Shown here piece by piece: positions 1 through 64,000 of a DNA stretch of 64,000 nucleotides. The stretch's first letter is position 1; every line of letters starts with the position of its first letter. A program made the position numbers and the translations under genes. This DNA is from Bacteroidaceae bacterium (lineage in GTDB: Bacteria; Bacteroidota; Bacteroidia; Bacteroidales; Bacteroidaceae), in the NCBI GenBank assembly GCA_017429525.1, contig JAFROT010000013.1, positions 1 through 64,000 of the forward strand, in the 5' to 3' direction. The notes below the pieces were generated by a model. It worked only from the letters and a program-made list of their open reading frames with translations, made no database searches and had not been told where the DNA came from.

Positions 1-414
1 CACCACCATCACCATCACCACCACGATGATGAAGGCGAGGCCGAAGAATACGGCATCGGGACGTTTGTCTATTATCGCCGTAAGCCGCTCAACCTCGGGC
101 TCTTCGACGAGTTCGTAGCCCGCCATTGGCCCAAGAGCGTCATTCGTGCCAAAGGCATCTGCTGGTTCTACGGCGAGCCCGACACCTGCTACGTATTCGA
201 GCAGGCTGGCCGACAAGTGACCTTGCGCGACGCAGGACAATGGTATGCTACGATGCCTGCCGACGAACTTAAAGCGTTCATGGAACAGACGCCCGCGCTC
301 CAACGCGACTGGGACGAGCAATATGGCGACCGCATGCAGAAACTGGTGTTCATCGGCCAACACCTCGACCGCGAAGCCATAACGGCTGCTCTCGATGCCT
401 GCCTGGCGGTCTGA
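1..414 (+). CDS. CobW/G3E-family GTPase metallochaperone, C-terminal part (partial)
   Basis: Only the last 137 codons are in the window; the gene runs in open from base 1. The visible part opens with eight consecutive His followed by an Asp/Glu-rich stretch, then the CobW C-terminal domain (GIGTFVYYRR, then WPKSVIRAKG, ending YGDRMQKLVFIGQHLD). In this family (YjiA, ZigA, ZNG1) the N-terminal GTPase domain, missing here, drives metal insertion into client proteins, and a His-rich linker before the C-domain binds zinc or another divalent metal. It is a cytoplasmic protein. The stop is followed 48 bases later by the next gene. A zinc role fits the ZnuD-like receptor at 26.8 kb but is inferred. 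Confidence 0.85.
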   Translation, partial: HHHHHHHHDDEGEAEEYGIGTFVYYRRKPLNLGLFDEFVARHWPKSVIRAKGICWFYGEPDTCYVFEQAGRQVTLRDAGQWYATMPADELKAFMEQTPALQRDWDEQYGDRMQKLVFIGQHLDREAITAALDACLAV

Positions 415-462
415 GGTCGAAGCGCTTAACATATATTCACCTCTTACCAATTCGTCACGCCC

Positions 463-1290
463 GTGAGACTTATTCCCATCTCCTCTCTGACCCAGCCTGG
501 CATCGATGTCTTTGCCACGCTTACAGAGGCACAGTTGCGCAACCGGCTGGAGCCAGAGAAAGGCGTGTTCATCGCCGAGAGCCCTAAGGTTATCCGCGTA
601 GCGCTCGACGCTGGCTATGAGCCATTGGCTCTACTTTGCGAACGGCGTCACATCGAAGGCGACGCCGCCGACATTATCAGCCGAATAGGCGACATTCCCG
701 TCTACACGGGCGAGCGCGAATTGCTGGCACAGCTCACAGGCTATACCCTCACGCGTGGCGTTCTCTGTGCGATGCGTCGACCACGAGCAAAAAGCGTTGA
801 GGAGGTCTGCGAACAGGCCCGACGCATCGTGGTCATCGAAGGTGTCGTCGACACTACTAATATCGGCGCTATCTTCCGTTCGGCTGCAGCTTTGGGCATC
901 GATGGCGTGTTGCTCACGACCGACAGTTGCGACCCGCTCAACCGACGTGCCGTTCGCGTATCCATGGGCTCAGTATTCCTCGTGCCTTGGGCTTGGATGG
1001 AACCGACCGCAGCGATTGCTGACGTCCACTATACGGACCGCCTAAGGTGCCTGGGATTCAAGACCGCAGCGATGGCGCTGACCGATGATTCCGTAGGTAT
1101 CGACGATCCTGCGCTTGTGGAGGCGCGCAAGTTGGCCATCATCATGGGAACTGAAGGCGACGGACTCCCTCGCACGACCATCCAATCAGCCGACATCGTC
1201 GCACGCATACCGATGGCTCATGGAGTCGACTCGCTTAACGTCGCAGCAGCCTCTGCCGTAGCCTTTTGGCAACTGCGAACACGTGATTAG
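463..1290 (+). CDS. TrmH/SpoU-family RNA 2'-O-methyltransferase
   Basis: This 275-residue protein starts at GTG 463; no ATG gives a full domain. An N-terminal RNA-binding region (about 1-110) precedes a SPOUT domain with all three motifs: NIGAIFR near residue 134 (catalytic Arg/Asn motif), MGTEGDGLP near 227 and DSLNVAAA near 254, which form the knotted SAM site. Such enzymes transfer a methyl group from SAM to a ribose 2'-OH in rRNA or tRNA. Length and motif spacing match cytoplasmic rRNA methyltransferases of this family; the target nucleotide cannot be read from sequence. It probably shares transcription with the CobW-type gene upstream. Confidence 0.88.
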   Translation: MRLIPISSLTQPGIDVFATLTEAQLRNRLEPEKGVFIAESPKVIRVALDAGYEPLALLCERRHIEGDAADIISRIGDIPVYTGERELLAQLTGYTLTRGVLCAMRRPRAKSVEEVCEQARRIVVIEGVVDTTNIGAIFRSAAALGIDGVLLTTDSCDPLNRRAVRVSMGSVFLVPWAWMEPTAAIADVHYTDRLRCLGFKTAAMALTDDSVGIDDPALVEARKLAIIMGTEGDGLPRTTIQSADIVARIPMAHGVDSLNVAAASAVAFWQLRTRD

Positions 1291-1344
1291 GCACGGCTGT
1301 ACGGAGACAATAGTACTTTAGTCACAAAAAAGCCGCCTTTTTGC

Positions 1345-1374
1345 TTGACATATCAATAAAATCAACTATCTTTG
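1345..1374 (+). promoter_or_regulatory. Bacteroidetes-type promoter for pruA
   Basis: TTG at 1345-1347 and TATCTTTG at 1367-1374 are separated by 19 bases, matching the -33/-7 pattern of the Bacteroidetes primary sigma factor. The start codon at 1412 lies 37 bases downstream. Confidence 0.8.
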
Positions 1375-1411
1375 CAACGCATTTTCCACTAACTAAATAA
1401 CCATAATCCTT

Positions 1412-3037
1412 ATGAGAAATTCCATCATTACCTTTCCCCTGCCGGCTAATGAGCCGGTGAAGAGCTATCTGGCTGGATCACCCGAACGCGTTGCCCTCGA
1501 AGCTGAACTGGAACGACAGTCCAACATCATTGTCGACATTCCTATTATTATTGGTGGCAAGGAGATACGTACCGGCGATACAGGCGAAGTGCGTTGCCCG
1601 CACGACCACAAGCACGTGCTGGCCACCTATCACAAGGTCGGCGAGAAAGAAATCAAACTGGCCATTGAAACCGCCATGAAGGCTTGGGAAGAATGGTCGA
1701 AGACCGACTGGACCGTGCGCGCCGGCATCGCCATGAAGATGGCCGAACTGCTCGCCACCAAGTACCGTCCAATTATGAATGCAGCTTGCATGCTTGGACA
1801 AAGCAAGAACATCTACCAGGCCGAAATCGACTCGGCTTGCGAGACCATCGACTTCTTCCGCTACAACGTCCACTACGCCTCGAAGATTTATGCCATGCAG
1901 CCCAAAGATGGCGCCGGCAACATCAACCACACCGAATATCGTCCACTCGAAGGCTTCGTGCTAGCCGTGACGCCTTTCAACTTCACCAGCATCGCCTCCA
2001 ACCTCTGCATGACGCCCGTCCTGATGGGCAACGTTGCCGTTTGGAAGCCTTCCACCACTGCCCTGCTCTCCAATTACTACCTCATGCAGTTGTACAAGGA
2101 AGCAGGTCTGCCCGACGGCGTCATCAACTTCCTGCCCGGCAGCGGTGCACTCATCGGCAAGGTCTGCACTGAGAGTAAATACTTCGCCGGCATTCACTTC
2201 ACAGGCTCCACCGCCACCTTCAAGAGCCTTTGGGGCCAAGCTTGCTCCAACCTCGACCGCTATATCTCCTATCCGCGCCTCGTAGGCGAGACGGGTGGTA
2301 AGGACTTCATCTTCGTACATCCATCTGCTGACCCGAAGGCCGTAGCCACGGCTGCCTTCTGCGGTGCCTTCGAGTTCCAGGGACAGAAGTGCTCGGCTGC
2401 CAGCCGTATGTATATCCCGAAGAGCTTGTGGCCGACCGTCTTAGAAGATATGAAACGCATGGCTGCTGAGATCAAGATGGGCGACGTGCGCGATGCAAAG
2501 AACTTCGTCAACGCGGTCATCGATGAGGCCAGCTTCGATAAGTGCAAGAGCTACATCGACTTCGCCATCGCAGCAGACGATGCCGAGATTGTCCTTGGCG
2601 GCAAGTGCGACAAGAGCGTGGGATGGTTTGTTGAACCCACCGTCATCGAGACCTCCAACCCGCATTTCAAGTCGATGGAAGAGGAAATCTTCGGTCCCAT
2701 CATTACCGTCTTCCCCTACGACGACGACAAGGTCGAGGAGACCGCCACGCTCTGCGACGAGACTTCACCCTATGGCCTCACCGGTGCCGTCTTCGGTCGT
2801 GATCGTATGGCCGTGGAGAAGATTGCCGACCGTCTGGCTTACGCCGCCGGCAACTTCTACATCAACGACAAGCCGACTGGAGCTGTCGTCGGCATGCAGC
2901 CCTTCGGCGGCGCGCGTGCCAGTGGCACCAACGACAAGGCCGGTGGCGAGTTCAACCTCATCCGCTGGATCATCCCGCGCGTCATCAAGGAGACGCTCGT
3001 CAGCCCGACGGACTATAGATATTCCTATATGAAATAA
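1412..3037 (+). CDS. pruA: L-glutamate gamma-semialdehyde (1-pyrroline-5-carboxylate) dehydrogenase
   Basis: A 541-residue aldehyde dehydrogenase of the PruA/RocA type. It oxidises glutamate semialdehyde, formed from proline, to glutamate with NAD+. The catalytic Cys is at about residue 327 (FQGQKCSAASR) and the general-base Glu at about 293 (GETGGKDF). The NAD-binding fold covers about 60-290, and the C-terminal part has the family motif GMQPFGGARASGTNDK. Length equals the usual stand-alone P5C dehydrogenase; there is no PutA-type proline dehydrogenase domain. It has its own promoter and is monocistronic as far as seen. The glycyl radical enzyme at 17.7 kb looks like a hydroxyproline dehydratase, whose product is P5C, so the two could meet in one pathway; that link is inferred. 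Confidence 0.95.
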   Translation: MRNSIITFPLPANEPVKSYLAGSPERVALEAELERQSNIIVDIPIIIGGKEIRTGDTGEVRCPHDHKHVLATYHKVGEKEIKLAIETAMKAWEEWSKTDWTVRAGIAMKMAELLATKYRPIMNAACMLGQSKNIYQAEIDSACETIDFFRYNVHYASKIYAMQPKDGAGNINHTEYRPLEGFVLAVTPFNFTSIASNLCMTPVLMGNVAVWKPSTTALLSNYYLMQLYKEAGLPDGVINFLPGSGALIGKVCTESKYFAGIHFTGSTATFKSLWGQACSNLDRYISYPRLVGETGGKDFIFVHPSADPKAVATAAFCGAFEFQGQKCSAASRMYIPKSLWPTVLEDMKRMAAEIKMGDVRDAKNFVNAVIDEASFDKCKSYIDFAIAADDAEIVLGGKCDKSVGWFVEPTVIETSNPHFKSMEEEIFGPIITVFPYDDDKVEETATLCDETSPYGLTGAVFGRDRMAVEKIADRLAYAAGNFYINDKPTGAVVGMQPFGGARASGTNDKAGGEFNLIRWIIPRVIKETLVSPTDYRYSYMK

Positions 3038-3042
3038 ATTGG

Positions 3043-3142
3043 GCCCCACTTACTGACCCCTCCCGCATGGGATAGGAGAGGATTGTCCACTAAAAGACCC
3101 ACCCCCGCCCCTCCCGTATGGGAGGGGAGAGGGCGGTGTAAA
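3043..3142. repeat. Degenerate copy of the GACCCACCCC palindromic element
   Basis: Contains two hairpin-forming stretches, CCCTCCCGCATGGG and CCCCTCCCGTATGGGAGGGG, plus AAGACCCACCCCCGCCCC. These words match the elements in the NQR operon (58.5, 59.4 and 62.6 kb). It lies just after the pruA stop and may serve as its transcript end, although no T-run follows. Confidence 0.6.
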
Positions 3143-3174
3143 GTTCCATTTACCTTCATATTCAATATTTAATT

Positions 3175-4020
3175 ATGAAAAACTATCTTACCTTATTCTC
3201 CGTAAGTTTTATCGTAGCGTTAACAGCCTGCCATAACCGCCCCTCACAAGAGACGTCTGTGGACGGGGCTTTTGATGTCCCCGAGTGCGTCGTCTCGTCC
3301 GTTCCCGACAGCCTTGGCCTCGACTCATTCTACGTCAAATATGTCGATGTCAACGGTCTGCCGCTCGTGTCTTCGTGGCGCGTGCCCGACTCAGCCTTCA
3401 CAGCCGCCCACCGCACCCTCTATGCCATGACCTGCATGTTGAAGCCCGAGGTGCTGCAAGCCATGATCAAAGCCAATGCCCGCGTAGCCATCATGGGTCG
3501 CTACGAAGGTACCACCGACCTGCCCGAGCACCACTACCTCGTCAACGACACAGCCCTCAACTGGGACCTACGCGCCCGTGGCCTCGGCGGCACCATCGAC
3601 GAGCCGCTGACCTCCTGTGCCGAAGAGAACGTCCTCGCCTATCAGATTGATAAATACCACGCCGAGGACATCCTCATCCATGAGTTTGCCCATGCCATCC
3701 ATTGCATCGGCCTCATGATTGCAGAGCCCGACTTCGACGGTCGCCTCAAGCAACTCTATGAGAATGCCAAGGCCCGCGGCATCCTCGAAGGCACCTACCG
3801 CGCCACCGACCACATGGAATATTTTGCCGAGGCCGTACAAGACTGGTTCAACGTCAACGCCGAGATGCCCCGACCCGACGGCAAGCACAACTGGTGCAAC
3901 ACACGCGAAGAGCTCAAGGTCTACGACCCCGACCTCTACGCCCTCCTCGCCGAACATTTCCCCGAGACCGACGAACAGATCAGCAAGCATAAGAAGATCA
4001 ACGAAATTCACAAGCCTTAA
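3175..4020 (+). CDS. Lipoprotein, putative HExxH zinc metallopeptidase
   Basis: This 281-residue protein has a lipoprotein signal (cleavage before Cys19, LTAC) and so is expected on a membrane facing the periplasm or cell surface. It carries a zincin motif HEFAH at residues 169-173 and, 46 residues on, YFAEAVQDW, where Glu219 could be the third zinc ligand (gluzincin arrangement). The middle part (MTCMLKPEV, ARVAIMGRYE) resembles Bacteroidetes proteins annotated only as hypothetical metallopeptidases. Substrate is unknown. A small lipoprotein follows 17 bases downstream, so they are probably co-transcribed. No TAnnTTTG box was found upstream. The peptidase call rests on the motif and its spacing. 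Confidence 0.6.
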   Translation: MKNYLTLFSVSFIVALTACHNRPSQETSVDGAFDVPECVVSSVPDSLGLDSFYVKYVDVNGLPLVSSWRVPDSAFTAAHRTLYAMTCMLKPEVLQAMIKANARVAIMGRYEGTTDLPEHHYLVNDTALNWDLRARGLGGTIDEPLTSCAEENVLAYQIDKYHAEDILIHEFAHAIHCIGLMIAEPDFDGRLKQLYENAKARGILEGTYRATDHMEYFAEAVQDWFNVNAEMPRPDGKHNWCNTREELKVYDPDLYALLAEHFPETDEQISKHKKINEIHKP

Positions 4021-4037
4021 CCCCGATTAAAAATCAT

Positions 4038-4301
4038 ATGAAAAAATTATTGATTCTTACTATTTCGTTGGTATGTTTGACTTGTTGTGATCAAGCAATT
4101 ACAAAGAAATATGGTGGTACAACTACTATTACCCTTGAGAAAGGTGAGAAACTTGTTGAAGCTACATGGAAAGATGATGGCAACCTTTGGTATTTAGTAG
4201 AACCCATGGATTCTGATTATGTTCCAAAGACAAAGGTATTTAAAGAAAGTTCTATGTATGGAGTTCTTGAAGGTAAGGTTATTTTTGTAGAAAGAAAATG
4301 A
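4038..4301 (+). CDS. Small lipoprotein, unknown function
   Basis: An 87-residue protein with a classical lipoprotein signal (MKKLLILTIS, Cys at 16 or 17). The mature part is about 70 residues, with charged and aromatic positions, predicted beta-rich (GGTTTITLEKGEKL, NLWYLVEP). Base composition is clearly more AT-rich than the flanking genes, suggesting recent acquisition or weak codon adaptation. No family was recognised. It lies directly after the metallopeptidase lipoprotein in the same orientation. Confidence 0.6.
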   Translation: MKKLLILTISLVCLTCCDQAITKKYGGTTTITLEKGEKLVEATWKDDGNLWYLVEPMDSDYVPKTKVFKESSMYGVLEGKVIFVERK

Positions 4302-4468
4302 GGATGTGTTAGCACGTCCTCCAGCATCATGCCATCTCACCCTCGTGACCTTCGCCGCATCACCCGCGACGAATGTTCCTCGCCCAATGCCCTGGCCGAG
4401 AGCATGGCCTGCCTGAGCCGTCTAGAAAACCCAACACCAAGTCCCCCCACAACAAAAGCCCTCAAGCA

Positions 4469-6586
4469 ATGACCCGACTTTCCCTCTTCCTAACAGCATT
4501 TGCTGCCGTCCTCCTCACACAGCCTACTGCCGCACAAGACACCACACCTTTTGGTCAAGCTGTGACCTGGGACCACCACAGTCTCCTTTTCGACGGCCAC
4601 CGCGTCTGTCCCGTCATGGGCGAGATTCATTACAGCCGCATTCCGGCCGACGAATGGTCTGCAGAGGTGCACAAGATGCGGGAGGGTGGCGTCACCATCG
4701 TCGCCACCTACGTCTTCTGGAACCATATCGAGGAGCAAGAAGGCATTTTCAGGTGGGACGGTCAGCGCTCGCTACACCGTTTCCTTGAGGTATGCAAGGC
4801 CGAGGGCCTGCCCGTCGTATTGCGCATGGGCCCCTGGTGCCACGGCGAAGTGCGAAACGGCGGTCTGCCCGACTGGCTCTTTACCAAAGGCTGCAAGATG
4901 CGTTCGCAGGACAGCACCTTCCTTGCTTACACCACCCGCCTCTATCGCCAGATCTTCACCCAAGTGCAGGGCCTGCAATGGAAAGACGGCGGTCCCGTCA
5001 TTGCCGCCCAGTTCGACAACGAATACCGCGGCCCAGCCGAGTACTTGCTGGCGCTGAAGCGCATAGCCCTCGCCGTAGGTTTCGACCTCCCATTCTACAC
5101 CCGCACCGGCTGGCCCGAACTCACCACGCCTATGCCCTTCGGCGAGATGCTCCCCCTCTATGGCGACTACGCCGATGGTTTCTGGGACAAGAGCACCAAA
5201 GAGGGCGTCGGCAACTACTACAAGGCTTTTAACTTCAAGGGACAACGAACCTCAACAGCTATAGGAACCGATTTCCTCAACTACGCCGAAGGCTCAACCT
5301 TAAACCCTCAACCCTCAACCTTAAACACCTACCCTTATTTCACCTGCGAACTCGGCGGCGGCATGGCTACAGCCTACCATCGCCGCCCCTACGTCTATCC
5401 AGAAGACGCCTATGCCATGGCCCTCGTCAAGCTCGGCAGCGGCTCTAACCTTCTTGGTTACTATATGTACCACGGCGGCACCAATCCCGAAGGCAAGCTG
5501 ACGAGCCTCAACGAATGTCAGACATCGCCCTTCACCGCCAACAACGACCTGCCCGTCTGCACCTACGACTTCCAAGCCCCGCTGGGCGAATTCGGTCAGA
5601 CCTATCCGCAGTACTATGGCCTTCGTCCACTGCACCTCTTTATGCAAGACTTCGGCGAGCTACTCGCCCCCATGGAAGCCTCTTTCCCCTCTGCCCAAGA
5701 CATAAAGCAAGGCGATGACAGCGCCCTTCGCTGGAGCTATCGCCACAGCAACGGCCAAGCCTTTATCTTTATCAACAATTACGAGCGTTTTGCCGGCCTC
5801 ACTGCCAAGACCACCAGCGAACTCAGCGCCTGCGACATCAGCCTGCCTCGCCTTACCATTCCTGCCGGTTGCTCCGCTATCTTCCCCATCAACGTGGCCG
5901 GCCTACGTTATGCCACCGCCCAACTCGTAGCACAACGCGATGGCAAGACCTACCTCATGCAAGTACCTGGCATCCCAGCTACCCTCGTCTTCTCCGATGG
6001 CAAGACCCTCAAAAACGCGAAACCTCACGGTACGGCCAAGCCTATCTACAAACACTACTACCTACTCACCCGAGACGAAGCTGAACACCTCTTCCTCACC
6101 CCCTCTCCCTCCGGTACATCATCCGTCCTCACCTTCACCAAGGTTCGGAGTGCAGGCCCCCTACGCGCCATCACTAAGGGCCGTGCTAAGGTTGCTGCAG
6201 CCCCTGCAGAAGCTGATTGGCAGCAAGCCGCTGTCTACCGCATCACGCTGCCCAGCGATTCATCACTCTTCGCTCTTCAATCTTCACTCCTTAAGATTAC
6301 CTACCATGGCGATTGCGCCCGCCTGTATGCAGACGGCCATCTCATCGCCGACAACTTCTACTACGGCCGTCCCTTCCTCTACGGCCTCTGGCGCCTCCCC
6401 GCAGACTGCACCGAGCTCGAGCTCCGCATCCTGCCCCTCCAGCCTGAAGCCCCCATCTATCTTCCCCGTGAGGCCGACCACGCCGCCGGCGAAGCCGTAG
6501 TGACCATTGAACTTACGCCCAACAAATACCCCCCCCTCTATCACCAATTGTTCATTGTCAATTATCCATTGTCAATTATCCATTAA
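4469..6586 (+). CDS. Glycoside hydrolase family 35 beta-galactosidase
   Basis: A 705-residue exported enzyme. I chose ATG 4469 because it opens a clean signal peptide (MTRLSLFLTAFAAVLL, ending TAAQ); the longer ORF from 4373 adds 32 residues without features. The TIM barrel has the GH35 hallmarks: GEIHYSRIP, YVFWNHIE, GPWCHGEVRNGGLPDWL, acid/base Glu185 in QFDNEY, and probable nucleophile Glu294 in CELGGGM. It removes terminal beta-galactose from glycans in the periplasm or at the surface. Residues about 276-286 are encoded by a CTCAACC word array and the last dozen residues by a second array, so the repeats have shaped the protein. The GH2 gene follows 16 bases later. Confidence 0.92.
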   Translation: MTRLSLFLTAFAAVLLTQPTAAQDTTPFGQAVTWDHHSLLFDGHRVCPVMGEIHYSRIPADEWSAEVHKMREGGVTIVATYVFWNHIEEQEGIFRWDGQRSLHRFLEVCKAEGLPVVLRMGPWCHGEVRNGGLPDWLFTKGCKMRSQDSTFLAYTTRLYRQIFTQVQGLQWKDGGPVIAAQFDNEYRGPAEYLLALKRIALAVGFDLPFYTRTGWPELTTPMPFGEMLPLYGDYADGFWDKSTKEGVGNYYKAFNFKGQRTSTAIGTDFLNYAEGSTLNPQPSTLNTYPYFTCELGGGMATAYHRRPYVYPEDAYAMALVKLGSGSNLLGYYMYHGGTNPEGKLTSLNECQTSPFTANNDLPVCTYDFQAPLGEFGQTYPQYYGLRPLHLFMQDFGELLAPMEASFPSAQDIKQGDDSALRWSYRHSNGQAFIFINNYERFAGLTAKTTSELSACDISLPRLTIPAGCSAIFPINVAGLRYATAQLVAQRDGKTYLMQVPGIPATLVFSDGKTLKNAKPHGTAKPIYKHYYLLTRDEAEHLFLTPSPSGTSSVLTFTKVRSAGPLRAITKGRAKVAAAPAEADWQQAAVYRITLPSDSSLFALQSSLLKITYHGDCARLYADGHLIADNFYYGRPFLYGLWRLPADCTELELRILPLQPEAPIYLPREADHAAGEAVVTIELTPNKYPPLYHQLFIVNYPLSIIH
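5293..5326 (+). repeat. In-frame CTCAACC/TTAAACC word array in GH35 gene
   Basis: Five imperfect copies of a 7-8 base word (CTCAACC, TTAAACC) lie within codons of the GH35 gene, encoding a Leu-Asn-Pro-Gln-Pro-Ser type stretch. The same CTCAAC words form a long array at 29868-29918. Frame is preserved. Confidence 0.75.
6545..6583 (+). repeat. ATTATCCATTGTCA word array at GH35 3' end
   Basis: Repeats of CATTGTCAATTATC make up the last codons of the GH35 gene and supply the end of its protein (FIVNYPLSIIH). Related words occur in frame in the DUF5107-TPR gene at 11721-11747. Confidence 0.75.
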
Positions 6587-6602
6587 ATCCCCCCTTCCTC
6601 CC

Positions 6603-9347
6603 GTGACCCGCCTTCTCCTTCTTCTCCTCTCTATCGTTATATGCTGCGGCAATACCTCAGCCCAGGCCACTATTGACCTCTCCGGCACCTGGCACCTCAC
6701 TTCGCGCCTCGATGCCAGCGCTGTCACCCTCCCCGGTTCGCTCCTCACCAACGGCCTCGGTGACGACCTCTCCGTCGACACCCGCTGGACAGGCTCACTC
6801 TACGACTCCAGTTACTATTTCAACCCCTTCATGGAGCGCTACCGCCGTGCAGGCCAGATGAAGTTCCCCTTCTTCCTCACCCCTGCAAAGCACTTCGTTG
6901 GCGAAGCCACCTATAGCCGCACCGTTGCCATCCCCAAGACATGGAAACGACAGCGCGTCACACTCTTCCTCGAACGCCCGCACATCGAGACCACCGTCGT
7001 CGTCAACGGCCACGAAGTAGGCCATCAGATGAGCCTCTCCGTTCCTCATCAGTACGACATCACCCCCTACCTGCGCTTCGGTCGTGAAAACGAGATTGCC
7101 ATCCGCGTCTACAACGGCATCGAGAACGTCTGCGTCGGACAGGACTCCCACAGCGTCACCGACCAGACGCAAGGCAACTGGAATGGCATCGCAGGCCGTA
7201 TCGAACTGCGCACCACACCTTATATATATAAGCAGCGCGTCATCACCGATCTCGCCACCGAGACCGCTCATATCACCATCAACGAAATGTCTTACCTCGT
7301 GCAAGTGCCTGGAGCGAAGCCGTGGAACGAACACACGCCACAGCTCTACACTGCCACCGTCCACTATCACGGGCAGCCCGTCCGCGTCACTTTCGGCTTT
7401 CGCGAGATAGCTGTACGCGGTAACGATATCCTGCTCAACGGCAAGCCCATCCATCTGCGTGGCACCGTCGAGAACTGCTGCTTTCCTGAGACTGGCTTCC
7501 CGCCTACCGACACGGCATCTTGGGAGCGTATTTTCCGAACGTGCAAGGACTTCGGCCTCAACCACATGCGTTTCCACAGCTACTGTCCGCCCGAAGCAGC
7601 TTTCGTAGTTGCCGACCGACTCGGTTTCTACCTTCAGCCCGAAGGCCCCTCATGGCCTAACCATGGCGTGAAGCTCGGCAACGGAATGCCCATTGACAAA
7701 TACCTTGCCGATGAGTGCCGCGCCATCCTCGATGCCTACGGTCACCATCCCTCCTTCGTCATGCTGGCTGCTGGCAACGAGCCTGCGGGCAACTGGGTGA
7801 AATGGGGCGTCGATTTCGTCAAGGAAATGAAAGCCTACGACCCTTCACGTATCTACTGCACGGCCAGCGTCGGTGGCGGATGGGAATGGGACTACGGTTC
7901 TGAGTACCACGTCAAAGGCGGTGCCCGTGGCTTGGAATGGAACCGCCGTCAGCCCAGCAGCGACGATGACTTTGCCGAGCAGATTGCCAAGCCGAGGAAC
8001 TACAAAGGCACGGAGCCTAACAACTCTCCCCTCATCTCCCACGAACAAGGCCAATGGTGCGCATTCCCCGATTTCAAGGAAATCCCGCAGTACACGGGCG
8101 CTTACAAAGCAGCCAACTTCGAAATCTTCCGCGACCTCTTGGCTGCTAATGGTATGGCCTCGCAGGCTGAGAAGTTCCTGATGGCCAGCGGACGCCTGCA
8201 AGTGCTGGCATATAAATATGAGATTGAGCGCCACCTGCGCACGCCCCATTATGCCGGATTCCAGCTCCTCGCCTTGAACGACTACAGCGGCCAGGGCACC
8301 GCCCTCGTAGGCCCCCTCAACGTCCATTGGCGCGAGAAAGGCTACTGCACAGCCGAGGACTGGCGCGAGTTCTGCTCGGATGTCGTGCCCCTCGCCCGCT
8401 TCCCTCGCTTCACCTTTGAGACAACCGACACCCTGCGTATACCTATATTATTATATAACCAAAGCGGCAAAGCCATCACGCAGATGCATTACGCCATCCA
8501 CCGTGGCGACTGCAGCCTCCAGGAAGGCACCTGCCAGGCTGGCGACATCATCACCTTCATCCCCTCTGCCATAGAGCAAGCCGCTAAACTCACGCTCACC
8601 ATCGCCGCCGATGCCGGCCATAGGAATCACTGGGACTTCTGGGTGTACAAAAGACCCACCCCCAGCCCCTCCCGTCAGGGAGGAGAGACCCTTTCCTCTG
8701 ACATCCTGATTGTTGACCTTGCGCAACCTCTCCCCTCCCTCACTGGGAGAGCTGGAGACGAGTCTGTCCTCACGGCTCTGGAAGCGGGAAAGGATGTCCT
8801 CCTCTGTGCAGGTGGTAAGATCAAGTATGGCAACGACGTCGTCCATCGCTTCCTGCCCGTCTTCTGGAACACCTCATGGTTCAAGATGAAACCGCCGCAC
8901 ACCACGGGCGCCTACATAGAGGCCGACCACCCCATCTTCCGCGATTTCCCGACCGACGACTGGCAGGACCTCCAATGGTGGGAACTCACGAATCGCGCCC
9001 AGTGCATCAACCTCGCGGAGTTCCCCGCTGACTATCAACCCATCGTCCAACCTATCGACACGTGGCATCTCTCACGCAAGCTTGGCATGCTCCTCGAAGC
9101 CCGCGTCGGCAAAGGGCGCCTCATCCTCACCACCTTCGACCTCACTTCCGACCTCAACCACCGCATCGTGGCCCGTCAGCTACGCCACAGCATCCTCCGC
9201 TATATGCAGTGTCCTGAGTTCCAGCCCTCCCTTGAACTCTCTCCCGAGACACTCCATCACCTCTTCGACCGCGAAGCCCCTGCGGTGAATATGTTTACCA
9301 ACGACTCTCCCGACGAACTTAAACCCAAACTCCAAAATCTGCCATGA
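6603..9347 (+). CDS. Glycoside hydrolase family 2 enzyme
   Basis: A 914-residue exported enzyme starting at GTG 6603, which opens the signal peptide VTRLLLLLLSIVICCG; upstream in-frame codons only run through the preceding repeat. Order: jelly-roll sugar-binding domain (about 30-220), a short Ig-like domain, then a TIM barrel with LRGTVENCCFPE, NHMRFHSYCPPEAA, acid/base Glu393 (AAGNEP) and probable nucleophile Glu481 (SHEQGQW). After the barrel is a C-terminal domain interrupted by a palindromic repeat copy kept in frame (about residues 681-720). Specificity (galactosidase, glucuronidase or other) is not readable. It lies between the GH35 and transporter genes and overlaps the latter by 4 bases, so translation is coupled. 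Confidence 0.85.
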   Translation: MTRLLLLLLSIVICCGNTSAQATIDLSGTWHLTSRLDASAVTLPGSLLTNGLGDDLSVDTRWTGSLYDSSYYFNPFMERYRRAGQMKFPFFLTPAKHFVGEATYSRTVAIPKTWKRQRVTLFLERPHIETTVVVNGHEVGHQMSLSVPHQYDITPYLRFGRENEIAIRVYNGIENVCVGQDSHSVTDQTQGNWNGIAGRIELRTTPYIYKQRVITDLATETAHITINEMSYLVQVPGAKPWNEHTPQLYTATVHYHGQPVRVTFGFREIAVRGNDILLNGKPIHLRGTVENCCFPETGFPPTDTASWERIFRTCKDFGLNHMRFHSYCPPEAAFVVADRLGFYLQPEGPSWPNHGVKLGNGMPIDKYLADECRAILDAYGHHPSFVMLAAGNEPAGNWVKWGVDFVKEMKAYDPSRIYCTASVGGGWEWDYGSEYHVKGGARGLEWNRRQPSSDDDFAEQIAKPRNYKGTEPNNSPLISHEQGQWCAFPDFKEIPQYTGAYKAANFEIFRDLLAANGMASQAEKFLMASGRLQVLAYKYEIERHLRTPHYAGFQLLALNDYSGQGTALVGPLNVHWREKGYCTAEDWREFCSDVVPLARFPRFTFETTDTLRIPILLYNQSGKAITQMHYAIHRGDCSLQEGTCQAGDIITFIPSAIEQAAKLTLTIAADAGHRNHWDFWVYKRPTPSPSRQGGETLSSDILIVDLAQPLPSLTGRAGDESVLTALEAGKDVLLCAGGKIKYGNDVVHRFLPVFWNTSWFKMKPPHTTGAYIEADHPIFRDFPTDDWQDLQWWELTNRAQCINLAEFPADYQPIVQPIDTWHLSRKLGMLLEARVGKGRLILTTFDLTSDLNHRIVARQLRHSILRYMQCPEFQPSLELSPETLHHLFDREAPAVNMFTNDSPDELKPKLQNLP
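8645..8760 (+). repeat. Palindromic GACCCACCCC element inserted in frame in GH2 gene
   Basis: AAAAGACCCACCCCCAGCCCC, then CCTCCCGTCAGGGAGG, and on the far side CTCCCCTCCCTCACTGGGAG. These are the same blocks as in the NQR intergenic elements, but inside an open reading frame that stays open. It encodes a Pro/Ser/Gly-rich segment (PTPSPSRQGGE, then QPLPSLTGRAGDE). Confidence 0.8.
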
Positions 9348-10681
9348 CCAAGACCTCTCCTTGTTTCTTATATTTCATCTGCTCTGTTTCAGCAATGGGC
9401 GGCCTGCTGTTTGGCTACGACTGGGTAGTCATCGGTGGCGCCAAACCCTTCTATGAGCTCTACTTCGGCATCGCCGATTCGCCCGTAATGCAGGGCGTAG
9501 CCATGACGACAGCACTCATTGGCTGTCTTGTCGGCGCCATGGTGGCAGGTGCCGCAGCCGACCGCTATGGTCGCAAGCCACTGCTGACGACTTCTGCCGT
9601 ATTGTTCACCGTCTCGGCTATCGGAACGGGACTGTTCAACGATTTCACCATATTCAATATAGCGCGCTTTGTTGGCGGCGTGGGCATCGGCGTAGCATCA
9701 GCCTTGGCACCCATGTATATCGCCGAAGTAAGCCCGGCCAACATTCGCGGCCGTATGGTGAGCCTCAACCAAATGACCATCGTGCTGGGCATCCTGGCAG
9801 CACAGGTAGTGAATATGCTGCTGGCACGCGACACCAACGTGGTCGAGAGTCAGGCATGGAACGTGACTTGGGGGTGGCGATGGATGTTCTGGGCCGAGAC
9901 CGTGCCTGCTGCGCTGTTCCTCGTGATGAGTTTTTTTATCCCGGAGAGTCCGGTGTTTCTTAGAATGACGAATGAAGAATCTCGCTCAGCTCGGAATGAC
10001 GAATTTAATGTACCTTCAAGTACTGTGGGGTATTCTCATTTGTCATTCGTTATTCGTCATTCATCATTCAGAAAGGTATTGCTGCTGGGCCTCTTCATCG
10101 CCGTCTTCCAACAGTGGTGCGGCACGAATGTCATCTTCAACTACGCCCAGGAGATTTTCGTGGGGGCAGGTTTCGACGTGGACGGCATGTTCATCAACAT
10201 CGTCATCACTGGCGTGGCCAACGTGCTGTTCACCTTCGTGGCGCTCTACACCATCGAGAAGTGGGGCCGCCGTACGCTGATGCTGTTGGGCGCCGGCGGA
10301 CTGGGCATCATTTATGCCGTCTTGGGATTCTGCTACTACCAGCATCTGACGGGCTTCGCCATGGTGGCGCTCGTCGTGGCTGCCATCTCGGTCTATGCCA
10401 TGACGCTCGGTCCTGTCACGTGGACACTCTTGGCCGAAATCTTCCCCAACCGCATCCGTGGCGTGGCGATGGCCACCTGCACGTTTGCCCTGTGGGTAGG
10501 CTGCTGCACGCTTACCTTCTCCTTCCCCTCGATGAATGCGGCCCTTGGCAGCAGCGGCACCTTCTGGGTCTATGCCGCTATCTGCGCTTTCGCCTTCGTG
10601 TTCCTCTATCGCAATTGCCCTGAGACAAAGGGCAAAAGCCTTGAGGAACTGGAGAAAGAACTAGTGGCTGAGGATCAATAA
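9344..10681 (+). CDS. MFS sugar porter (XylE-like)
   Basis: A 445-residue inner-membrane transporter of the sugar porter family, expected to have 12 helices. Family motifs: GGLLFGYDWVVIGG in helix 1, DRYGRKPLL in loop 2-3, the PESPVFL motif at the end of helix 6, and PETKGKSLEELE at the C-terminus. It likely moves a monosaccharide with H+, plausibly the galactose or related sugar released by the upstream GH35 and GH2 enzymes (inferred from the cluster). Residues about 207-243 in the central cytoplasmic loop are encoded by an inserted ATGACGAAT-type element, in frame; a loop position would tolerate this. ATG overlaps the GH2 stop. Confidence 0.92.
   Translation: MTKTSPCFLYFICSVSAMGGLLFGYDWVVIGGAKPFYELYFGIADSPVMQGVAMTTALIGCLVGAMVAGAAADRYGRKPLLTTSAVLFTVSAIGTGLFNDFTIFNIARFVGGVGIGVASALAPMYIAEVSPANIRGRMVSLNQMTIVLGILAAQVVNMLLARDTNVVESQAWNVTWGWRWMFWAETVPAALFLVMSFFIPESPVFLRMTNEESRSARNDEFNVPSSTVGYSHLSFVIRHSSFRKVLLLGLFIAVFQQWCGTNVIFNYAQEIFVGAGFDVDGMFINIVITGVANVLFTFVALYTIEKWGRRTLMLLGAGGLGIIYAVLGFCYYQHLTGFAMVALVVAAISVYAMTLGPVTWTLLAEIFPNRIRGVAMATCTFALWVGCCTLTFSFPSMNAALGSSGTFWVYAAICAFAFVFLYRNCPETKGKSLEELEKELVAEDQ
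9962..10072 (+). repeat. ATGACGAAT palindromic element, in-frame copy 1 (MFS gene)
   Basis: About 111 bp. The left arm has AGAATGACGAATGAAGAATC and GCTCGGAATGACGAATTT; the centre has ACCTTCAAGT; the right arm has TTGTCATTCGTTATTCGTCA. Left and right arms are mutually complementary. The same blocks occur in the same order at 20254-20436 in an unrelated gene. Insert length is a multiple of three. Confidence 0.85.
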
Positions 10682-10737
10682 TCAATCACGAAAGTACGAT
10701 ATTCCGAAATAAAGACAAAACGAAACAAAGAATAATA

Positions 10738-13700
10738 ATGGAAGTAAAAGCTTGGCGTGAAATCGTCACCATTCCCACTTATGAGGTTGGCAAACCTGAG
10801 AAGAACCCCATCTTCCTGGAGAAGCGCGTCTATCAGGGTTCGAGCGGCGTCGTCTATCCCTACCCCGTTATCGAGAAGATTGCCGACGAGAAGACGGGCC
10901 GTGAGTATCTGGCCGTATGGCTTGAGAACGAATACATCAAGGTAATGATTCTGCCCGAGCTGGGCGGACGCGTGCAGATGGCCTACGACAAGATTCGCGA
11001 GCGCCATTTCGTCTACTACAACCACGTCATCAAGCCCGCGCTAGTGGGCCTCGCAGGGCCTTGGATCAGCGGGGGCATCGAGTTCAACTGGCCGCAGCAC
11101 CACCGCCCATCTACCTACATGCCCGTGGACCATCGGATTGAAGCGGGCGAGGACGGCAGCGTGACCGTATGGTGCAACGAGATGGAACGTATGTTCCACC
11201 AGAAAGGGCTCGTGGGCTTTACGCTGCGCCCCGGTTGTGCTTACCTCGAGATTAACGGACGCCTCTCGAACCGCACTCCCCTACCCCAGACTTTCCTCTG
11301 GTGGGCCAATCCCGCCGTGGAGGTGAACGACCAGTACCAAAGCGTCTTCCCGCCCGACGTGAACGCCGTCTTCGACCACGGCAAACGTGCCGTCTCGAGC
11401 TTCCCCATCGCCACAGGCACATACTACAAGATGGACTACTCGGCAGGCGTGGACATCTCCAACTACAGAAATATCAAAGTGCCCACTTCCTACATGGCCG
11501 TCAACTCGAAATACGACTTCGAAGGCGGCTACGAGAACGACACTCAAGCGGGTATGCTCCACGTCGCCAGCCACCATTTCTCACCCGGCAAGAAGCAGTG
11601 GACCTGGGGCAACGGCGACTTCGGCCGAGCGTGGGACAGGAACCTGACCGACTGCGTCGAAAATGAAGAATGGGAAAAGGGAAAGGGGAAATCGGCTGCG
11701 CACGACGGACAGCAAGAAGACATTATCCATTGTCCATTATCCATTGAGAAGCTACGTCCTGGTTTCCGCCCCTACATCGAACTGATGGCGGGTGTCTACA
11801 CCGAGAACCAGCCGGACTTCACGTGGCTGATGCCTTACGAAGAGAAGCAGTTCACGCAGTACTTCATGCCCTATCGCGAGCTGGGCGTGGTCAAGCAGGC
11901 CACGAAGGACTTCGTGTTCAGTATCGAGGAAATAAGAGGTGACGAGAATAAGGGAATAGGAGGTGTAGAAAATAAGATAAAAAGAAAAGACGAGGGGAAT
12001 CGCGTTCGCTTCAAGGTGCTGGCCACGTCGAAGCAGCGGGTGCAGCTGGTGCTGACGGCCCACGGCGAGGACTATTATAATAAGGTAGTGACGCTCACGC
12101 CCGAGGAGGTGCTGACGGAGGTGGTGGACGTGAGAGACACCCAACTGAGCGACCTCACATTCTACATCTGCCGCGAGCAGCCTGCGCTGGTGGCCCGTGA
12201 CCAGAAATGGACCTACAAGGGAGTGCCCCTCCTCACCTGGCATGCCGAGCCCGACGAGGTGCGCCCCATCCCCGATTCTGCTGAAGCTGCCCTGCCGCCT
12301 GTCGAGTGCAAGACGTGCGACCAGCTCTACCTGACGGGCTTACACCTGGAGCAGTACCGCCACGCAACATGGTCGGCCCTCGACTACTATGAGGAGGCCC
12401 TGCGCCGCGACCCCAACGACGTGCGCTGCCTCAACCAGGTGGGACTCTGGTACCTGCGCCGCGGACGCTTCGAGAAAGCCGAGCATTACCTACGCCACGC
12501 CGTGAAGATATGGCAGCGCCGCAACCCCAACCCCTACGACGGCGAGCCCATCTTCAACCTCGCCCTCTCGCTGAAATTCCAGTTTCGCAAGCAGGAAGCC
12601 TACGAGCTGTTCTGGAAATCGACGTGGAACAAGGCATGGGCCGATGCCGGCTACTTCGAAGCAGCCTGCATCAGCGTTTCCGAGATGCGCTTAGACGATG
12701 CCCTCGATGAACTCAACCGCTGCCTTATCTTCAACAACTGCAACCACAAGGCACGCGCCCTGAAGGCCGTAGTACTGCGAATGTTACAGGAGTGCAAGCA
12801 GAAAGGCGGTCTGCAAATGGGTAGCTCACAGGAACTGAACGAGCGGTTGTCGCTCATCAAGGAATCATTGCGACTGGATCCCTGCAACTACGGCATCCGC
12901 TACGAGCAGTATCTGCTGACCAAGGACAAGGACCTGCTGAAGGACATGACCGAGATGATGCATGGCAATGCGTACAACTATCATGAACTGGCCCTCGACT
13001 ACGCGCAGGCCGGGCTATGGCAGGAATGTATCGACATACTGCGCATGTGCAAGACAAAGCACCCGCTTACCTATTATTATATGGGGTGGGCACAACTGGG
13101 CCAAGGCGACGCCGTAGCTGCCAACGACCTGTTCGAACAGGCTGAGAAGATTGACAGCTACTGCTGCTTCCCCAACCGCCTGGAGGACGTCGTGGTGCTG
13201 AACATGGCCAAGACCTTGAACCCCGACGGAGCCCGTGCACCTTACTACCTCGGCTGCCTCTACTACGACAAGCGGCAGTACGATCTCGCCATCGAGAACT
13301 GGGAACTTTCGGCACGTCTCGACCCGCAGTTCCCCACCGTATGGCGCAACCTCGCTCTCGCCCGTTTCAACAAGCAGGGCCGACAGGAAGAAGCTGTGGA
13401 GTATATGGAGCGTGCCTTCCATCTTGACGAGAATGACGAGCGCGTACTCATGGAGCTGGACCAGCTCTACAAACGTCTGCAGCGTCCTCACGCCGAGCGC
13501 CTTGCCTTCTTGCAGCAGTACCCCAAACTTATCCAGCGACGCGACGACCTCGTGCTGGAAGAGATAACGCTGCTGAATCAGATAGGCCGCTACGAGGAGG
13601 CCATGTACAAACTCGACGCCCACCAGTTCCATCCTTGGGAAGGAGGCGAAGGCAAAGTGCCTGCGCAATACCAGATCTGCCGCGTAGAGCAAGCGAAACG

Positions 13701-14403
13701 CTTGCTCACAGAGGACACAGAGGAGACAGAGAGCACAGAGAGAGCAAAAAGGGCTGCGGGCAAAGAGAAAAGTGAGAAGGCCGTAGGCGCGGAGAGGATT
13801 CAGCATGCTATCGAGTTGTTGAACGAGTGCTTGGAATATCCTCATCACCTCGGCGAAGGAAAGCTCTATGGCACGCAGGAGAATGATTTCCACTACCTCC
13901 TCGGCCTCGCTTACGAACGGCAAGGCGACCTCGAACAGGCACGTCGCCACTACGAGCTGGCCACAGAAGGTCCTACAGAACCTGCCGCTGCCATGTACTA
14001 CAACGACGCCAAGCCCGACAAGATTTTCTATGCTGCCCTCGCCTACCGCCGCCTGGCCGCCCTCGAAGCGACAAACGACAAGCAAGATGAAGCCCAAATG
14101 GTAAATAGTAAATCTTTAAATAGTAAATCAAATGGTTTGTGCTACAAGCTTATTAACTACGGCCAGCAGCACATTTTCGAGAAGCAGACGATGGACTATT
14201 TCGCCGTCTCGCTGCCCGACCTGCTCATCTGGGACGGCGACCTGCAGCAGAAGAACACCGTCCACTGCAACCTTATGATGGCCCTCGGACACATCGGCCT
14301 GGGCAATACCGAGAAGGGGCTCCGATTCCTCCAAGAAGTAGAGAATATGGACGTGAACCACTCCGTTCCCCACGCCATGCGCACCCTGCTGCCTCTGCTT
14401 TAG
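10738..14403 (+). CDS. DUF5107 and TPR-repeat protein
   Basis: A 1221-residue protein with no signal peptide, probably cytoplasmic. The N-terminal part (about 1-400) is a DUF5107 domain (ENEYIKVMILPELGGRVQMAYDK, split here as ENEYIKVMILPE and LGGRVQ), a beta-sandwich resembling aldose-epimerase-like folds. From about 515 it is built of tetratricopeptide repeats (LDYYEEALRRDPNDVRC, AEHYLRHAV). Proteins of this type sit in Bacteroidetes glycan clusters with unknown function. Four segments are encoded by low-complexity repeats in frame: about 308-337, 398-420, 990-1014 and 1122-1131. The protein is therefore longer than it would otherwise be. It follows the sugar porter by 56 bases and ends at a strong hairpin. 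Confidence 0.85.
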   Translation: MEVKAWREIVTIPTYEVGKPEKNPIFLEKRVYQGSSGVVYPYPVIEKIADEKTGREYLAVWLENEYIKVMILPELGGRVQMAYDKIRERHFVYYNHVIKPALVGLAGPWISGGIEFNWPQHHRPSTYMPVDHRIEAGEDGSVTVWCNEMERMFHQKGLVGFTLRPGCAYLEINGRLSNRTPLPQTFLWWANPAVEVNDQYQSVFPPDVNAVFDHGKRAVSSFPIATGTYYKMDYSAGVDISNYRNIKVPTSYMAVNSKYDFEGGYENDTQAGMLHVASHHFSPGKKQWTWGNGDFGRAWDRNLTDCVENEEWEKGKGKSAAHDGQQEDIIHCPLSIEKLRPGFRPYIELMAGVYTENQPDFTWLMPYEEKQFTQYFMPYRELGVVKQATKDFVFSIEEIRGDENKGIGGVENKIKRKDEGNRVRFKVLATSKQRVQLVLTAHGEDYYNKVVTLTPEEVLTEVVDVRDTQLSDLTFYICREQPALVARDQKWTYKGVPLLTWHAEPDEVRPIPDSAEAALPPVECKTCDQLYLTGLHLEQYRHATWSALDYYEEALRRDPNDVRCLNQVGLWYLRRGRFEKAEHYLRHAVKIWQRRNPNPYDGEPIFNLALSLKFQFRKQEAYELFWKSTWNKAWADAGYFEAACISVSEMRLDDALDELNRCLIFNNCNHKARALKAVVLRMLQECKQKGGLQMGSSQELNERLSLIKESLRLDPCNYGIRYEQYLLTKDKDLLKDMTEMMHGNAYNYHELALDYAQAGLWQECIDILRMCKTKHPLTYYYMGWAQLGQGDAVAANDLFEQAEKIDSYCCFPNRLEDVVVLNMAKTLNPDGARAPYYLGCLYYDKRQYDLAIENWELSARLDPQFPTVWRNLALARFNKQGRQEEAVEYMERAFHLDENDERVLMELDQLYKRLQRPHAERLAFLQQYPKLIQRRDDLVLEEITLLNQIGRYEEAMYKLDAHQFHPWEGGEGKVPAQYQICRVEQAKRLLTEDTEETESTERAKRAAGKEKSEKAVGAERIQHAIELLNECLEYPHHLGEGKLYGTQENDFHYLLGLAYERQGDLEQARRHYELATEGPTEPAAAMYYNDAKPDKIFYAALAYRRLAALEATNDKQDEAQMVNSKSLNSKSNGLCYKLINYGQQHIFEKQTMDYFAVSLPDLLIWDGDLQQKNTVHCNLMMALGHIGLGNTEKGLRFLQEVENMDVNHSVPHAMRTLLPLL
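11661..11747 (+). repeat. In-frame word array 1 in DUF5107-TPR gene
   Basis: The left part is purine-rich (AATGAAGAATGGGAAAAGGG) and the right part is CATTATCCATTGTCCATTATCCATT, the near-complement type of word seen at 6545 and 20575. Codons stay open. Confidence 0.7.
11930..11997 (+). repeat. In-frame AT/purine-rich insert 2 in DUF5107-TPR gene
   Basis: A run of GAATAAGGGAATAGGAGG-like words encoding a Lys/Glu/Gly/Asn-rich segment between two conserved parts (SIEEI and RVRFKVLA). Composition differs sharply from flanking GC-rich codons. Confidence 0.6.
13706..13780 (+). repeat. In-frame ACAGAGGA-type insert 3 in DUF5107-TPR gene
   Basis: GAGGACACAGAGGAGACAGA-type words encode a Thr/Glu/Lys/Ala-rich segment (TEDTEETEST) in a TPR linker. 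No frame shift results. Confidence 0.65.
14101..14131 (+). repeat. In-frame AATAGTAAATC array 4 in DUF5107-TPR gene
   Basis: Two copies of AATAGTAAATC encode the VNSKSLNSKS stretch. The complementary word TTTACTATTTACTATTT lies at 60238-60255, across the 3' end of nqrC. Confidence 0.7.
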
Positions 14404-14426
14404 TAAGCCTTACGACATCATGAAAA

Positions 14427-14463
14427 AATCGTCCCCACTTGCCTGATGCAGGTGGGGGCGATT
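14427..14463 (+). terminator. Hairpin after the DUF5107-TPR gene
   Basis: A 16-bp stem (AATCGTCCCCACTTGC paired with GCAGGTGGGGGCGATT, two G-U pairs) with a 5-base loop, preceded by an A-run. It lies 24 bases past the stop and looks like an intrinsic, possibly two-way terminator. Confidence 0.7.
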
Positions 14464-14560
14464 GTCGTTTGAGGGCTTATAAATGATGAAAAATGGGCCA
14501 GGAAGAGACTTTTCGAAAGAAAAGTTTAGGAAAAAAGCGTGAGTATCGAGAAAAACGTGT

Positions 14561-14568
14561 ATTTTTGT
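14561..14568 (+). promoter_or_regulatory. -7 box for the M24 aminopeptidase gene
   Basis: TATTTTTG matches TAnnTTTG and lies 24 bases before ATG 14593. No good -33 partner is visible. The box falls inside the longer ORF from 14539, which supports 14593 as the start. Confidence 0.55.
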
Positions 14569-14592
14569 CACCAGAAAACCAATCTTTATGTT

Positions 14593-15990
14593 ATGAAAAT
14601 CAAGACTGAAAGCTACCTCCGCCGCCGCGCCCGCCTGAAGGCTGACATGGGTTCGGGCCTGCTGCTCTTCCTCGGCAACGCCGAGGTGGGCATGAACTAT
14701 GCTGACAACACTTACCGTTTCCGTCAGGACAGCACCTTTCTCTACTTCTTCGGTATGGACAACCCCGACCTCGCAGCCATCATCGACGTTGACGAGGACC
14801 GTGAGATCGTGTTTGGCAACGAACTGACTATCGACGACATCGTTTGGACGGGCACGATGCCTACGTTGCACGAACGCGCCGGCGCTTTCGGCATTACCGA
14901 CACCCGCCCCATGAGCGAGCTGAAGGCCTACATCGACCGCGCACGTTCCAAAGGCCAGCCCGTCCATTTCCTGCCGCCCTACCGAGGCGACCATCGCGTT
15001 TGGCTGTGGGAACTCTTAGGAGTGGAACCGGCAGCACAGCCGTCTGAAGCCAGCGTGCCTTTCATCAAGGCCATCGTGGCCCAGCGAAACCACAAGGACC
15101 TCGAGGAGATACGCCTCATCGAGCAGAGCGTGGACCTGAGCACAGAGATGCACTTGGCCGCCTATCGCACCGTGCGCCCCGGCATCCATGAGAGCCAAGT
15201 GGCAGCGGCCGTCGAAGAGGTGGCTTGCCGCCACGGCAACGCCCTCGCCTTCCCCACTATAGCAACCGTTCAGGGGCAGGTGCTCCACAACCACGGTTTC
15301 ATCCACGAGCTGAAGGAGGGCGACATCTTCCTGCTCGATGCCGGCGCCGAGACGCGCTCGCACTATGCCGGCGACCTCTCATCGTCGATGCCCGTGGACG
15401 AGCGCTTCACCGACCGACAGAAGACCATCTATGAGATTCACCTTCAGAGCTTCTACGCTGCCGTCGATACGCTTAAGGTCGGCGTGCCTTTCCGCGACGC
15501 TCACATTGCTGCTGCCACAAAAATCTGCGAGGGTATGAAGGCGCTCGGACTGATGAAAGGCGACCCCGCCGAGGCTGCACGCATCGGAGCCTACGCCCTC
15601 TTCTTCCCCTGCGGTCTCGGTCACATGGTGGGCCTTGACGTTCATAATATGGAGAACCTCGGCGAGCAGTATGTCGGTTACCTCGACGGCGACAAGAAAT
15701 CGACGCAATTCGGTTTTAAGTCGTTGCGCCTGGCACGCCCGCTGGAGCCCGGCTTCGTCTTCACCGTGGAGCCCGGCATCTATTTCATTCCCGAGTTGAT
15801 GGACAAGTGGCAGGCCGAGCATCAGTTCACCGACTTCATCTGCTATGACAAGCTCGCCCCCTGGCGCAATTTCACCGGTCTGCGCAACGAATTGAACTAC
15901 GCCGTCATGCCCGATGGGCAAGTCAAACTGCTTGGCAGCATCAAGAAGCCGATGACCGTAGAAGAGGTGTACGAAGCAAAAGAAAGGTAA
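14593..15990 (+). CDS. M24B Xaa-Pro aminopeptidase (aminopeptidase P family)
   Basis: A 465-residue cytoplasmic protein. Start 14593 is preferred because a -7 box lies just upstream and the N-domain begins right there (MKIKTESYLRRRARLK). The N-terminal creatinase-like domain (1-170) precedes a pita-bread fold with the dinuclear metal ligands: Asp in LLDAGAE, Asp in HYAGDLSS, His in GLGHMVGLDVH, Glu in TVEPGIYF and Glu in LRNELNYAV. It removes N-terminal residues preceding proline from peptides, with Mn2+ or similar metals. The sulfatase gene starts one base after its stop, so the two are co-transcribed, although the functional link is unclear. Confidence 0.92.
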   Translation: MKIKTESYLRRRARLKADMGSGLLLFLGNAEVGMNYADNTYRFRQDSTFLYFFGMDNPDLAAIIDVDEDREIVFGNELTIDDIVWTGTMPTLHERAGAFGITDTRPMSELKAYIDRARSKGQPVHFLPPYRGDHRVWLWELLGVEPAAQPSEASVPFIKAIVAQRNHKDLEEIRLIEQSVDLSTEMHLAAYRTVRPGIHESQVAAAVEEVACRHGNALAFPTIATVQGQVLHNHGFIHELKEGDIFLLDAGAETRSHYAGDLSSSMPVDERFTDRQKTIYEIHLQSFYAAVDTLKVGVPFRDAHIAAATKICEGMKALGLMKGDPAEAARIGAYALFFPCGLGHMVGLDVHNMENLGEQYVGYLDGDKKSTQFGFKSLRLARPLEPGFVFTVEPGIYFIPELMDKWQAEHQFTDFICYDKLAPWRNFTGLRNELNYAVMPDGQVKLLGSIKKPMTVEEVYEAKER

Positions 15991-15991
15991 G

Positions 15992-17566
15992 TTGAAGACA
16001 CACATTCCCGTAGCGCTGGCTACAATGGCCGTCGCCGTAACCTCGCTTGAGACACGAGCGGCTCGTGTCGCCCCGCCGAATATCATCCTTTTTATGGCGG
16101 ACGATATGGGCTGGCAGGATACGGCTGTACCCTTTTGGACGCAACGCACACCTCTGAACGACATCTACGAAACGCCCAATATGGAGCGGTTGGCCAGACA
16201 GGGAATGCTGTTCACGCAAGCTTATGCCAGTCCCATCAGTTCGCCCAGCCGTTGTTCGTTGTTGACGGGAACCAACGCCGCGCGCCACCGCGTGACCAAT
16301 TGGACATTCCGCAAAGGGCAGATGACCGATGGCGCAGACGATCAGCTCTCGCCACCCGATTGGAACTACAACGGGGTATGCCAGAACGTTGGCACGCCCA
16401 ACACCTTCGTTGCACGCTCCTTCGTGGATATCCTGCACGCAGCAGGCTACTACACTATCCATTGCGGCAAAGCCCATTGGGGAGCACAGGACACGCCTGG
16501 CGAATCGCCCTTGCACTTCGGGTTCGACGTCAATATTGCCGGGCATGCCGCCGGAGGGCCTGCCACCTATCTGAGCGAACGCAACTTCGGCCATGATGCC
16601 GAAGGACGACCTACGGCTCAGTTTGCCATCCCCGGTCTACGGAAGTACTGGGGCACGGGCACCTTCCTTACCGAAGCACTCACGCAGGAAGCCTTGGCTG
16701 CACTCCAGCAATGGCGAACAGACTACTCCGACATCCGTGACACATCACGCCTGGAGGAGAGGCATCCGTTCTTCCTGTATATGTCACATTACGCCGTCCA
16801 CATCCCCATCGACCGCGATATGCGCTTTTTTTACAAGTACCGCCGACGTGGCCTCTCGGAGAAAGAGGCAGCCTATGCTTCGCTCATCGAAGGCCTGGAC
16901 AAGAGTCTCGGCGATATCCTTGACTGGCTCGATCGGAATGACCAAGCAGAGAATACCGTCTTCCTCTTCATGAGCGATAACGGTGGCTACGCCACAGGTA
17001 CGGAGTGGCGCGACGAGCCCCTCTACACGCAGAATGCCCCGTTGCGCAGCGGCAAAGGTTCGCTCCTTGAAGGGGGTATTCGCGAACCGATGATCGTGCG
17101 ATGGCCCGGCATCGTCAGGGAGCATACTCGCTGCGACAGCTACCTGCTCATCGAAGACTTCTTCCCTACGATTCTAGAGATGGCAGGCATCAGGCACTAT
17201 CGCGTGCCACAAACCGTGGACGGACGGAGCTTCGTGCCCCTGCTGCGAGGAACAGGCGACCCCTCGCGAGGGCGTTCCTTGATTTGGAACTACCCGCATG
17301 TGTGGGGGAATCGCGGACCGGGCATCGACCTCAACTGCTCGATTCGCGAAGGCGACTGGAAACTCATTTACAGCTACAAGAGCGGACAGAAGGAGCTCTA
17401 CGATATCAGCCACGATATCAGCGAGCAGCACGACCTCTCGACTGCTCGTCCCGACCTCGTCCGTCGCCTCTCACGCCGACTGGGCAAGCGGCTCCGCGGC
17501 ATGAAAGCGCAGCGACCGACCGTGAAAGCCACAGGCATGCCTTGCCCCTGGCCCGACGAACTTTAA
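15992..17566 (+). CDS. Exported type I sulfatase, Ser-type formylglycine site
   Basis: A 524-residue protein. The start is TTG 15992, one base after the previous stop, giving a signal peptide (MKTHIPVALATMAVAV); ATG 16025 is an alternative. Alkaline-phosphatase-fold sulfatase: metal-binding MADDMGW near residue 36, active-site motif S83-S-P-S-R87, and the metal site FMSDNGGY. The modified residue is Ser rather than Cys, so formylglycine formation would need an anaerobic radical-SAM sulfatase-maturing enzyme (known for this motif class; none in the window). It hydrolyses sulfate esters on a glycan; the nearby GH35 and GH2 genes suggest a sulfated galactose-containing substrate, which is inference. 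Confidence 0.9.
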   Translation: MKTHIPVALATMAVAVTSLETRAARVAPPNIILFMADDMGWQDTAVPFWTQRTPLNDIYETPNMERLARQGMLFTQAYASPISSPSRCSLLTGTNAARHRVTNWTFRKGQMTDGADDQLSPPDWNYNGVCQNVGTPNTFVARSFVDILHAAGYYTIHCGKAHWGAQDTPGESPLHFGFDVNIAGHAAGGPATYLSERNFGHDAEGRPTAQFAIPGLRKYWGTGTFLTEALTQEALAALQQWRTDYSDIRDTSRLEERHPFFLYMSHYAVHIPIDRDMRFFYKYRRRGLSEKEAAYASLIEGLDKSLGDILDWLDRNDQAENTVFLFMSDNGGYATGTEWRDEPLYTQNAPLRSGKGSLLEGGIREPMIVRWPGIVREHTRCDSYLLIEDFFPTILEMAGIRHYRVPQTVDGRSFVPLLRGTGDPSRGRSLIWNYPHVWGNRGPGIDLNCSIREGDWKLIYSYKSGQKELYDISHDISEQHDLSTARPDLVRRLSRRLGKRLRGMKAQRPTVKATGMPCPWPDEL

Positions 17567-17596
17567 CGCTGTTCAAACAGAAAAACTTACAAAAAT

Positions 17597-17627
17597 TTTG
17601 TTCCACTCATTTTTTCATATACCTTTG
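17597..17627 (+). promoter_or_regulatory. Bacteroidetes-type promoter for glycyl radical enzyme
   Basis: TTTG at 17597-17600 and TACCTTTG at 17620-17627 with exactly 19 bases between. The start codon at 17651 lies 23 bases after the -7 box, so the leader is short. Confidence 0.85.
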
Positions 17628-17650
17628 CAGCGCAAAACATAACGTAGAAT

Positions 17651-20050
17651 ATGAATTTCAGCATCAGATATCCAGAAAACGAAGGCGGCATGAATGAGCG
17701 CATCAAGCGCCTCCGCCAAGAGAATTTCGAGACGCCGACGACGCTCAGCATCGAGCGCGCACTCATCGAGACCGAGTTCTACAAGCAGAACTACGGCACC
17801 ATGCCTATCGCCGTGCTACGTGCCAAGAACTTCTATGAGATTTGCAAGCGCAAGACCATCTACATCGGTAAGGATGAACTCATCGTGGGCGAGCGTGGCC
17901 CCGTGCCCAAGGCCGTGCCGACCTTCCCCGAGCTGACCTGTCACTCGGTCGAGGATCTGCACACGCTGAACGAGCGCGAGCTGCAACGCTACACCATCTC
18001 GCAGGAGGACATCGATACCTACGAGCGCGAGGTCATCCCTTACTGGACGGGCAAGACGCAGCGCGAACGCATCTTCAACCACGTCTCGAAGGAGTGGGAA
18101 GAGGCATACCACGCAGGCGTCTTCACCGAATTCATGGAACAGCGTGCAGCAGGTCATACCGCCATGGACGGCAAGATGTACCACACAGGCCTGCTCGACC
18201 TGAAGGAGCGCATCCAGAAGAAAATCGAGAGCCTCGACTTCATCTACGATCCCGAAGCGACCGACAAGCAGCAGGAGCTGGAAGCTATGGCCATCTCGTG
18301 CGACGCAGCCATCCTCTTCGCCGAGCGCCACGCCGAGCTGGCTGAGCAGCTTGCCGCCCAAGAGACTGATCCTCGGCGCAAGAAGGAGTTGGAGAAGATA
18401 GCTGATGTCTGTCACCATGTTCCCGCCCACGCTCCTCGCGACCTGTGGGAAGCCATTCAGATGTACTGGTTCGTACACCTCGGCACGGTCACGGAACTGA
18501 ACGGCTGGGACTCGATGAACCCCGGACACATCGACCAGCACCTCTTTCCCTTCTACCAGAAAGGCATCGAGGACGGCACGCTGACGCGCGACCAGGCCAA
18601 GGAACTCATCTCCTGCCTATGGATTAAGTTCAACAATCAGCCCGCGCCCCCGAAGGTGGGTGTGACAGCCCTCGAGAGCGGCACCTACAACGACTTCACC
18701 AACATCAATATCGGTGGCGTAGACCGCAACGGCAATAGTGCAGCCAACGAGATCTCGTACATCATCCTTGAGATACAGGAAGAGCTGCACGAACTGCAGC
18801 CAGGCCTCAGCATCCATATCGCCGACAACACGCCCGACGACTTCCTGCTCGCAGGCATCAAGGTCATCCGTCAGGGCCACGGCTACCCCTCGGTCTTCAA
18901 CCCCGACACCTACGTCAAGGAGATGACACGTGCCGGCAAGACGCTCGAAGATGCCCGCGAAGGTGGATGCTCGGGGTGCATCGAGGTCGGCGCCTTCGGC
19001 AAGGAAGCCTACCTGCTGACAGGCTACCTCAATACGCCCAAGATCTTGGAGATTACGTTGCACAACGGCATTGACCCCGAGACAGGCAAGAAGTTAGGCT
19101 TAGAGACAGGCGACCCGCGCTCGTTCAAGACCTTTGAGGAACTGTACGACGCCTGGCACAAGCAAATGGTCTACTTCGTCAACCTGAAGCTCTCGGTCAA
19201 CAACTACATCGAGCGCATGTTCTCGCTCTATGCTCCCGCCACTTTCCTCAGCCTCTTCATCGACGACTGCATCGAGAAAGGTAAGGACTACTACAGCGGC
19301 GGAGCGCGCTACAACACCACGTACATCCAATGCACAGGCCTCGGCACCATCACCGACTGCTTCACGACCCTGAAGAAGCACGTCTTCGAAGACAAGCGCT
19401 ATACGATGGACGAGATTCTGGAGGCATGCGAGAAGAACTGGGACAGCGCCGAGGTGATGCGCCAATACATCCGCAATCATACGCCTTTCTTCGGCAACGA
19501 CGACAAGTATGCCGACGACATCGCCGTGCGCGTCTATGACGACCTGGTGAAAGCCATCGAAGGGCGTCCGAACACACGCGGTGGCGAGACGCACCTGAAC
19601 ATGCTCTCGACGACCTGCCACAACTATTTCGGCTCCGTCTGCGGCGCTACGCCCAACGGTCGCTTCGCCCACTTCGCCATTAGCGACGGCACCAGTCCGG
19701 CCCACGGCAGCGACACTCACGGCCCGACGGCAGTCATCAAGTCGCTGGGCAAGCTCGACCAGACGAAGAGCGGCGGCACGCTGCTCAACGTACGCTTCGT
19801 GCCCGCCCTGCTCAAGCGCGAGGAGGATATGCGCAAACTCGGACAGCTCATCCGGACCTACTTCAAGTTCGGCGGCCACCACATCCAGTTCAACATCGTA
19901 GACACCGCCACCCTGCTCGATGCACAGAAGCACCCCGACCAGTACCGTGACCTGCTTGTCCGCGTGGCTGGCTATAGCGACTACTTCAACGACATGACCG
20001 AGCAGCTGCAGAACGAGATCATCGCCCGTACGGAGAACGAAGAGGTATGA
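17651..20050 (+). CDS. hypD: Glycyl radical enzyme, probable trans-4-hydroxy-L-proline dehydratase
   Basis: A 799-residue cytoplasmic enzyme. Catalytic Cys443 lies in GCIEVG with Glu445, the Cys-x-Glu arrangement of glycyl radical dehydratases and eliminases, not the Cys-Cys pair of pyruvate formate-lyase. Gly774 in RVAGYSDYF carries the radical. Segments such as FMEQRAAGHT, KFNNQPAPPKVGVT and GKEAYLLTGYLN resemble my recollection of HypD, which dehydrates hydroxyproline to pyrroline-5-carboxylate; this comparison is from memory. The HypD-like gene is normally oxygen-sensitive and needs the activase encoded next (4-base overlap). An extra Cys440 precedes the catalytic one. No proC lies nearby, so a different substrate in the same subclass remains possible. 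Confidence 0.75.
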   Translation: MNFSIRYPENEGGMNERIKRLRQENFETPTTLSIERALIETEFYKQNYGTMPIAVLRAKNFYEICKRKTIYIGKDELIVGERGPVPKAVPTFPELTCHSVEDLHTLNERELQRYTISQEDIDTYEREVIPYWTGKTQRERIFNHVSKEWEEAYHAGVFTEFMEQRAAGHTAMDGKMYHTGLLDLKERIQKKIESLDFIYDPEATDKQQELEAMAISCDAAILFAERHAELAEQLAAQETDPRRKKELEKIADVCHHVPAHAPRDLWEAIQMYWFVHLGTVTELNGWDSMNPGHIDQHLFPFYQKGIEDGTLTRDQAKELISCLWIKFNNQPAPPKVGVTALESGTYNDFTNINIGGVDRNGNSAANEISYIILEIQEELHELQPGLSIHIADNTPDDFLLAGIKVIRQGHGYPSVFNPDTYVKEMTRAGKTLEDAREGGCSGCIEVGAFGKEAYLLTGYLNTPKILEITLHNGIDPETGKKLGLETGDPRSFKTFEELYDAWHKQMVYFVNLKLSVNNYIERMFSLYAPATFLSLFIDDCIEKGKDYYSGGARYNTTYIQCTGLGTITDCFTTLKKHVFEDKRYTMDEILEACEKNWDSAEVMRQYIRNHTPFFGNDDKYADDIAVRVYDDLVKAIEGRPNTRGGETHLNMLSTTCHNYFGSVCGATPNGRFAHFAISDGTSPAHGSDTHGPTAVIKSLGKLDQTKSGGTLLNVRFVPALLKREEDMRKLGQLIRTYFKFGGHHIQFNIVDTATLLDAQKHPDQYRDLLVRVAGYSDYFNDMTEQLQNEIIARTENEEV

Positions 20051-21141
20051 TCGTATTCGATATCAAGCGCTATGCAATTAATGATGGTCCGGGCATCCGG
20101 ACCACCATTTTCTTGAAGGGTTGTCCGCTCCGCTGCGTGTGGTGCCACAACCCTGAATCTTGGCGACCGCAACCCGAGCTGCTCTTCAAGGCGAAGAAGT
20201 GCATCGGCTGCAACACGTGCGGCATCCATCCCCATCAGCTGGAAGTGATAAGGATGAAGAATGATGAATCAAGAAGAATGACGAATGACGAATCTCGCAA
20301 CGCTCGGAATGACGAATTCATTTTACCTGCAAGTTCTGAAAGTGACTCTTATTCTTCATTCTTCACTCGTCATTCGTCATTAGAAGGCAAAGCCAACAAT
20401 TCGTCATTCGTCACTTGTCATTTGTCATTCTCCTCCTGCCCCACCCTTGCCCTCGAGATGTGCGGGCGCGAGTGGACGACAGACGAACTGATGGCCGAGG
20501 TGGAGAAGGAACGCGACATCATGCAGGATAGTGGTGGCGGCGTCACCATCAGCGGAGGCGAACCGCTTCTTCAGATGAAGAATGGAAAATGGAAAATGGA
20601 AAATGAGGAGCCTCCACTCATGAACTTGTTGCACGAGCTTGGCCGACGCGGTTTCCATCGTGCCGTAGATACGACCCTCTATGCCCCAGCCGACGTGGTT
20701 CGTGCCGTAGCCGCTGAGACGGATCTCTTCCTCGTCGACCTGAAAGTGATGGATGCCGAAAAGCACAAGCGCTACACAGGCGTCAGCAACGAGCGCATCC
20801 TTGAGAACATCCGTCTGCTCGCACAACTCCAGAAACCTTTCTACATTCGCATCCCCCTCATCGAGGGCATCAATGCCGACGAAGAGAACATCGAAGCCAC
20901 AGCCGCTTTTATCGAAAATCTATACGTAGCCCCGCCTTCAGTCCCAGAGGGGTTGGCCGATTCGTCATTCGTAAACGTCAACCTCCTGCCCTACCACGAG
21001 ATGGGACGCGACAAGCATGCCCGACGCGGCACGACCTACAACCCGGAAGGCATCGCCATGAGCACTCCATCCGACGAGACGCTCGAGCGCTGCATCCGTC
21101 AGTTCGCCGCTCATGGCATCAAGGCTTCCATCGGAGGCTAA
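20047..21141 (+). CDS. Glycyl radical enzyme activase (radical SAM) with in-frame repeat inserts
   Basis: A 364-residue radical SAM protein that installs the glycyl radical on the upstream enzyme, overlapping it by 4 bases. The SAM cluster motif is C26-x3-C30-x2-C33, followed by a ferredoxin-like region starting C52-x2-C55-x2-C58, then SGGEPLLQ (SAM binding) and the GMRD-like DKHARRG end. Residues about 70-130 come from an inserted ATGACGAAT-type element, and residues 177-187 from a GGAAAAT array; both keep frame. The first insert separates the Cys triplet from the usual following Cys-Pro (now Cys131-Pro132), so the second Fe-S cluster domain is split. Whether the enzyme still works is open; no stop or frameshift is present. 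Confidence 0.85.
   Translation: MIVFDIKRYAINDGPGIRTTIFLKGCPLRCVWCHNPESWRPQPELLFKAKKCIGCNTCGIHPHQLEVIRMKNDESRRMTNDESRNARNDEFILPASSESDSYSSFFTRHSSLEGKANNSSFVTCHLSFSSCPTLALEMCGREWTTDELMAEVEKERDIMQDSGGGVTISGGEPLLQMKNGKWKMENEEPPLMNLLHELGRRGFHRAVDTTLYAPADVVRAVAAETDLFLVDLKVMDAEKHKRYTGVSNERILENIRLLAQLQKPFYIRIPLIEGINADEENIEATAAFIENLYVAPPSVPEGLADSSFVNVNLLPYHEMGRDKHARRGTTYNPEGIAMSTPSDETLERCIRQFAAHGIKASIGG
20254..20436 (+). repeat. ATGACGAAT palindromic element, in-frame copy 2 (activase gene)
   Basis: About 183 bp. It shares with copy 1 (9962-10072) the ordered blocks AATGACGAAT, GAATCTCGC, GCTCGGAATGACGAATT and ACCTGCAAGT, and ends in several ATTCGTCATT and TTGTCATT words. It is longer than copy 1 because it has extra right-arm words. 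Confidence 0.85.
20575..20607 (+). repeat. In-frame GGAAAATGGAAAAT array (activase gene)
   Basis: GAATGGAAAATGGAAAATGG-type words give a Lys/Asn/Met/Glu-rich stretch right after SGGEPLLQ. They are the complement of CATTTTCC-type words related to the arrays at 6545 and 11721. Confidence 0.65.
20960..20972 (+). repeat. Single ATTCGTCATTCGT word in activase gene
   Basis: A 13-base word identical to the arm unit of the ATGACGAAT element sits in the coding sequence shortly before VNVNLLPYHEMG. It may be a minimal or decayed insertion. Confidence 0.4.
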
Positions 21142-21359
21142 GCATTCCGGCCATCATGCTCAACGAGATGAAAATGCTTTTTTTCCACCTCATAACCTCA
21201 TCATCAAAAAACCATACGACCTAAGAAGCTGAGCATTTGCAAAACTTTAATATATAATCATTTACTGAGAGAAATCTACTGCGAATATACTCCCTATTTA
21301 CGTTCTACGTCAAAAAGACAACTCATAATGCTCATCTGCTAACACTCATACCCCTCACA

Positions 21360-22934
21360 ATGGCAAGCATCGCACTCAGTCTCTCGGGCGGCGGATTCCG
21401 CGCTGCCACCTACCACCTCGGTCTCCTCTCCTACCTCAACCGCCTGCAGGCTGTCGACGGCCGCTCTCTCCTGGCGCACGTCAACACGCTCTCCACCATC
21501 TCAGGCGGCTCGCTCACGGGCCTCTGGATGATTCTCTGTCAGAGTCAGGGCAAGGATGACAGCCTGATGCTGCGCCAGCTCCACGACCTCCTGCTCCATG
21601 GCGACCTCATCGGGCGGGCCAGTCGCGAGTTCCTCTGCGGCGAGAGCACCAACCACTCGCTCATTCGCGAGATGGTCAAGATCTACGACGAAGAGATCTT
21701 CCACGGCGCCACCCTCGGCGACCTCATGGACAAGATCGACACGATATCCCTCGAGGATTTCTCGGCCAACGCTACTGAGTTCAACAATGCCATCGAGTTC
21801 CGTTTCCAGGTGAGCCGCAAGCGGACCACGGCAGGAGGCGGTACGTCGCGCGGCGTCATCGGCAACTCCAAGTATCAGCTCAGCGAGGCCGTGGCCCGTC
21901 AGATCCTGCTGGCCGAGGTCTTCGCGGCCTCCTCCTGTTTCCCAGGCGGTTTCGAGCCCCTCTTCTTCCCTCGCGACTTCCGGCTCAACGACAATCCCGC
22001 CAATGCCGAGTATCTCTCTGGCAAGGAGCCTGTGGCCCTCATGGACGGCGGCGTCGTGGACAACCAAGGCATCGAGCCTGTCAACCTCATCCGCAAGCGT
22101 AAGGACATTGACCTGTTCATCATCTCCGACGCGGGTCGCGGGCGGGACATCAACTATCGCTATGACGATAAGGACATCTGCAGCCGTCTCTCCGTCCACA
22201 AGGTCAACGTCATCCTGAACCTCCTCGTCCTCTTCTTCGCCCAGTTCCTGCTCTGGGTGCCGCGCGGCTTCTGGTTCGGCTTCTGGCTCAGCCTGACGCT
22301 GCTCTTCCTGGGCCTGCGCCTCTCCACGGCACTCATCTCGCGCAGCATCATCAAGCGCTACGCCCGCCTCGTCCCCTTCTCATTCCATTGGGAAGGCCTG
22401 CTGCACATCCCCTTCTCCAAGTACGTCAACCTCTTCCTCTCGCGCGCCACCTCGATGTACGCCCTCACGCAGAACGTGTTCATGAAGCACATCCGCGCCC
22501 TCAACTACGCCACCATCTACGAGAACCCGCAATGGCAGAACCGCAGCATCATGAACGGTCTGTACGAACTCGGCACGGGCGAGAACTTCGGCAAGCACCT
22601 TACCGCCGAAGAGGAGGTGCTCATGGCTCCCTCCGCAGCCATCAACGCCACTACCGACCTGGCCGCCAGCATGAACACCACCCTCTGGTGGAGCGACGAC
22701 GACCGCCGTCAGCGCAAGCCCGAAGCCCTCATCGCCTGCGGCCAGTACACCATCTGCTGGAACCTGCTCGAATACATCTACCGCCTCCGTCGCAACGATG
22801 AGAACACCAACGAGCACCACGACCTCATCCGCGCCCTCCAGCCACAACTCGAAGCCGACTGGCAGCGCTTCAAGGACAACCCCTACTGGATGCTCAAAGA
22901 GGATTCGTCACTCTCGCCTTCAGATGCAGAATAA
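21360..22934 (+). CDS. Patatin-like phospholipase with membrane segments
   Basis: A 524-residue protein. The patatin domain spans about 1-260: the oxyanion loop SGGGFRAATYHLG at the N-terminus, serine nucleophile region TISGGSLTG near residue 45, and the Asp of the catalytic dyad in MDGGVVDNQG near 228. A hydrophobic stretch of two helices follows (about 283-325, VILNLLVLFFAQ and GFWFGFWLSLTLLFLGL), so the enzyme is probably anchored to the inner membrane, with a C-terminal soluble part of about 190 residues. Patatins hydrolyse acyl esters of phospholipids or glycolipids. The upstream gap of 218 bp shows no clear promoter. It lies at the edge of the AT-rich island. Confidence 0.85.
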   Translation: MASIALSLSGGGFRAATYHLGLLSYLNRLQAVDGRSLLAHVNTLSTISGGSLTGLWMILCQSQGKDDSLMLRQLHDLLLHGDLIGRASREFLCGESTNHSLIREMVKIYDEEIFHGATLGDLMDKIDTISLEDFSANATEFNNAIEFRFQVSRKRTTAGGGTSRGVIGNSKYQLSEAVARQILLAEVFAASSCFPGGFEPLFFPRDFRLNDNPANAEYLSGKEPVALMDGGVVDNQGIEPVNLIRKRKDIDLFIISDAGRGRDINYRYDDKDICSRLSVHKVNVILNLLVLFFAQFLLWVPRGFWFGFWLSLTLLFLGLRLSTALISRSIIKRYARLVPFSFHWEGLLHIPFSKYVNLFLSRATSMYALTQNVFMKHIRALNYATIYENPQWQNRSIMNGLYELGTGENFGKHLTAEEEVLMAPSAAINATTDLAASMNTTLWWSDDDRRQRKPEALIACGQYTICWNLLEYIYRLRRNDENTNEHHDLIRALQPQLEADWQRFKDNPYWMLKEDSSLSPSDAE

Positions 22935-23098
22935 AGCTCTCAGTTCTTAACAAGACCTGCATCACAACTAAGTAAAAGAGGTCGTATCTCTCCCTGAAAA
23001 AATTCTGTTCGAATGAACATTGCAAGATGCATCGTTTGCTATTGAGATCGTTGAATGGCACTAAAATGCCATCAATCGCTACAAAAAGTGAAAAAAGT

Positions 23099-23129
23099 TT
23101 TGTATATCCCTCACTTATTCGTAACTTTG
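23099..23129 (+). promoter_or_regulatory. Bacteroidetes-type promoter for the kinase-like gene
   Basis: TTTG at 23099-23102 and TAACTTTG at 23122-23129, 19 bases apart. The start codon at 23148 lies 18 bases past the -7 box, so the leader is very short. Confidence 0.85.
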
Positions 23130-23147
23130 CACCAAACTTAAAATAAA

Positions 23148-23786
23148 ATGAGTGATGACATATCTCAACCAGTTTCACAAGGAGGCTATGGAGCGTACGA
23201 TGCGGAAAATCGAAGAATCAGAAAAGTCGCCGATGAGCTCCAGAGACTTTGCAGTCTATATGAAACAAAATCTTCAGAGAGCCAAGGAGATGGAAGCCGC
23301 TTTGATGTAGAACAACGCCTAACGGAAACCTTTGCAAAATCCGTGGGGTTATGGATTCCTATGGATGAGGTGTTTGACTTGGGCTATCCTGGTCCAAGTG
23401 GCAATGAGAATGATACCTACGTTTCTGAAACAGCAATTTATAAAGTAAACAATCTTCTGAATGCTGGGGGGATTTGCAATCTGCTGGAGAAAATCTTGCT
23501 CCACAACATTATCTTTCCCAACACCTACTATTCTTTATATGGCTTTGCTGGTTACGATGGTCGCAGCGTCCTCCCTGTGCTAACGCAAAAGAGAATCTGT
23601 AATTCCCATCCTGCCACCCAGATTATGATAGACACATACATGGCCGCATTAGGCTTCAATAAGACTTCTGCTGTAGGCCGATTCTCCAATAGCACTTATG
23701 AAGTCTGGGATCTTGTACCCCGCAATGTCCTTGTCGATGATGATGGCGATATCTACGTAGTTGACGCTGAAATAAAGATCCTCTGA
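23148..23786 (+). CDS. Polyvalent-protein-type kinase-like protein
   Basis: A 212-residue cytoplasmic protein, AT-richer than its neighbours. The C-terminal two thirds resemble the kinase-like domain found in phage and conjugative-element polyvalent proteins: an N-lobe-like SETAIYKVNN, then LEKILLHNIIFPNT, a middle PVLTQKRICNSHPAT, and near the end DLVPRNVLVDDDGDIYVVDAE, which resembles a catalytic loop (D..N) plus metal-binding Asp. The match is by pattern memory, so it is moderate. A stand-alone copy with its own promoter is unusual, because the domain is usually part of a large protein. It ends before a strong cruciform repeat. Function is unknown. Confidence 0.55.
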   Translation: MSDDISQPVSQGGYGAYDAENRRIRKVADELQRLCSLYETKSSESQGDGSRFDVEQRLTETFAKSVGLWIPMDEVFDLGYPGPSGNENDTYVSETAIYKVNNLLNAGGICNLLEKILLHNIIFPNTYYSLYGFAGYDGRSVLPVLTQKRICNSHPATQIMIDTYMAALGFNKTSAVGRFSNSTYEVWDLVPRNVLVDDDGDIYVVDAEIKIL

Positions 23787-23892
23787 AAAAGTCCGAGACT
23801 GTTCCTTGATTTGAAACTATCTCCTCCTTTCTATTCACCATCTGATTTGTCTGTTATAAGCTATCTGTTTTTTTAGAACGCCCCTCGCAAAT

Positions 23893-24007
23893 TAATAGCC
23901 CCCAGAAATGAACCTATGTTCGTAGCCCGTTCAACCTATGTTCGTGGGGCGATGAACATAGGTGAGACGGCTCACGAACATAGGTTCATATTAATGGGCT
24001 CTTTTTT
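23893..24007 (+). terminator. Cruciform/terminator built of four AACCTATGTTCGT units
   Basis: ATGAACCTATGTTCGT at 23908-23923 pairs perfectly over 16 bp with 23974-23989. Two more copies lie inside, one direct (23930-23945) and one inverted (23951-23963). Outer AGCCC/GGGCT pair and the structure ends with CTTTTTTG, as an intrinsic terminator does. It would end the kinase-like transcript. Confidence 0.65.
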
Positions 24008-24175
24008 GAAAGAAGATGAGTGAATCATAACGTTCAGATGCCATCATCTTCAAGAAAGTGCTGCTCCACCTTCAGTACGCGATGGCCGCGCAGGAAACGG
24101 TTCAGCTCCGCTTCCTACGCGCCATCGTCAGTTAACGACAATATAAACTTCTTGTATTGCCTAGCTTTTACGTTC

Positions 24176-24230
24176 GCGGCATAAGCGAACCTGAAAAAGG
24201 TCGTTAAGGCCAAAGGTTCGCTTATGCCGC
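24176..24230. repeat. 17-bp perfect inverted repeat downstream of the FGE-like gene
   Basis: GCGGCATAAGCGAACCT (24176-24192) pairs without mismatch with 24214-24230 over a 21-base loop. On the minus strand it lies 31 bases after the stop of the FGE-like gene, directly beyond the candidate variable region. On the plus strand it is followed by a T-rich tract. It could be a terminator or the cruciform that in retroelement systems lies beside the variable region. Confidence 0.7.
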
Positions 24231-24261
24231 TCGCTTTATTTACTTTTTCTTTTTTAGGAAC

Positions 24262-25362
24262 TTAGAGAGCAAGGCGCAAGCCGAGGTTGTTGCTCGCGGA
24301 CGACGCGCTGATCCCATTGCGGGCCGCGACGCGGCTGAAGGCGGCGTCGTAGACGCAGCTGCCACCACGATTCACACGGAAGGAGCCCGAAGTAGGCCCT
24401 GTCGGATTGGTCTGTGCATAGCTGCTATAGCTACCATACCAGTCCTGACACCATTCCCAGATATTGCCACTCATATCATAGATGCCTAACTCATTCGGGG
24501 CCTTCGTCGCTACTTCATGAGTCTGGTAACCGCTATTATCTCTATACCACATCGCATCATCAAGGGTATTGCTACCGCTATAGGTATATCCAACCGAGGC
24601 GTTACCGCCACGAGCGGCAAACTCCCATTCCGCCTCGGTAGGCAGGCGGAACGTGCGACCGGTGAGTGTATTCAACCTCGTGATGAATGTCTGGCAATCA
24701 TCCCAAGAAACCTTTTCTACTGGAAATTGATTTGATCTCGTATTGTGGGATGGATTAGAACCCATTACGGCCGTCCACAGCTTCTGCGTCACCTCCGTCT
24801 CACCGATATAGTAGTCATTGGTCAACGTCACTTGATGAACAGGTCGTTCATCGTTGAAACCAGAGGTACAACCCATCTGGAAAGTGCCGCCTTCGACCTT
24901 TATCATATTAAAGCATACTCCATTAACCGTCACTTCAATCTTGTTTTTCGTATAAATTATGTCTTCAATACAAATTGTGTTTGATACAATACTTGCTTGA
25001 CTCACCAATTCCTTTCCATTAGCACAAACATAATAATTATATTCGCCTGATTTTGAGGGCGTATCCTGCCAATACGTATCAGGACAATTCTCCACCAATT
25101 TCACAGTCTTATCTGAAGAAAAATCATATCTATAAACAGCATAACTTTCAGCATATTTCACAGACTTCCATGTAATTGTTACAATATTGGTTTCCTTATC
25201 TAATGAAGCCTTAACATTTGTTGGAGCTTCAAGAGTCATTGGATCAGTTTCTGATTCTTCGGAACCACACGAAAAAGACACATAGCATACTGAACAAATC
25301 AGGCATACTAAGAATGCAAATCTTATTTTCATACGACTTATTTCTTTAATTTCTTTATTCAT
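24262..25362 (-). CDS. Lipoprotein with Fn3-like and FGE-sulfatase (SUMF1) domains, candidate DGR variable protein
   Basis: A 366-residue lipoprotein with lipobox Cys at about residue 32 (VSFSC); the second Met at 25332 is an equally possible start. A Fn3/Ig-like domain covers about 43-130 (PTNVKASLDKETN). A formylglycine-generating-enzyme fold covers about 150-366 (GGTFQMGC, ETEVTQKLW, RLPTEAEWEFAARGG, GNIWEWCQDW, NRGGSC, LGLRLAL). Genuine sulfatase activation is unlikely in a surface lipoprotein; this fold is widely used for ligand binding. Nearly the whole gene is AT-rich, but the last ~100 bases are sharply GC-rich, and residues after NRGGSC fall at the positions that vary in diversity-generating retroelement targets, with many NNC codons. 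No reverse transcriptase or template repeat is in the window. Confidence 0.8.
   Translation of the reverse strand: MNKEIKEISRMKIRFAFLVCLICSVCYVSFSCGSEESETDPMTLEAPTNVKASLDKETNIVTITWKSVKYAESYAVYRYDFSSDKTVKLVENCPDTYWQDTPSKSGEYNYYVCANGKELVSQASIVSNTICIEDIIYTKNKIEVTVNGVCFNMIKVEGGTFQMGCTSGFNDERPVHQVTLTNDYYIGETEVTQKLWTAVMGSNPSHNTRSNQFPVEKVSWDDCQTFITRLNTLTGRTFRLPTEAEWEFAARGGNASVGYTYSGSNTLDDAMWYRDNSGYQTHEVATKAPNELGIYDMSGNIWEWCQDWYGSYSSYAQTNPTGPTSGSFRVNRGGSCVYDAAFSRVAARNGISASSASNNLGLRLAL
24265..24363 (-). other. Candidate DGR variable region (VR) at the gene's 3' end
   Basis: Reading on the minus strand, codons after Gly-Gly-Ser are Cys-Val-Tyr-Asp-Ala-Ala-Phe-Ser, then Arg-Val-Ala-Ala-Arg, and a second block ending Asn-Asn-Leu-Gly. 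The first block is TGC GTC TAC GAC GCC GCC, then TTC AGC; every codon ends in C, as expected if AAC codons of a template were copied with adenine-specific errors. The constant end (LGLRLAL) is where such regions usually stop. Confidence 0.5.
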
Positions 25363-25554
25363 TAGATTTGATATTTTCAGCGTATAGTCACCCTATTCAG
25401 CCGTTAGTAATACGCCCAACGTGAACGTTGTAGTTGCGCACCTTCGAAGTGAGTTCAAATTTGCGAGATCAGGACCTCGGAGCTCACGTTCGTGAACGTC
25501 CTTTTACCAATAAGAATTGGCCCTAAAGCCCATAGTGGACTATCGAAATCGCTG

Positions 25555-25562
25555 CAAAGATA
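25555..25562 (-). promoter_or_regulatory. -7 box for the FGE-like lipoprotein gene
   Basis: CAAAGATA on the plus strand reads TATCTTTG on the minus strand. It would give a leader of nearly 190 bases before 25362. No convincing -33 partner is seen. Confidence 0.45.
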
Positions 25563-25973
25563 CAGAAAAATATGGGAAGCGAATAAAGAAAGGAGATAAT
25601 AATTTGGAAAAGAGCAAAACATAGGAGATGTTGGCTCTACTTCTGACGATTTTTAAACGACATTTGCCTATTCTTGACGACATTTTGGGCGTTTTTGAGG
25701 CACAAACTACACTTTAGCACCCTAAATTACACCCAAACTACACTGTTTTTGAGATGGCTATTTCTCTGATAATCATTTCGATGATTGAAGAAGAGTGCTA
25801 AAGTGTAGGTGCTTGAAAGAAATTTTACGTATGCGTGTGCGCGCATAAAGAAATAGAGGACGTGAACTTGATGACGGGAGAACGGATGTCGGCCGACGGG
25901 ACAGCGAATGAGAATGTTCTGGCCGATAAGGGCAAGTTGACTATAGGAATCGGTGAACGGATATAGATGAATT

Positions 25974-25999
25974 CGTTATTCGGTCGCGACCGAATAACG
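25974..25999. repeat. Perfect 26-bp palindrome, CGTTATTCGGTCG arm
   Basis: CGTTATTCGGTCG followed directly by its reverse complement, then ACATATA a few bases later. A slightly decayed copy with the same neighbouring ACATATA lies at 40496-40520. Confidence 0.8.
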
Positions 26000-26047
26000 C
26001 ATACATATAGTCGCTCGGGGCTTCACGTCTATATGCGTAGTGCGATG

Positions 26048-26170
26048 CGAACGGATGAGTGGTGGACAGCGAGCGGATGAATGACGAATAGCGAGCGGAT
26101 GAGTGATGGATAGCGAGCGGATGAGTGGTGGATAGCGAGCGGATGAATGACGAATAGCGAACGGATGAAC
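26048..26170. repeat. Tandem array of AGCGAGCGGATGA words
   Basis: Six to seven imperfect repeats of about 18-21 bases combine AGCGAGCGGATGA with GTGGTGGAT or ATGACGAAT. Some units share the ATGACGAAT word of the elements in the MFS and activase genes. Spacing is irregular and there are no unique spacers. Confidence 0.75.
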
Positions 26171-26310
26171 CGATGAATAAGAATTATACAACTTTCGGGA
26201 GTATGCTAATCTCCTCTGTCCCGACGCCCCATTTCATAACGTTTTTCACGTTGATTCGGAGCTTTTGAGCATGAAAGGACAACAAATAATCATGATTTGC
26301 AGGCAAATTC

Positions 26311-26342
26311 TTGCAGTTTCTCGTTATTTATGCTTACCTTTG
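26311..26342 (+). promoter_or_regulatory. Promoter for the small His/Cys protein and TonB receptor
   Basis: TTG at 26311-26313 and TACCTTTG at 26335-26342, 21 bases apart. It lies inside the longer ORF from 26265, so translation must begin later, at ATG 26352. No zinc-uptake-regulator operator could be confirmed by eye. Confidence 0.7.
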
Positions 26343-26351
26343 CGCCCGAAA

Positions 26352-26699
26352 ATGGGAATCGAACGGAAGAGACAATTGTACGCTTGGCTGCTGTTGTCGG
26401 TATTTGTGCCGATGATGGCTGTGGCGGCTCTTCACGTTCACGACTACGGCAACACCCCTGACACGGAATGTAGCGCGTGTGTGCACCATCAAGCGCATGC
26501 CGGCCACCTGACAAACGCCCCGGGGCACGTACACGACTGTGTGCTCTGTCAGCTGATGTCGACGACGTTCCTCGTGGCTGCCTTCGCGCTGCTGGCCATC
26601 CTTGTCACTCAACAGCATGTACGCATCCCCTCGCTCGGGGCACAACTGCCCTGCAGCACCATCCAAGTACATGGCTCGAGAGCCCCTCCGACGGAATAA
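26352..26699 (+). CDS. Small His/Cys-rich membrane protein upstream of a ZnuD-like receptor
   Basis: A 115-residue protein. Start 26352 lies 9 bases past a promoter -7 box, and the next residues form a hydrophobic signal or helix (LYAWLLLSVFVPMMAV). A metal-binding-like stretch follows (CSACVHHQAHAGH, then GHVHDCVLCQL), with two Cys-x2-Cys pairs and about nine His, then a second hydrophobic helix (TFLVAAFALLAILV). This layout resembles DUF2946-type small proteins found beside metal-related TonB receptors. The receptor gene starts 64 bases later without its own promoter box, so both are co-transcribed. A periplasmic zinc or copper sensing or handover role is inferred. Confidence 0.65.
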   Translation: MGIERKRQLYAWLLLSVFVPMMAVAALHVHDYGNTPDTECSACVHHQAHAGHLTNAPGHVHDCVLCQLMSTTFLVAAFALLAILVTQQHVRIPSLGAQLPCSTIQVHGSRAPPTE

Positions 26700-26763
26700 A
26701 TAGGTTTTTTTCATCGCGACCTCACTATTTATTCTTTACCAACACATTACACACGTTTTTTCT

Positions 26764-29037
26764 ATGAAATCAGCTTATACGGCGCTGGTGCTGTCGTGCG
26801 TATGCATGACGGCAGCTGCGCAGTCGGAGAAAGATTCAGCCGACATCTACTTTCAACACCTTGAACTCGACGAAGTTACGGTCTCAAGTCCCGTAGGGCA
26901 GATCAAGCGTAAGCAGAGCGCGACGCCCATCAGCGTAGTCACCTCGAAGACGCTCCGCCAGACATCGTCCACCAACATTATCGACGCCGTGGCCAAGCAG
27001 CCCGGCGTGGCGCAAGTGACGACGGGCAGCGGCATCTCGAAGCCCGTCATCCGCGGACTGGGCTACAACCGCATCGTCACCGTGGCCGACGGCGTGCGCC
27101 AGGAAGGACAGCAATGGGGCGACGAACACGGCATAGAGCTCGACGGAGCAGGCATCGGACAGGTGGAGATCCTGAAGGGGCCTGCCTCGCTCATGTACGG
27201 ATCGGACGCCATGGCGGGCGTAGTCATCTTCCACCCCGAGGCCATCGAGCCCGAGGGACAGATGGGCGCCGACGTATCGACGGAATATCAGACGAACAGC
27301 GGCCTCTGGGACTACTCCCTGCGCTTCGGGGGCAACAAGCAGGGCTTCGTGTGGAACGGGCGCTACTCGGAGAAGCTCGCGCACGCGTATAAAAATAAGT
27401 ATGACGGCTACGTGCCGGGCACGCAGTTCCACGAGCGTGCGGCTCAGGCCCTGCTCGGCGTGAACAAGGCGTGGGGATTCAGCCACCTGACACTCGGCTA
27501 CTACCACCTCAACCCGAGCATGGCCGAGGGCGAGCGCGACCCCGAGACGGGCGAACTGGTGAGCGGGAGCAGCAACCTCAAGACCTACCACAAGGCGCTC
27601 CCCTACCAGCAGATTCGCCACTACAAGGCCGTGCTCGACAACTCCTTCGCCCTTGGCGGTGGCGTGCTGAAAGCCATCATCGGCTACCAGCAGAACCGCC
27701 GTCAGGAGTTTGAGGGCGAGCATGACCACGACCATGAAGGCGACCACGATCATGAAGGAGAACACGAGGATGACCACGAAGCCGACCACGACCACGAAAG
27801 CGAGCATGAGCACGAGCACGAGCATGCCGGGGAGGCTGGCCTGGACTTCCTCCTGCACACGCTCACTTACGATGCCCGCTACAACTACAGCCTCTTAGAG
27901 GGATGGAAGCTGACGGGAGGCATCGGCGGCATGTACCAGAGCTCCGAGAACAAGGGCGAGGAATATCTCATCCCTGCCTATCGCCTGTTTGACATCGGCC
28001 TGTTCGCCACGGCCAGCAGGAGCCTGAACAAGTGGACGCTGAGCGGAGGACTGCGCTTCGACAGCCGCCATCTGCACAGCCTGCAGCTCATCGACGACGG
28101 CGAGGAACGATTCGCCGACTTCACGCGCACGTTCTCGGCACTGACGGGCTCTGTAGGGGCAGTCTACCACGTGCATCCGCAAGTGAACATCCGCGCGAAT
28201 GTGGCACGAGGTTTCCGGGCACCCAACCTGAGCGAACTGGGGTCTAACGGCATCCACCATGGCACCCTCCGCTACGAGATTGGCAACCGCGACCTGAAGT
28301 CGGAGCACAGCTGGCAGGCCGACCTCGGCGCCGACTACAACGGACGTTACCTCTCGGCCGAAGTGGCCCTCTTCATGAACCGCATCGGCAACTACATCTT
28401 CGCTATCGCCGACGGCGAATACGCGCAGGCTACGGAGGGCTATCGCACGTTCCGCTACACGCAGGGAACGGCGCTCCTGAAAGGCCTGGAGGCGGGCTTT
28501 GACCTGCACCCCATCCACCAACTCCACCTGGCATCCACTTTCTCGATGGTAGATGCCCGACAGCTCCACCAGACGGAGGAGACACGCTACCTACCGCTGA
28601 CGCCGCCCGCCCGACTGACTGCTGAGGTCAAATGGGAGTTCACCCACAACGGTGACCACCACGCCAAGGCTCCCCACCACGTTCGCGAGCGGGGTGACGA
28701 GCACCACTTGCTGGACCACCTGCTGGATAACGCCTACGTCAGCCTGGGACTCAGCCACCATTTCCGGCAGGACCACTACTACCGCGCCTACGGAACTGAG
28801 ACGGCCACGCCAGCCTACACGCTTGTCAACATCAGCGCGGGAACGGACATTATCTACAAGGGCGGGCGCAAGCTTTGCGAGCTCCACCTGGTGGCCGACA
28901 ACCTGTTCGACTGCGCCTACCAGAGCCACCTCAGCCGGCTCAAGTATGCCGACCTCAACAATGCCACCGGACGGCGAGGCATCTACAATCCCGGGCGAAA
29001 TGTCACCATCAAAGCCATCTTCCCGATACGATTTTAG
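26764..29037 (+). CDS. TonB-dependent outer membrane receptor, ZnuD-like, with His/Asp/Glu-rich loop
   Basis: A 757-residue outer membrane receptor with a signal peptide (MKSAYTALVLSCVCMTAAAQ). The plug domain (about 38-160) has VTVSSPVGQIKR, VIRGLGYNRI and LKGPASLMYGSDA; the 22-strand barrel follows and ends in FPIRF, an aromatic end as usual. Residues about 318-359 form an extracellular-type loop almost entirely of His, Asp and Glu (HDHDHEGDHDHEGEHEDD and similar). A second His cluster lies near 633-655 (GDHHAKAPHH, EHHLLDHLL). Such His-rich loops characterise ZnuD, the outer membrane zinc receptor. Import of zinc, or another divalent metal, is the likely role. It is encoded with a small His/Cys protein and ends at an intrinsic terminator. 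Confidence 0.8.
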   Translation: MKSAYTALVLSCVCMTAAAQSEKDSADIYFQHLELDEVTVSSPVGQIKRKQSATPISVVTSKTLRQTSSTNIIDAVAKQPGVAQVTTGSGISKPVIRGLGYNRIVTVADGVRQEGQQWGDEHGIELDGAGIGQVEILKGPASLMYGSDAMAGVVIFHPEAIEPEGQMGADVSTEYQTNSGLWDYSLRFGGNKQGFVWNGRYSEKLAHAYKNKYDGYVPGTQFHERAAQALLGVNKAWGFSHLTLGYYHLNPSMAEGERDPETGELVSGSSNLKTYHKALPYQQIRHYKAVLDNSFALGGGVLKAIIGYQQNRRQEFEGEHDHDHEGDHDHEGEHEDDHEADHDHESEHEHEHEHAGEAGLDFLLHTLTYDARYNYSLLEGWKLTGGIGGMYQSSENKGEEYLIPAYRLFDIGLFATASRSLNKWTLSGGLRFDSRHLHSLQLIDDGEERFADFTRTFSALTGSVGAVYHVHPQVNIRANVARGFRAPNLSELGSNGIHHGTLRYEIGNRDLKSEHSWQADLGADYNGRYLSAEVALFMNRIGNYIFAIADGEYAQATEGYRTFRYTQGTALLKGLEAGFDLHPIHQLHLASTFSMVDARQLHQTEETRYLPLTPPARLTAEVKWEFTHNGDHHAKAPHHVRERGDEHHLLDHLLDNAYVSLGLSHHFRQDHYYRAYGTETATPAYTLVNISAGTDIIYKGGRKLCELHLVADNLFDCAYQSHLSRLKYADLNNATGRRGIYNPGRNVTIKAIFPIRF

Positions 29038-29065
29038 GGCATAGGAATGGTTTTGTGTACCCAAA

Positions 29066-29104
29066 GGCGCGAAGATTTGCATTTTTCTTCGCGTCTTTTC
29101 TTTT
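29066..29104 (+). terminator. Intrinsic terminator after the TonB receptor
   Basis: A stem of GGCGCGAAGA (29066-29075) with TCTTCGCGTC (29086-29095), one G-U pair, then TTTTCTTTT. It lies 28 bases past the stop. Confidence 0.75.
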
Positions 29105-29121
29105 GTTCTCGCAAAAAACAT

Positions 29122-29129
29122 TAACTTTG
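29122..29129 (+). promoter_or_regulatory. -7 box for the first deoxynucleoside kinase
   Basis: TAACTTTG, 30 bases before ATG 29160. The nearest TTTG (29102-29105) is 16 bases upstream, shorter than usual, so the -33 box is uncertain. Confidence 0.55.
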
Positions 29130-29159
29130 CACGCAGAACATACCTTTACCCTAAGATTC

Positions 29160-29792
29160 ATGCACATCGTCATCGCCGGAAATATCGGCAGCGGAAAAAC
29201 AACACTCACGAACATGCTCGCCCAGCACTATGGATGGACGGCGCAGTTCGAGGCGGTCGACTATAACCCCTACCTCGAGGACTACTACAAGGACATCCCA
29301 CGATGGTCTTTCAACCTCGAGGTCTACTTCCTCAAGCAGCGATTCAAGGACCTCCTGGAGCTGGCCAAGGCTGAGAACACCATCATTCAGGACCGCAGCA
29401 TCTACGAGGGCGTCTACGTGTTCACGACCAACAACCACAGGATGGGCAACCTCTCCGACCGCGACTTCGAGACCTACATGGAGCTCTTCGAGCAGATGAC
29501 CGACATCCTGCGCTATCCCGACCTGATGATCTACCTGCGCGCATCGGTTCCCCATCTCGTAGCCAACATTCAGAAGCGTGGACGCGACTACGAACAATCC
29601 ATGCCCATCGACTACCTGCGCAACCTCAACCATCTCTACGAGGACTTCATCTACGAGAAGTACCGGGGACGTAAGCTGGCCATCGACGTGGACAACCTCG
29701 ACTTCCAGCATCGAACGGAGGACTTCGCCCAGATCATCGACAAGATTGACCACTCGCTCTTCAACCTCTTCCCGGAGGAAGGGCAAGAATAA
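29160..29792 (+). CDS. Deoxynucleoside kinase (first of a tandem pair)
   Basis: A 210-residue cytoplasmic kinase phosphorylating deoxynucleosides for nucleotide salvage. P-loop GNIGSGKTT at about 7-15, the substrate-site DRSIYEGVYVF near 82 and the LID-type RGRDYEQ Arg-rich segment near 139-145 match the dCK/dGK family. Start 29160 lies after the -7 box; the longer ORF runs back through the preceding terminator and receptor gene. A paralogue of the same length follows 130 bases later. Base specificity (dAdo/dCyd versus dGuo) cannot be read from sequence. Confidence 0.9.
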   Translation: MHIVIAGNIGSGKTTLTNMLAQHYGWTAQFEAVDYNPYLEDYYKDIPRWSFNLEVYFLKQRFKDLLELAKAENTIIQDRSIYEGVYVFTTNNHRMGNLSDRDFETYMELFEQMTDILRYPDLMIYLRASVPHLVANIQKRGRDYEQSMPIDYLRNLNHLYEDFIYEKYRGRKLAIDVDNLDFQHRTEDFAQIIDKIDHSLFNLFPEEGQE

Positions 29793-29922
29793 ATATGAAA
29801 TATTAAATATAAGATATAAAATATAAGATATAAAGTATGAGGTAATCAGGCTTAGCGCCTAATCTTTCAATTTTCAACTTTCAACTCTCAACTTCCAACT
29901 CTCAACTTTCAACTCTCAAACC
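29793..29922. repeat. AT-word and CAACTTTCAACTCT array between the two kinases
   Basis: The left half repeats AATATAAGATATAAA words and the right half (29868-29918) repeats TTTCAACT/CTCAACTT words about seven times. The whole gap between the kinase genes consists of these arrays, up to the second start codon. Confidence 0.85.
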
Positions 29923-30555
29923 ATGCATATCGCAATAGCCGGAAATATAGGAAGCGGCAAAACGACGCTCACCAAACTGCTCGCCGCCCACTACGGGTGG
30001 ACAGCACGCTTCGAACCCGTAGACTTCAACCCCTATCTCGACGACTTCTACAAGGACATGAGTCGTTGGTCGTTCAACTTGCAGATTTACTTCCTGAACA
30101 AGCGCTTCAAGGACGTCGTGGAAATCAGCAAGAGCGACGAGACCATCATTCAGGACAGGACCATTTTCGAGGACGCACGCATCTTCGCACCCAACCTGCA
30201 TGCACAGGGGTACATGAGCGACCGCGACTTCGACAACTATACTGACCTCTTCGACCTGATGATGTCGCTGGTCAAGCTGCCCGACCTGATGATCTACATC
30301 CGCTCCAGCATACCCACGCTCATCGCTCAGATCCAGAAGCGCGGCCGCGAGTTCGAGCAGAGCATACGCATCGACTACCTCCAAGGTCTGAGCGAGCGCT
30401 ACGAGGAATGGATTGCCACCTACAAGGGCAACCTGATCATCGTGGATGGTGACAACTGCAAGTTTGGCGACGACCCGCAAGCTTTCCAGCAGGTGACCAA
30501 TCTCATCGACGCCGAGCTCTACGGTCTGTTCCCGATTGGCAACGAGAAGAGCTAA
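29923..30555 (+). CDS. Deoxynucleoside kinase (second of a tandem pair)
   Basis: A 210-residue paralogue of the upstream kinase, with P-loop GNIGSGKTT, DRTIFEDARIF at the substrate site, and RGREFEQ in the LID. The shared length and colinear motifs show a tandem duplication. Differences at the substrate region (EDARIFAPNLHAQG versus EGVYVFTTNNHRMG) suggest a split in nucleoside preference, as in bacteria that carry separate dAdo and dGuo kinases that can act as heterodimers. It is probably read through from the first kinase, because no separate TAnnTTTG box is visible in the repeat between them. Confidence 0.9.
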   Translation: MHIAIAGNIGSGKTTLTKLLAAHYGWTARFEPVDFNPYLDDFYKDMSRWSFNLQIYFLNKRFKDVVEISKSDETIIQDRTIFEDARIFAPNLHAQGYMSDRDFDNYTDLFDLMMSLVKLPDLMIYIRSSIPTLIAQIQKRGREFEQSIRIDYLQGLSERYEEWIATYKGNLIIVDGDNCKFGDDPQAFQQVTNLIDAELYGLFPIGNEKS

Positions 30556-30612
30556 GCGTCAAACCGTTAAGAGCTAAGCGTCAGTCGTCAAGAATTCTTA
30601 GCGCTCCCAAAG

Positions 30613-31608
30613 ATGAAATTCTTTTTCCGTTCAGACCGACGTGCCCTGTTGTGGCTATTCACCTTGATTCTGGCGGTTTGGGCTGGAGTCATCATCGACC
30701 GTAAGCTGTTGCGCAAACCTGCGGCTTCGCTCCCGGCTCTCGATGAGATGGCTATGGACTCGCTGTCACGACAGGGTGTGCAGCCCAGCTCTCATCGCCC
30801 GAGCGGCAGCGATGCTGTCCGAGGCGACTATTCAGCAGCTAAACGGAGATATGCATCGTCTGGAGAAGGAGAATCACCTGACGCGCTCCAAGCTGAGACC
30901 TTCACGTTCGACCCCAATACAGCAGACGCAGAAACGCTCTCGCGGCTCGGACTCGCACCTTGGCAGGTGAAGAGCATACTGACGTACCGCTCGCGTGGAG
31001 GGCGCTACCATCGTACGGAGGATTTCAAACGTGTACCCGGCATGACGCCCGAAGTCTACGAGCGTCTGGCTCCTGTCATCCAGATCGGTCGTGCCTTCCG
31101 CTATTATGAGGACAACGAGCTGCGAGCTGACAGCAAGGGGCGTACTGAACGCCAGGCGGGAGACTTGCGCAAGCGCGACTCTTCAGCAACTTTTCCGCAT
31201 ATAGAGAAGTTTAAGGAACTTACCATTGTCGACATCAATAGCGCCGATACGGCTTTGCTGAAGCGTATTCCGGGCATCGCCTCCTATCGTGCGCGCCAGA
31301 TCATCAGATACCGAGAGCGCTTAGGCGGATTTGCCAGCATTGAGCAACTTGCCGAGTTAGAAGGCATGCCTGCCGATGAACTGGCCAGCTGGTTCAACGT
31401 GGGGAGCGGAGTGTACCGCCGCATCAATATCAACAAGGCAACCGTAGCCGAGATGGGCAAGCACCCTTATATCGGTTTCGCCAGGGCAAGAGCCATCAAC
31501 GACTATCGGCACAACTTCGGTACCCTCCACGACCTCAACGAACTGAGCCTCGTGAATGGTTTTGACGAGAAAGCTATCCAGCGTCTGCGTCCCTACGTGG
31601 AGTATTGA
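30613..31608 (+). CDS. Membrane-anchored helix-hairpin-helix (ComEA-like) protein
   Basis: A 331-residue protein with one N-terminal membrane helix (ALLWLFTLILAVWAGVII, about 11-28) and a periplasmic part. It has repeated helix-hairpin-helix units: about 98-152 (FDPNTADAETLSRLGL), about 205-265 (VDINSADTALLKRIPG) and about 273-331 (ININKATVAEMGKHPY). This type of unit binds DNA in ComEA, the receptor used in natural DNA uptake. In Bacteroidetes such proteins are common but unproven in competence. The region between the helix and the first unit is low-complexity. Same strand and close spacing suggest co-transcription with the kinases. Confidence 0.85.
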   Translation: MKFFFRSDRRALLWLFTLILAVWAGVIIDRKLLRKPAASLPALDEMAMDSLSRQGVQPSSHRPSGSDAVRGDYSAAKRRYASSGEGESPDALQAETFTFDPNTADAETLSRLGLAPWQVKSILTYRSRGGRYHRTEDFKRVPGMTPEVYERLAPVIQIGRAFRYYEDNELRADSKGRTERQAGDLRKRDSSATFPHIEKFKELTIVDINSADTALLKRIPGIASYRARQIIRYRERLGGFASIEQLAELEGMPADELASWFNVGSGVYRRININKATVAEMGKHPYIGFARARAINDYRHNFGTLHDLNELSLVNGFDEKAIQRLRPYVEY

Positions 31609-31642
31609 AGCGAGGGACTTTCATTCACCTTCTGCTCCTTCT

Positions 31643-32428
31643 TCACTCACTTTCTGCTCCTTCGTTACTTGGCTGCTCGATGACGCTTTCAGCATTAAAG
31701 TAGTCGTTGAGCTCGGCTATTGCACTTCCTTCATTGTTAGGAAGATCCTTGATAACCTTTCCCTTCTCGAGCAGAAGAATTCGCGTGGAGATGTCCGAGA
31801 CGAACGAGAGGTTGTGGCTCGAGATAATCGTCGTTGTGCCCAGCTCGCGGTTGAGCTCGGCGATGAGGCGTGCCACGACGATTTGCGACGAAGGGTCGAG
31901 ATAGTTGAACGGTTCATCGAGCAACAGCACCTTCGGACGAATCATCATGGCGCCGATGATGCCAATCTTCTGACGATTCCCTTCCGAGAAATCGCGAAGG
32001 TACTTCTTCGTTCCCAGCACTTCGTCATGCATGAGCAGGCGGAACTGTTCAAGGCGCTCGTCGACAGTCTCTTGAGTCAGCCCATACAGACGACCAATAA
32101 AGGCAAAATACTCCTCAGGTGTATAGAAATCAATCAGGAAACGCCCATCGATGAACGAGCCTGTATAGCGCTTCCAAGCAATATTTTCGACCGAGGTGAA
32201 GGTGGCGGGACGATCGTCTGTAGCACCTGTAACGTCTTGTCCGTCAGAGAGCACGCGCCCGCTATCGGCCTTGATCAGGTCGAGAATCAAGCGTAGGAGC
32301 GTTGTCTTGCCTGCGCCATTATTGCCGACGAGCCCGACGAGTTCGCCGCTACGGATGTCCAGGGCTGGGATGTCGAGAGCAACCTTCTCGCCATAGATCT
32401 TCTTGAGGTTTTCGATTCTGAGTTCCAT
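31643..32428 (-). CDS. ABC transporter ATP-binding protein
   Basis: A 261-residue ATPase. The start is MELRIENLKKIYG at 32428; the ORF upstream adds 25 residues of unrelated sequence. It has Walker A GNNGAGKTT, a signature variant SEGNRQK (normally LSGGQ-like), Walker B VLLLDEP and the switch His in SSHNLSFVSD. It is cytoplasmic and pairs with the DUF5687 membrane protein encoded 82 bases upstream on the same strand. The complex is probably a type-2 exporter with unknown cargo. Confidence 0.9.
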   Translation of the reverse strand: MELRIENLKKIYGEKVALDIPALDIRSGELVGLVGNNGAGKTTLLRLILDLIKADSGRVLSDGQDVTGATDDRPATFTSVENIAWKRYTGSFIDGRFLIDFYTPEEYFAFIGRLYGLTQETVDERLEQFRLLMHDEVLGTKKYLRDFSEGNRQKIGIIGAMMIRPKVLLLDEPFNYLDPSSQIVVARLIAELNRELGTTTIISSHNLSFVSDISTRILLLEKGKVIKDLPNNEGSAIAELNDYFNAESVIEQPSNEGAESE

Positions 32429-32510
32429 ATCTTTTCTTTTTTTCAAATTGCTTTTTGTGTAAATCGACTCGCTTTGTAAGCATTCCCATTCAAGGAAAGT
32501 CAACAGCCTT

Positions 32511-33947
32511 CTACTCCTTTAGCCAACGCTCCATAATCTCGTAGCGACGATTGAACCAACGGTTGGTCACCCAAGCGATATACCAGCGATGAAGCGCCAT
32601 CCCGAGCAGGCCGAGGACTCCGATGAGCACGTGCGACCAAGGCGCAGGCAGCAAGAAGTAAGCGGCAAAATAAATGCCCATCGGAACGAACATGATGAAC
32701 GAGAACACGTTAATCTGCTTGTTGCCACCTTGATAGTTGAAGAAGGCAGAAGCGAAGAGGTCCATCCTGCTGCTGAAGAGGCAAGTAGCCATGAACGGCA
32801 GGACAAATACGCCACACCCGAACAGCAGAGTGGCAAGCCACGCCCAGAAGCTCATGCCCATCCAGAACACACAAGGCAGGATGAGCAACGCCATCAACGC
32901 GCAGATTGCGCAGAAGAAATAGTACTTGCGACGTAATATGCCGGCCACAGACCAAGGCTTAGTCCAGATGCCCGAGAAGAAGTTGGCCTCGACGCCCAAC
33001 ACCCATTGAGCCAGGATGATGCTGGGGAAGGCTATGCCGAACAGCAGCATCATGTTGAAACCACCGAAGTCATGCTGGACATCGGGGTTTTGCTGCATGT
33101 AAGTATTCAGCAGGAAAACGATGGTAATCGTGATGAAGCTTACACGTAAACGCTTGGAACGTAGCAGTTGAACCCATTCGATGCTCCACACAGAGACCTC
33201 GCCCAACGAACGAGCCGTCACGGCCACGGGCGCATGCATCTCTTCGTTGTGGTTGCGCAGGCGGGTGAAATACCATTGTAGCACAGCCCCTACGACTCCG
33301 TTCAACACGAGGAGCGCCAAGCTGCCGAGCAAGGTGCCAGCCACGAGGTGATTCGACGAGGCTGCTACTTCCTCTTGGCCAATACCTACGACCATCAGAC
33401 AAACGATTGCCACCGCATACGAGAGCACTAACCACACCAGGAAGCCGAAGACCAGCGGGAGTGTCCATTGGTTGCCCGGCGCACGACGCCAGCAATTCTG
33501 GAACAACGCAACGACCATCGAGCAACTATAGGTGAGCACCAGCGTCAACAAGGCTGCCCACCACGGCATGATAAGAGCGGACACGAAAGCCATCATAAGC
33601 GGCAACATCCATTGCAGGCCGCCGAGAGCCGTGTCCATGAGGATGAAGCGCCCCCAGTCGCGATGTGCGATGGGACGCGTGCGCAGATAGTCATCCATCT
33701 CAACGGGCGACCGGCGCCAGAACAACTTCATCAGCAAGTCTGCCGGAACAACCGCTACAGCCATTATCGGAGCCAAGGCGGCCATGGCGAAGGACAGCGG
33801 AATCTTCGCCAATTCTTCGCGAAGGCCAAAATAGAGTGCCAGCACGATGAAAACAAAATAAAGCGTGAGGAAAGCCCCGACAAAGAAAGTGCGCCATGAG
33901 AAGTCACGACGCTTCTGCGTTAGCCACAGACGAACGAGTTCTTTCAT
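32511..33947 (-). CDS. DUF5687 family ABC-2-type membrane protein
   Basis: A 478-residue inner-membrane protein with about ten hydrophobic helices (FFVGAFLTLYFVFIVLAL, LPLVFGFLVWLVLSYAVA, ALMALLILPCVFWMGM). Start ATG 33947 (MKELVRLWLTQKRRDF) is supported by a promoter at 33976-34007; the longer TTG-started ORF runs through it. DUF5687 proteins are the permease halves of ABC exporters in Bacteroidetes, here with the ATPase gene downstream. Substrate is unknown. Confidence 0.85.
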   Translation of the reverse strand: MKELVRLWLTQKRRDFSWRTFFVGAFLTLYFVFIVLALYFGLREELAKIPLSFAMAALAPIMAVAVVPADLLMKLFWRRSPVEMDDYLRTRPIAHRDWGRFILMDTALGGLQWMLPLMMAFVSALIMPWWAALLTLVLTYSCSMVVALFQNCWRRAPGNQWTLPLVFGFLVWLVLSYAVAIVCLMVVGIGQEEVAASSNHLVAGTLLGSLALLVLNGVVGAVLQWYFTRLRNHNEEMHAPVAVTARSLGEVSVWSIEWVQLLRSKRLRVSFITITIVFLLNTYMQQNPDVQHDFGGFNMMLLFGIAFPSIILAQWVLGVEANFFSGIWTKPWSVAGILRRKYYFFCAICALMALLILPCVFWMGMSFWAWLATLLFGCGVFVLPFMATCLFSSRMDLFASAFFNYQGGNKQINVFSFIMFVPMGIYFAAYFLLPAPWSHVLIGVLGLLGMALHRWYIAWVTNRWFNRRYEIMERWLKE

Positions 33948-33975
33948 AAGACGAATCGAATGATGAATTTGGGCG

Positions 33976-34007
33976 CAAATATAGTCCTTTTTGCTAAGAA
34001 ACTCAAA
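33976..34007 (-). promoter_or_regulatory. Promoter for the DUF5687-ABC operon
   Basis: On the minus strand TTTG (34004-34007), a 20-base spacer, then TATATTTG (33976-33983). The start codon at 33947 lies 28 bases downstream. The promoter is divergent from that of the RND operon. Confidence 0.75.
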
Positions 34008-34128
34008 TTTTGCGGCTTTTTTCAATAAGAATTTATCAACACCAATCGATTAACTATTAATAAATGATAAAAATTCGCATAAAAAGAAATGTAGAACAAT
34101 TTTTTTGCCTCATAGACTCAACGTAAAG

Positions 34129-34159
34129 TTGGCCATTTCGATAAAAAGCCGTACCTTTG
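34129..34159 (+). promoter_or_regulatory. Promoter for the RND efflux operon
   Basis: TTG at 34129-34131, a 20-base spacer, then TACCTTTG at 34152-34159. The leader to ATG 34235 is about 70 bases and includes a small GGGG/CCCC hairpin. No regulator gene lies next to the operon. Confidence 0.75.
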
Positions 34160-34234
34160 CGGCCGATTTGGGGGTCTCCCCAAACAGTCTACGAGTAAAA
34201 TAATTCAATAATAATCATTTAAAGCAAAAAGAAA

Positions 34235-35356
34235 ATGAAACAAAGCAAGACAACTGTCATGCTCTTGATTGCCGCAATAGCTATGGCGACGCTGAACGCC
34301 TGCGGCGGCAAGAAGCAGCAAGGCCAGCAACAAGCCCCTGCCGAGTACAAGACCGTCAAGGTGAAGGCGGAAGACCGTACGATTGACACGAAGTACAGCG
34401 CCACCATCCGCGGTCGCCAAGACATTCAAGTGCTGCCTCAGGTGAGCGGCACGCTGCAACGCCTCTGTGTGACCGAAGGTCAGAAGGTCGCCAAGGGCCA
34501 GACGCTCTTCATCATCGACCAAGTTCCCTACCAGGCAGCACTCAATACTGCCCGCGCCAACCTCCAAGCAGCAAAGGCTGCTGAAGCTACCGCCAAGCTG
34601 AGTTACGAGAGCACGAAGAACCTGTTCGACCAGCAAGTGGTCAGCGAATTCGACCTCCATACTGCCGAGAACGCTTATGCACAGGCCAAAGCTGCTGTGG
34701 CTCAGGCCAACGCAGCCGTTACCAATGCAGCCAACTCTCTCTCTTACACCGTCGTGAAGAGCCCGGCCAATGGCGTCGTAGGCACCCTGCCCTACCGTGT
34801 AGGTGCACTCGTAGGTCCCTCCATCCCCACCCCTCTGACTACCGTTTCCGATAATCATCAGATGTACGTCTATTTCTCCATGACCGAGTCGCAGATGCTT
34901 GAGAAGATTCGTGAGGCAGGAAGTGCCGAGGCTGCCGTCAAGGCCATGCCCGCTGTACGTCTGCAGTTGGTCGATGGCTCGGAGTACAGCGAGACGGGCG
35001 TCGTAGAGACTGCCAGCGGCGTTGTCGACCAAAGTACGGGTAGCGTCTCCCTGCGTGCAGTCTTCAACAATCCTAACGGCCTGCTCCACTCGGGCTCTAC
35101 CGGCAACGTCGTCATTCCCGTTGAGATCAAGAACCACATCATCGTTCCTGCCGCTGCCGTCAAGCAGTTGCAGACCGTTCACCAGGTGTTCAAGGTCGTG
35201 CAGAAGGATGGTCAGCGCGTAGCCGAAGGCACAAACATCGAAGTTGCTCCTTACAACACGGGCAAGGAATTCATCGTGCTCAGCGGCCTGAAGGTTGGCG
35301 ACGAGATCATCGCCGACGGCGCTGGTATGGTCAAGGAGGGAGCGCTGGTGAAATAA
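34235..35356 (+). CDS. RND efflux periplasmic adaptor (membrane fusion protein)
   Basis: A 373-residue lipoprotein (lipobox LNAC, Cys at about 23) of the AcrA/MexA family. Barrel-sandwich halves flank a coiled-coil hairpin (about 105-160, Ala/Lys/Glu-rich: ANLQAAKAAEATAKL), followed by the beta-barrel (VKSPANGVVGTLPYRVGALV) and the membrane-proximal domain. It links the inner-membrane pump to the outer-membrane channel. It is first in a three-gene operon (adaptor, pump, channel). The adaptor-pump gap is made almost wholly of a TCTAGA word array. Confidence 0.93.
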   Translation: MKQSKTTVMLLIAAIAMATLNACGGKKQQGQQQAPAEYKTVKVKAEDRTIDTKYSATIRGRQDIQVLPQVSGTLQRLCVTEGQKVAKGQTLFIIDQVPYQAALNTARANLQAAKAAEATAKLSYESTKNLFDQQVVSEFDLHTAENAYAQAKAAVAQANAAVTNAANSLSYTVVKSPANGVVGTLPYRVGALVGPSIPTPLTTVSDNHQMYVYFSMTESQMLEKIREAGSAEAAVKAMPAVRLQLVDGSEYSETGVVETASGVVDQSTGSVSLRAVFNNPNGLLHSGSTGNVVIPVEIKNHIIVPAAAVKQLQTVHQVFKVVQKDGQRVAEGTNIEVAPYNTGKEFIVLSGLKVGDEIIADGAGMVKEGALVK

Positions 35357-35430
35357 GAATCTAGAAATTCTAGAAAATCTAGAGTATCTAGAAAATCTAG
35401 AAGATCTAGAGAATCTATGAAATACAGAAA
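35357..35430. repeat. TCTAGAAAATCTAGA word array between adaptor and pump genes
   Basis: Six to seven units containing TCTAGA, itself palindromic, fill the 77-base gap up to 4 bases before the pump's ATG. The array can fold on itself and may set the relative translation of pump and adaptor. Confidence 0.85.
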
Positions 35431-35433
35431 ACT

Positions 35434-38400
35434 ATGAAAGGAAACATATTTATCAAGCGCCCTGTGATGGCGATGTCCATTGCCATTGTCATCGTACTGC
35501 TTGGCGCAATCAGCTATTTCAACCTGCCGGTGGAGCAGTTCCCTGACATCGCACCACCTACGGTCGTCGTCAGCGCCACCTACCCAGGCGCTTCGGCCGA
35601 GACGGTCACGAAGGCCGTTATCCAGCCGCTCGAAGAGAGCATCAATGGTGTAGAGAACATGACCTACATGACATCGTCCTCGTCCAACTCTGGTACTGCC
35701 ACCATCACTGTCTTCTTCAAGCAAGGCACTAACCCCGATATGGCCGCTGTAAATACGCAGAACCGTGTATCCATGGCCCAAGGCTTGCTGCCTCAGGAAG
35801 TCACCATGATCGGCGTCACCACCTTCAAGCGCCAGACCTCCATGTTGCAGATCAATGCCATGGTGAGCGAAGTCCCGGAGTACGACCCCAATTTCATGGG
35901 CAACTACATGGCCATCAACATCACGCCGCAGCTGAAGCGTATCAAGGGCGTGGGTGAGGTATTCGCCCTCGCTGCCAACTACTCGCTTCGCATCTGGCTG
36001 AAGCCCGAAGTGATGGCTCAGTACGGCCTCGTGCCGAGCGACATCACAGGCTGTCTGGCCGAGCAGAACCTTGAGGCTGCCGTAGGCCGTCTGGGCGAGA
36101 AGCCCATGGAAGGCGGACACGGCGACAACGTGGATAATGTCTACCAGTACACGCTCCGCTATACTGGTCGTCTGAAGGAAGTTACGGAGTTCGAGAACAT
36201 CGTCATCATGGCCAAGCCCGACGGCTCACTCCTCCGATTGAAGGACGTCGCCGACCTGGAAATGGGTCAGGTGGACTACGGCTTCAGCGGAAAGCTCAAC
36301 GGCAAGCCCTCCGTCACCTTTATGGCCTTCCAGCTCTCTGGTGCCAACGCCAAGGAGACGAACGACCGCCTGACAAGTTCACTCCGAGAGATGGAGAAAA
36401 CGCTCCCCAAGGGCCTGCACTTTGAGCAGATGATGTCGTCCAACGACTTCCTGCTCGAGTCCATAGCCAACGTAGAGGAAACACTCGTTATCGCCATCCT
36501 CCTCGTCATCCTCGTGGTCTACTTCTTCTTGCAGGATTTCCGTGCCACGCTGATTCCTTCGATCTCAATCATCATCTCGCTCATCGGCACCTTTGCGGCC
36601 CTGCAGGTGGCTGGCTTCACGCTGAACCTGCTGACGCTCTTTGCCCTCGTGCTGGCCATTGGTACGGTGGTCGACGACGCCATCGTCGTGGTCGAGGCTG
36701 TGCAGGCAAAGTTCGATGCAGGCTACACCTCTGCTTATCAAGCTACTAAGGATGCCATGTCCGATGTGACCATGGCCGTACTCTCCTGTACGTTCGTCTT
36801 CATGGCCGTGTTCATCCCCGTGACGATGATGCCCGGCACCTCGGGTATGTTCTACACGCAGTTCGGTGTCACTCTGGCCACGGCTGTAGGTATCTCCTGC
36901 GTGTCGGCCCTTGTCGTCTGCCCCGCTCTCTGCGCCATGCTCATGCGCCCCGCCAAGAGCGACCGCCAGGCCAAGAATCCCGTCAGCCGTTTCTTCCTCT
37001 CCTTAAATAGAGGTACACGCAAGGCCTACGACAAGGTCTATGGCGGCACAGCCAAGAAGTACAGCAAGGACCTCCACGGCGTCATCAGCCATCGTTGGGT
37101 GGCTCCGCTGAGCCTGGTCATCGCCGTCGTGCTGCTCGTCTTCTTTATGTCCTCCCTCCCGAAGGGTCTCGTTCCCCAGGAAGACCAGGGCGTGCTGATG
37201 GTCGACGTCACCTGTCCTCCGGGCTCTAACCTCGCCTATACCGAGAGCGTGCTCGACCGAGTACAGGCCATCATCGAGAAGGACGAGGACATCCAGACAT
37301 TCTCTCGTACTGCCGGTTACGGCATGATGGGCGGTCAGGGTGCTGCCAACGGCATGGTCATCCTGCGCCTGAACCATTGGGATAAGCGTAAAGGCCTACA
37401 GCACAGCTCCAGCATCAAGAAGCTGATGCTCATGGGACAGTTCGTCAAGGAAATCCCCGAAGCTCAGATCTTTGCCTTCGAACCCGGTATGATCCCCGGA
37501 TACGGCCTCGGTTCCAACGTCGACCTGCACCTGCAGGACCGTTCGGATGGCGACAAGGGCGTCTTCCTCGAGCAGACCCAGAAGTTCCTGGCAGCCCTGA
37601 ACGAGCGCGAGGAGATCCAGATGGCCATGACCTCCTATGCACGCAACTTCCCGCAGTATCAGGTCGAAGTGGATGCTGCCCAATGCAAGCTCGCAGGCAT
37701 CTCGCCTCAGGCCGTCCTCTCTGCCATGAGCGGCTACCTCGGCGGCTCGTATGTCTCCAACTTCAACCAGTTCGGTAAGGTCTACCGCGTCATGATGCAG
37801 ACCGACCCGAAGTACCGCACCAGCGAATCGGACATCGCCAATATGTACGTGCGCAGCAACGCGGGCATGGCTCCCATCTCGCAGTTCGCCAAGCTGACAC
37901 CCATCCTCGGTCCTGAGATCGACAAGCACTTCAACCTCTTCTCCGAGATTACCTGTATGGTTCAGCCCGCCCAAGGCTACACGACCTCCGATGCCATGCG
38001 CATCATCGACGAGGTGCGCGCCGAAACCCTGCCCGACCACATCACCTATGAGTACGGCAGCATCTCGCGCGAGGAATATGAGCAGATGGGCTCCAATCAG
38101 ACCATCCTCATCTACGCCATCTGCGTCATCCTCATCTTCCTCATCCTCTCCTGCCTCTACGAGTCGTTCCTCGTACCGTTCGCCGTCATCCTCTCCGTGC
38201 CTGCCGGTCTGATGGGCTCCTTCGGACTCGCTTGGCTATGGAACCAGGTCAGCGTGGGCCTCGGACGTTTGTTCACGGGTGCCGACATGTACGTCATCGG
38301 ACAAGTTGAAAACAATATCTACCTACAGACGGGTGTCATCATGCTTATCGGTCTGTTGGCTAAGACCGCCATCCTGATTACCGAGTTCGCCCTCGAGCGT

Positions 38401-38742
38401 CTCCGTAAGGGCATGGGCATCGTCGAGGCCGCTTATGCTGCCTCCGAGGCACGTCTACGTCCTATCCTGATGACCGTCCTCACCTGTGTGCTCGGTATGT
38501 TGCCCCTCATCTTCGCATCAGGCGCAGGTGCCAACGGCGACCGTACCATCGGTATCGGCGTCGTAGGAGGTATGATCGTAGGTACGTTCGCCATCCTCTT
38601 CACCGTGCCCGTCTTCTTCATCTTCTTCGAGTACCTGCAAGAGAAGATACGCCCCGCCATGAAGGTCGAGGCCGACCAGCAGTTCCTCAAGGAGAAAGCC
38701 CACAGCGAGCTGGAGAAGCGCGAAGCCAGCGAAAACAATTAA
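35434..38742 (+). CDS. RND multidrug efflux pump, inner-membrane subunit (HAE1 family)
   Basis: A 1102-residue proton-driven pump of the AcrB/MexB type. N-terminal FIKRPVMAMSIAIVIVL begins helix 1. Large periplasmic loops follow helix 1 and helix 7. Helix 4 carries the proton relay Asp-Asp pair in GTVVDDAIVVVEA (about 413-414). The second half repeats the topology (TGVIMLIGLLAKTAILITEF). The protein is some 50-60 residues longer than AcrB, partly from the loop before the last helices (NQVSVGLGRLFTGADMYV) and the charged C-terminus. Substrates are probably lipophilic drugs or bile salts; this is family-based. Confidence 0.95.
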   Translation: MKGNIFIKRPVMAMSIAIVIVLLGAISYFNLPVEQFPDIAPPTVVVSATYPGASAETVTKAVIQPLEESINGVENMTYMTSSSSNSGTATITVFFKQGTNPDMAAVNTQNRVSMAQGLLPQEVTMIGVTTFKRQTSMLQINAMVSEVPEYDPNFMGNYMAINITPQLKRIKGVGEVFALAANYSLRIWLKPEVMAQYGLVPSDITGCLAEQNLEAAVGRLGEKPMEGGHGDNVDNVYQYTLRYTGRLKEVTEFENIVIMAKPDGSLLRLKDVADLEMGQVDYGFSGKLNGKPSVTFMAFQLSGANAKETNDRLTSSLREMEKTLPKGLHFEQMMSSNDFLLESIANVEETLVIAILLVILVVYFFLQDFRATLIPSISIIISLIGTFAALQVAGFTLNLLTLFALVLAIGTVVDDAIVVVEAVQAKFDAGYTSAYQATKDAMSDVTMAVLSCTFVFMAVFIPVTMMPGTSGMFYTQFGVTLATAVGISCVSALVVCPALCAMLMRPAKSDRQAKNPVSRFFLSLNRGTRKAYDKVYGGTAKKYSKDLHGVISHRWVAPLSLVIAVVLLVFFMSSLPKGLVPQEDQGVLMVDVTCPPGSNLAYTESVLDRVQAIIEKDEDIQTFSRTAGYGMMGGQGAANGMVILRLNHWDKRKGLQHSSSIKKLMLMGQFVKEIPEAQIFAFEPGMIPGYGLGSNVDLHLQDRSDGDKGVFLEQTQKFLAALNEREEIQMAMTSYARNFPQYQVEVDAAQCKLAGISPQAVLSAMSGYLGGSYVSNFNQFGKVYRVMMQTDPKYRTSESDIANMYVRSNAGMAPISQFAKLTPILGPEIDKHFNLFSEITCMVQPAQGYTTSDAMRIIDEVRAETLPDHITYEYGSISREEYEQMGSNQTILIYAICVILIFLILSCLYESFLVPFAVILSVPAGLMGSFGLAWLWNQVSVGLGRLFTGADMYVIGQVENNIYLQTGVIMLIGLLAKTAILITEFALERLRKGMGIVEAAYAASEARLRPILMTVLTCVLGMLPLIFASGAGANGDRTIGIGVVGGMIVGTFAILFTVPVFFIFFEYLQEKIRPAMKVEADQQFLKEKAHSELEKREASENN

Positions 38743-38751
38743 TAAAACAGC

Positions 38752-38784
38752 GGTAGTGCCCAGCGGCTCGTCGCTGGGGCTACC
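38752..38784 (+). promoter_or_regulatory. Hairpin between pump and channel genes
   Basis: GGTAG pairs with CTACC and CCCAGCG with CGCTGGG around a 6-base loop. There is no T-run, so full termination is unlikely. It lies 24 bases before the channel's start and may adjust its transcript stability or translation. Confidence 0.55.
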
Positions 38785-38808
38785 ACTCCTCTTCATAACC
38801 TCACAACA

Positions 38809-40188
38809 ATGAAAAAGCAACTATTCATCATAGCAATAGCAGCAGCAAGCCTGACCTCCTGCGGCGTCATGCGCAACTATGAGCGCCCCACCGACATCAA
38901 GACCGATGGGCTCTACGGCAGCGCACAAGTCGGCACTACCGAGCAAGGTCTCGGCGCCAAGGCTTGGCGCGAGTTCTTCACCGACCCTCAGCTGCAAGCC
39001 CTCATCGAACGTGGTCTGGCGCAAAGCGTGTCGATGCGCCAGCTCGACCTGCAGATTCAGGAAGCGCAGGAGTACCTGCGTTGCTCCAAGCTGGCCTATA
39101 TCCCCAGCTTAGCCATCGCCCCGCAGGGACAGCTCTCCAGCTTCGACTGGTCCAAGCCCCTGAAATTCTATACCGTTCCCCTCTCCGCCTCGTGGCAAGT
39201 TGGTAGCTTTGGCCAGCTCCGCAACGCCAAGAAAACGGCTGAGGTAGGTGTCGAGCAGACGCGCGTGGCCAAGCAAGCCGTGCAGCAGGCTCTCGTGGCG
39301 AATATCGCCAACATTTACTATTCGCTTTGCATGCTCGATGCCCAGCTGGCCATCAGCGAGCAGACGGCCAAGAACTGGCGTGAGAGCGTCGAGATGACCC
39401 GCAAGCTCATGGCTGCCGGTCGCTCCAATAAGGCTGCCGTCGCTCAGAGCGAGGCCAACTGCTATAACGTAGAAGCCAACCTGCTCGACCTCAAAGAGGC
39501 CATTGTCGAGGCTGAGAACGCCCTTTGCACTATCCTCGGCGAGACGCCCCACCACATCGAGCGCGGCACCCTCGCTTCGTTCCAGGCTCCTGCGGCCATC
39601 GAGACTGGCGTGCCTATGGCGCTCCTGCAGAATCGTCCCGACGTGAAGCAGGCTGAGCTGAAGCTCGCCAGCGCCTTCTACGCCGTCAATAGCGCTCAAG
39701 CCAGCTTCTACCCTGCCCTCACGCTCAGCGGAACCCTTGGCTTCACCAACAATGGCAACAGCGTAGAGCTCAACCCGGGCAAATGGCTCTGGAACGCGCT
39801 CGGTCAGTTGGCCCAGCCCATCTTCCAGAATGGACGCCTGCGTGCCCAGAAGCGTGTAGCCCTCATGCAGCAGGAAGAGGCCAAGATGGCATTCGAGCAG
39901 AGTCTCATCGCTGCTGGCAACGAGGTGAATACAGCCCTCATGAAGCTGCAGACGGCTCAGGCCAAGCGCACCTACATCGATGGTCAGATCCGCTCGCTCA
40001 CCGACGCCGTACAGGCTACCGAGGCACTCTACAAGGACAACGTCTCGCGCCAAGTCAACTACCTCAACGTCCTGACCGCTCAGACGGGCCTTCTCAGCGC
40101 CCAACTCGGTCAGTTGGCCAACCAGTACGCCATCATCTCCGCTACCATCGAGGCCTATCAGGCACTCGGCGGTGGCTCCCTCCAGTAA
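38809..40188 (+). CDS. RND efflux outer membrane factor (TolC/OprM type)
   Basis: A 459-residue lipoprotein (lipobox LTSC, Cys at about 18) of the NodT/OprM family. Two repeated halves each give coiled-coil helices and two barrel strands: LRQLDLQIQEAQ-like first half (SMRQLDLQIQEAQEYL), YYSLCMLDAQLAISEQT, then the second half from LLQNRPDVKQAELKLASA. It forms the trimeric channel to the outside. It ends in EAYQALGGGSLQ, typical of the family. It is third in the operon; a terminator-like inverted repeat lies about 85 bases downstream. Confidence 0.93.
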   Translation: MKKQLFIIAIAAASLTSCGVMRNYERPTDIKTDGLYGSAQVGTTEQGLGAKAWREFFTDPQLQALIERGLAQSVSMRQLDLQIQEAQEYLRCSKLAYIPSLAIAPQGQLSSFDWSKPLKFYTVPLSASWQVGSFGQLRNAKKTAEVGVEQTRVAKQAVQQALVANIANIYYSLCMLDAQLAISEQTAKNWRESVEMTRKLMAAGRSNKAAVAQSEANCYNVEANLLDLKEAIVEAENALCTILGETPHHIERGTLASFQAPAAIETGVPMALLQNRPDVKQAELKLASAFYAVNSAQASFYPALTLSGTLGFTNNGNSVELNPGKWLWNALGQLAQPIFQNGRLRAQKRVALMQQEEAKMAFEQSLIAAGNEVNTALMKLQTAQAKRTYIDGQIRSLTDAVQATEALYKDNVSRQVNYLNVLTAQTGLLSAQLGQLANQYAIISATIEAYQALGGGSLQ

Positions 40189-40197
40189 GCACGCCGG

Positions 40198-40278
40198 ACG
40201 AATGTGATACACATTCTCCTGCAAACGTGATTGCTGGAACAACGAATGTGATACACATTCTCCTGCAAACGTGATTGC
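40198..40278. repeat. Two 37-bp direct repeats
   Basis: ACGAATGTGATACACATTCT and the following 17 bases occur twice, 44 bases apart. Each unit contains the internal palindrome GAATGTG-ATA-CACATTC. Confidence 0.85.
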
Positions 40279-40352
40279 ACGGATTTAAACTGATGTTAAA
40301 GGGTTCCTTCTTTCCGACCCTTCATCCAGTTTGAATCCGTGCAATCTTTTAT
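40273..40352 (+). terminator. 20-bp inverted repeat with T-run downstream of the RND operon
   Basis: GATTGCACGGATTTAAACTG (40273-40292) pairs with 40327-40346 with one mismatch, followed by TTTTATT. The loop is 34 bases. It could end the RND transcript. Confidence 0.6.
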
Positions 40353-40495
40353 TATCTGTCAAAAGCAAGCATTTCTGTTCGACCTTACCTTTATCTCTGA
40401 AAAGAAGGCCTTCGTCGAACGTACGTGCCCTCCTCGCCAACCAGAGGCAGTTGTCATCAGATTCCTTTCGGCTGTTTTTAGCGAATATATGTATT

Positions 40496-40520
40496 CGTTA
40501 TTCGATCGCGACCGAACAAC
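40496..40520. repeat. Second copy of the CGTTATTCG palindrome
   Basis: CGTTATTCGATCGCGACCGA followed by ACAAC is an imperfect version (two mismatched pairs) of the perfect palindrome at 25974-25999. ACATATA follows here too, as at the first copy. Confidence 0.75.
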
Positions 40521-40639
40521 CTACACATATATACATGTGGGCTTGAGCGAATATACGCGCAAGGCTTTACATTTATACGTGCAGGGCTTTACATTTATAC
40601 GTGTAAGGCTTTACGTATATACGTGTGGTCGCGGGCAGC

Positions 40640-42637
40640 CTATTTGATCATCATCTTCTTGCCGTTGACGATATAGAGGCCAGGGCGGAGGCCGTCACGG
40701 AGGTTCTGGAAGGTCGCTTTGGACTTCAATAGAACGCCGCGCAGGTCGTAGACGTCGAAGAGCGTAGGCTTAGACGCAGCCATGTCCTTGGGTTGGGCGA
40801 TGCCGTCGAAAGGAATATAGCCCTCGTCAGGAGTCTCGATGCCCAATTCCTCGTCGGTCAGTTCGTAGGGCGTCAACTGCGCGTAGGCGGCGATGGCACG
40901 TTGGCGCAGCCATTCCTTGGCGTTCTCAGTCACCCAGGCGTAGTCGTAGTAATCGTAATCGCTCCAGAACGAGATCTCGCGGTTATGGTCCAAGGTCTGT
41001 TGGGCGAAGGCGAAGTAATCATCGCAGTAGTCAATGAGTTCCTGCAGGTGGTCGCGCATGAAGAGCGTCCACGTCTTGTACATCGCGCGGTCCAGCGCCG
41101 GGCTACACATGCGCATGCGCTTGATGGTATTGGGCGATTCCATATTGGATTTGCCTACAACTTCCGTCCAGAACACGTCGTCCGTACCCTCTTGGAAATA
41201 GCTGTTCGACTGCTCGTAGCCGTAGCCATAGTCGAGGTCCCAGATAGGTCCCCATTTGAACTTGCACGTGTCCTCGAGCACATTCTCGTGGTAGAGGAAA
41301 GTGCTCTTGGGGTGCATAAGTTCGTAGTTGATAATCAATTCCGACACCATCAGGTAGCGCGCCAGCGACTCAATGTCCACGAGGTGCTCGAACTCCTCTT
41401 GCCGGTAGATGGCACGGGCGAAGGCGTTCATGCGGTTCTCGATGTTCTTCTGCGTGATCTCTGTCGAGCCAGCCTCTGAGAAGTCGGGCTCCTTGATGTT
41501 GACAGGCAGCGAATAATAGCGCGTCTTGAACTTATATTTCTCGTCGTAGTAGGTGTCAAGCTCGAGCAGGCATGCCTTCGATTCGTCTTCGAGGTCGATG
41601 CTGTTGTTGGCAAAGCCCACCTTCTCCGTCAGGTTGTAGCTGCCCCAGTAATAATCGTTAATGTAGAGGTCAACGGGCACGATGTGGTTAGCCCCCTCCG
41701 TGCCCACGATGCCTGCGGCATACATGCCGATGGCGTTCGTCATCATGCTGCCTCTCTGTCGATTGGCCAGCAGCACCCAGCTCTTGCCGCCATGCAGGCC
41801 AAAGGGCTTCACCTTCTCTTCGAACTTCAGTCGATAGGGGTTTTTGGAGAACGGTTCGTTGTGCCAGCTGCTGTTGCCTCGTCCCCTGATCTGCACGGGA
41901 GTCTCGTCCATCGAGGGATAGACGCCAGCGCCATCCATCGAGATGGTTGCGTTCAGATAAATCACTTTGTTCCTCACGAATTCGTCATTCTCGATATGGA
42001 TGTCGATGCGTGGAGAGTCCGTGACGCGGTCGGCAGGCCAATCCAAGCGAAGGCGATAGGTTCGACTAACGGGCTTCAATTCAGAGACATACTTGGCCGG
42101 ACGCACGCGGCGCGATGTCAACACGCGCACCTTGGGGTCGGTGACGGTCAGCGTGTGCTCTTCATACATAGGTACGCGCGTACGCTTGCTCACCAGTCGC
42201 ACCGTATCGTCCATCATCACCTCGGCCTGCTTGTCCTCAATCTTGAACGAAGGTGTCAGCCAATGCCCTACGGCTGCTACCTGGCCACGGATGAGCGAGT
42301 CGCCCACGATTTCGCAGTCGATATCGCTGAAGACTTGGTGGTTGAACTTGTTGTTGAATTTAAACGACTCAATAGACAGACTGGCAAGCTGTAACGGGCG
42401 GTCGCAGTAGAGGTATTGCTCGCGCTTGTAGGTGAACTTGGTGCCGTCTTCGGTGAGGATGGTGAGGCCGTCGTCAGTCTCTTCCATCTCCGCAATCATA
42501 GCTCTCGGGAAGAGGTCGACTTCGTAGGTCGAGCGGACCACATAGACGGTGTCGGACTCATCAGCGGCTGCGACCTTGTTCAACGGCCACAGACACAATA
42601 GAAAAGCGATTGGAAATAGCGAGTAGAATCTATTCAT
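40640..42637 (-). CDS. CotH kinase-fold secreted protein with T9SS sorting signal
   Basis: A 665-residue exported protein (signal peptide MNRFYSLFPIAFLLCLWPL, ending VAAA). The middle has a CotH domain (about 215-540): RGRGNSSW, KNPYRLKFEEK, LHGGKSWVLLANRQR, then LTEKVGF, LLELDTYYDE and WDLDYGYGYEQ. CotH proteins are atypical kinases; spore-coat CotH phosphorylates proteins. The C-terminus (VYDLRGVLLK, LRPGLYIVNGKKMMIK) has the pattern of a type IX secretion signal, so the protein is probably exported to the surface. It has its own promoter, divergent from a Crp-family gene. Substrate is unknown. Confidence 0.85.
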   Translation of the reverse strand: MNRFYSLFPIAFLLCLWPLNKVAAADESDTVYVVRSTYEVDLFPRAMIAEMEETDDGLTILTEDGTKFTYKREQYLYCDRPLQLASLSIESFKFNNKFNHQVFSDIDCEIVGDSLIRGQVAAVGHWLTPSFKIEDKQAEVMMDDTVRLVSKRTRVPMYEEHTLTVTDPKVRVLTSRRVRPAKYVSELKPVSRTYRLRLDWPADRVTDSPRIDIHIENDEFVRNKVIYLNATISMDGAGVYPSMDETPVQIRGRGNSSWHNEPFSKNPYRLKFEEKVKPFGLHGGKSWVLLANRQRGSMMTNAIGMYAAGIVGTEGANHIVPVDLYINDYYWGSYNLTEKVGFANNSIDLEDESKACLLELDTYYDEKYKFKTRYYSLPVNIKEPDFSEAGSTEITQKNIENRMNAFARAIYRQEEFEHLVDIESLARYLMVSELIINYELMHPKSTFLYHENVLEDTCKFKWGPIWDLDYGYGYEQSNSYFQEGTDDVFWTEVVGKSNMESPNTIKRMRMCSPALDRAMYKTWTLFMRDHLQELIDYCDDYFAFAQQTLDHNREISFWSDYDYYDYAWVTENAKEWLRQRAIAAYAQLTPYELTDEELGIETPDEGYIPFDGIAQPKDMAASKPTLFDVYDLRGVLLKSKATFQNLRDGLRPGLYIVNGKKMMIK

Positions 42638-42665
42638 AAGTGCGGTTTTTCGTCGATTTACGGCA

Positions 42666-42695
42666 CAAAGGTACGAAGAATCTTAGGACAAACAA
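42666..42695 (-). promoter_or_regulatory. Promoter for the CotH gene
   Basis: On the minus strand TTG (42693-42695), 19-base spacer, TACCTTTG (42666-42673). The start codon at 42637 is 28 bases downstream. Confidence 0.75.
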
Positions 42696-42734
42696 GTTTT
42701 TATGAACAAAAATATGTCAAAAGGTGCAACAAAG

Positions 42735-42766
42735 TTTGCTAAAACCATCCATTCATTGTAATTTTG
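42735..42766 (+). promoter_or_regulatory. Promoter for the Crp-family regulator
   Basis: TTTG (42735-42738), 20-base spacer, TAATTTTG (42759-42766). ATG 42785 is 18 bases downstream. It is divergent from the CotH promoter with about 40 bases between the boxes, so a shared control region is possible. Confidence 0.75.
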
Positions 42767-42784
42767 CACGCGAAAGCAAAAGTG

Positions 42785-43477
42785 ATGCAACAGAGCATGT
42801 TCGATATTCTGCTGGCGCTGCCCCTCTTCCAAGGGTTAGGGCACGCGGACTTGACGCGGATTCTCGAGTCCACGCACCTTGAGTTCGTCACTATCGGACC
42901 CGGCGAAACGGCTTGCCAGCAGGACGCGACGTGCGACCGTATCATCTTCGTCATCGAAGGGAAGCTGGCAGCTCACACCCTCTCGGCCGACCGCCAATGG
43001 GGGGTTATCGAGCACCTCAGCCAGCCCGCTATCGTGGGGCTTGACGTGCTCTATGGCCGACGTCGCACCTTCACCTTCACCGCGACTGCGCTCACGCGCA
43101 CGAAACTGCTGGTGGTCGACAAACGCACGATGGGCGCGCTCTTCCGCTATTTCGAGGTGATGCAGATCAACGCGCTCAACCACTTGACCAGCGAGCTCGC
43201 CCGGCGCGACGCGCCCCTTTGGCTGCCTGCAACGACCTCCCTCGAGGCGCGCATCCTTCACTTCTGCCGCCTCCACCTGCTGCGACCTGCAGGCTACAAG
43301 TGCTTCGACATCTCGCAACGCGCGCTCGGCGACTATCTGGGCGAAGACCCACGCTACATCTCCAAGGCCTTGCAACGAATGGAGAACGACGGCCTGCTCA
43401 AGCGCAGCAGACGCAGCATCGAATTCCCGGCTTTCGAGAAGGCTTTGAGCCAGGCTTATCACACGGCTTCGACATAA
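42785..43477 (+). CDS. Crp/Fnr-family transcription regulator
   Basis: A 230-residue regulator; the start at 42785 follows its promoter. The N-terminal cyclic-nucleotide-binding-type beta-roll covers about 10-125 (LPLFQGLGHADLTRIL, VIEGKLAAH), followed by the dimer helix. The C-terminal helix-turn-helix is at about 170-220 (FDISQRALGDYLGEDPRYIS, LQRMENDGLL). No Fe-S cysteine pattern typical of FNR is seen. The divergent CotH gene is a possible target. The M3 peptidase gene starts 43 bases downstream. Confidence 0.88.
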   Translation: MQQSMFDILLALPLFQGLGHADLTRILESTHLEFVTIGPGETACQQDATCDRIIFVIEGKLAAHTLSADRQWGVIEHLSQPAIVGLDVLYGRRRTFTFTATALTRTKLLVVDKRTMGALFRYFEVMQINALNHLTSELARRDAPLWLPATTSLEARILHFCRLHLLRPAGYKCFDISQRALGDYLGEDPRYISKALQRMENDGLLKRSRRSIEFPAFEKALSQAYHTAST

Positions 43478-43520
43478 CCTATTTATTTACAAGCGTAAAT
43501 TCAGCTATACAACCATCCAC

Positions 43521-45674
43521 ATGAGAGTAAATCCTCTTTTCAACAAAGACTATCAGACGCCCCACAATACGGCTCCCTTCGACCGCATACAATTCGAGGA
43601 CTACGAGCCCGCCATCATGGAAGGTATTCGGCAAGACGATGCTTTCATCCAGCGCATCATCGACAATCCCGAGCCGCCCACCTTCGACAACACGATCTCC
43701 GTCACCACGCCCGACGACATGCTCGAGCGCGTCACCAAGGTCTTCTTCAACCTGCTCTCTGCCGAGACCAACGACGATATGGACGCGCTGGCACAAAAGA
43801 TGTCGCCCATCCTCACCGAACACGCCAACAATATCATGTTCAACCGCGCTTACTTCGAGCGCGTCAAGGCTGTCTATCTCCAATATCATCCAGAGAAAGA
43901 ACAAGCGGACAGCACTTCGGATGCTGCCCCTTCGGCTGCAGGCCAGGCCCCTTCGGCCAGTAAGCCCCGTCCGCTCACGCCCGAGGAACAGACCCTCCTC
44001 GACAAGTCCTACGAAGGTTTTGTCCGTGCAGGCGTAGCCCTCGACGACGAAGCGCAGGCCCGTCTGCGCGAGATCAACAACGAGATGAGCCTGCTCACGC
44101 TTCAGTTCTCGCAGAACAACCTCAAGGAAACCAATGCCTACGAGCTGCTCATCACCGACGAGGCGGACCTGAGCGGGCTGCCCGATACCGCACGCGAAGC
44201 GTCTGCTCTGGCCGCTCGCGAACATGGTAAGGAGGGATGGCTCTTCACCCTACACGCGCCCTCCTACGGCCCGTTCATCACCTATGCCGATAACCGCGAA
44301 CTGCGCCGTCAGATCTATCTCGCCAAGAACACCATCTGCATCAAACCCAACGAGCAGAACAACGAGTCCATCGTAGCGCGCATTGTCAACCTGCGCCGCG
44401 AACGTGCGCAGTTGCTTGGTTACAAGACATTTGCCGACTACGTCCTCACGCAACGCATGGCCGAGAATGCTGACAACGTCTACCATCTCTTCGATCAGCT
44501 GCTCGAGGCCTATATGGAGCCTGCGCGCCGCGAACTCAAGGAGATTGAGGATACCGCCCGTCGCATCGAGGGCGACGATTTCGAGCTGAAGCCCTGGGAC
44601 TTCTCTTACTATGGCCACAAGCTGCGGATGGAGCGCTACAACATCGACGCCGAGATGCTTCGTCCCTATCTGCCCCTCGATCGCGTCAAGGAGGGTGTCT
44701 TCGGGCTTGCCACCCGCCTCTATGGTATCACCTTCCGCCCCAATCCCGACATTCCCGTCTACCATCCCGACGTGCAGGCCTTCGACGTGCTCGACAACGA
44801 TGGTAGTTTCCTCGCCGTTCTCTATACGGATTTCCACCCCCGCAAGGGCAAGCAGAGCGGCGCATGGATGACCTCGTACAAAGAGCAATGGATCGGTCCG
44901 GAAGACAACTGCCCCGACCCCACCGACGCATCGCTCTGGAAGAACAGCCGCCCGCACGTCTCGCTCGTGATGAATTTCACCAAGCCTACCGACACTAAGC
45001 CTGCCCTGCTCACCCTCGGCGAGGTAGAGACCTTCCTTCACGAGTTCGGACATGCCCTCCACGGCATCTTCGCCAACACGCGTTTCTCCTCGCTCTCAGG
45101 CACGAATGTCTATTGGGACTTTGTCGAACTGCCCTCGCAGCTGATGGAGAACTTCGCCGTCGAGCCCGAGTTCCTCAACACCTTCGCACGCCACTACCAG
45201 ACGGGCGAACCCATTCCGCAGGAACTCATCGACCGCATCATCGCAAGTCGGAATTTCCAAGTGGCCTACGCCTGCATCCGACAAGTGAGCTTCGGCCTGC
45301 TCGACATGGCCTACTACACGCTCACCGAGCCCTTTACGGCCGACGTTCGTACGTTTGAGCACGAAGCTTGGAGCCGTGCACAACTCTTCCCCGAGGTGCC
45401 AGGCACGTGCATGAGCGTGCAGTTCTCTCATATCATGGCTGGCGGCTATGCCGCAGGCTACTATAGTTATAAATGGGCTGAGGTGCTCGATGCCGACGCC
45501 TTCTCGGTCTTCAAGCAGGCGGGCATCTTCGACCGCGCTACCGCACAACGGTTCCGCGACTGCATCCTCTCCCGAGGCGGCACGGAACACCCCATGACCC
45601 TCTACCGCCGCTTCCGTGGCGGCGAACCCACCATAGACGCATTACTCATTCGAAATGGAATCAAACAATCCTAA
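43521..45674 (+). CDS. dcp: M3-family peptidyl-dipeptidase
   Basis: A 717-residue zinc metallopeptidase of the Dcp/thimet oligopeptidase family, which removes C-terminal dipeptides from small peptides. The zinc motif HEFGHALHG has His507, Glu508 and His511, with the third ligand Glu about 25 residues on (WDFVELPSQLMENF). No signal peptide is seen, so it is probably cytoplasmic, although Bacteroidetes members may be exported. A short Ala/Pro/Ser-rich insert (DAAPSAAGQAPSAS, about 134-147) sits in the N-terminal half, matching the window's trend of low-complexity inserts. It overlaps the dCMP deaminase start by 20 bases. Confidence 0.93.
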   Translation: MRVNPLFNKDYQTPHNTAPFDRIQFEDYEPAIMEGIRQDDAFIQRIIDNPEPPTFDNTISVTTPDDMLERVTKVFFNLLSAETNDDMDALAQKMSPILTEHANNIMFNRAYFERVKAVYLQYHPEKEQADSTSDAAPSAAGQAPSASKPRPLTPEEQTLLDKSYEGFVRAGVALDDEAQARLREINNEMSLLTLQFSQNNLKETNAYELLITDEADLSGLPDTAREASALAAREHGKEGWLFTLHAPSYGPFITYADNRELRRQIYLAKNTICIKPNEQNNESIVARIVNLRRERAQLLGYKTFADYVLTQRMAENADNVYHLFDQLLEAYMEPARRELKEIEDTARRIEGDDFELKPWDFSYYGHKLRMERYNIDAEMLRPYLPLDRVKEGVFGLATRLYGITFRPNPDIPVYHPDVQAFDVLDNDGSFLAVLYTDFHPRKGKQSGAWMTSYKEQWIGPEDNCPDPTDASLWKNSRPHVSLVMNFTKPTDTKPALLTLGEVETFLHEFGHALHGIFANTRFSSLSGTNVYWDFVELPSQLMENFAVEPEFLNTFARHYQTGEPIPQELIDRIIASRNFQVAYACIRQVSFGLLDMAYYTLTEPFTADVRTFEHEAWSRAQLFPEVPGTCMSVQFSHIMAGGYAAGYYSYKWAEVLDADAFSVFKQAGIFDRATAQRFRDCILSRGGTEHPMTLYRRFRGGEPTIDALLIRNGIKQS

Positions 45675-46083
45675 ACTCGACCTTCGCTACCTGCGCATGG
45701 CGCGTATTTGGAGCGAGAACAGCTATTGCCAGCGCCGGCAAGTGGGCGCGCTCATCGTTAAGGACAAGATGATTATCAGCGACGGCTACAATGGCACGCC
45801 GTCGGGATTCGAGAATGTCTGCGAGGAAAACGGCGTCACCAAGCCTTACGTGCTTCATGCCGAAGCCAATGCCATCACCAAGATAGCCCGCTCAGGCAAC
45901 AACTCTGAAGGCGCTACGCTTTATGTCACCGACTCGCCCTGTATCGAGTGCTCCAAGCTCATCATCCAGGCCGGCATTCGCCGGGTTGTCTACGCGCGCG
46001 ACTATCGTCTCCACGATGGCATCGACCTCCTCAAGCGTGCCCATATCGACGTCCAGCACATGCCGATTGAAGGTGTAGAATAA
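45655..46083 (+). CDS. dCMP/CMP deaminase family protein
   Basis: A 142-residue zinc enzyme that converts dCMP to dUMP for thymidylate synthesis. Zinc and catalytic residues: HAEANAI (His and the proton-shuttle Glu) near 68-74 and PCIECSK (two Cys) near 97-102. It begins inside the 3' end of the M3 peptidase gene, so the two are translationally coupled. Length fits the ComEB-like dCMP deaminase class. Confidence 0.9.
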   Translation: MESNNPKLDLRYLRMARIWSENSYCQRRQVGALIVKDKMIISDGYNGTPSGFENVCEENGVTKPYVLHAEANAITKIARSGNNSEGATLYVTDSPCIECSKLIIQAGIRRVVYARDYRLHDGIDLLKRAHIDVQHMPIEGVE

Positions 46084-46158
46084 ACCATCAGTGTCTCCCC
46101 GCGATTCATCGAGGGTTCATACCCGCTAAAATGCTAATCCTCATCAACCATCATTAAG

Positions 46159-47880
46159 ATGAACACCAAATCCCGCCTCGTGCCCCTCCTGCTGGCCATC
46201 GCTGCCATCGTAGGCATACTCATTGGCACCTTCTTTGCCAATCATTTCTCAGGCAAACGCCTTAACATCGTCAATACGGGAAGCAACAAACTCAACTACC
46301 TCCTGCAGATTATCGACAACAATTATGTCGATACCGTCAATGTCAGCGACCTCATTGAGGATGCAATGCCCCAGATTCTTTCTGAGCTCGACCCCCACTC
46401 TACCTACATCAGCGTAGCCGAGGCCGAAGAGACAGGTGAAGAACTCAAAGGCAGCTTCTCAGGCATAGGTATACGCTTCACCGTACAGAAGGATACCGTC
46501 AACGTGATGAATGTCATCAAGGGTGGTCCATCCGAGAAAGTGGGCATCCTTGCTGGCGACCGCATCATCGCAGCCGACGACAGCACGCTCATTGCCAAGG
46601 AGAACCGCGAGATCATGCGCCGTCTGCGAGGCCAAAGGAACTCCAAGGTCAAACTCACCGTCGTACGCAACGGACATCGTGAGCCTCTCACCTTCACCAT
46701 TGTACGTGGCGACGTGCCTGTAGAGAGCATCGATGCCTATTTCATGCTCGACCGCCAAACGGGTTACATCGCTATTGAAAGTTTCGGCGAGACTACCTAC
46801 CCCGAGCTTCTGACCGCCCTCGCACAACTCAACGTCCAAGGCATGCGCAACCTCATCATCGACCTGCGCGGCAATCGAGGCGGTTATATGCAGACAGCAA
46901 TCATGATGGTCAATGAGTTTCTGCCTGCAGGCCAATTGGTTGTCTACACCGAAGGGCGCAAATCGCCACGTGAGGAATACCGGACAGACGGGCGCGGCTC
47001 GTTCCAACATCTACCCCTCATCGTGCTCGTCGACGAAGGTTCAGCTTCGGCTTCCGAGATCTTCGCCGGAGCCATTCAGGACAACGACCGTGGCACGATC
47101 ATCGGCCGACGTTCGTTCGGCAAAGGTCTTGTGCAACAGCCTATTGAATTCAAGGATGGAAGCAGCGTGCGCCTCACCATAGCCCGCTACTATACTCCCT
47201 CTGGCCGTTGCATACAGAAGCCCTATGAGAAAGGTCATGGCGAGGATTATGAGAACGACCTCATCCTCCGCTACGAGCGCGGCGAGTTCTTCTCGGCCGA
47301 TAGTATTCACCAAGATGGCCCAGAGTACCATACGCGCCTTGGACGCACGGTCTATGGTGGTGGCGGCATTATGCCCGACATCTTCATCCCGGAGGACACC
47401 ACCCTCTACACCAGCTACTTCCGCGAGGCTCAATTTACAGGTCTTACGATGCAGTTCGCTTTCCTTTTCACAGACCAGAACCGTCAGCGACTCATGCAAT
47501 TCACCGATGTCGACCAGATGACCTCATGGCTCCGCAATCAGAAACTTCTCGAGCAGTTCGCCCGCTATGGTGAAGAGCACGGCCTCAAGCGTCGCAATCT
47601 CATGTTGCAACGGAGCGCGCCCCTGTTCGAGCGTAGTCTCATCTCTAACATCATTTACAACGCGCAGGATATGGCCTGGCGCCTTCAGTACCTCAGCAAG
47701 GATGACCCCACTATTCAACGAGCCTTGCAGCTCTTTGTCGATGGTGAATCCTTCCCCAAGGCGCCCGAGCAGCCTTCCAACGGCAAGACTCTCCGCAAGT
47801 CTGCTTTCGTCAAAGGCTACATCGGCGAGCCCAACCGTCCTCGCCTCATCCCCACCCGACTTGCCCGGTCCTTCGCCTAA
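46159..47880 (+). CDS. S41-family carboxyl-terminal processing protease
   Basis: A 573-residue periplasmic serine protease with an N-terminal signal anchor (LVPLLLAIAAIVGILIGTFFA). A PDZ domain (about 88-165: GSFSGIGIRF, VIKGGPSEKVGILAGD) feeds substrate ends to the S41 catalytic core, where Ser lies in DEGSASASEIF (about 294-304) and Lys in RRSFGKGLVQ. A C-terminal helical extension follows. The protease trims or degrades envelope proteins. It is followed 53 bases later by the folate gene and probably forms an operon with the dCMP deaminase. Confidence 0.92.
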   Translation: MNTKSRLVPLLLAIAAIVGILIGTFFANHFSGKRLNIVNTGSNKLNYLLQIIDNNYVDTVNVSDLIEDAMPQILSELDPHSTYISVAEAEETGEELKGSFSGIGIRFTVQKDTVNVMNVIKGGPSEKVGILAGDRIIAADDSTLIAKENREIMRRLRGQRNSKVKLTVVRNGHREPLTFTIVRGDVPVESIDAYFMLDRQTGYIAIESFGETTYPELLTALAQLNVQGMRNLIIDLRGNRGGYMQTAIMMVNEFLPAGQLVVYTEGRKSPREEYRTDGRGSFQHLPLIVLVDEGSASASEIFAGAIQDNDRGTIIGRRSFGKGLVQQPIEFKDGSSVRLTIARYYTPSGRCIQKPYEKGHGEDYENDLILRYERGEFFSADSIHQDGPEYHTRLGRTVYGGGGIMPDIFIPEDTTLYTSYFREAQFTGLTMQFAFLFTDQNRQRLMQFTDVDQMTSWLRNQKLLEQFARYGEEHGLKRRNLMLQRSAPLFERSLISNIIYNAQDMAWRLQYLSKDDPTIQRALQLFVDGESFPKAPEQPSNGKTLRKSAFVKGYIGEPNRPRLIPTRLARSFA

Positions 47881-47933
47881 ACCATCCGCCACCGCTTCCG
47901 ATGCGTCAGCATCGGCTCCCCCGCCACCGCTCC

Positions 47934-48467
47934 ATGACTAAGTCTGAGCTTCGAAAAGAAATCAAACGTCGCAAGGCATCATACTCTCTCGAAGAGCGAG
48001 CTGCCTTGTCAGCAGCAGTCGTCAACACGCTCTTGACAGACGGCCATTGGCAGCATGCCCGCACCGTCCTCCTCTATCACTCTCTTCCTGACGAAGTTGC
48101 CACTCACGACCTCATTCGCCAAGCATTAGCCGAGGGCAAACATATCCTGCTGCCCGTCGTCGTGGGCGATGACCTTGAGCTCCGCACCTATACCGCTGAT
48201 GAGGCTCTCGTCACAGGTGCGTTCAACATCCTTGAACCCACAGGACCGGTCTTTACGGCTTACGAAACAATTGATCTTGCTATTATTCCTGGTGTAGCCT
48301 TCACAGCTGATGGCCGCCGCCTTGGACGAGGACGAGGCTACTATGACCGTCTCCTCGCGCGTCTCCATCCCAGCACTTTTCTCATCGGACTTTGCTGGCC
48401 TTTCCAGCTCGTTGATGATCTCCCTACCGAGCCTCACGACCGCCCTCTCAATCACATTTGCTCATAG
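47934..48467 (+). CDS. 5-formyltetrahydrofolate cyclo-ligase
   Basis: A 177-residue cytoplasmic enzyme that converts 5-formyl-THF to 5,10-methenyl-THF with ATP. Start 47934 (MTKSELRKEIKRRK) is chosen over the ORF start 11 residues upstream. Motifs: ATP-binding lysine-rich N-terminus, LLYHSLPDEVATH near 48 and the folate/ATP loop GRRLGRGRGYYDR near 128. Length is normal for the family. It converges with the minus-strand TonB gene 37 bases away. Confidence 0.9.
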   Translation: MTKSELRKEIKRRKASYSLEERAALSAAVVNTLLTDGHWQHARTVLLYHSLPDEVATHDLIRQALAEGKHILLPVVVGDDLELRTYTADEALVTGAFNILEPTGPVFTAYETIDLAIIPGVAFTADGRRLGRGRGYYDRLLARLHPSTFLIGLCWPFQLVDDLPTEPHDRPLNHICS

Positions 48468-48503
48468 GGACGCTTCACGTAAAACGAAAAGGTGGTAATA
48501 TCG

Positions 48504-50939
48504 TCAGAATTCAATGAGGAAACGCGCATTGATCATGCGCCCTGTGAGGTAGTTGGGGACCGCATACTGCTGGTTGGTGATGTCGGTGATCCAGAGGTAG
48601 GACGCGACATTGTTCAGCCCGAAGATGTTGAAGCAGTCAAGGCCGAGCCAAACATTACGCAAATGCTGTCCGAGTCCGTTGTGGCGATGGCCGTCCTCGT
48701 TGTTGAGCAAGCGATAGTTCATGCCGATGTCGACGCGGCGATAAGGAGTAGCGCGCCAATAGTGATGCTCCAGTCCTGAGTGGGGCGCACCGAAGGGGAG
48801 CCCATCGGCAAAGGCCATCTTCAGTGTCATCTTCCAACGGTCAGTACCGGGGAAGTAGTCGCTGAAGAACATGTTGAGGTTCCAGCGCTGGTCGGTAGGC
48901 TGCGGGATGGTCTTTCCATGAAGTTTCATTGACGCTTTCATCAGCGAGAAGGATATCCATGAATCGGTGCCCGGCACGAACTCGCCATAGACTTTCAGGT
49001 CGAGACCTGCGACGTAGCCACTTGCCTCGTTGCGACCATAGTAGACGATTTTGACGTTGTCGACATTGTAGGGGTTGAGGCGGCTCTGAGCCTTGTAGTA
49101 AAGTTCGGAGGTGAACTTGAAGGGGCGTTCGGCCACGCGGAACTTGTACTCGCCTCCAAGGACAACTTGGAATGAGCGCTGCGATTTGATGTCGCTGTTC
49201 AGACGGACAATGGTGGCGCCATCGGCTGTGACGGTGTCGCGCAATTCCTTGTAGAAAGGTGCTTGGTAGTACATACCTGTGGCCAGACGGAAGGTGAAAT
49301 TGTCGTTGGCAGCGGGCACAAACCCGATGCTGGCGCGGGGCGAGAAGAGCGTCTCGCCATTCCACGACCAATGGCTGAGGCGTGCGCCATAGTTGAGCGA
49401 CAGGATTCCTGCTTTCAACTCTTTGCGCCAGGTATCTTGGACGAAAGCCTCAAGGCGGTTGGACGATATTTCCTGCTTGCTCTTGAGGTTGTAGATGAGT
49501 TCCAGATGGTCGGGGTAATGCGGCATGGAATAGCCCGCTGAATCGCGGAATTCCCACTCGCGGGTGTTCTCACGTATGCGCTCGTGCTTGAAGAGCAGAC
49601 CAGCCTGCAGGTGGTGCTCAGCGGGTCGCCAGGCAAAGACGGCGCGGGCGGTCTGAGTGCTCGAGGTGAGCAGGTTGCGCGCATGTTCCATGTAAGTGCC
49701 CACGCCGAGCTGCTCGCTGGTCTTGGTGTCATCAAGCCAGTACTGCCCCTGGATGTCGTAGGTCTCGCGCTCCTTGGTGGAGAACGCCGAAGCGCCCAGA
49801 GTGAACGAGGAACGGCTGCCCAATTGGCGCGTGATGGCTATTGAGCCGAAGAGCGTGCGGAAGAGATCCTGCTCCTCGCCGTCGAAGTAGACGGTGAAGC
49901 TCTTGACGTCCTCCATCGTGCCGAAGTTGGTCGTGCGGTTCTTGGGCTTGAAATGATAGCGATTGCGCGAGATATAGCCGATGGCATCGAAAGTCCAGCG
50001 CTCGGATGGCGACCACGAGAGGTAGGCTTGATAGTCGAGGAACGAGGGATCGTACTCACCATTGGTCTCGAGCGAACCGAGCATGTAGCGGTTGCTCTTG
50101 AAACGAAGCCCCTGCGAGAGCGACAGTTTTCCCACGCGCAATCCATCATAGACGCTGGCCCCGAGGAGGCTGGCCCCGACGGCGCCCTCGTGGCGTTCTG
50201 GCTTCTTGTAAGTGATGTCGAGTACGCTGGACATTCGGTCGCCGTACTTCGCCTCGAATCCTCCGGCCGAGAACTGCACGCGCTCGACCATATCGGAATT
50301 GATCACGGAGAGGCCTTCTTGCTGTCCGGACGAGATGAGCAAGGGACGATACACTTCCATGCCGTTGACGTAGACGCAGTTCTCGTCGAACGAGCCGCCA
50401 CGGACATTGTATTGCGACGAGAGCTCGTTGTGCGATGAAACGCCCGCCTGCGTGGCTACCATCTCCTCGACGGCGTTGCCTGTGGTAGACGGCATGCGAC
50501 GAAGATCCTTGGTCGTGAGTTCCTGAGTCGTGCCCATCTGACGACGCACCTCGCTGACGGTCACCTCGGTCATATCCGTGCCCGAGCTGCGCATCTGCAC
50601 GTTCCATACGAGCCGACCTTGCGGACGAAGGAACACTTTCTGCTTGCGCTCAAAGCCCATCATCGAGTAGCTGACGACTACGCTGTCATCGGTTGCGAAC
50701 TCAAAAGAATATTCTCCTTTAGGATTGGAAAACGTGCCTGCGACCTGCCCTTCGACTTTCACGGCAACGAAAGGAAGAGCTTTTCCACTCTCGTCGGTGA
50801 TACGGCCGTGGAGCGTACACCTGGCGGGTGATGCGCTCTTAAGGGTGTCGGCCTTCTCAGCATGCACATCATTTGCCTCCTGAGCAATAGCCCAGAGACA
50901 ACTGAAAAGGAAGAGCAAGAAAAAAACGTGTCGTTTCAC
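48504..50939 (-). CDS. TonB-dependent receptor with carboxypeptidase-like N-domain
   Basis: An outer membrane protein of 811 residues from GTG 50939 (signal MKRHVFFLLFLFSCLWAIAQ). A TTG at 50960 adds 7 residues but falls inside a hairpin, so GTG is preferred. The N-terminal carboxypeptidase-regulatory-like domain spans about 38-115 (GRITDESGKALPFVAVKVEG). The plug spans about 118-245 (MPSTTGNAVEEMVATQAGV, NVRGGSFDENCVYVNGMEV, FEAKYGDRMSSVLDITYK), followed by a barrel that ends in ARFLIEF. This fits SusC-like receptors of Bacteroidetes but is shorter and has no SusD partner. Ligand is unknown; an iron or peptide carrier is possible. Confidence 0.88.
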   Translation of the reverse strand: MKRHVFFLLFLFSCLWAIAQEANDVHAEKADTLKSASPARCTLHGRITDESGKALPFVAVKVEGQVAGTFSNPKGEYSFEFATDDSVVVSYSMMGFERKQKVFLRPQGRLVWNVQMRSSGTDMTEVTVSEVRRQMGTTQELTTKDLRRMPSTTGNAVEEMVATQAGVSSHNELSSQYNVRGGSFDENCVYVNGMEVYRPLLISSGQQEGLSVINSDMVERVQFSAGGFEAKYGDRMSSVLDITYKKPERHEGAVGASLLGASVYDGLRVGKLSLSQGLRFKSNRYMLGSLETNGEYDPSFLDYQAYLSWSPSERWTFDAIGYISRNRYHFKPKNRTTNFGTMEDVKSFTVYFDGEEQDLFRTLFGSIAITRQLGSRSSFTLGASAFSTKERETYDIQGQYWLDDTKTSEQLGVGTYMEHARNLLTSSTQTARAVFAWRPAEHHLQAGLLFKHERIRENTREWEFRDSAGYSMPHYPDHLELIYNLKSKQEISSNRLEAFVQDTWRKELKAGILSLNYGARLSHWSWNGETLFSPRASIGFVPAANDNFTFRLATGMYYQAPFYKELRDTVTADGATIVRLNSDIKSQRSFQVVLGGEYKFRVAERPFKFTSELYYKAQSRLNPYNVDNVKIVYYGRNEASGYVAGLDLKVYGEFVPGTDSWISFSLMKASMKLHGKTIPQPTDQRWNLNMFFSDYFPGTDRWKMTLKMAFADGLPFGAPHSGLEHHYWRATPYRRVDIGMNYRLLNNEDGHRHNGLGQHLRNVWLGLDCFNIFGLNNVASYLWITDITNQQYAVPNYLTGRMINARFLIEF

Positions 50940-50947
50940 GACTATAT

Positions 50948-50988
50948 AACGAACGGGCAAGCCATTTTATTGTGCCTGCCCGCTCGTT
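50948..50988 (-). terminator. Hairpin between the T9SS cargo gene and TonB gene
   Basis: AACGAACGGGCAAGCC (50948-50963) pairs with 50974-50988 with two G-U or mismatched positions and a short AT loop. It covers the alternative TTG start, which argues for the later GTG start of the receptor. It may attenuate transcription from the upstream gene. Confidence 0.6.
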
Positions 50989-51049
50989 GTTTATTTAAAG
51001 AATGTAGTCAGCCGCGACAAATCGCAGGGCGTAATGACTGCTGGAGATG

Positions 51050-51679
51050 TTAGCGCTTCGTGCTCTGCACTTTGCGTACGGTGCCATCGCTATAACGCAC
51101 AAGGGCAAAACCTTTAGGCAGTTCTGACACGCGTCGACCGTCGATGGAATAGTAGGCCACGGCAATGGGATGGGTTGCTTCGACGGTATTAACATTTGAA
51201 GGGTTGTTGGTGAAGCGCACCTTTACGGTGTAGGCCTTTAGATTAGCTGTTACCTGAATGGTGGCCACGAGTTCACCTTCCTCCTTGGGAAGACAATCGA
51301 ACTGAACCATGGTAACCCCGCCTGCTTTGGTGGTGAAATCCTTGGTGAGCGATCCTCCCGTGACGAGAGTGCATTGTCCGCCCATGCACCATTGAATCTG
51401 CGAGGGGTCCATCGTGTTGGAGTCAATCGTGAGCTTGGCAGAGCATTTCATCTCCTTGCTGCTCTTATTGGCAAAGACGAGGCCGTTGATCGCATCGGAG
51501 GCAGGATTCGTGTTGCACTCGATATCGCCCCAAACGGGATCTACCTCACCGGCAATCGTGACAGTAGCACCATCGGCAAGGGGCTGGCCATGGTAGCGGA
51601 ACTCAGCGTCCTGGGCATGGGCAGCCACAAACGTGGCGCAAAGGAGGAGGAATGAAGTAAAGATTTTTTTCATACGCAT
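51050..51679 (-). CDS. Secreted protein with T9SS-type C-terminal signal, unknown function
   Basis: A 209-residue exported protein from ATG 51679 (MRMKKIFTSFLLLCATFVAAHAQ); Met at 51673 is an alternative. The mature part is predicted beta-rich, with Cys pairs (DIECNTNPAS, QWCMGGQCTL) that may form disulfides. The last ~45 residues (AVAYYSIDGRRVSELPKG, VRYSDGTVRKV) follow the type IX secretion signal pattern. It is expected at the cell surface. No catalytic family is recognised. Confidence 0.7.
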   Translation of the reverse strand: MRMKKIFTSFLLLCATFVAAHAQDAEFRYHGQPLADGATVTIAGEVDPVWGDIECNTNPASDAINGLVFANKSSKEMKCSAKLTIDSNTMDPSQIQWCMGGQCTLVTGGSLTKDFTTKAGGVTMVQFDCLPKEEGELVATIQVTANLKAYTVKVRFTNNPSNVNTVEATHPIAVAYYSIDGRRVSELPKGFALVRYSDGTVRKVQSTKR

Positions 51680-51737
51680 AATGATTTTATTGTTTGTTAA
51701 GTAGTCGAACAATTATATTTGAATAGATTCTTGAAGG

Positions 51738-51891
51738 GTCCGCTCGGCATCCCGTAGGGTGACGCTTGATACCTCAAGAAGCGTTGCAAGCGCCGAGCGG
51801 ACGATTAGATTGACGATTGGATTGACGTAGATTAACGTCCAATATGAACAATAGGTTGATTTTTATTTAAACGTCAATCTAATCGTCAATC
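51738..51891. repeat. Pair of inverted repeats between two outer-membrane genes
   Basis: First: GTCCGCTCGGC (51738-51748) with GCCGAGCGGAC (51792-51802). Second: 21 bp starting GATTGACGATTGG (51808-51828) with 51871-51891, one mismatch. The second uses ATTGACG words, related to the word arrays elsewhere. It fills most of the 270-base gap between the two minus-strand genes. Confidence 0.75.
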
Positions 51892-51949
51892 TTCATCAAT
51901 CCAAACATCGATGTTCATTAATTTATTGTATAAACTTTTGTGCATTTAC

Positions 51950-52783
51950 TTAATTGTCTGTCGGTTCAGCTTGATACGGATTAGCGGGACATTCGACGAC
52001 CTGCTGGACGCCATCGTCATTGTAGAGGAAGCCCACGATGGAGAGATCGTCGAGTTGCCAGGCCGGGTCAAAGTCGCATTCGAAGTCGAGCGTCTGAATC
52101 TGCCCCTGAGCGGCGGTGAAAGGCGTGCCCCACGTTCCATTCACGGAGCGACGGAAGACATGGTTGTGGACATAGGTGGGATTGGCCGAGCCGTCGGGCA
52201 TCATCTGCAGCGCCGTGATATTGCTTTCGGTGACCCACAACTGGAGGTGGCCGTCAAAAGGCTCACCAACAATAACGGTGAGGCCCACGTGCAACTTATT
52301 GTCGTCGCTGTCGTAATAAGGATCTAATTGTATGGAAATGTCCGTCGGGACTTGTATGGCCTCGCGCACCATCGTAGCCCAACGGTCGACTGTGGCAATC
52401 TCGCCACGGCGATTGATGTAGCCCATAGGTTCCTGCTCGATTTTCCAATGGTCGTAGTAGGTATCGCCTTCTTCGGTACGCAAGCCGAGAATATTCCCGC
52501 GAGAGTAGACGGCAAGAGGGCCAGAGTGGATGCCGACGGCAATAATGGTGTCGGCCCCATATTGTTCTTTGAGTTTCTCGATCTCAAGGGCTGCATTCGG
52601 GCAGTTGATGCATCGCTGGCCCGTGAAATCCTCGATGAGGACGGCGCGCGTGCTGGCTACAGGCGGGACGTAGATGAAGCGCTCGCTCTCGTCGATGGTG
52701 CTACAGGACGCGAACGCCAACGCTAACGCCGACGATAGCAGGGAGCTGAAGAGTCTGTGAGTGAACTTATTGAGAGAGACCAT
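51950..52783 (-). CDS. Omp28-family outer membrane lipoprotein with thioredoxin-like CxxC
   Basis: A 277-residue lipoprotein (lipobox FASC, Cys at about 27). The N-terminal half has a thioredoxin-like fold with a Cys pair in GQRCINCPNA (about 56-65). The C-terminal half is a beta-rich Omp28 domain (LQLWVTESNITALQM, VGFLYNDDGVQQVVECP). It is the last gene of a three-gene minus-strand operon with TlpA-like and DUF6029 genes, separated by 6 bases. In this arrangement it may take part in a surface or periplasmic redox or transport complex; the function is not established. Confidence 0.85.
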   Translation of the reverse strand: MVSLNKFTHRLFSSLLSSALALAFASCSTIDESERFIYVPPVASTRAVLIEDFTGQRCINCPNAALEIEKLKEQYGADTIIAVGIHSGPLAVYSRGNILGLRTEEGDTYYDHWKIEQEPMGYINRRGEIATVDRWATMVREAIQVPTDISIQLDPYYDSDDNKLHVGLTVIVGEPFDGHLQLWVTESNITALQMMPDGSANPTYVHNHVFRRSVNGTWGTPFTAAQGQIQTLDFECDFDPAWQLDDLSIVGFLYNDDGVQQVVECPANPYQAEPTDN

Positions 52784-52789
52784 GGGACA

Positions 52790-54475
52790 TCAGAAATTGA
52801 AGTTATAGGAAAGCGTGAAGCCTCGGGTCGCAGGAATCCAGCGGCAGACGCCGCCCGTGCAGTTGAAGCCGGCACGTGTGCGCCCGTAGGCCGCCTGCAG
52901 GCGATGGGCACCTACGTTGTAGGTGGCTCCGAACTGGTAGTAGTGGTTGTGGGTCGTGCCGACGTTATACATGTCGCTGATGGTGAACATCCAATGGGGA
53001 TTCATGCTGAGTTCGAGCAAGCCGAAAGCCCAGTCGCCCTCGTCGTCGGGCGTAAACAGGTATTGTCCCTCGCCGCGTAGCGTCAGCTTCTTATTGATTC
53101 GCCATTTGGCTTCGCCGATGACGATGTGGCTGTTGATCATGCCTCCCTCGCCTTCCACGGCAGTCTTGTTGTAGCGCTGGTACATGTACATCAGGTTGAG
53201 CTTCCAGTCGGCCGTGAGTTTCTTGTCCAGCTGAACGTTGACGTCCTGATAGTAGGTGTCGTCGCCCCACTTCCAGAAGGGTGAGCTGTAGCCATTGCTG
53301 CCCATGGTGCGGTTTTCGAGCGGACGCGGGCGCGTCTCGATGGCATGAACGTGCGAGAAGTTGACTTTCACGGTCGTACCATATTTGCCCCCTAATGGCG
53401 TGCTGCGCTTGAAATTGTAGCCGAATTCGGCCTGATAAGCCCATTCGCCATCAGGATTGGTGGCGTAGGGATAAAGGGCTGCGAGCGCATACGTATGGTC
53501 GAGCGTGAAGGCCGGCAGATGATTGATTATCGATGAGGTGCCCGGTACGGAACGGCTGCTGCGGAACGACATATTGTCGCTGCGCTTGGCCTGCAGCAAG
53601 AGGCTCATCCCACGTTTGGAGTAGCTGCCCGAGAGCATGGCCACGTAGCCAGGGCGATAGATGAAACTATTGTCGAAGCATGGGTCCTGCGACTTGCGGG
53701 CATACTCGGCCAGGAGATTCCATCCGCCCGTCTGGAAACGCGCACGGACGTCGAAAGCATGCACCATCGTCGGCAGATTGAGGCGATGAGTAGGGTCGGC
53801 AAAGATATCTTCCTCCTCTTCGTATTTATTCACATAGGACCCCCCGACCGTGAGGAAGGAACCGCGGCTGGCGAGCGCAGGTATCCACTCGTCGAGGCTC
53901 AGCTCGGCATCAGCACCACTCACCCATGATTCGTTATGCTGCCAGTAGCGACGCTGGCGGCCGCTGAGCACCTTCAGCGCCACGCCCTGGAATGGATTCC
54001 AGGCTACATGGGCGCCTCTGAGCGAGTTGTCTATGCCGAGGCTGCGCTCCTCGTAGGTTCGGAGGATGAAGCCCGAGCCGAACTGCTCGTAGAAGTCGCC
54101 CAGGGTGACAGCACCGTTCTTCCAATGCGCCTTCGCATAGAAATGCGCCAAGCCCCAGCCGTCGAAGTCCGACTCATAGCCGGGCAGGGGGTACTCATTC
54201 CATTCGAGACGCGCGCCAGCGTCGACATAACGGCTCTGCAGACGGAGGTCGGCATAGGTGTTGGCCAACGCCCACTCATCATACTTCTGGGCACCAATGG
54301 CCTTGTCCTCCTGAGGCACGAGCACATCGGCTTGGATGCTGCCGCTGAGGGTGGCACGGTCGCGCTCTTCCTGAGCATAAGCCCTAAGGCTTCCCGCTCC
54401 GAGGAGAAGGAGGATGACGGCGCCCCTGCAGATCCGTCGGCTAAACGAAGGCATACTGATCAGAAAATCATTCAT
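52790..54475 (-). CDS. DUF6029 outer membrane protein
   Basis: A 561-residue protein with a long signal region (AVILLLLGAGSLRAYAQ). The mature protein is rich in alternating aromatic residues typical of a beta-barrel (ANTYADLRLQSRYVDAGARL, GWGLAHFYAKAHWKN, ending FTLSYNFNF), so it is probably an outer-membrane barrel. DUF6029 members are Bacteroidetes-specific and uncharacterised. Operon position between a TlpA-like thioredoxin and Omp28 is a recurring arrangement as I recall it. Met 54454 is a possible alternative start. Confidence 0.8.
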   Translation of the reverse strand: MNDFLISMPSFSRRICRGAVILLLLGAGSLRAYAQEERDRATLSGSIQADVLVPQEDKAIGAQKYDEWALANTYADLRLQSRYVDAGARLEWNEYPLPGYESDFDGWGLAHFYAKAHWKNGAVTLGDFYEQFGSGFILRTYEERSLGIDNSLRGAHVAWNPFQGVALKVLSGRQRRYWQHNESWVSGADAELSLDEWIPALASRGSFLTVGGSYVNKYEEEEDIFADPTHRLNLPTMVHAFDVRARFQTGGWNLLAEYARKSQDPCFDNSFIYRPGYVAMLSGSYSKRGMSLLLQAKRSDNMSFRSSRSVPGTSSIINHLPAFTLDHTYALAALYPYATNPDGEWAYQAEFGYNFKRSTPLGGKYGTTVKVNFSHVHAIETRPRPLENRTMGSNGYSSPFWKWGDDTYYQDVNVQLDKKLTADWKLNLMYMYQRYNKTAVEGEGGMINSHIVIGEAKWRINKKLTLRGEGQYLFTPDDEGDWAFGLLELSMNPHWMFTISDMYNVGTTHNHYYQFGATYNVGAHRLQAAYGRTRAGFNCTGGVCRWIPATRGFTLSYNFNF

Positions 54476-54484
54476 GGTCGGCGC

Positions 54485-54997
54485 TTATTTCTTGTCTTGA
54501 GGCTGATCGTCGGTCACGAGTTCGCGCACCTTCTCGATGAGTTCTTCTTCGGCTCCATCGGTGTAGCCGTTGTGCTTGTAGACCACGTTGCCCTTGCCGT
54601 CGCAGATGACGACATAGGGAATCAGCTCACCGCCAAACGTGCGGCGGAACTCACTATTGGGGTCGAGCAGCACGTCGTAGGTCCAACCGTGATTGTCGAC
54701 AAGAGGCTTCACCTTATTGATGTTCTGTGCCCGGTCAATGCTTACGGCAAAGACCTTGACGCCCGTCTCCTCCTGCCATTCCTCGTAGACCTCAGCTATC
54801 GCGTCGAGCTCACGATTGCAGGGTTTGCACCACGTGGCGAAGAAGTCGATGATGAACGGTTTCCCGCCATTGGACAACGTATCGACGCGGATGCTCTTGC
54901 CACTGATGTCCTTAAGGGTGATTTGCGGCAGGCGCTGGGCCCAAGCTCCGCTGGCCATTGAAAGGAGAACGGAAAATGCGATAAGAATTCGTTTCAT
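54485..54997 (-). CDS. TlpA/ResA-like periplasmic thioredoxin
   Basis: A 170-residue exported thioredoxin with signal peptide (MKRILIAFSVLLSMASGAWAQ). The active site is FFATWCKPCNREL (Cys about 56 and 59), and a cis-Pro loop occurs in GELIPYVV. Such proteins reduce disulfides in the periplasm. It is the first gene of the operon with DUF6029 and Omp28, behind a promoter. Confidence 0.88.
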   Translation of the reverse strand: MKRILIAFSVLLSMASGAWAQRLPQITLKDISGKSIRVDTLSNGGKPFIIDFFATWCKPCNRELDAIAEVYEEWQEETGVKVFAVSIDRAQNINKVKPLVDNHGWTYDVLLDPNSEFRRTFGGELIPYVVICDGKGNVVYKHNGYTDGAEEELIEKVRELVTDDQPQDKK

Positions 54998-55025
54998 AAG
55001 AGAAGTTTATAGGTTCTTTTGTGTG

Positions 55026-55057
55026 CAAAGGTAATCATTATTCGTCGTTCGGCCAAA
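55026..55057 (-). promoter_or_regulatory. Promoter for the TlpA-DUF6029-Omp28 operon
   Basis: On the minus strand TTTG (55054-55057), 20-base spacer, TACCTTTG (55026-55033). The start at 54997 lies 28 bases downstream. Confidence 0.75.
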
Positions 55058-55177
55058 AAAAAGAAGCAGAAAGATGCGTTTACGACCTTCAGCTCATAAA
55101 AATATCGTGATTTTCACGTGCCAAAAACCTGTCAACACATCAAAATAGCATACATCCTACGCCAGCGCTACTACCTC

Positions 55178-55378
55178 CTACTGATAGATGACCTGCCCGC
55201 GGTTCCTGCGCCGTCGGGTGTAGCTGATGTGGATCCATGCGGGGTGCAGCAGCCCTCGTCGGTCGCGCCAGCAATGCTCCATGATGAGCTGGTCGAAGGT
55301 GAGCCGTCGGTCGAGGTTCATCTTCAGGATGAGCTTCATCAGCGCGCGGTTGTCGTCGGCCCCTACGGGGCTCGCGGG
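55178..55378 (-). pseudogene. M15 peptidase C-terminal remnant
   Basis: A 66-codon minus-strand frame between stops, without a start. Its translation has FDQLIMEHCW, then HPAWIHISYTRR, then NRGQVIYQ at the end, which follows the C-terminal pattern of phage- and element-encoded D-Ala-D-Ala (M15) peptidases (FDQLI, W(I/V)H(I/V)S, R.Q). The N-terminal two thirds with the metal-binding site are missing. It is probably the end of a former prophage or mobile element. Confidence 0.6.
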
Positions 55379-55957
55379 TCAACGTGATATTATCGCTTAA
55401 TTTTCGATTCCAGAAACTTCGTTATCGCCTCCTGCCTGCAAAGGCGGCGCGCATGATGGCTCTCACATACTTCCCTGCTCATCCGCAATGGCCAATAAAA
55501 AGGGCGACTTAGCGCACGAACGAGGATGGGTTTAGCGGGCGGCGGGCCACAAAGCCATTGCCATACCCTCTGCCACCCTGCTCACGAAGAAGGACCAGCA
55601 ACAGCTGTCCTCGCTTTCGGCCTCGGCTTCGCCGACTTTCCACATGTACCCCGACCGCGACGAGCCCGGCGAGCGCCTGTTCCTGCAACTGCAACAGGTG
55701 GTGCCCCCCCTCGTGCATCATCAGCTGCCACAGGGCTGCAAGGATTTCAGCGACTATTATCTGACAACAAGAAACCGTCAGGCAGCAGATAGATAACCCA
55801 TCCCTACCCCATTCGCGGCTATTCGACATCGCAAACGCGACTATTCGCGTAGGCTCTCGCGAACATTCGCGCGGGCCTTAGCGATTATTCATGCAGGCGA
55901 AGTCGGCTATACGAAGGAAGGGGCTTCATTCTCGATTTCTGAAGCTCCTTCATCGCC

Positions 55958-57079
55958 TTATTCTTCTGTTCGCTCGCAGATCATCCTCGCCATATCATTC
56001 AGCGCCAGGCATTGATGGCGGGCGATGGTGAGGCGCTCGTTGTGGTGCTGCCAGGGGGCAAGGATGAGGAGTTGGCCGCGAGCACAGGCTTCCATGCGTT
56101 GGCCGCCGGGCTTGGCGAGGTCGGTGAAGCCGTTTTCCTGCAGGATGATGAGAGGGAGACCTTCGGCGAAGGCGGCGCGCATGACGGCTTTCTCTCCAGG
56201 CGAGATGCTGGGCGATACCAACACGGCTCCGCTGCGGGCTTGGACGAGGAACCACGCCGTACGCTCGGCTATCTCCTCGGGGGTGAGGCGGCGCGAGCAT
56301 TGCACCTGTAGGCGCACGGGGCGCTCAAGGAGGAAGCGGTTGCCGATGGCCGAGAAGGTTTGCTGGCCTATGGTGAGGCCGCGCTGCACGCGGAAGAGGT
56401 CGGGCTGCTCGCGCTTCATCAGCAGGCGGCGGGGATTGTCGCGGAGGTAGTCCAGCCAGCGCTGCAGTTGTCCTTCGCGCAGGAGGAGCTTGTCGTTGAA
56501 GCCGCGGGCGAAGAGCAGCCCGTGGCTGCGGTCCTCGCGGGGGCGGGGGTGAGGAGGGGGTTGGGTTTGTTGCGGAGGTTGGGTTTGTTGCGGGGGTTGG
56601 GTTTGTTGCGACTGAGTCGCAACAGACGGGACAGAGGGGAAAGACGGGACGGAGGGGGCAGACGGGGCTGAGGGGAAGAGGGCGCGGTAATGGCGGTTGC
56701 AGCCGGTCTTGAAGCCTCGGATGATGCGGCTGAGGTCGCAGTCCATTTTCTCGCGCACGAAGAGGATGCCGTGCAGGTGGTCGGGCATCATTTGCAGGGC
56801 AATGATCTCCACCTGGGGGTGATAGCGGGGAATGCCCCACCATTCCTCTTCTACGCGCTGCCCGAGGGCTGAGAGCATCATCCGCGGCGCGTCCTCGCTG
56901 CCGGGCTCGGCATGGCTGCGCCCTTTCACCTCGCCGAAGAGGGGACGACGGCCCTCGATGGTCATCGTCAACATGTACATCATCCGCTCTGTGTAGTCGT
57001 GCCCCACACAGCGCCGCAGCATCGATGGTTTCTTCTCGCCGGCGAATGCTTTCTGGCTCTCATATACTTCCTTTTTCAT
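55958..57079 (-). CDS. RAYT-like Y1 transposase fused to a DprA/SLOG-like domain
   Basis: A 373-residue protein from ATG 57079, which lies 21 bases past a TATCTTTG box; the longer ORF adds 53 residues upstream of that promoter. The Y1 (HUH) domain has MPDHLHGILFV with His-x-His for metal binding, and YLRDNPRRL with the probable nucleophilic Tyr in the Y-x3-N-P arrangement of REP-associated tyrosine transposases. A Pro/Ser/Gln-rich insert made of 18-bp repeats (TQPPQQ three times) separates them. The C-terminal part (SGAVLVSPSISPGEKAVMRAAFAEG, here cut as SGAVLVSPSI and AVMRAAFAEGLPLIIL) resembles a SLOG/DprA Rossmann domain, unusual for this family. RAYTs cut single-stranded DNA at hairpin (REP) sequences. 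Confidence 0.7.
   Translation of the reverse strand: MKKEVYESQKAFAGEKKPSMLRRCVGHDYTERMMYMLTMTIEGRRPLFGEVKGRSHAEPGSEDAPRMMLSALGQRVEEEWWGIPRYHPQVEIIALQMMPDHLHGILFVREKMDCDLSRIIRGFKTGCNRHYRALFPSAPSAPSVPSFPSVPSVATQSQQTQPPQQTQPPQQTQPPPHPRPREDRSHGLLFARGFNDKLLLREGQLQRWLDYLRDNPRRLLMKREQPDLFRVQRGLTIGQQTFSAIGNRFLLERPVRLQVQCSRRLTPEEIAERTAWFLVQARSGAVLVSPSISPGEKAVMRAAFAEGLPLIILQENGFTDLAKPGGQRMEACARGQLLILAPWQHHNERLTIARHQCLALNDMARMICERTEE
56560..56610. repeat. 18-bp tandem repeat inside the transposase gene
   Basis: GTTGGGTTTGTTGCGG-type units occur three times, encoding TQPPQQ on the minus strand. They are followed by a 17-base palindrome-like TTGCGACT-G-AGTCGCAA (56606-56622). Confidence 0.8.
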
Positions 57080-57100
57080 TCGCGATGGGTTTTCTGGCGG

Positions 57101-57108
57101 CAAAGATA
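57101..57108 (-). promoter_or_regulatory. -7 box for the transposase gene
   Basis: CAAAGATA on the plus strand reads TATCTTTG on the minus strand, 21 bases before ATG 57079. The -33 box is not clear. Confidence 0.6.
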
Positions 57109-57246
57109 GTGAAAGATATGTTATGACGGAGTTTATTTTGAAATTATTTCCAAAACGGCTATAACGAAAACGAGCGGGAAGGGGGTTCCTTCTCGCTCGT
57201 TGTGTAGGGGTTTTAGCCATCTGAGAGCAAGCTCTCATGGCGCTCG

Positions 57247-58536
57247 CTAACCGCCAAAATTATCGAAGCGGATCATGTCGTCTTCGACGCCGAGGCTGTG
57301 GAGCAGGTCGAGGACGGTCTTGGCCATCATGGGAGGACCGCAGAGGTAGTACTCGCAGTCCTCGGGCTCCTCGTGCTGCTTGAGGTAGGTGTCGCCCATA
57401 ACGGGTGCCACGAAGCCCGGAGTGTACTTGATGCCTGCTGCATCGGCCTTGGGATCGGGACGGTCGAGTGCGAGGTGGAAGTGGAAGTTGGGGAACTCCT
57501 TATCCAGCTGCAGGAAGTCGTCGAGGAAGGGCACCTCCTCGAGGGCACGTGCGCCGTAGAAGTAGTGCATGGGACGACGGCGATCCTCGTCGCTGACGCC
57601 GTGACCCTTGAGCATGTGCATGATCTGCGCACGCAGAGGGGCCATACCGGCACCACCGCCGACCCAGATCATCTCGCGACCGGTGCCGTACTGGGGACGG
57701 AACTCGCCGTAAGGGCCAGACATCGTGACCTTGTCGCCGGGCTTCAGCGAGAAGATGTAGCTGGAGGCGATACCGGGGTTGACGTCCATGAAGCCGGGGC
57801 CTTGGTCCTTCGGCTTGAAGGGCGGCGTGGCGATACGCACGTTGAGGGTGATGATGTCGCCCTCGTCGGGGTAGTTGGCCATGGAGTAGGCACGGATGGT
57901 GGGCTCGGGGTTCTTGCACTTGAGCGGGAAGAGGCCGAACTTCTCCCATGCGGGCAGATAGGTGTCGCCGATGAGGCTCTTGTCGAAGTCCTTGTCGTAG
58001 TCGATGCAATCGAAAGCCGGGATGCGGATCTGAGCGTAGGAACCGGGCTCGAAGTCCATGTGCTCGCCCGGGGGCAGGGCCACTTTGTACTCCTTGATGA
58101 AGGTAGCGACGTTCTTGTTGCCGATAACGGTGCACTCCCATTCCTTGACGCCGAGCACGCTATCGGGCACTTTGATGCCGAGGTCGCCCTTGACCTTGCA
58201 CTGGCAGCCGAGGCGCCAGCCTTCCTTGATTTCCTTGCGGGTGAAATGGCCTTTCTCGGAGTCGAGAATCTCGCCACCGCCGTCTACGACCTGACACTTG
58301 CATTGGCCGCAAGAGCCCTTACCGCCACAAGCGGAGGGGAGGTAGACGCCCTCGCCAGCGAGGGTGGAGAGTAGGCTTGCACCCTGAGGCACGGACAGCG
58401 TGTCCTTGCCGTTCATTGTGATGGTGACATTACCGCTCGGTGAGAGGTAAGCCTTGGCGACAAGCAGCAAGACGACCAGCGCCAGGATGATGGCGAGGAA
58501 GACCGCGATGCTTGTGAGAATTAAAGATGTATTCAT
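57247..58536 (-). CDS. nqrF: Na+-translocating NADH:quinone reductase subunit F
   Basis: A 429-residue membrane-anchored flavoprotein and the electron entry point of the Na+-NQR complex. N-terminal helix (ILTSIAVFLAIILALVVLLLV), then a 2Fe-2S ferredoxin domain with CGGKGSCGQCKC, and a ferredoxin-reductase FAD/NADH domain (RAYSMANYP for FAD, GGGAGMAPLRAQI and CGPPMMAK for NADH). It ends in FDNFGG as is usual. It is the last gene of nqrABCDEF. A palindromic element fills the gap to nqrE and sits 5 bases from its ATG. Confidence 0.96.
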   Translation of the reverse strand: MNTSLILTSIAVFLAIILALVVLLLVAKAYLSPSGNVTITMNGKDTLSVPQGASLLSTLAGEGVYLPSACGGKGSCGQCKCQVVDGGGEILDSEKGHFTRKEIKEGWRLGCQCKVKGDLGIKVPDSVLGVKEWECTVIGNKNVATFIKEYKVALPPGEHMDFEPGSYAQIRIPAFDCIDYDKDFDKSLIGDTYLPAWEKFGLFPLKCKNPEPTIRAYSMANYPDEGDIITLNVRIATPPFKPKDQGPGFMDVNPGIASSYIFSLKPGDKVTMSGPYGEFRPQYGTGREMIWVGGGAGMAPLRAQIMHMLKGHGVSDEDRRRPMHYFYGARALEEVPFLDDFLQLDKEFPNFHFHLALDRPDPKADAAGIKYTPGFVAPVMGDTYLKQHEEPEDCEYYLCGPPMMAKTVLDLLHSLGVEDDMIRFDNFGG

Positions 58537-58541
58537 AATTG

Positions 58542-58807
58542 AAGACCCACCCCCTGACCCCTCCCGTCAGGGAGGGGAGCGGCTAGCGCTTGGAAGTTTA
58601 TAGGGTCATTCTTTTAATGATTAATGATTAGACTTTGTTTAACGTGACACCCCGCAGGCTCTCCCCTCCCTGACGGGTGACTACAAGGGAAAGACTGAAT
58701 GTCTTTACCGAAGTAGTCTTCTCAGTGCTCAACGAATGCAAGACGGTTTATCCGGGTCGAAGCAGTTGGCGCTAAGCACGTGAGGGCAGGGGTCGGGGGT
58801 GGGTCTT
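58542..58807. repeat. Palindromic element copy A, nqrE-nqrF gap
   Basis: About 265 bp with terminal inverted repeat AAGACCCACCCCC ... GGGGGTGGGTCTT. Inner arms are CCTCCCGTCAGGGAGG and CCTCCCTGACGGG. It shares the conserved block AGCGGCTAGCGCTTGGAAGT, then ATAGGGTCATTCTTTTAA, with copies B and C. It is longer than those because of an extra ~100 bp (58679-58785). It runs to the first base of the nqrE stop codon. Confidence 0.9.
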
Positions 58808-59433
58808 TAGAGATTTAAACCCGAGAAGCACATGAAGGCCATGGCCATCAGGCCGACGGTGATGAACGTGATGCCGAGGCCCTGGAGGGGACGGGGGACG
58901 TCGGTGTAAGCCATCTTCTCGCGAATGGCAGCCAGGCAGGTGATAGCCAGGAGCCAGCCGATACCTGAACCGAGGGCGTAGGCCAGAGCGTCCCAGATGG
59001 AGGTGATGGCCTGCGAGTTGGTGTCGGGCATGGTGACGCGCTGTTGCATGAAGAGCGAGGCACCCATGATGGCGCAGTTCACGGCAATCAGGGGGAGGAA
59101 GATGCCGAGGGCGTTGTAGAGCGAAGGGCTGAAACGCTCGACGATCATCTCCACGAGCTGCACGATAGCGGCGATGACGGCGATGAAGAGGATGAAGGAG
59201 AGAAAACTCAGGTCTACACCCTGGACCAGGCAGTCGGGACCGAGCACATACATTTGCAGAACGTAGTCCACGGGCACGGTGATGAGCAGCACGAAGGTGA
59301 CTGCCACGCCGAGGCCGAAGGCTGTCTTCACGCTCTTGCTGACGGCCAAGTAGGAGCACATGCCGAGGAAGAACGCGAAAATCATATTGTCCACGAAAAT
59401 AGAGCGGACGAATAGGCTAATTAGATGTTCCAT
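58807..59433 (-). CDS. nqrE: Na+-NQR subunit E
   Basis: A 208-residue inner-membrane protein with six helices ([35 protein letters not shown]-like region, [37 protein letters not shown]). NqrD and NqrE form an inverted-topology pair around an Fe centre and take part in Na+ movement. Length and motifs are standard. The plus-strand complement of its stop lies at the edge of repeat A. Confidence 0.95.
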
Positions 59434-59437
59434 GATA

Positions 59438-59594
59438 AGAGACCCACCCCCTGGCCCCTCCCGTAAGGGAGGGGAGCGGCTAGCGCTTGGAAGTCTATAG
59501 GGTCATTCTTTTAAATGGTTTAATATGGTTTCAATTCTTGATTACACCCCGCAGGCTCTCCCCGCCCTTACGGGAGGGGTTGGGGGTGGGTCTT
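59438..59594. repeat. Palindromic element copy B, nqrD-nqrE gap
   Basis: About 157 bp with the same ends and the same AGCGGCTAGCGCTTGGAAGT block. The arms are CCTCCCGTAAGGGAGG and CGCCCTTACGGGAGG. The copy-specific AA of the left arm is matched by TT in the right arm. It ends directly at the nqrD stop codon, and the other end is 4 bases from the nqrE start. Confidence 0.9.
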
Positions 59595-60218
59595 CTATTG
59601 TAACTCCTTGTTATATGCCCGATGTGCCCAGATGACACAACCGACGATGATGAGGGACATGGCAGGCATGGTCATCATGCCGTTGTTCATGTAGCCGTGC
59701 TCATAGCACCACTCGGGAACAACCTGGAAGCCGAAGAGCGTGCCGCTGCCGAGGAGCTCGCGCACGAAGCCTACGATGACAAGGATGATGGCATAGCCGA
59801 TACCATTGCCGATACCGTCGAGGAACGAAGGCCAGGGCTTGTTCATCATGGCAAAAGCCTCCAGACGACCCATGAGGATACAGTTGGTGATGATCAGACC
59901 CACGTAGACGGAGAGCTGTACGCTGACGTCGTAGGCGAAGGCCTTGAGGACCTGGCTAACAATAGTCACCAGCGCGGCCACCACGACCAGCTGCACGATG
60001 ATGCGGATGCGGTTGGGGATGGACTTGCGGATGAGGGAGATAATCAGATTGGAGAAGGCGGTGATGATGGTCACGGAGAGACCCATCACGATGGCGGGCT
60101 CGAGCTGTGCCGTGACAGCCAGCGCAGAGCAGATGCCGAGCACCTGAACGACGACGGGGTTGTTCAGATTGAGCGGACTGACCAGTGCCTCTTTGTTTGC
60201 TTTGGATAATAGTGCCAT
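59595..60218 (-). CDS. nqrD: Na+-NQR subunit D
   Basis: A 207-residue inner-membrane protein with six helices (VVQVLGICSALAVTAQLEP, AIVMGLSVTIITAFSN, IIVQLVVVAALVTIVSQVL, ISVYVGLIITNCILMGR-type segment). It is paired with NqrE. Normal length. It lies 31 bases downstream of nqrC, with a TTTACTATTT repeat in the gap that reaches into the nqrC 3' end. Confidence 0.95.
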   Translation of the reverse strand: MALLSKANKEALVSPLNLNNPVVVQVLGICSALAVTAQLEPAIVMGLSVTIITAFSNLIISLIRKSIPNRIRIIVQLVVVAALVTIVSQVLKAFAYDVSVQLSVYVGLIITNCILMGRLEAFAMMNKPWPSFLDGIGNGIGYAIILVIVGFVRELLGSGTLFGFQVVPEWCYEHGYMNNGMMTMPAMSLIIVGCVIWAHRAYNKELQ

Positions 60219-60237
60219 ATCTGTTTGCGATTTGACG

Positions 60238-60255
60238 ATTTACTATTTACTATTT
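60238..60255. repeat. TTTACTATTTACTATTT word at the nqrC 3' end
   Basis: Complement of the AATAGTAAATC words at 14101-14131. It covers the last codons and stop of nqrC. Confidence 0.6.
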
Positions 60256-61431
60256 CTGTCCGCAGCAAGCCTTGTCGCCATCGCAACCGGGCTTTCCGCA
60301 GGAACCACTTTTATCACACTGGCCGCTCTTGCAGCAGTCGTTACCGCTCTTGCACTTGTGGGCTGCAGCAGCCTCTTCCTGACAACCGCCACAACCTTCT
60401 GCTTTCTCGCAACCTTCAGCCTTGGCACAGCCTTCAGCCTTGGCGCAGGGAGCAGCTTTCTCGCATGTAGCGCAAGGGCACTCCTCACGAGCGCAGCACT
60501 TAGCATCGCTGGCGCAGTTGCAAGCCTCGTCGCCGCAGCTGCCGTCCTTGCAGGCGCACAGCTTCTTCTCGGCACAAGTGCAGTCTGGCTTGTCGCAGCA
60601 CTTCTCAGCTTTCTGGCAGCAGTCGCCTGCGGGCTTTGCACCGCCAAGGGCGTTCACGTACTGTTGGATGCCCGTGAGCACCATCTCGCCGACACCCTTA
60701 GAGGTCAGCGTGGCACCCGTGACGCCGTCAACCTGGGTCTCGCTTTCGCTGGCGCCCTTCTTGACAACAGTCAGCGCGACATTGCCATCAGCACCCATGA
60801 CGGGACGACCGATGAACTGCTCTTGGAACTTAGCCTCCTTGATGAGAGCACCCAGACCTGCAGTCTCGCTCTCATGGTCGAAGTAAGCGCCAAGCACTTT
60901 CTGCAAGTCGGGCGTGACGGCGACATAGCCCCAGAGGCCGCCCCAGAGGCCACGGCCCTTGAGGGGGAGGACGAGGGCGTCAGCGCCATCAGCAGTCTTT
61001 GCCTTGTAGACGGGGAACTTCTCGCCAATCTCCTTGGTCTCGACGTCGAAGGCATCAGCGCCATCGATGACCTGACCGTCGGGAGTCAGCACACAAGTCT
61101 CCTGGATTAATTCGTTGTACTTGCCTTCAACCTCGCTCTTGGCCAGACCGCGAACGTTGAGCGAAGCAAGTATCTGAGATTTCTTATCGATAGCCACGTT
61201 GGCATCCTGCTTCGACTTGAGCGCGCTGCTCACGAAGGCCAGCAGGAAAGCTACGAGCACCACCATGACTGCTGCATAGCAGATGGTGTAGACATTGCCA
61301 TTGGTGTTGATGCCCTTGGATTTCTCTTCCTTGATATGGGAAGTATCAGCGCCACAGATAGGGCACTTGTCGGGCATTGATGCGGCTTCGAAAGTCTGGC
61401 CGCATTGACTGCATATAAATTTCTTTGCCAT
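60250..61431 (-). CDS. nqrC: Na+-NQR subunit C with zinc-ribbon N-domain and Cys-rich tail
   Basis: A 393-residue protein, some 130-150 residues longer than typical NqrC. Residues 1-35 form a CxxC ... CxxC rubredoxin/zinc-ribbon-like module (FICSQCGQTFEA, MPDKCPICGAD). A membrane helix follows at about 48-70 (CYAAVMVVLVAFLLAFVSSAL), then the normal periplasmic FMN domain with TGAT at 238-241, where Thr241 should carry the covalent FMN. Residues 269-393 are an added tail with 29 Cys in 125 residues (GDCCQKAEKCCDK, CACKDGSCGDEACNC, AKAEGC repeats, ending ACCGQK). The usual function, passing electrons in the complex, is expected to be kept; the role of both additions is unknown. Confidence 0.92.
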   Translation of the reverse strand: MAKKFICSQCGQTFEAASMPDKCPICGADTSHIKEEKSKGINTNGNVYTICYAAVMVVLVAFLLAFVSSALKSKQDANVAIDKKSQILASLNVRGLAKSEVEGKYNELIQETCVLTPDGQVIDGADAFDVETKEIGEKFPVYKAKTADGADALVLPLKGRGLWGGLWGYVAVTPDLQKVLGAYFDHESETAGLGALIKEAKFQEQFIGRPVMGADGNVALTVVKKGASESETQVDGVTGATLTSKGVGEMVLTGIQQYVNALGGAKPAGDCCQKAEKCCDKPDCTCAEKKLCACKDGSCGDEACNCASDAKCCAREECPCATCEKAAPCAKAEGCAKAEGCEKAEGCGGCQEEAAAAHKCKSGNDCCKSGQCDKSGSCGKPGCDGDKACCGQK

Positions 61432-61436
61432 ATCTG

Positions 61437-62603
61437 TTACTTGTTTAGTGCGCGTTTTGCACGTTTTGAGATGTTACGGCTGACGAAGCAGTAGTCGATC
61501 AGCGGAGCGAAGAGGTTCATGAGCAGAATGGCGAGCATCATACCCTCTGGGTAACCGGGGTTGAGCACACGAACCGTGATGGCCACGAAACCGATGAGGA
61601 AGCCATAGACCCACTTGCCACCTTCGGTGCGAGCGCTGGTGACAGGATCGGTAGCCATGAAGACGGCGCCGAAGCAGAAGCCACCGAGCACGAGGTGCTG
61701 ACAAGCGTCGAGGGGCGAGAGGCCGAGGGCGTTGTACAGCCAACCCGTGAGGGCGCCGCCTACGAAGACGCTCAGCATGGTCTTCCATGAGGCAACGCCT
61801 GTCCAGAGGAGCAAGCAAGCGCCAAGGGCGATGGCGATGACGCTGGTCTCACCGATAGAACCGGGAATGAAACCGCACACCTGGTCGCAGAAGCTCGTGG
61901 AGAGGGCTGCACCCTGAGCGATTTCGCCGAGGGGCGTAGCAGCCGAGAACGTATCGGGCACATCGAAGCCGAGGCCGAGGATGGTGTTCTGAGCTACCCA
62001 GACGCTGTCGTCGCCCGTCATGACGGAGGGGTAAGAGAAGAAAAGGAACGCGCGCGTGATAAGGGCGACATTGAAGATGTTCATACCCGTGCCGCCAAAG
62101 ATCTCCTTAGCGAAGATAACAGCGAAGGCTGTAGCGATGGCGAGCATCCACAGCGGCGTGTTGACGGGCACGATCATCGGGATGATGATACCCGAGACGA
62201 GGAAGCCCTCGTGGATCTCCTCGTTCTTCCACTGCGCTACGGTGAACTCGATGCCCAGACCGACGATGTAGCTGACGATGATCTTGGGCAGCACAGCCAG
62301 GAAGCCGAACCAGAACATGCCCCAGAAGGAGGCATTCTCCAGTTGGCCCGCAGCGAGCGCATTCTGGTAACCTACGTTGTACATACCGAAGAGCAACGCA
62401 GGCACAAGCGCGATGACGACGAGCGACATGATGCGCTTGCTGTCGATGGCATCGTGCACGTGGGTGCCAGCACGTCCGGCCGTCGTGTTGGGCACGAAGG
62501 CAAACGTGTCGAAGCCATCATAAAGCGAACGGAAGGCGTGGAGCTTGCCACCCTCTTCGAAGTTCGGCTTTATCTTGTCGAAAAATTTTCTAATTGCGTT
62601 CAT
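61437..62603 (-). CDS. nqrB: Na+-NQR subunit B
   Basis: A 388-residue inner-membrane subunit with about ten helices (MSLVVIALVPALLFGMYNVGY, FLAVLPKIIVSYIVGLGIEF, GFLIGFVAITVRVLNPGYPEG). It carries a covalent FMN on Thr and the riboflavin, and it is the main Na+ channel subunit. The FMN motif reads SAAT (TFSAATPLG) rather than the usual SGAT; the acceptor Thr is kept. The nqrC start is 5 bases downstream, so the two are coupled. Confidence 0.95.
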   Translation of the reverse strand: MNAIRKFFDKIKPNFEEGGKLHAFRSLYDGFDTFAFVPNTTAGRAGTHVHDAIDSKRIMSLVVIALVPALLFGMYNVGYQNALAAGQLENASFWGMFWFGFLAVLPKIIVSYIVGLGIEFTVAQWKNEEIHEGFLVSGIIIPMIVPVNTPLWMLAIATAFAVIFAKEIFGGTGMNIFNVALITRAFLFFSYPSVMTGDDSVWVAQNTILGLGFDVPDTFSAATPLGEIAQGAALSTSFCDQVCGFIPGSIGETSVIAIALGACLLLWTGVASWKTMLSVFVGGALTGWLYNALGLSPLDACQHLVLGGFCFGAVFMATDPVTSARTEGGKWVYGFLIGFVAITVRVLNPGYPEGMMLAILLMNLFAPLIDYCFVSRNISKRAKRALNK

Positions 62604-62608
62604 AATTG

Positions 62609-62766
62609 AAGACCCACCCCCTAACCCCTCCCGTAATGGAGGGGAGCGGCTGGCGCTTGGAAGTCTATAGGGTCATTCTTTTAATGATTAATGTTTATTG
62701 AGAATTCTTTTCATACACCCCGCAGGCTCTCCCCTCCATTACGGGAGGGGCCAGGGGGTGGGTCTT
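62609..62766. repeat. Palindromic element copy C, nqrA-nqrB gap
   Basis: About 158 bp. Arms CCCGTAATGGAGGGG and CCCCTCCATTACGGG match each other at the copy-specific ATT/AAT position. It has the same GCTTGGAAGT, ATAGGGTCATTC and CACCCCGCAGGCTCTCCCC blocks as A and B. It runs from 5 bases before the nqrB ATG up to the nqrA stop. Confidence 0.92.
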
Positions 62767-64000
62767 TTACATATTCTCTTTTCTAAGGATATCCAATCCC
62801 TCGCGCACGATGCGTTGCAATTCCAGTTTTGAACTGTCGACGAACTCAGCGATGGCGAAGTCCTCGGGAGCAACCTCGTAGATACCCAGAGCCTCCTGAC
62901 GGTCGATGTCGCCAGCGATGATGGCCTTAACGAGGTAACCGGCGTAGATGTCCATGGGGAACACGCGGTCGTACTCGCCCGACATGATCATGTGGCGCTC
63001 GCCGCCCTTGACGCGGGCATCCATCGTGTACTCCGTCTTCTTAGGCTTCAGCCAGCTGAAGTAGCTGCGACTGGTGGAGAACTCCTTGAAGCGGGGAGCA
63101 ATCCATCCAAGCATCTCGTAGACATCATCGCCCTCGGGGATTACGGTAACCTCCGTTGCGTGAGCTGCAAGCCAGCCGTTCTTCGAGGTCTTCACGCCCA
63201 CCATGGGATTGCCGTTGATGATGCGGAGACTCTTGCTCTCGTCAATCTGTCCGGCCAATACTGCAGCGAGGGGCTGACCCACGAGCACCTTAGCATACTT
63301 CGGAGCCTTCACTTCGCTACCGGCGACGGCGATAGTACGGGTCAGGTCGACCTTACCCGTGAGAGCCAGACGACCGACGAAGATTACCTCTTCTGCACCC
63401 AGCGTCCAGACGACTTCGCCCTTGTTGATGGGGCTGACGTGATTGATCTGCACGCCTACGTTGCCAGCAGGAGCGGGACCGTCGAAAACGGTGACGGTGC
63501 AATCCTTGGCAGCTGTCAGGGCGGGAACCGTCTGCTTGGCGCTGATGCCGAGGTTGACCTTGGCGATCTTAGCCAGCAGCGAGAGACCAGCCTGGAACTC
63601 CTTCTCCTGCCCTTTGAGGACGAACTCGAAGTCGGCAGCCAGCGGCATGCTGTTGAAAGCGCTCACGAAGATGGCCTTGGGCTTGTCCTCGGGGTTCGCC
63701 ACAACGTCATACGGACGCATGCGGAAGAAGCCGAAGAGACCGCTTTCGAGCAGCAGCTTCAGCGGATCCTTCTCGGTGAAGGAAACGGCCTCCTGCTTGC
63801 CGTCGGCATCTACGCGAACGCTCATCACCTTACGGCGCTCACCGCGCTCGACCAGAGCCACGGTGCCACTGACAGGCGAAACGAACTTCACTTCGGGATG
63901 GTTCTTGTCAACGAACAAGGCATCCCCGACCTTGACAGCATCACCTTCTTTGACGACAACTTTGGGCTTCATGCCGCAGAAATCATCGGGGACCAATGCG
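62767..64000 (-). CDS. nqrA: Na+-NQR subunit A (partial, 5' end outside window)
   Basis: The reading frame runs off the window end at base 64000; about 411 codons are seen. The apparent start at 63996 is a TTG within the conserved sequence ALVPDDFCGMKPKVVVKEGD, so it is not the real start. The biotin-carboxyl-carrier-like N-terminal fold is partly visible (GDALFVDKNHPEVKFVSPVSG), with the long NqrA core after it. NqrA is the peripheral quinone-binding subunit. It would be the first gene of the operon. Confidence 0.95.
   Translation of the reverse strand, partial: ALVPDDFCGMKPKVVVKEGDAVKVGDALFVDKNHPEVKFVSPVSGTVALVERGERRKVMSVRVDADGKQEAVSFTEKDPLKLLLESGLFGFFRMRPYDVVANPEDKPKAIFVSAFNSMPLAADFEFVLKGQEKEFQAGLSLLAKIAKVNLGISAKQTVPALTAAKDCTVTVFDGPAPAGNVGVQINHVSPINKGEVVWTLGAEEVIFVGRLALTGKVDLTRTIAVAGSEVKAPKYAKVLVGQPLAAVLAGQIDESKSLRIINGNPMVGVKTSKNGWLAAHATEVTVIPEGDDVYEMLGWIAPRFKEFSTSRSYFSWLKPKKTEYTMDARVKGGERHMIMSGEYDRVFPMDIYAGYLVKAIIAGDIDRQEALGIYEVAPEDFAIAEFVDSSKLELQRIVREGLDILRKENM

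Follow-up and report, generated by a model that had tools for sequence, protein, structure and literature searches.

Among respiratory pumps the Na+-NQR has been studied well, and the question raised by this locus is what its NqrC subunit does with a cysteine module at its beginning and with a tail that is long and rich in cysteine. The nqrC gene lies in the window, by which we mean the whole stretch of 64,000 nucleotides that was analysed, and its features are collected in Table 1. The surrounding genes were named from sequence and gene order, and they form a complete nqrA-B-C-D-E-F run in that order on the minus strand. The cofactor cysteines of NqrD, NqrE and NqrF are kept, at positions numbered as ligands, in the available excerpt of PMC10739449, for P. 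bryantii (NqrD), for V. cholerae (NqrF) or for both (NqrE). Therefore, the extra parts of NqrC sit on a pump that, judging from the encoded proteins, should work.

Table 1. Positions in the window of the nqr genes and of the parts of the nqrC product.
Feature	Position	Strand	Residues, basis or remark
nqrA	62767..63996	-	Sequence and position; touches the window edge, start uncertain
nqrB	61437..62603	-	Sequence and position
nqrC	60250..61431	-	393 aa plus stop; profile matches
Rubredoxin-like N-domain (predicted)	61327..61431	-	Residues 1-35; C7/C10/C23/C26 (CxxC-x12-CxxC); RUBY_RBDX, AF2, Foldseek
Transmembrane helix (predicted)	61222..61296	-	Residues 46-70; AF2 helix, and the single NqrC helix in excerpts on published NQR structures
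NqrC core with FMN_bind domain	60646..61311	-	Residues 41-262; profiles; best structural match 3lwx
TGAT flavinylation motif	60709..60720	-	Residues 238-241; FMN expected on T241
Cys-rich tail	60253..60627	-	Residues 269-393; 125 aa, 29 Cys
Tail module M1	60445..60603	-	Residues 277-329; in nqrC of 25/139 genus genomes
Variable repeat middle (KAEGC-type)	60361..60444	-	Residues 330-357; alignment of 20 tails
Tail module M3	60253..60360	-	Residues 358-393; in nqrC of 29/139 genus genomes
nqrD	59595..60218	-	Cys at 30 and 113, the P. bryantii ligand positions
nqrE	58807..59433	-	Cys at 26 and 120, ligand positions in both P. bryantii and V. cholerae
nqrF	57247..58536	-	Cys at 70, 76, 79 and 111, the V. 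cholerae ligand positions

The core is an ordinary NqrC by its profile matches, as the original prediction had it, and covalent FMN and Na+ pumping are predicted for it. It matches the NqrC profile TIGR01938 with 164.4 bits (cut-off 144) and FMN_bind PF04205 with 57 bits (cut-off 22); the narrower PRK05346 models listed fall short of their own cut-offs on the nqrC product. From the TGAT motif, we take T241 to be the counterpart of Thr225 in V. cholerae NqrC, and Thr225 carries the FMN there (PMC10739449). The closest solved structure to the core is 3lwx from Parabacteroides distasonis, and the core fold, transmembrane helix, TGAT motif and operon are all like those of the NqrC of Na+-NQR (TIGR01938; 3lwx and V. 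cholerae 8a1u and 7xk3). However, matches to the solved NqrC chains cover core residues only (70-262 for 3lwx and 140-248 for 7xk3), and NqrC in solved NQR structures consists of one helix and one flavin domain. 3lwx is a 199-residue construct in which the native ends of P. distasonis NqrC are not visible. P. bryantii NqrC, given as 23.2 kDa in an excerpt of PMC8516057, would be too small to hold a rubredoxin domain or a tail on a normal core. Searches of the open literature, judged by the papers listed, gave no description of either addition to NqrC.

The N-terminal CxxC...CxxC module had been called a zinc ribbon. The four cysteines are present, but a plain zinc ribbon is not the best name for it; by profile and predicted fold, this is a rubrerythrin-type rubredoxin-like domain, which is a more specific assignment. 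Residues 1-38 scanned alone match Pfam RUBY_RBDX (PF21349) with 39.1 bits against a cut-off of 26.5, a match that goes unreported in the scan of the full-length protein, whereas a plain zinc ribbon (Zn_ribbon_8) was rejected at 24.1 bits, below its cut-off of 34.4. In the genus relative L084, the N-domain reaches 58.3 bits with RUBY_RBDX and matches the rubrerythrins 1ryt and 1b71 by sequence at E of about 2e-8. The AF2 model of residues 1-40 has a mean pLDDT of 88.3 (block means of 79-95 in the N-domain), and Foldseek with this model finds 1ryt and 1b71 as best matches (TMq 0.68, prob 1.00) with E values of only 0.009 and 0.013 for this short domain, none at or below 0.001. The domain is therefore like the rubredoxin-like domain of rubrerythrin in cysteine spacing, profile and predicted fold, and unlike rubrerythrin in being fused to a membrane pump subunit without the diiron ferritin-like domain. 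Such a domain makes iron and electron transfer as possible as zinc. The window's genome also encodes a reverse rubrerythrin, named by sequence (L002:1060-1614), that has the rubredoxin domain first and a start similar to that of the NqrC N-domain. A rubrerythrin gene, possibly this one, may be the source of the fused domain.

The four N-domain cysteines are invariant across 20 aligned rows, and the domain has a dN/dS of 0.076 (bootstrap 0.014-0.183). CxxC-x12-CxxC is present in 74 of the 120 genus rows, 73 of them among the 118 rows of a rough genus tree, on which the domain changes state at least 27 times between presence and absence. Where present it is under selection, yet it looks dispensable. 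In two pairs of loci with core DNA 90-94% identical, L043 with L068 and L039 with L069, one member has the domain and the other lacks it. Among the matches listed, at least 11 other genera of the family (g6, g7, g8, g9, g15, g18, g20, g21, g22, g24 and g29) have some of the fusion type, in which the match begins at query residue 1-5 and continues through the core; the sequences were inspected for g7, g8, g21 and g24. An order-wide draw of 247 genomes has the fusion in at least four genomes of three other families; in a draw of 198 genomes from the phylum, searched at a strict E of 1e-12, only the window's own genome had it.

The tail is confirmed from the open reading frame at the length, cysteine count and in-frame position originally predicted, and the metallothionein-like composition holds as well: 23% of its residues are cysteine, none is F, Y or W and one is I, L, M or V. 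In 395,988 bases of the window's genome (the window and 17 other stretches), surveyed through 1489 mechanically called ORFs of at least 50 aa, it has the 60-residue stretch richest in cysteine (17). The runner-up has 11, in an apparently spurious frame, and others have 8-9, including a ferredoxin-like protein. A genome-wide cysteine-rich habit was accordingly rejected, and the tail stands out as an outlier as far as 396 kb shows. The CC, CxC and CxxC motifs that had also been pointed out are there (5, 4 and 2), but they are nothing special; shuffles of the same tail give means of 6.5, 5.0 and 3.9, and the counts were set aside as evidence. Searches with the tail returned no Pfam family and no PDB chain at E 10. 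AF2 confidence is low across the tail, which fits disorder without proving it. An odd number of cysteines is found in 21 of the 37 tails that have at least 12 (core C113 is outside the count), and this disfavours pairing within the tail alone.

The distribution of the tail was followed in the 139 genomes of the genus, including the window's, of which 133 match the NqrC protein at E 0.001; 122 nqrC loci were read, one per genome. Module M3 has matches in 30 genomes. In 29 the match lies in nqrC; in G064 it is weak (E 1e-4) and outside nqrC, at a place where no cysteine-rich ORF of at least 60 aa is listed. M1 has matches in 26 genomes, 25 of which have it in nqrC (partially in G137), while the match in G042 is weak (E 4e-4) and lies outside nqrC. 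M1 occurs without M3 in L019, L031 and partly L026. In 399 genomes taken family-wide, M3 is present in seven, all of the same genus, and in none from the other 29 genera. The close named relatives are MAGs whose labels read Prevotellaceae, Bacteroidaceae or Bacteroidales, including Prevotellaceae bacterium UBA4372. By their titles they come from the reticulum of goat and yak, the rumen of sheep and buffalo, the omasum of goat and roe deer, and from red deer and reindeer; those with RUG labels are presumably rumen genomes. The genus, ruminant-associated and of Prevotellaceae type, is putatively the UBA4372 group. Other lineages of the genus carry cysteine-rich tails that are dissimilar to that of the window, which points to repeated selection for cysteine. 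NqrC tails of this kind apparently originated several times in the genus. Genus g24 of the same family (L143-L144, L149-L151 and L153) has short NqrC tails with CC and single cysteines, possibly a simpler form of the same trend.

Of the 29 nqrC loci with M3, 20 entered the tail alignment. The others were L008 (near-identical to L007), L032 (frame-broken) and seven without a full M1 by pattern (L020, L021, L025, L027, L030, L034 and L036). In M1, 13 of the 14 majority-cysteine columns hold cysteine in all 23 sequences and the remaining one in 14 of 23, and in the other columns the majority frequency averages 0.85. The six cysteine columns counted in M3 hold cysteine in 27 of 27 sequences, with a mean of 0.92 in the other columns, so that 19 of the 20 counted columns of both modules are invariant. 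Across the 20 chosen tails, invariant columns hold 25 of the 29 cysteines of the window's tail versus 29 of the other 107 aligned residues. TGC and TGT both occur in five of the six M3 cysteine columns, and in two of these the two codons alternate often; therefore, it is the amino acid that is conserved. The dN/dS values are 0.081 for M1 (0.044-0.133), 0.063 for M3 (0.020-0.120) and 0.103 for the core (0.082-0.129), which points to purifying selection on M1 and M3 comparable to that on the core. These are simple Nei-Gojobori/JC values pooled over all pairs, which are non-independent, with median dS of 0.53 (N-domain), 0.99 (core) and 0.82 (M3), and those for M1 and M3 do not cover the repeat middle. 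For the whole tail, 22 close pairs pooled give 0.188, three times the 0.060 of the core.

The original prediction had looked to relatives for the tail and for conservation of its cysteines, and both are found in them. It had also named a frameshift or assembly error at about 60627, or unconserved cysteines, as signs of a drifting repeat product. Neither was seen, but the middle of the tail is indeed a drifting repeat, and the tails of some close relatives are shortened or replaced. In the alignment, this repeat middle varies freely in length, in frame. Near relatives also differ by gaps of 25 codons and of 50 codons (L004/L020 and L007/L025). The near relatives L020 and L025 have lost pieces of the tail, and L022, L026 and L033 have lost most of it, with seven, eight and seven tail cysteines left, respectively. 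Between L007:1501-2676 and L019:1492-2487, the core is 98%, the flanks 92-93% and the alignable tail 67% identical; from this comparison, recombination appears to have swapped the tail among close relatives. The loss or replacement of parts of the tail in close relatives counts against a vital role. At least 10 changes of tail state fall on the genus tree. This quick tree took 118 of the 122 nqrC rows (L116 and L118 were too short, L122 was cut and L032 was frame-broken), 43 of its 112 inner branches are open and it carries a long-branch warning, with L123 beside the tailed clade, and so its change counts are rough. In L032 (G111:C1), nqrC runs over two overlapping frames, either by a frameshift or by an assembly error.

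What might these additions do? Our tentative preference, held at somewhat less than even confidence, is that the tail acts as a metal-thiolate sink, flexible and metallothionein-like, next to the FMN domain in the periplasm. It is favoured because of the 23% cysteine, the absence of aromatics and of a confident fold, and the odd cysteine numbers. NqrC would work as a pump subunit with two added predicted metal sites. The cytoplasmic N-terminus would be a one-metal Cys4 rubredoxin-like knuckle, possibly from a rubrerythrin gene, and the periplasmic C-terminus a flexible tail in which two conserved cysteine modules are linked by an expandable cysteine repeat. The tail would take up soft metal ions (Zn, Cu(I) and possibly Cd) as metal-thiolate clusters in the style of metallothioneins, and would thereby buffer or sequester metal at the Na+ pump, close to the FMN domain as it moves. 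What the sequences show directly is the domain identity, the conservation and selection, the spread over lineages and the lack of a confident fold; we infer the membrane side (from NQR structures), the reduced thiols, the metal binding and the benefit to the cell. In V. cholerae, the flavin domain of NqrC lies in the periplasm and moves back and forth between NqrD-E and NqrB while the helix tilts (PMC10643135); therefore, the tail is expected in the periplasm by the FMN domain. The rubredoxin domain would face the cytoplasm, the side on which the ferredoxin domain of NqrF works. The originally predicted sidedness of both ends thus agrees with published NQR topology, as far as the excerpts describe it.

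Metallothioneins have no aromatics, about 30% cysteine and a flexible chain, according to an excerpt of PMC5454826. The tail is like them in its high cysteine, lack of aromatics and lack of a confident fold, and unlike them in that it has no Pfam or PDB match, is part of a respiratory subunit and is expected in the periplasm. Unlike stand-alone metallothioneins, it is fused to NqrC, M1 and M3 having one weak match each outside nqrC in the 139 genomes.

Disulphides can form in the periplasm, where the tail is expected, and its cysteines might instead cycle or crosslink as a thiol redox buffer or disulphide-linked scaffold that protects or tethers NqrC and holds no metal. A thioredoxin-fold protein encoded at 54485-54997, in the same stretch as nqrC, would suit such a role. 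We think it unlikely; the odd cysteine counts (with the core cysteine uncounted) and the near absence of hydrophobic residues for a disulphide-rich fold speak against it, as does the habitat of a strict anaerobe, in which free thiols would be plausible. It is about equally improbable that slippage and recombination made a weakly constrained repeat extension, tolerated at a free C-terminus and with little or no function. The in-frame length changes of the middle, the losses or replacement in L022, L026, L033 and L019 and the number of tail-state changes are what it would lead one to expect, but the core-like dN/dS of M1 and M3 and the invariant cysteines written with either codon are not. An assembly or frameshift artefact is scarcely credible even though the relatives are mostly metagenome assemblies and one nqrC is split over two frames. 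M3 recurs in nqrC across 29 genomes that stem from several projects and more than one ruminant host, under purifying selection in frame, and assembly error was rejected on the recurrence of the tail, with its conserved cysteines, in other assemblies.

A reading that is compatible with the metal sink is electron transfer, which we regard as rather doubtful. The Fe(Cys)4 site of the rubredoxin domain would take electrons from the NqrF ferredoxin domain or feed soluble acceptors such as rubrerythrin, and the tail could carry a redox-active metal on the other side. The rubrerythrin-type profile and predicted fold, the sequence match of the relative's domain to rubrerythrins, the invariant cysteines with their low dN/dS and the reverse rubrerythrin in the same genome all agree with this, and the domain sits on the helix that tilts in the NQR cycle (excerpt of PMC10643135). 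However, the frequent gains or losses of the domain suggest that the pump works without it, the P. bryantii subunit appears too small for it (excerpt of PMC8516057) and the bound metal could be Zn. A broader version, to which we give quite a low probability, is that NqrC has been rebuilt with three metal or redox stations, namely a cytoplasmic rubredoxin iron, the FMN and a periplasmic metal-thiolate tail. Through its ends, electrons could pass between Na+-NQR and soluble partners in rumen bacteria, and Na+ pumping would be linked to the metal or thiol status of the periplasm.

A rubredoxin fusion found throughout a family, together with tails of apparently repeated origin, would place extra metal sites on both membrane faces of a rumen-bacterial pump, and metal handling or electron branching at NQR would become directly testable. 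The tails are also a natural series showing how cysteine-rich, possibly metal-binding sequence may arise by repeat expansion on a fixed scaffold.

Some neighbours of the operon may be mentioned. The gene directly downstream of nqrF (55958-57238) encodes a protein with PQQTQ repeats and a weak match to an IS200-like transposase (20.9 bits, under the cut-off of 23). Near the operon, at 52790-54997, the thioredoxin-fold protein (AhpC-TSA/Redoxin) adjoins a DUF6029 protein.
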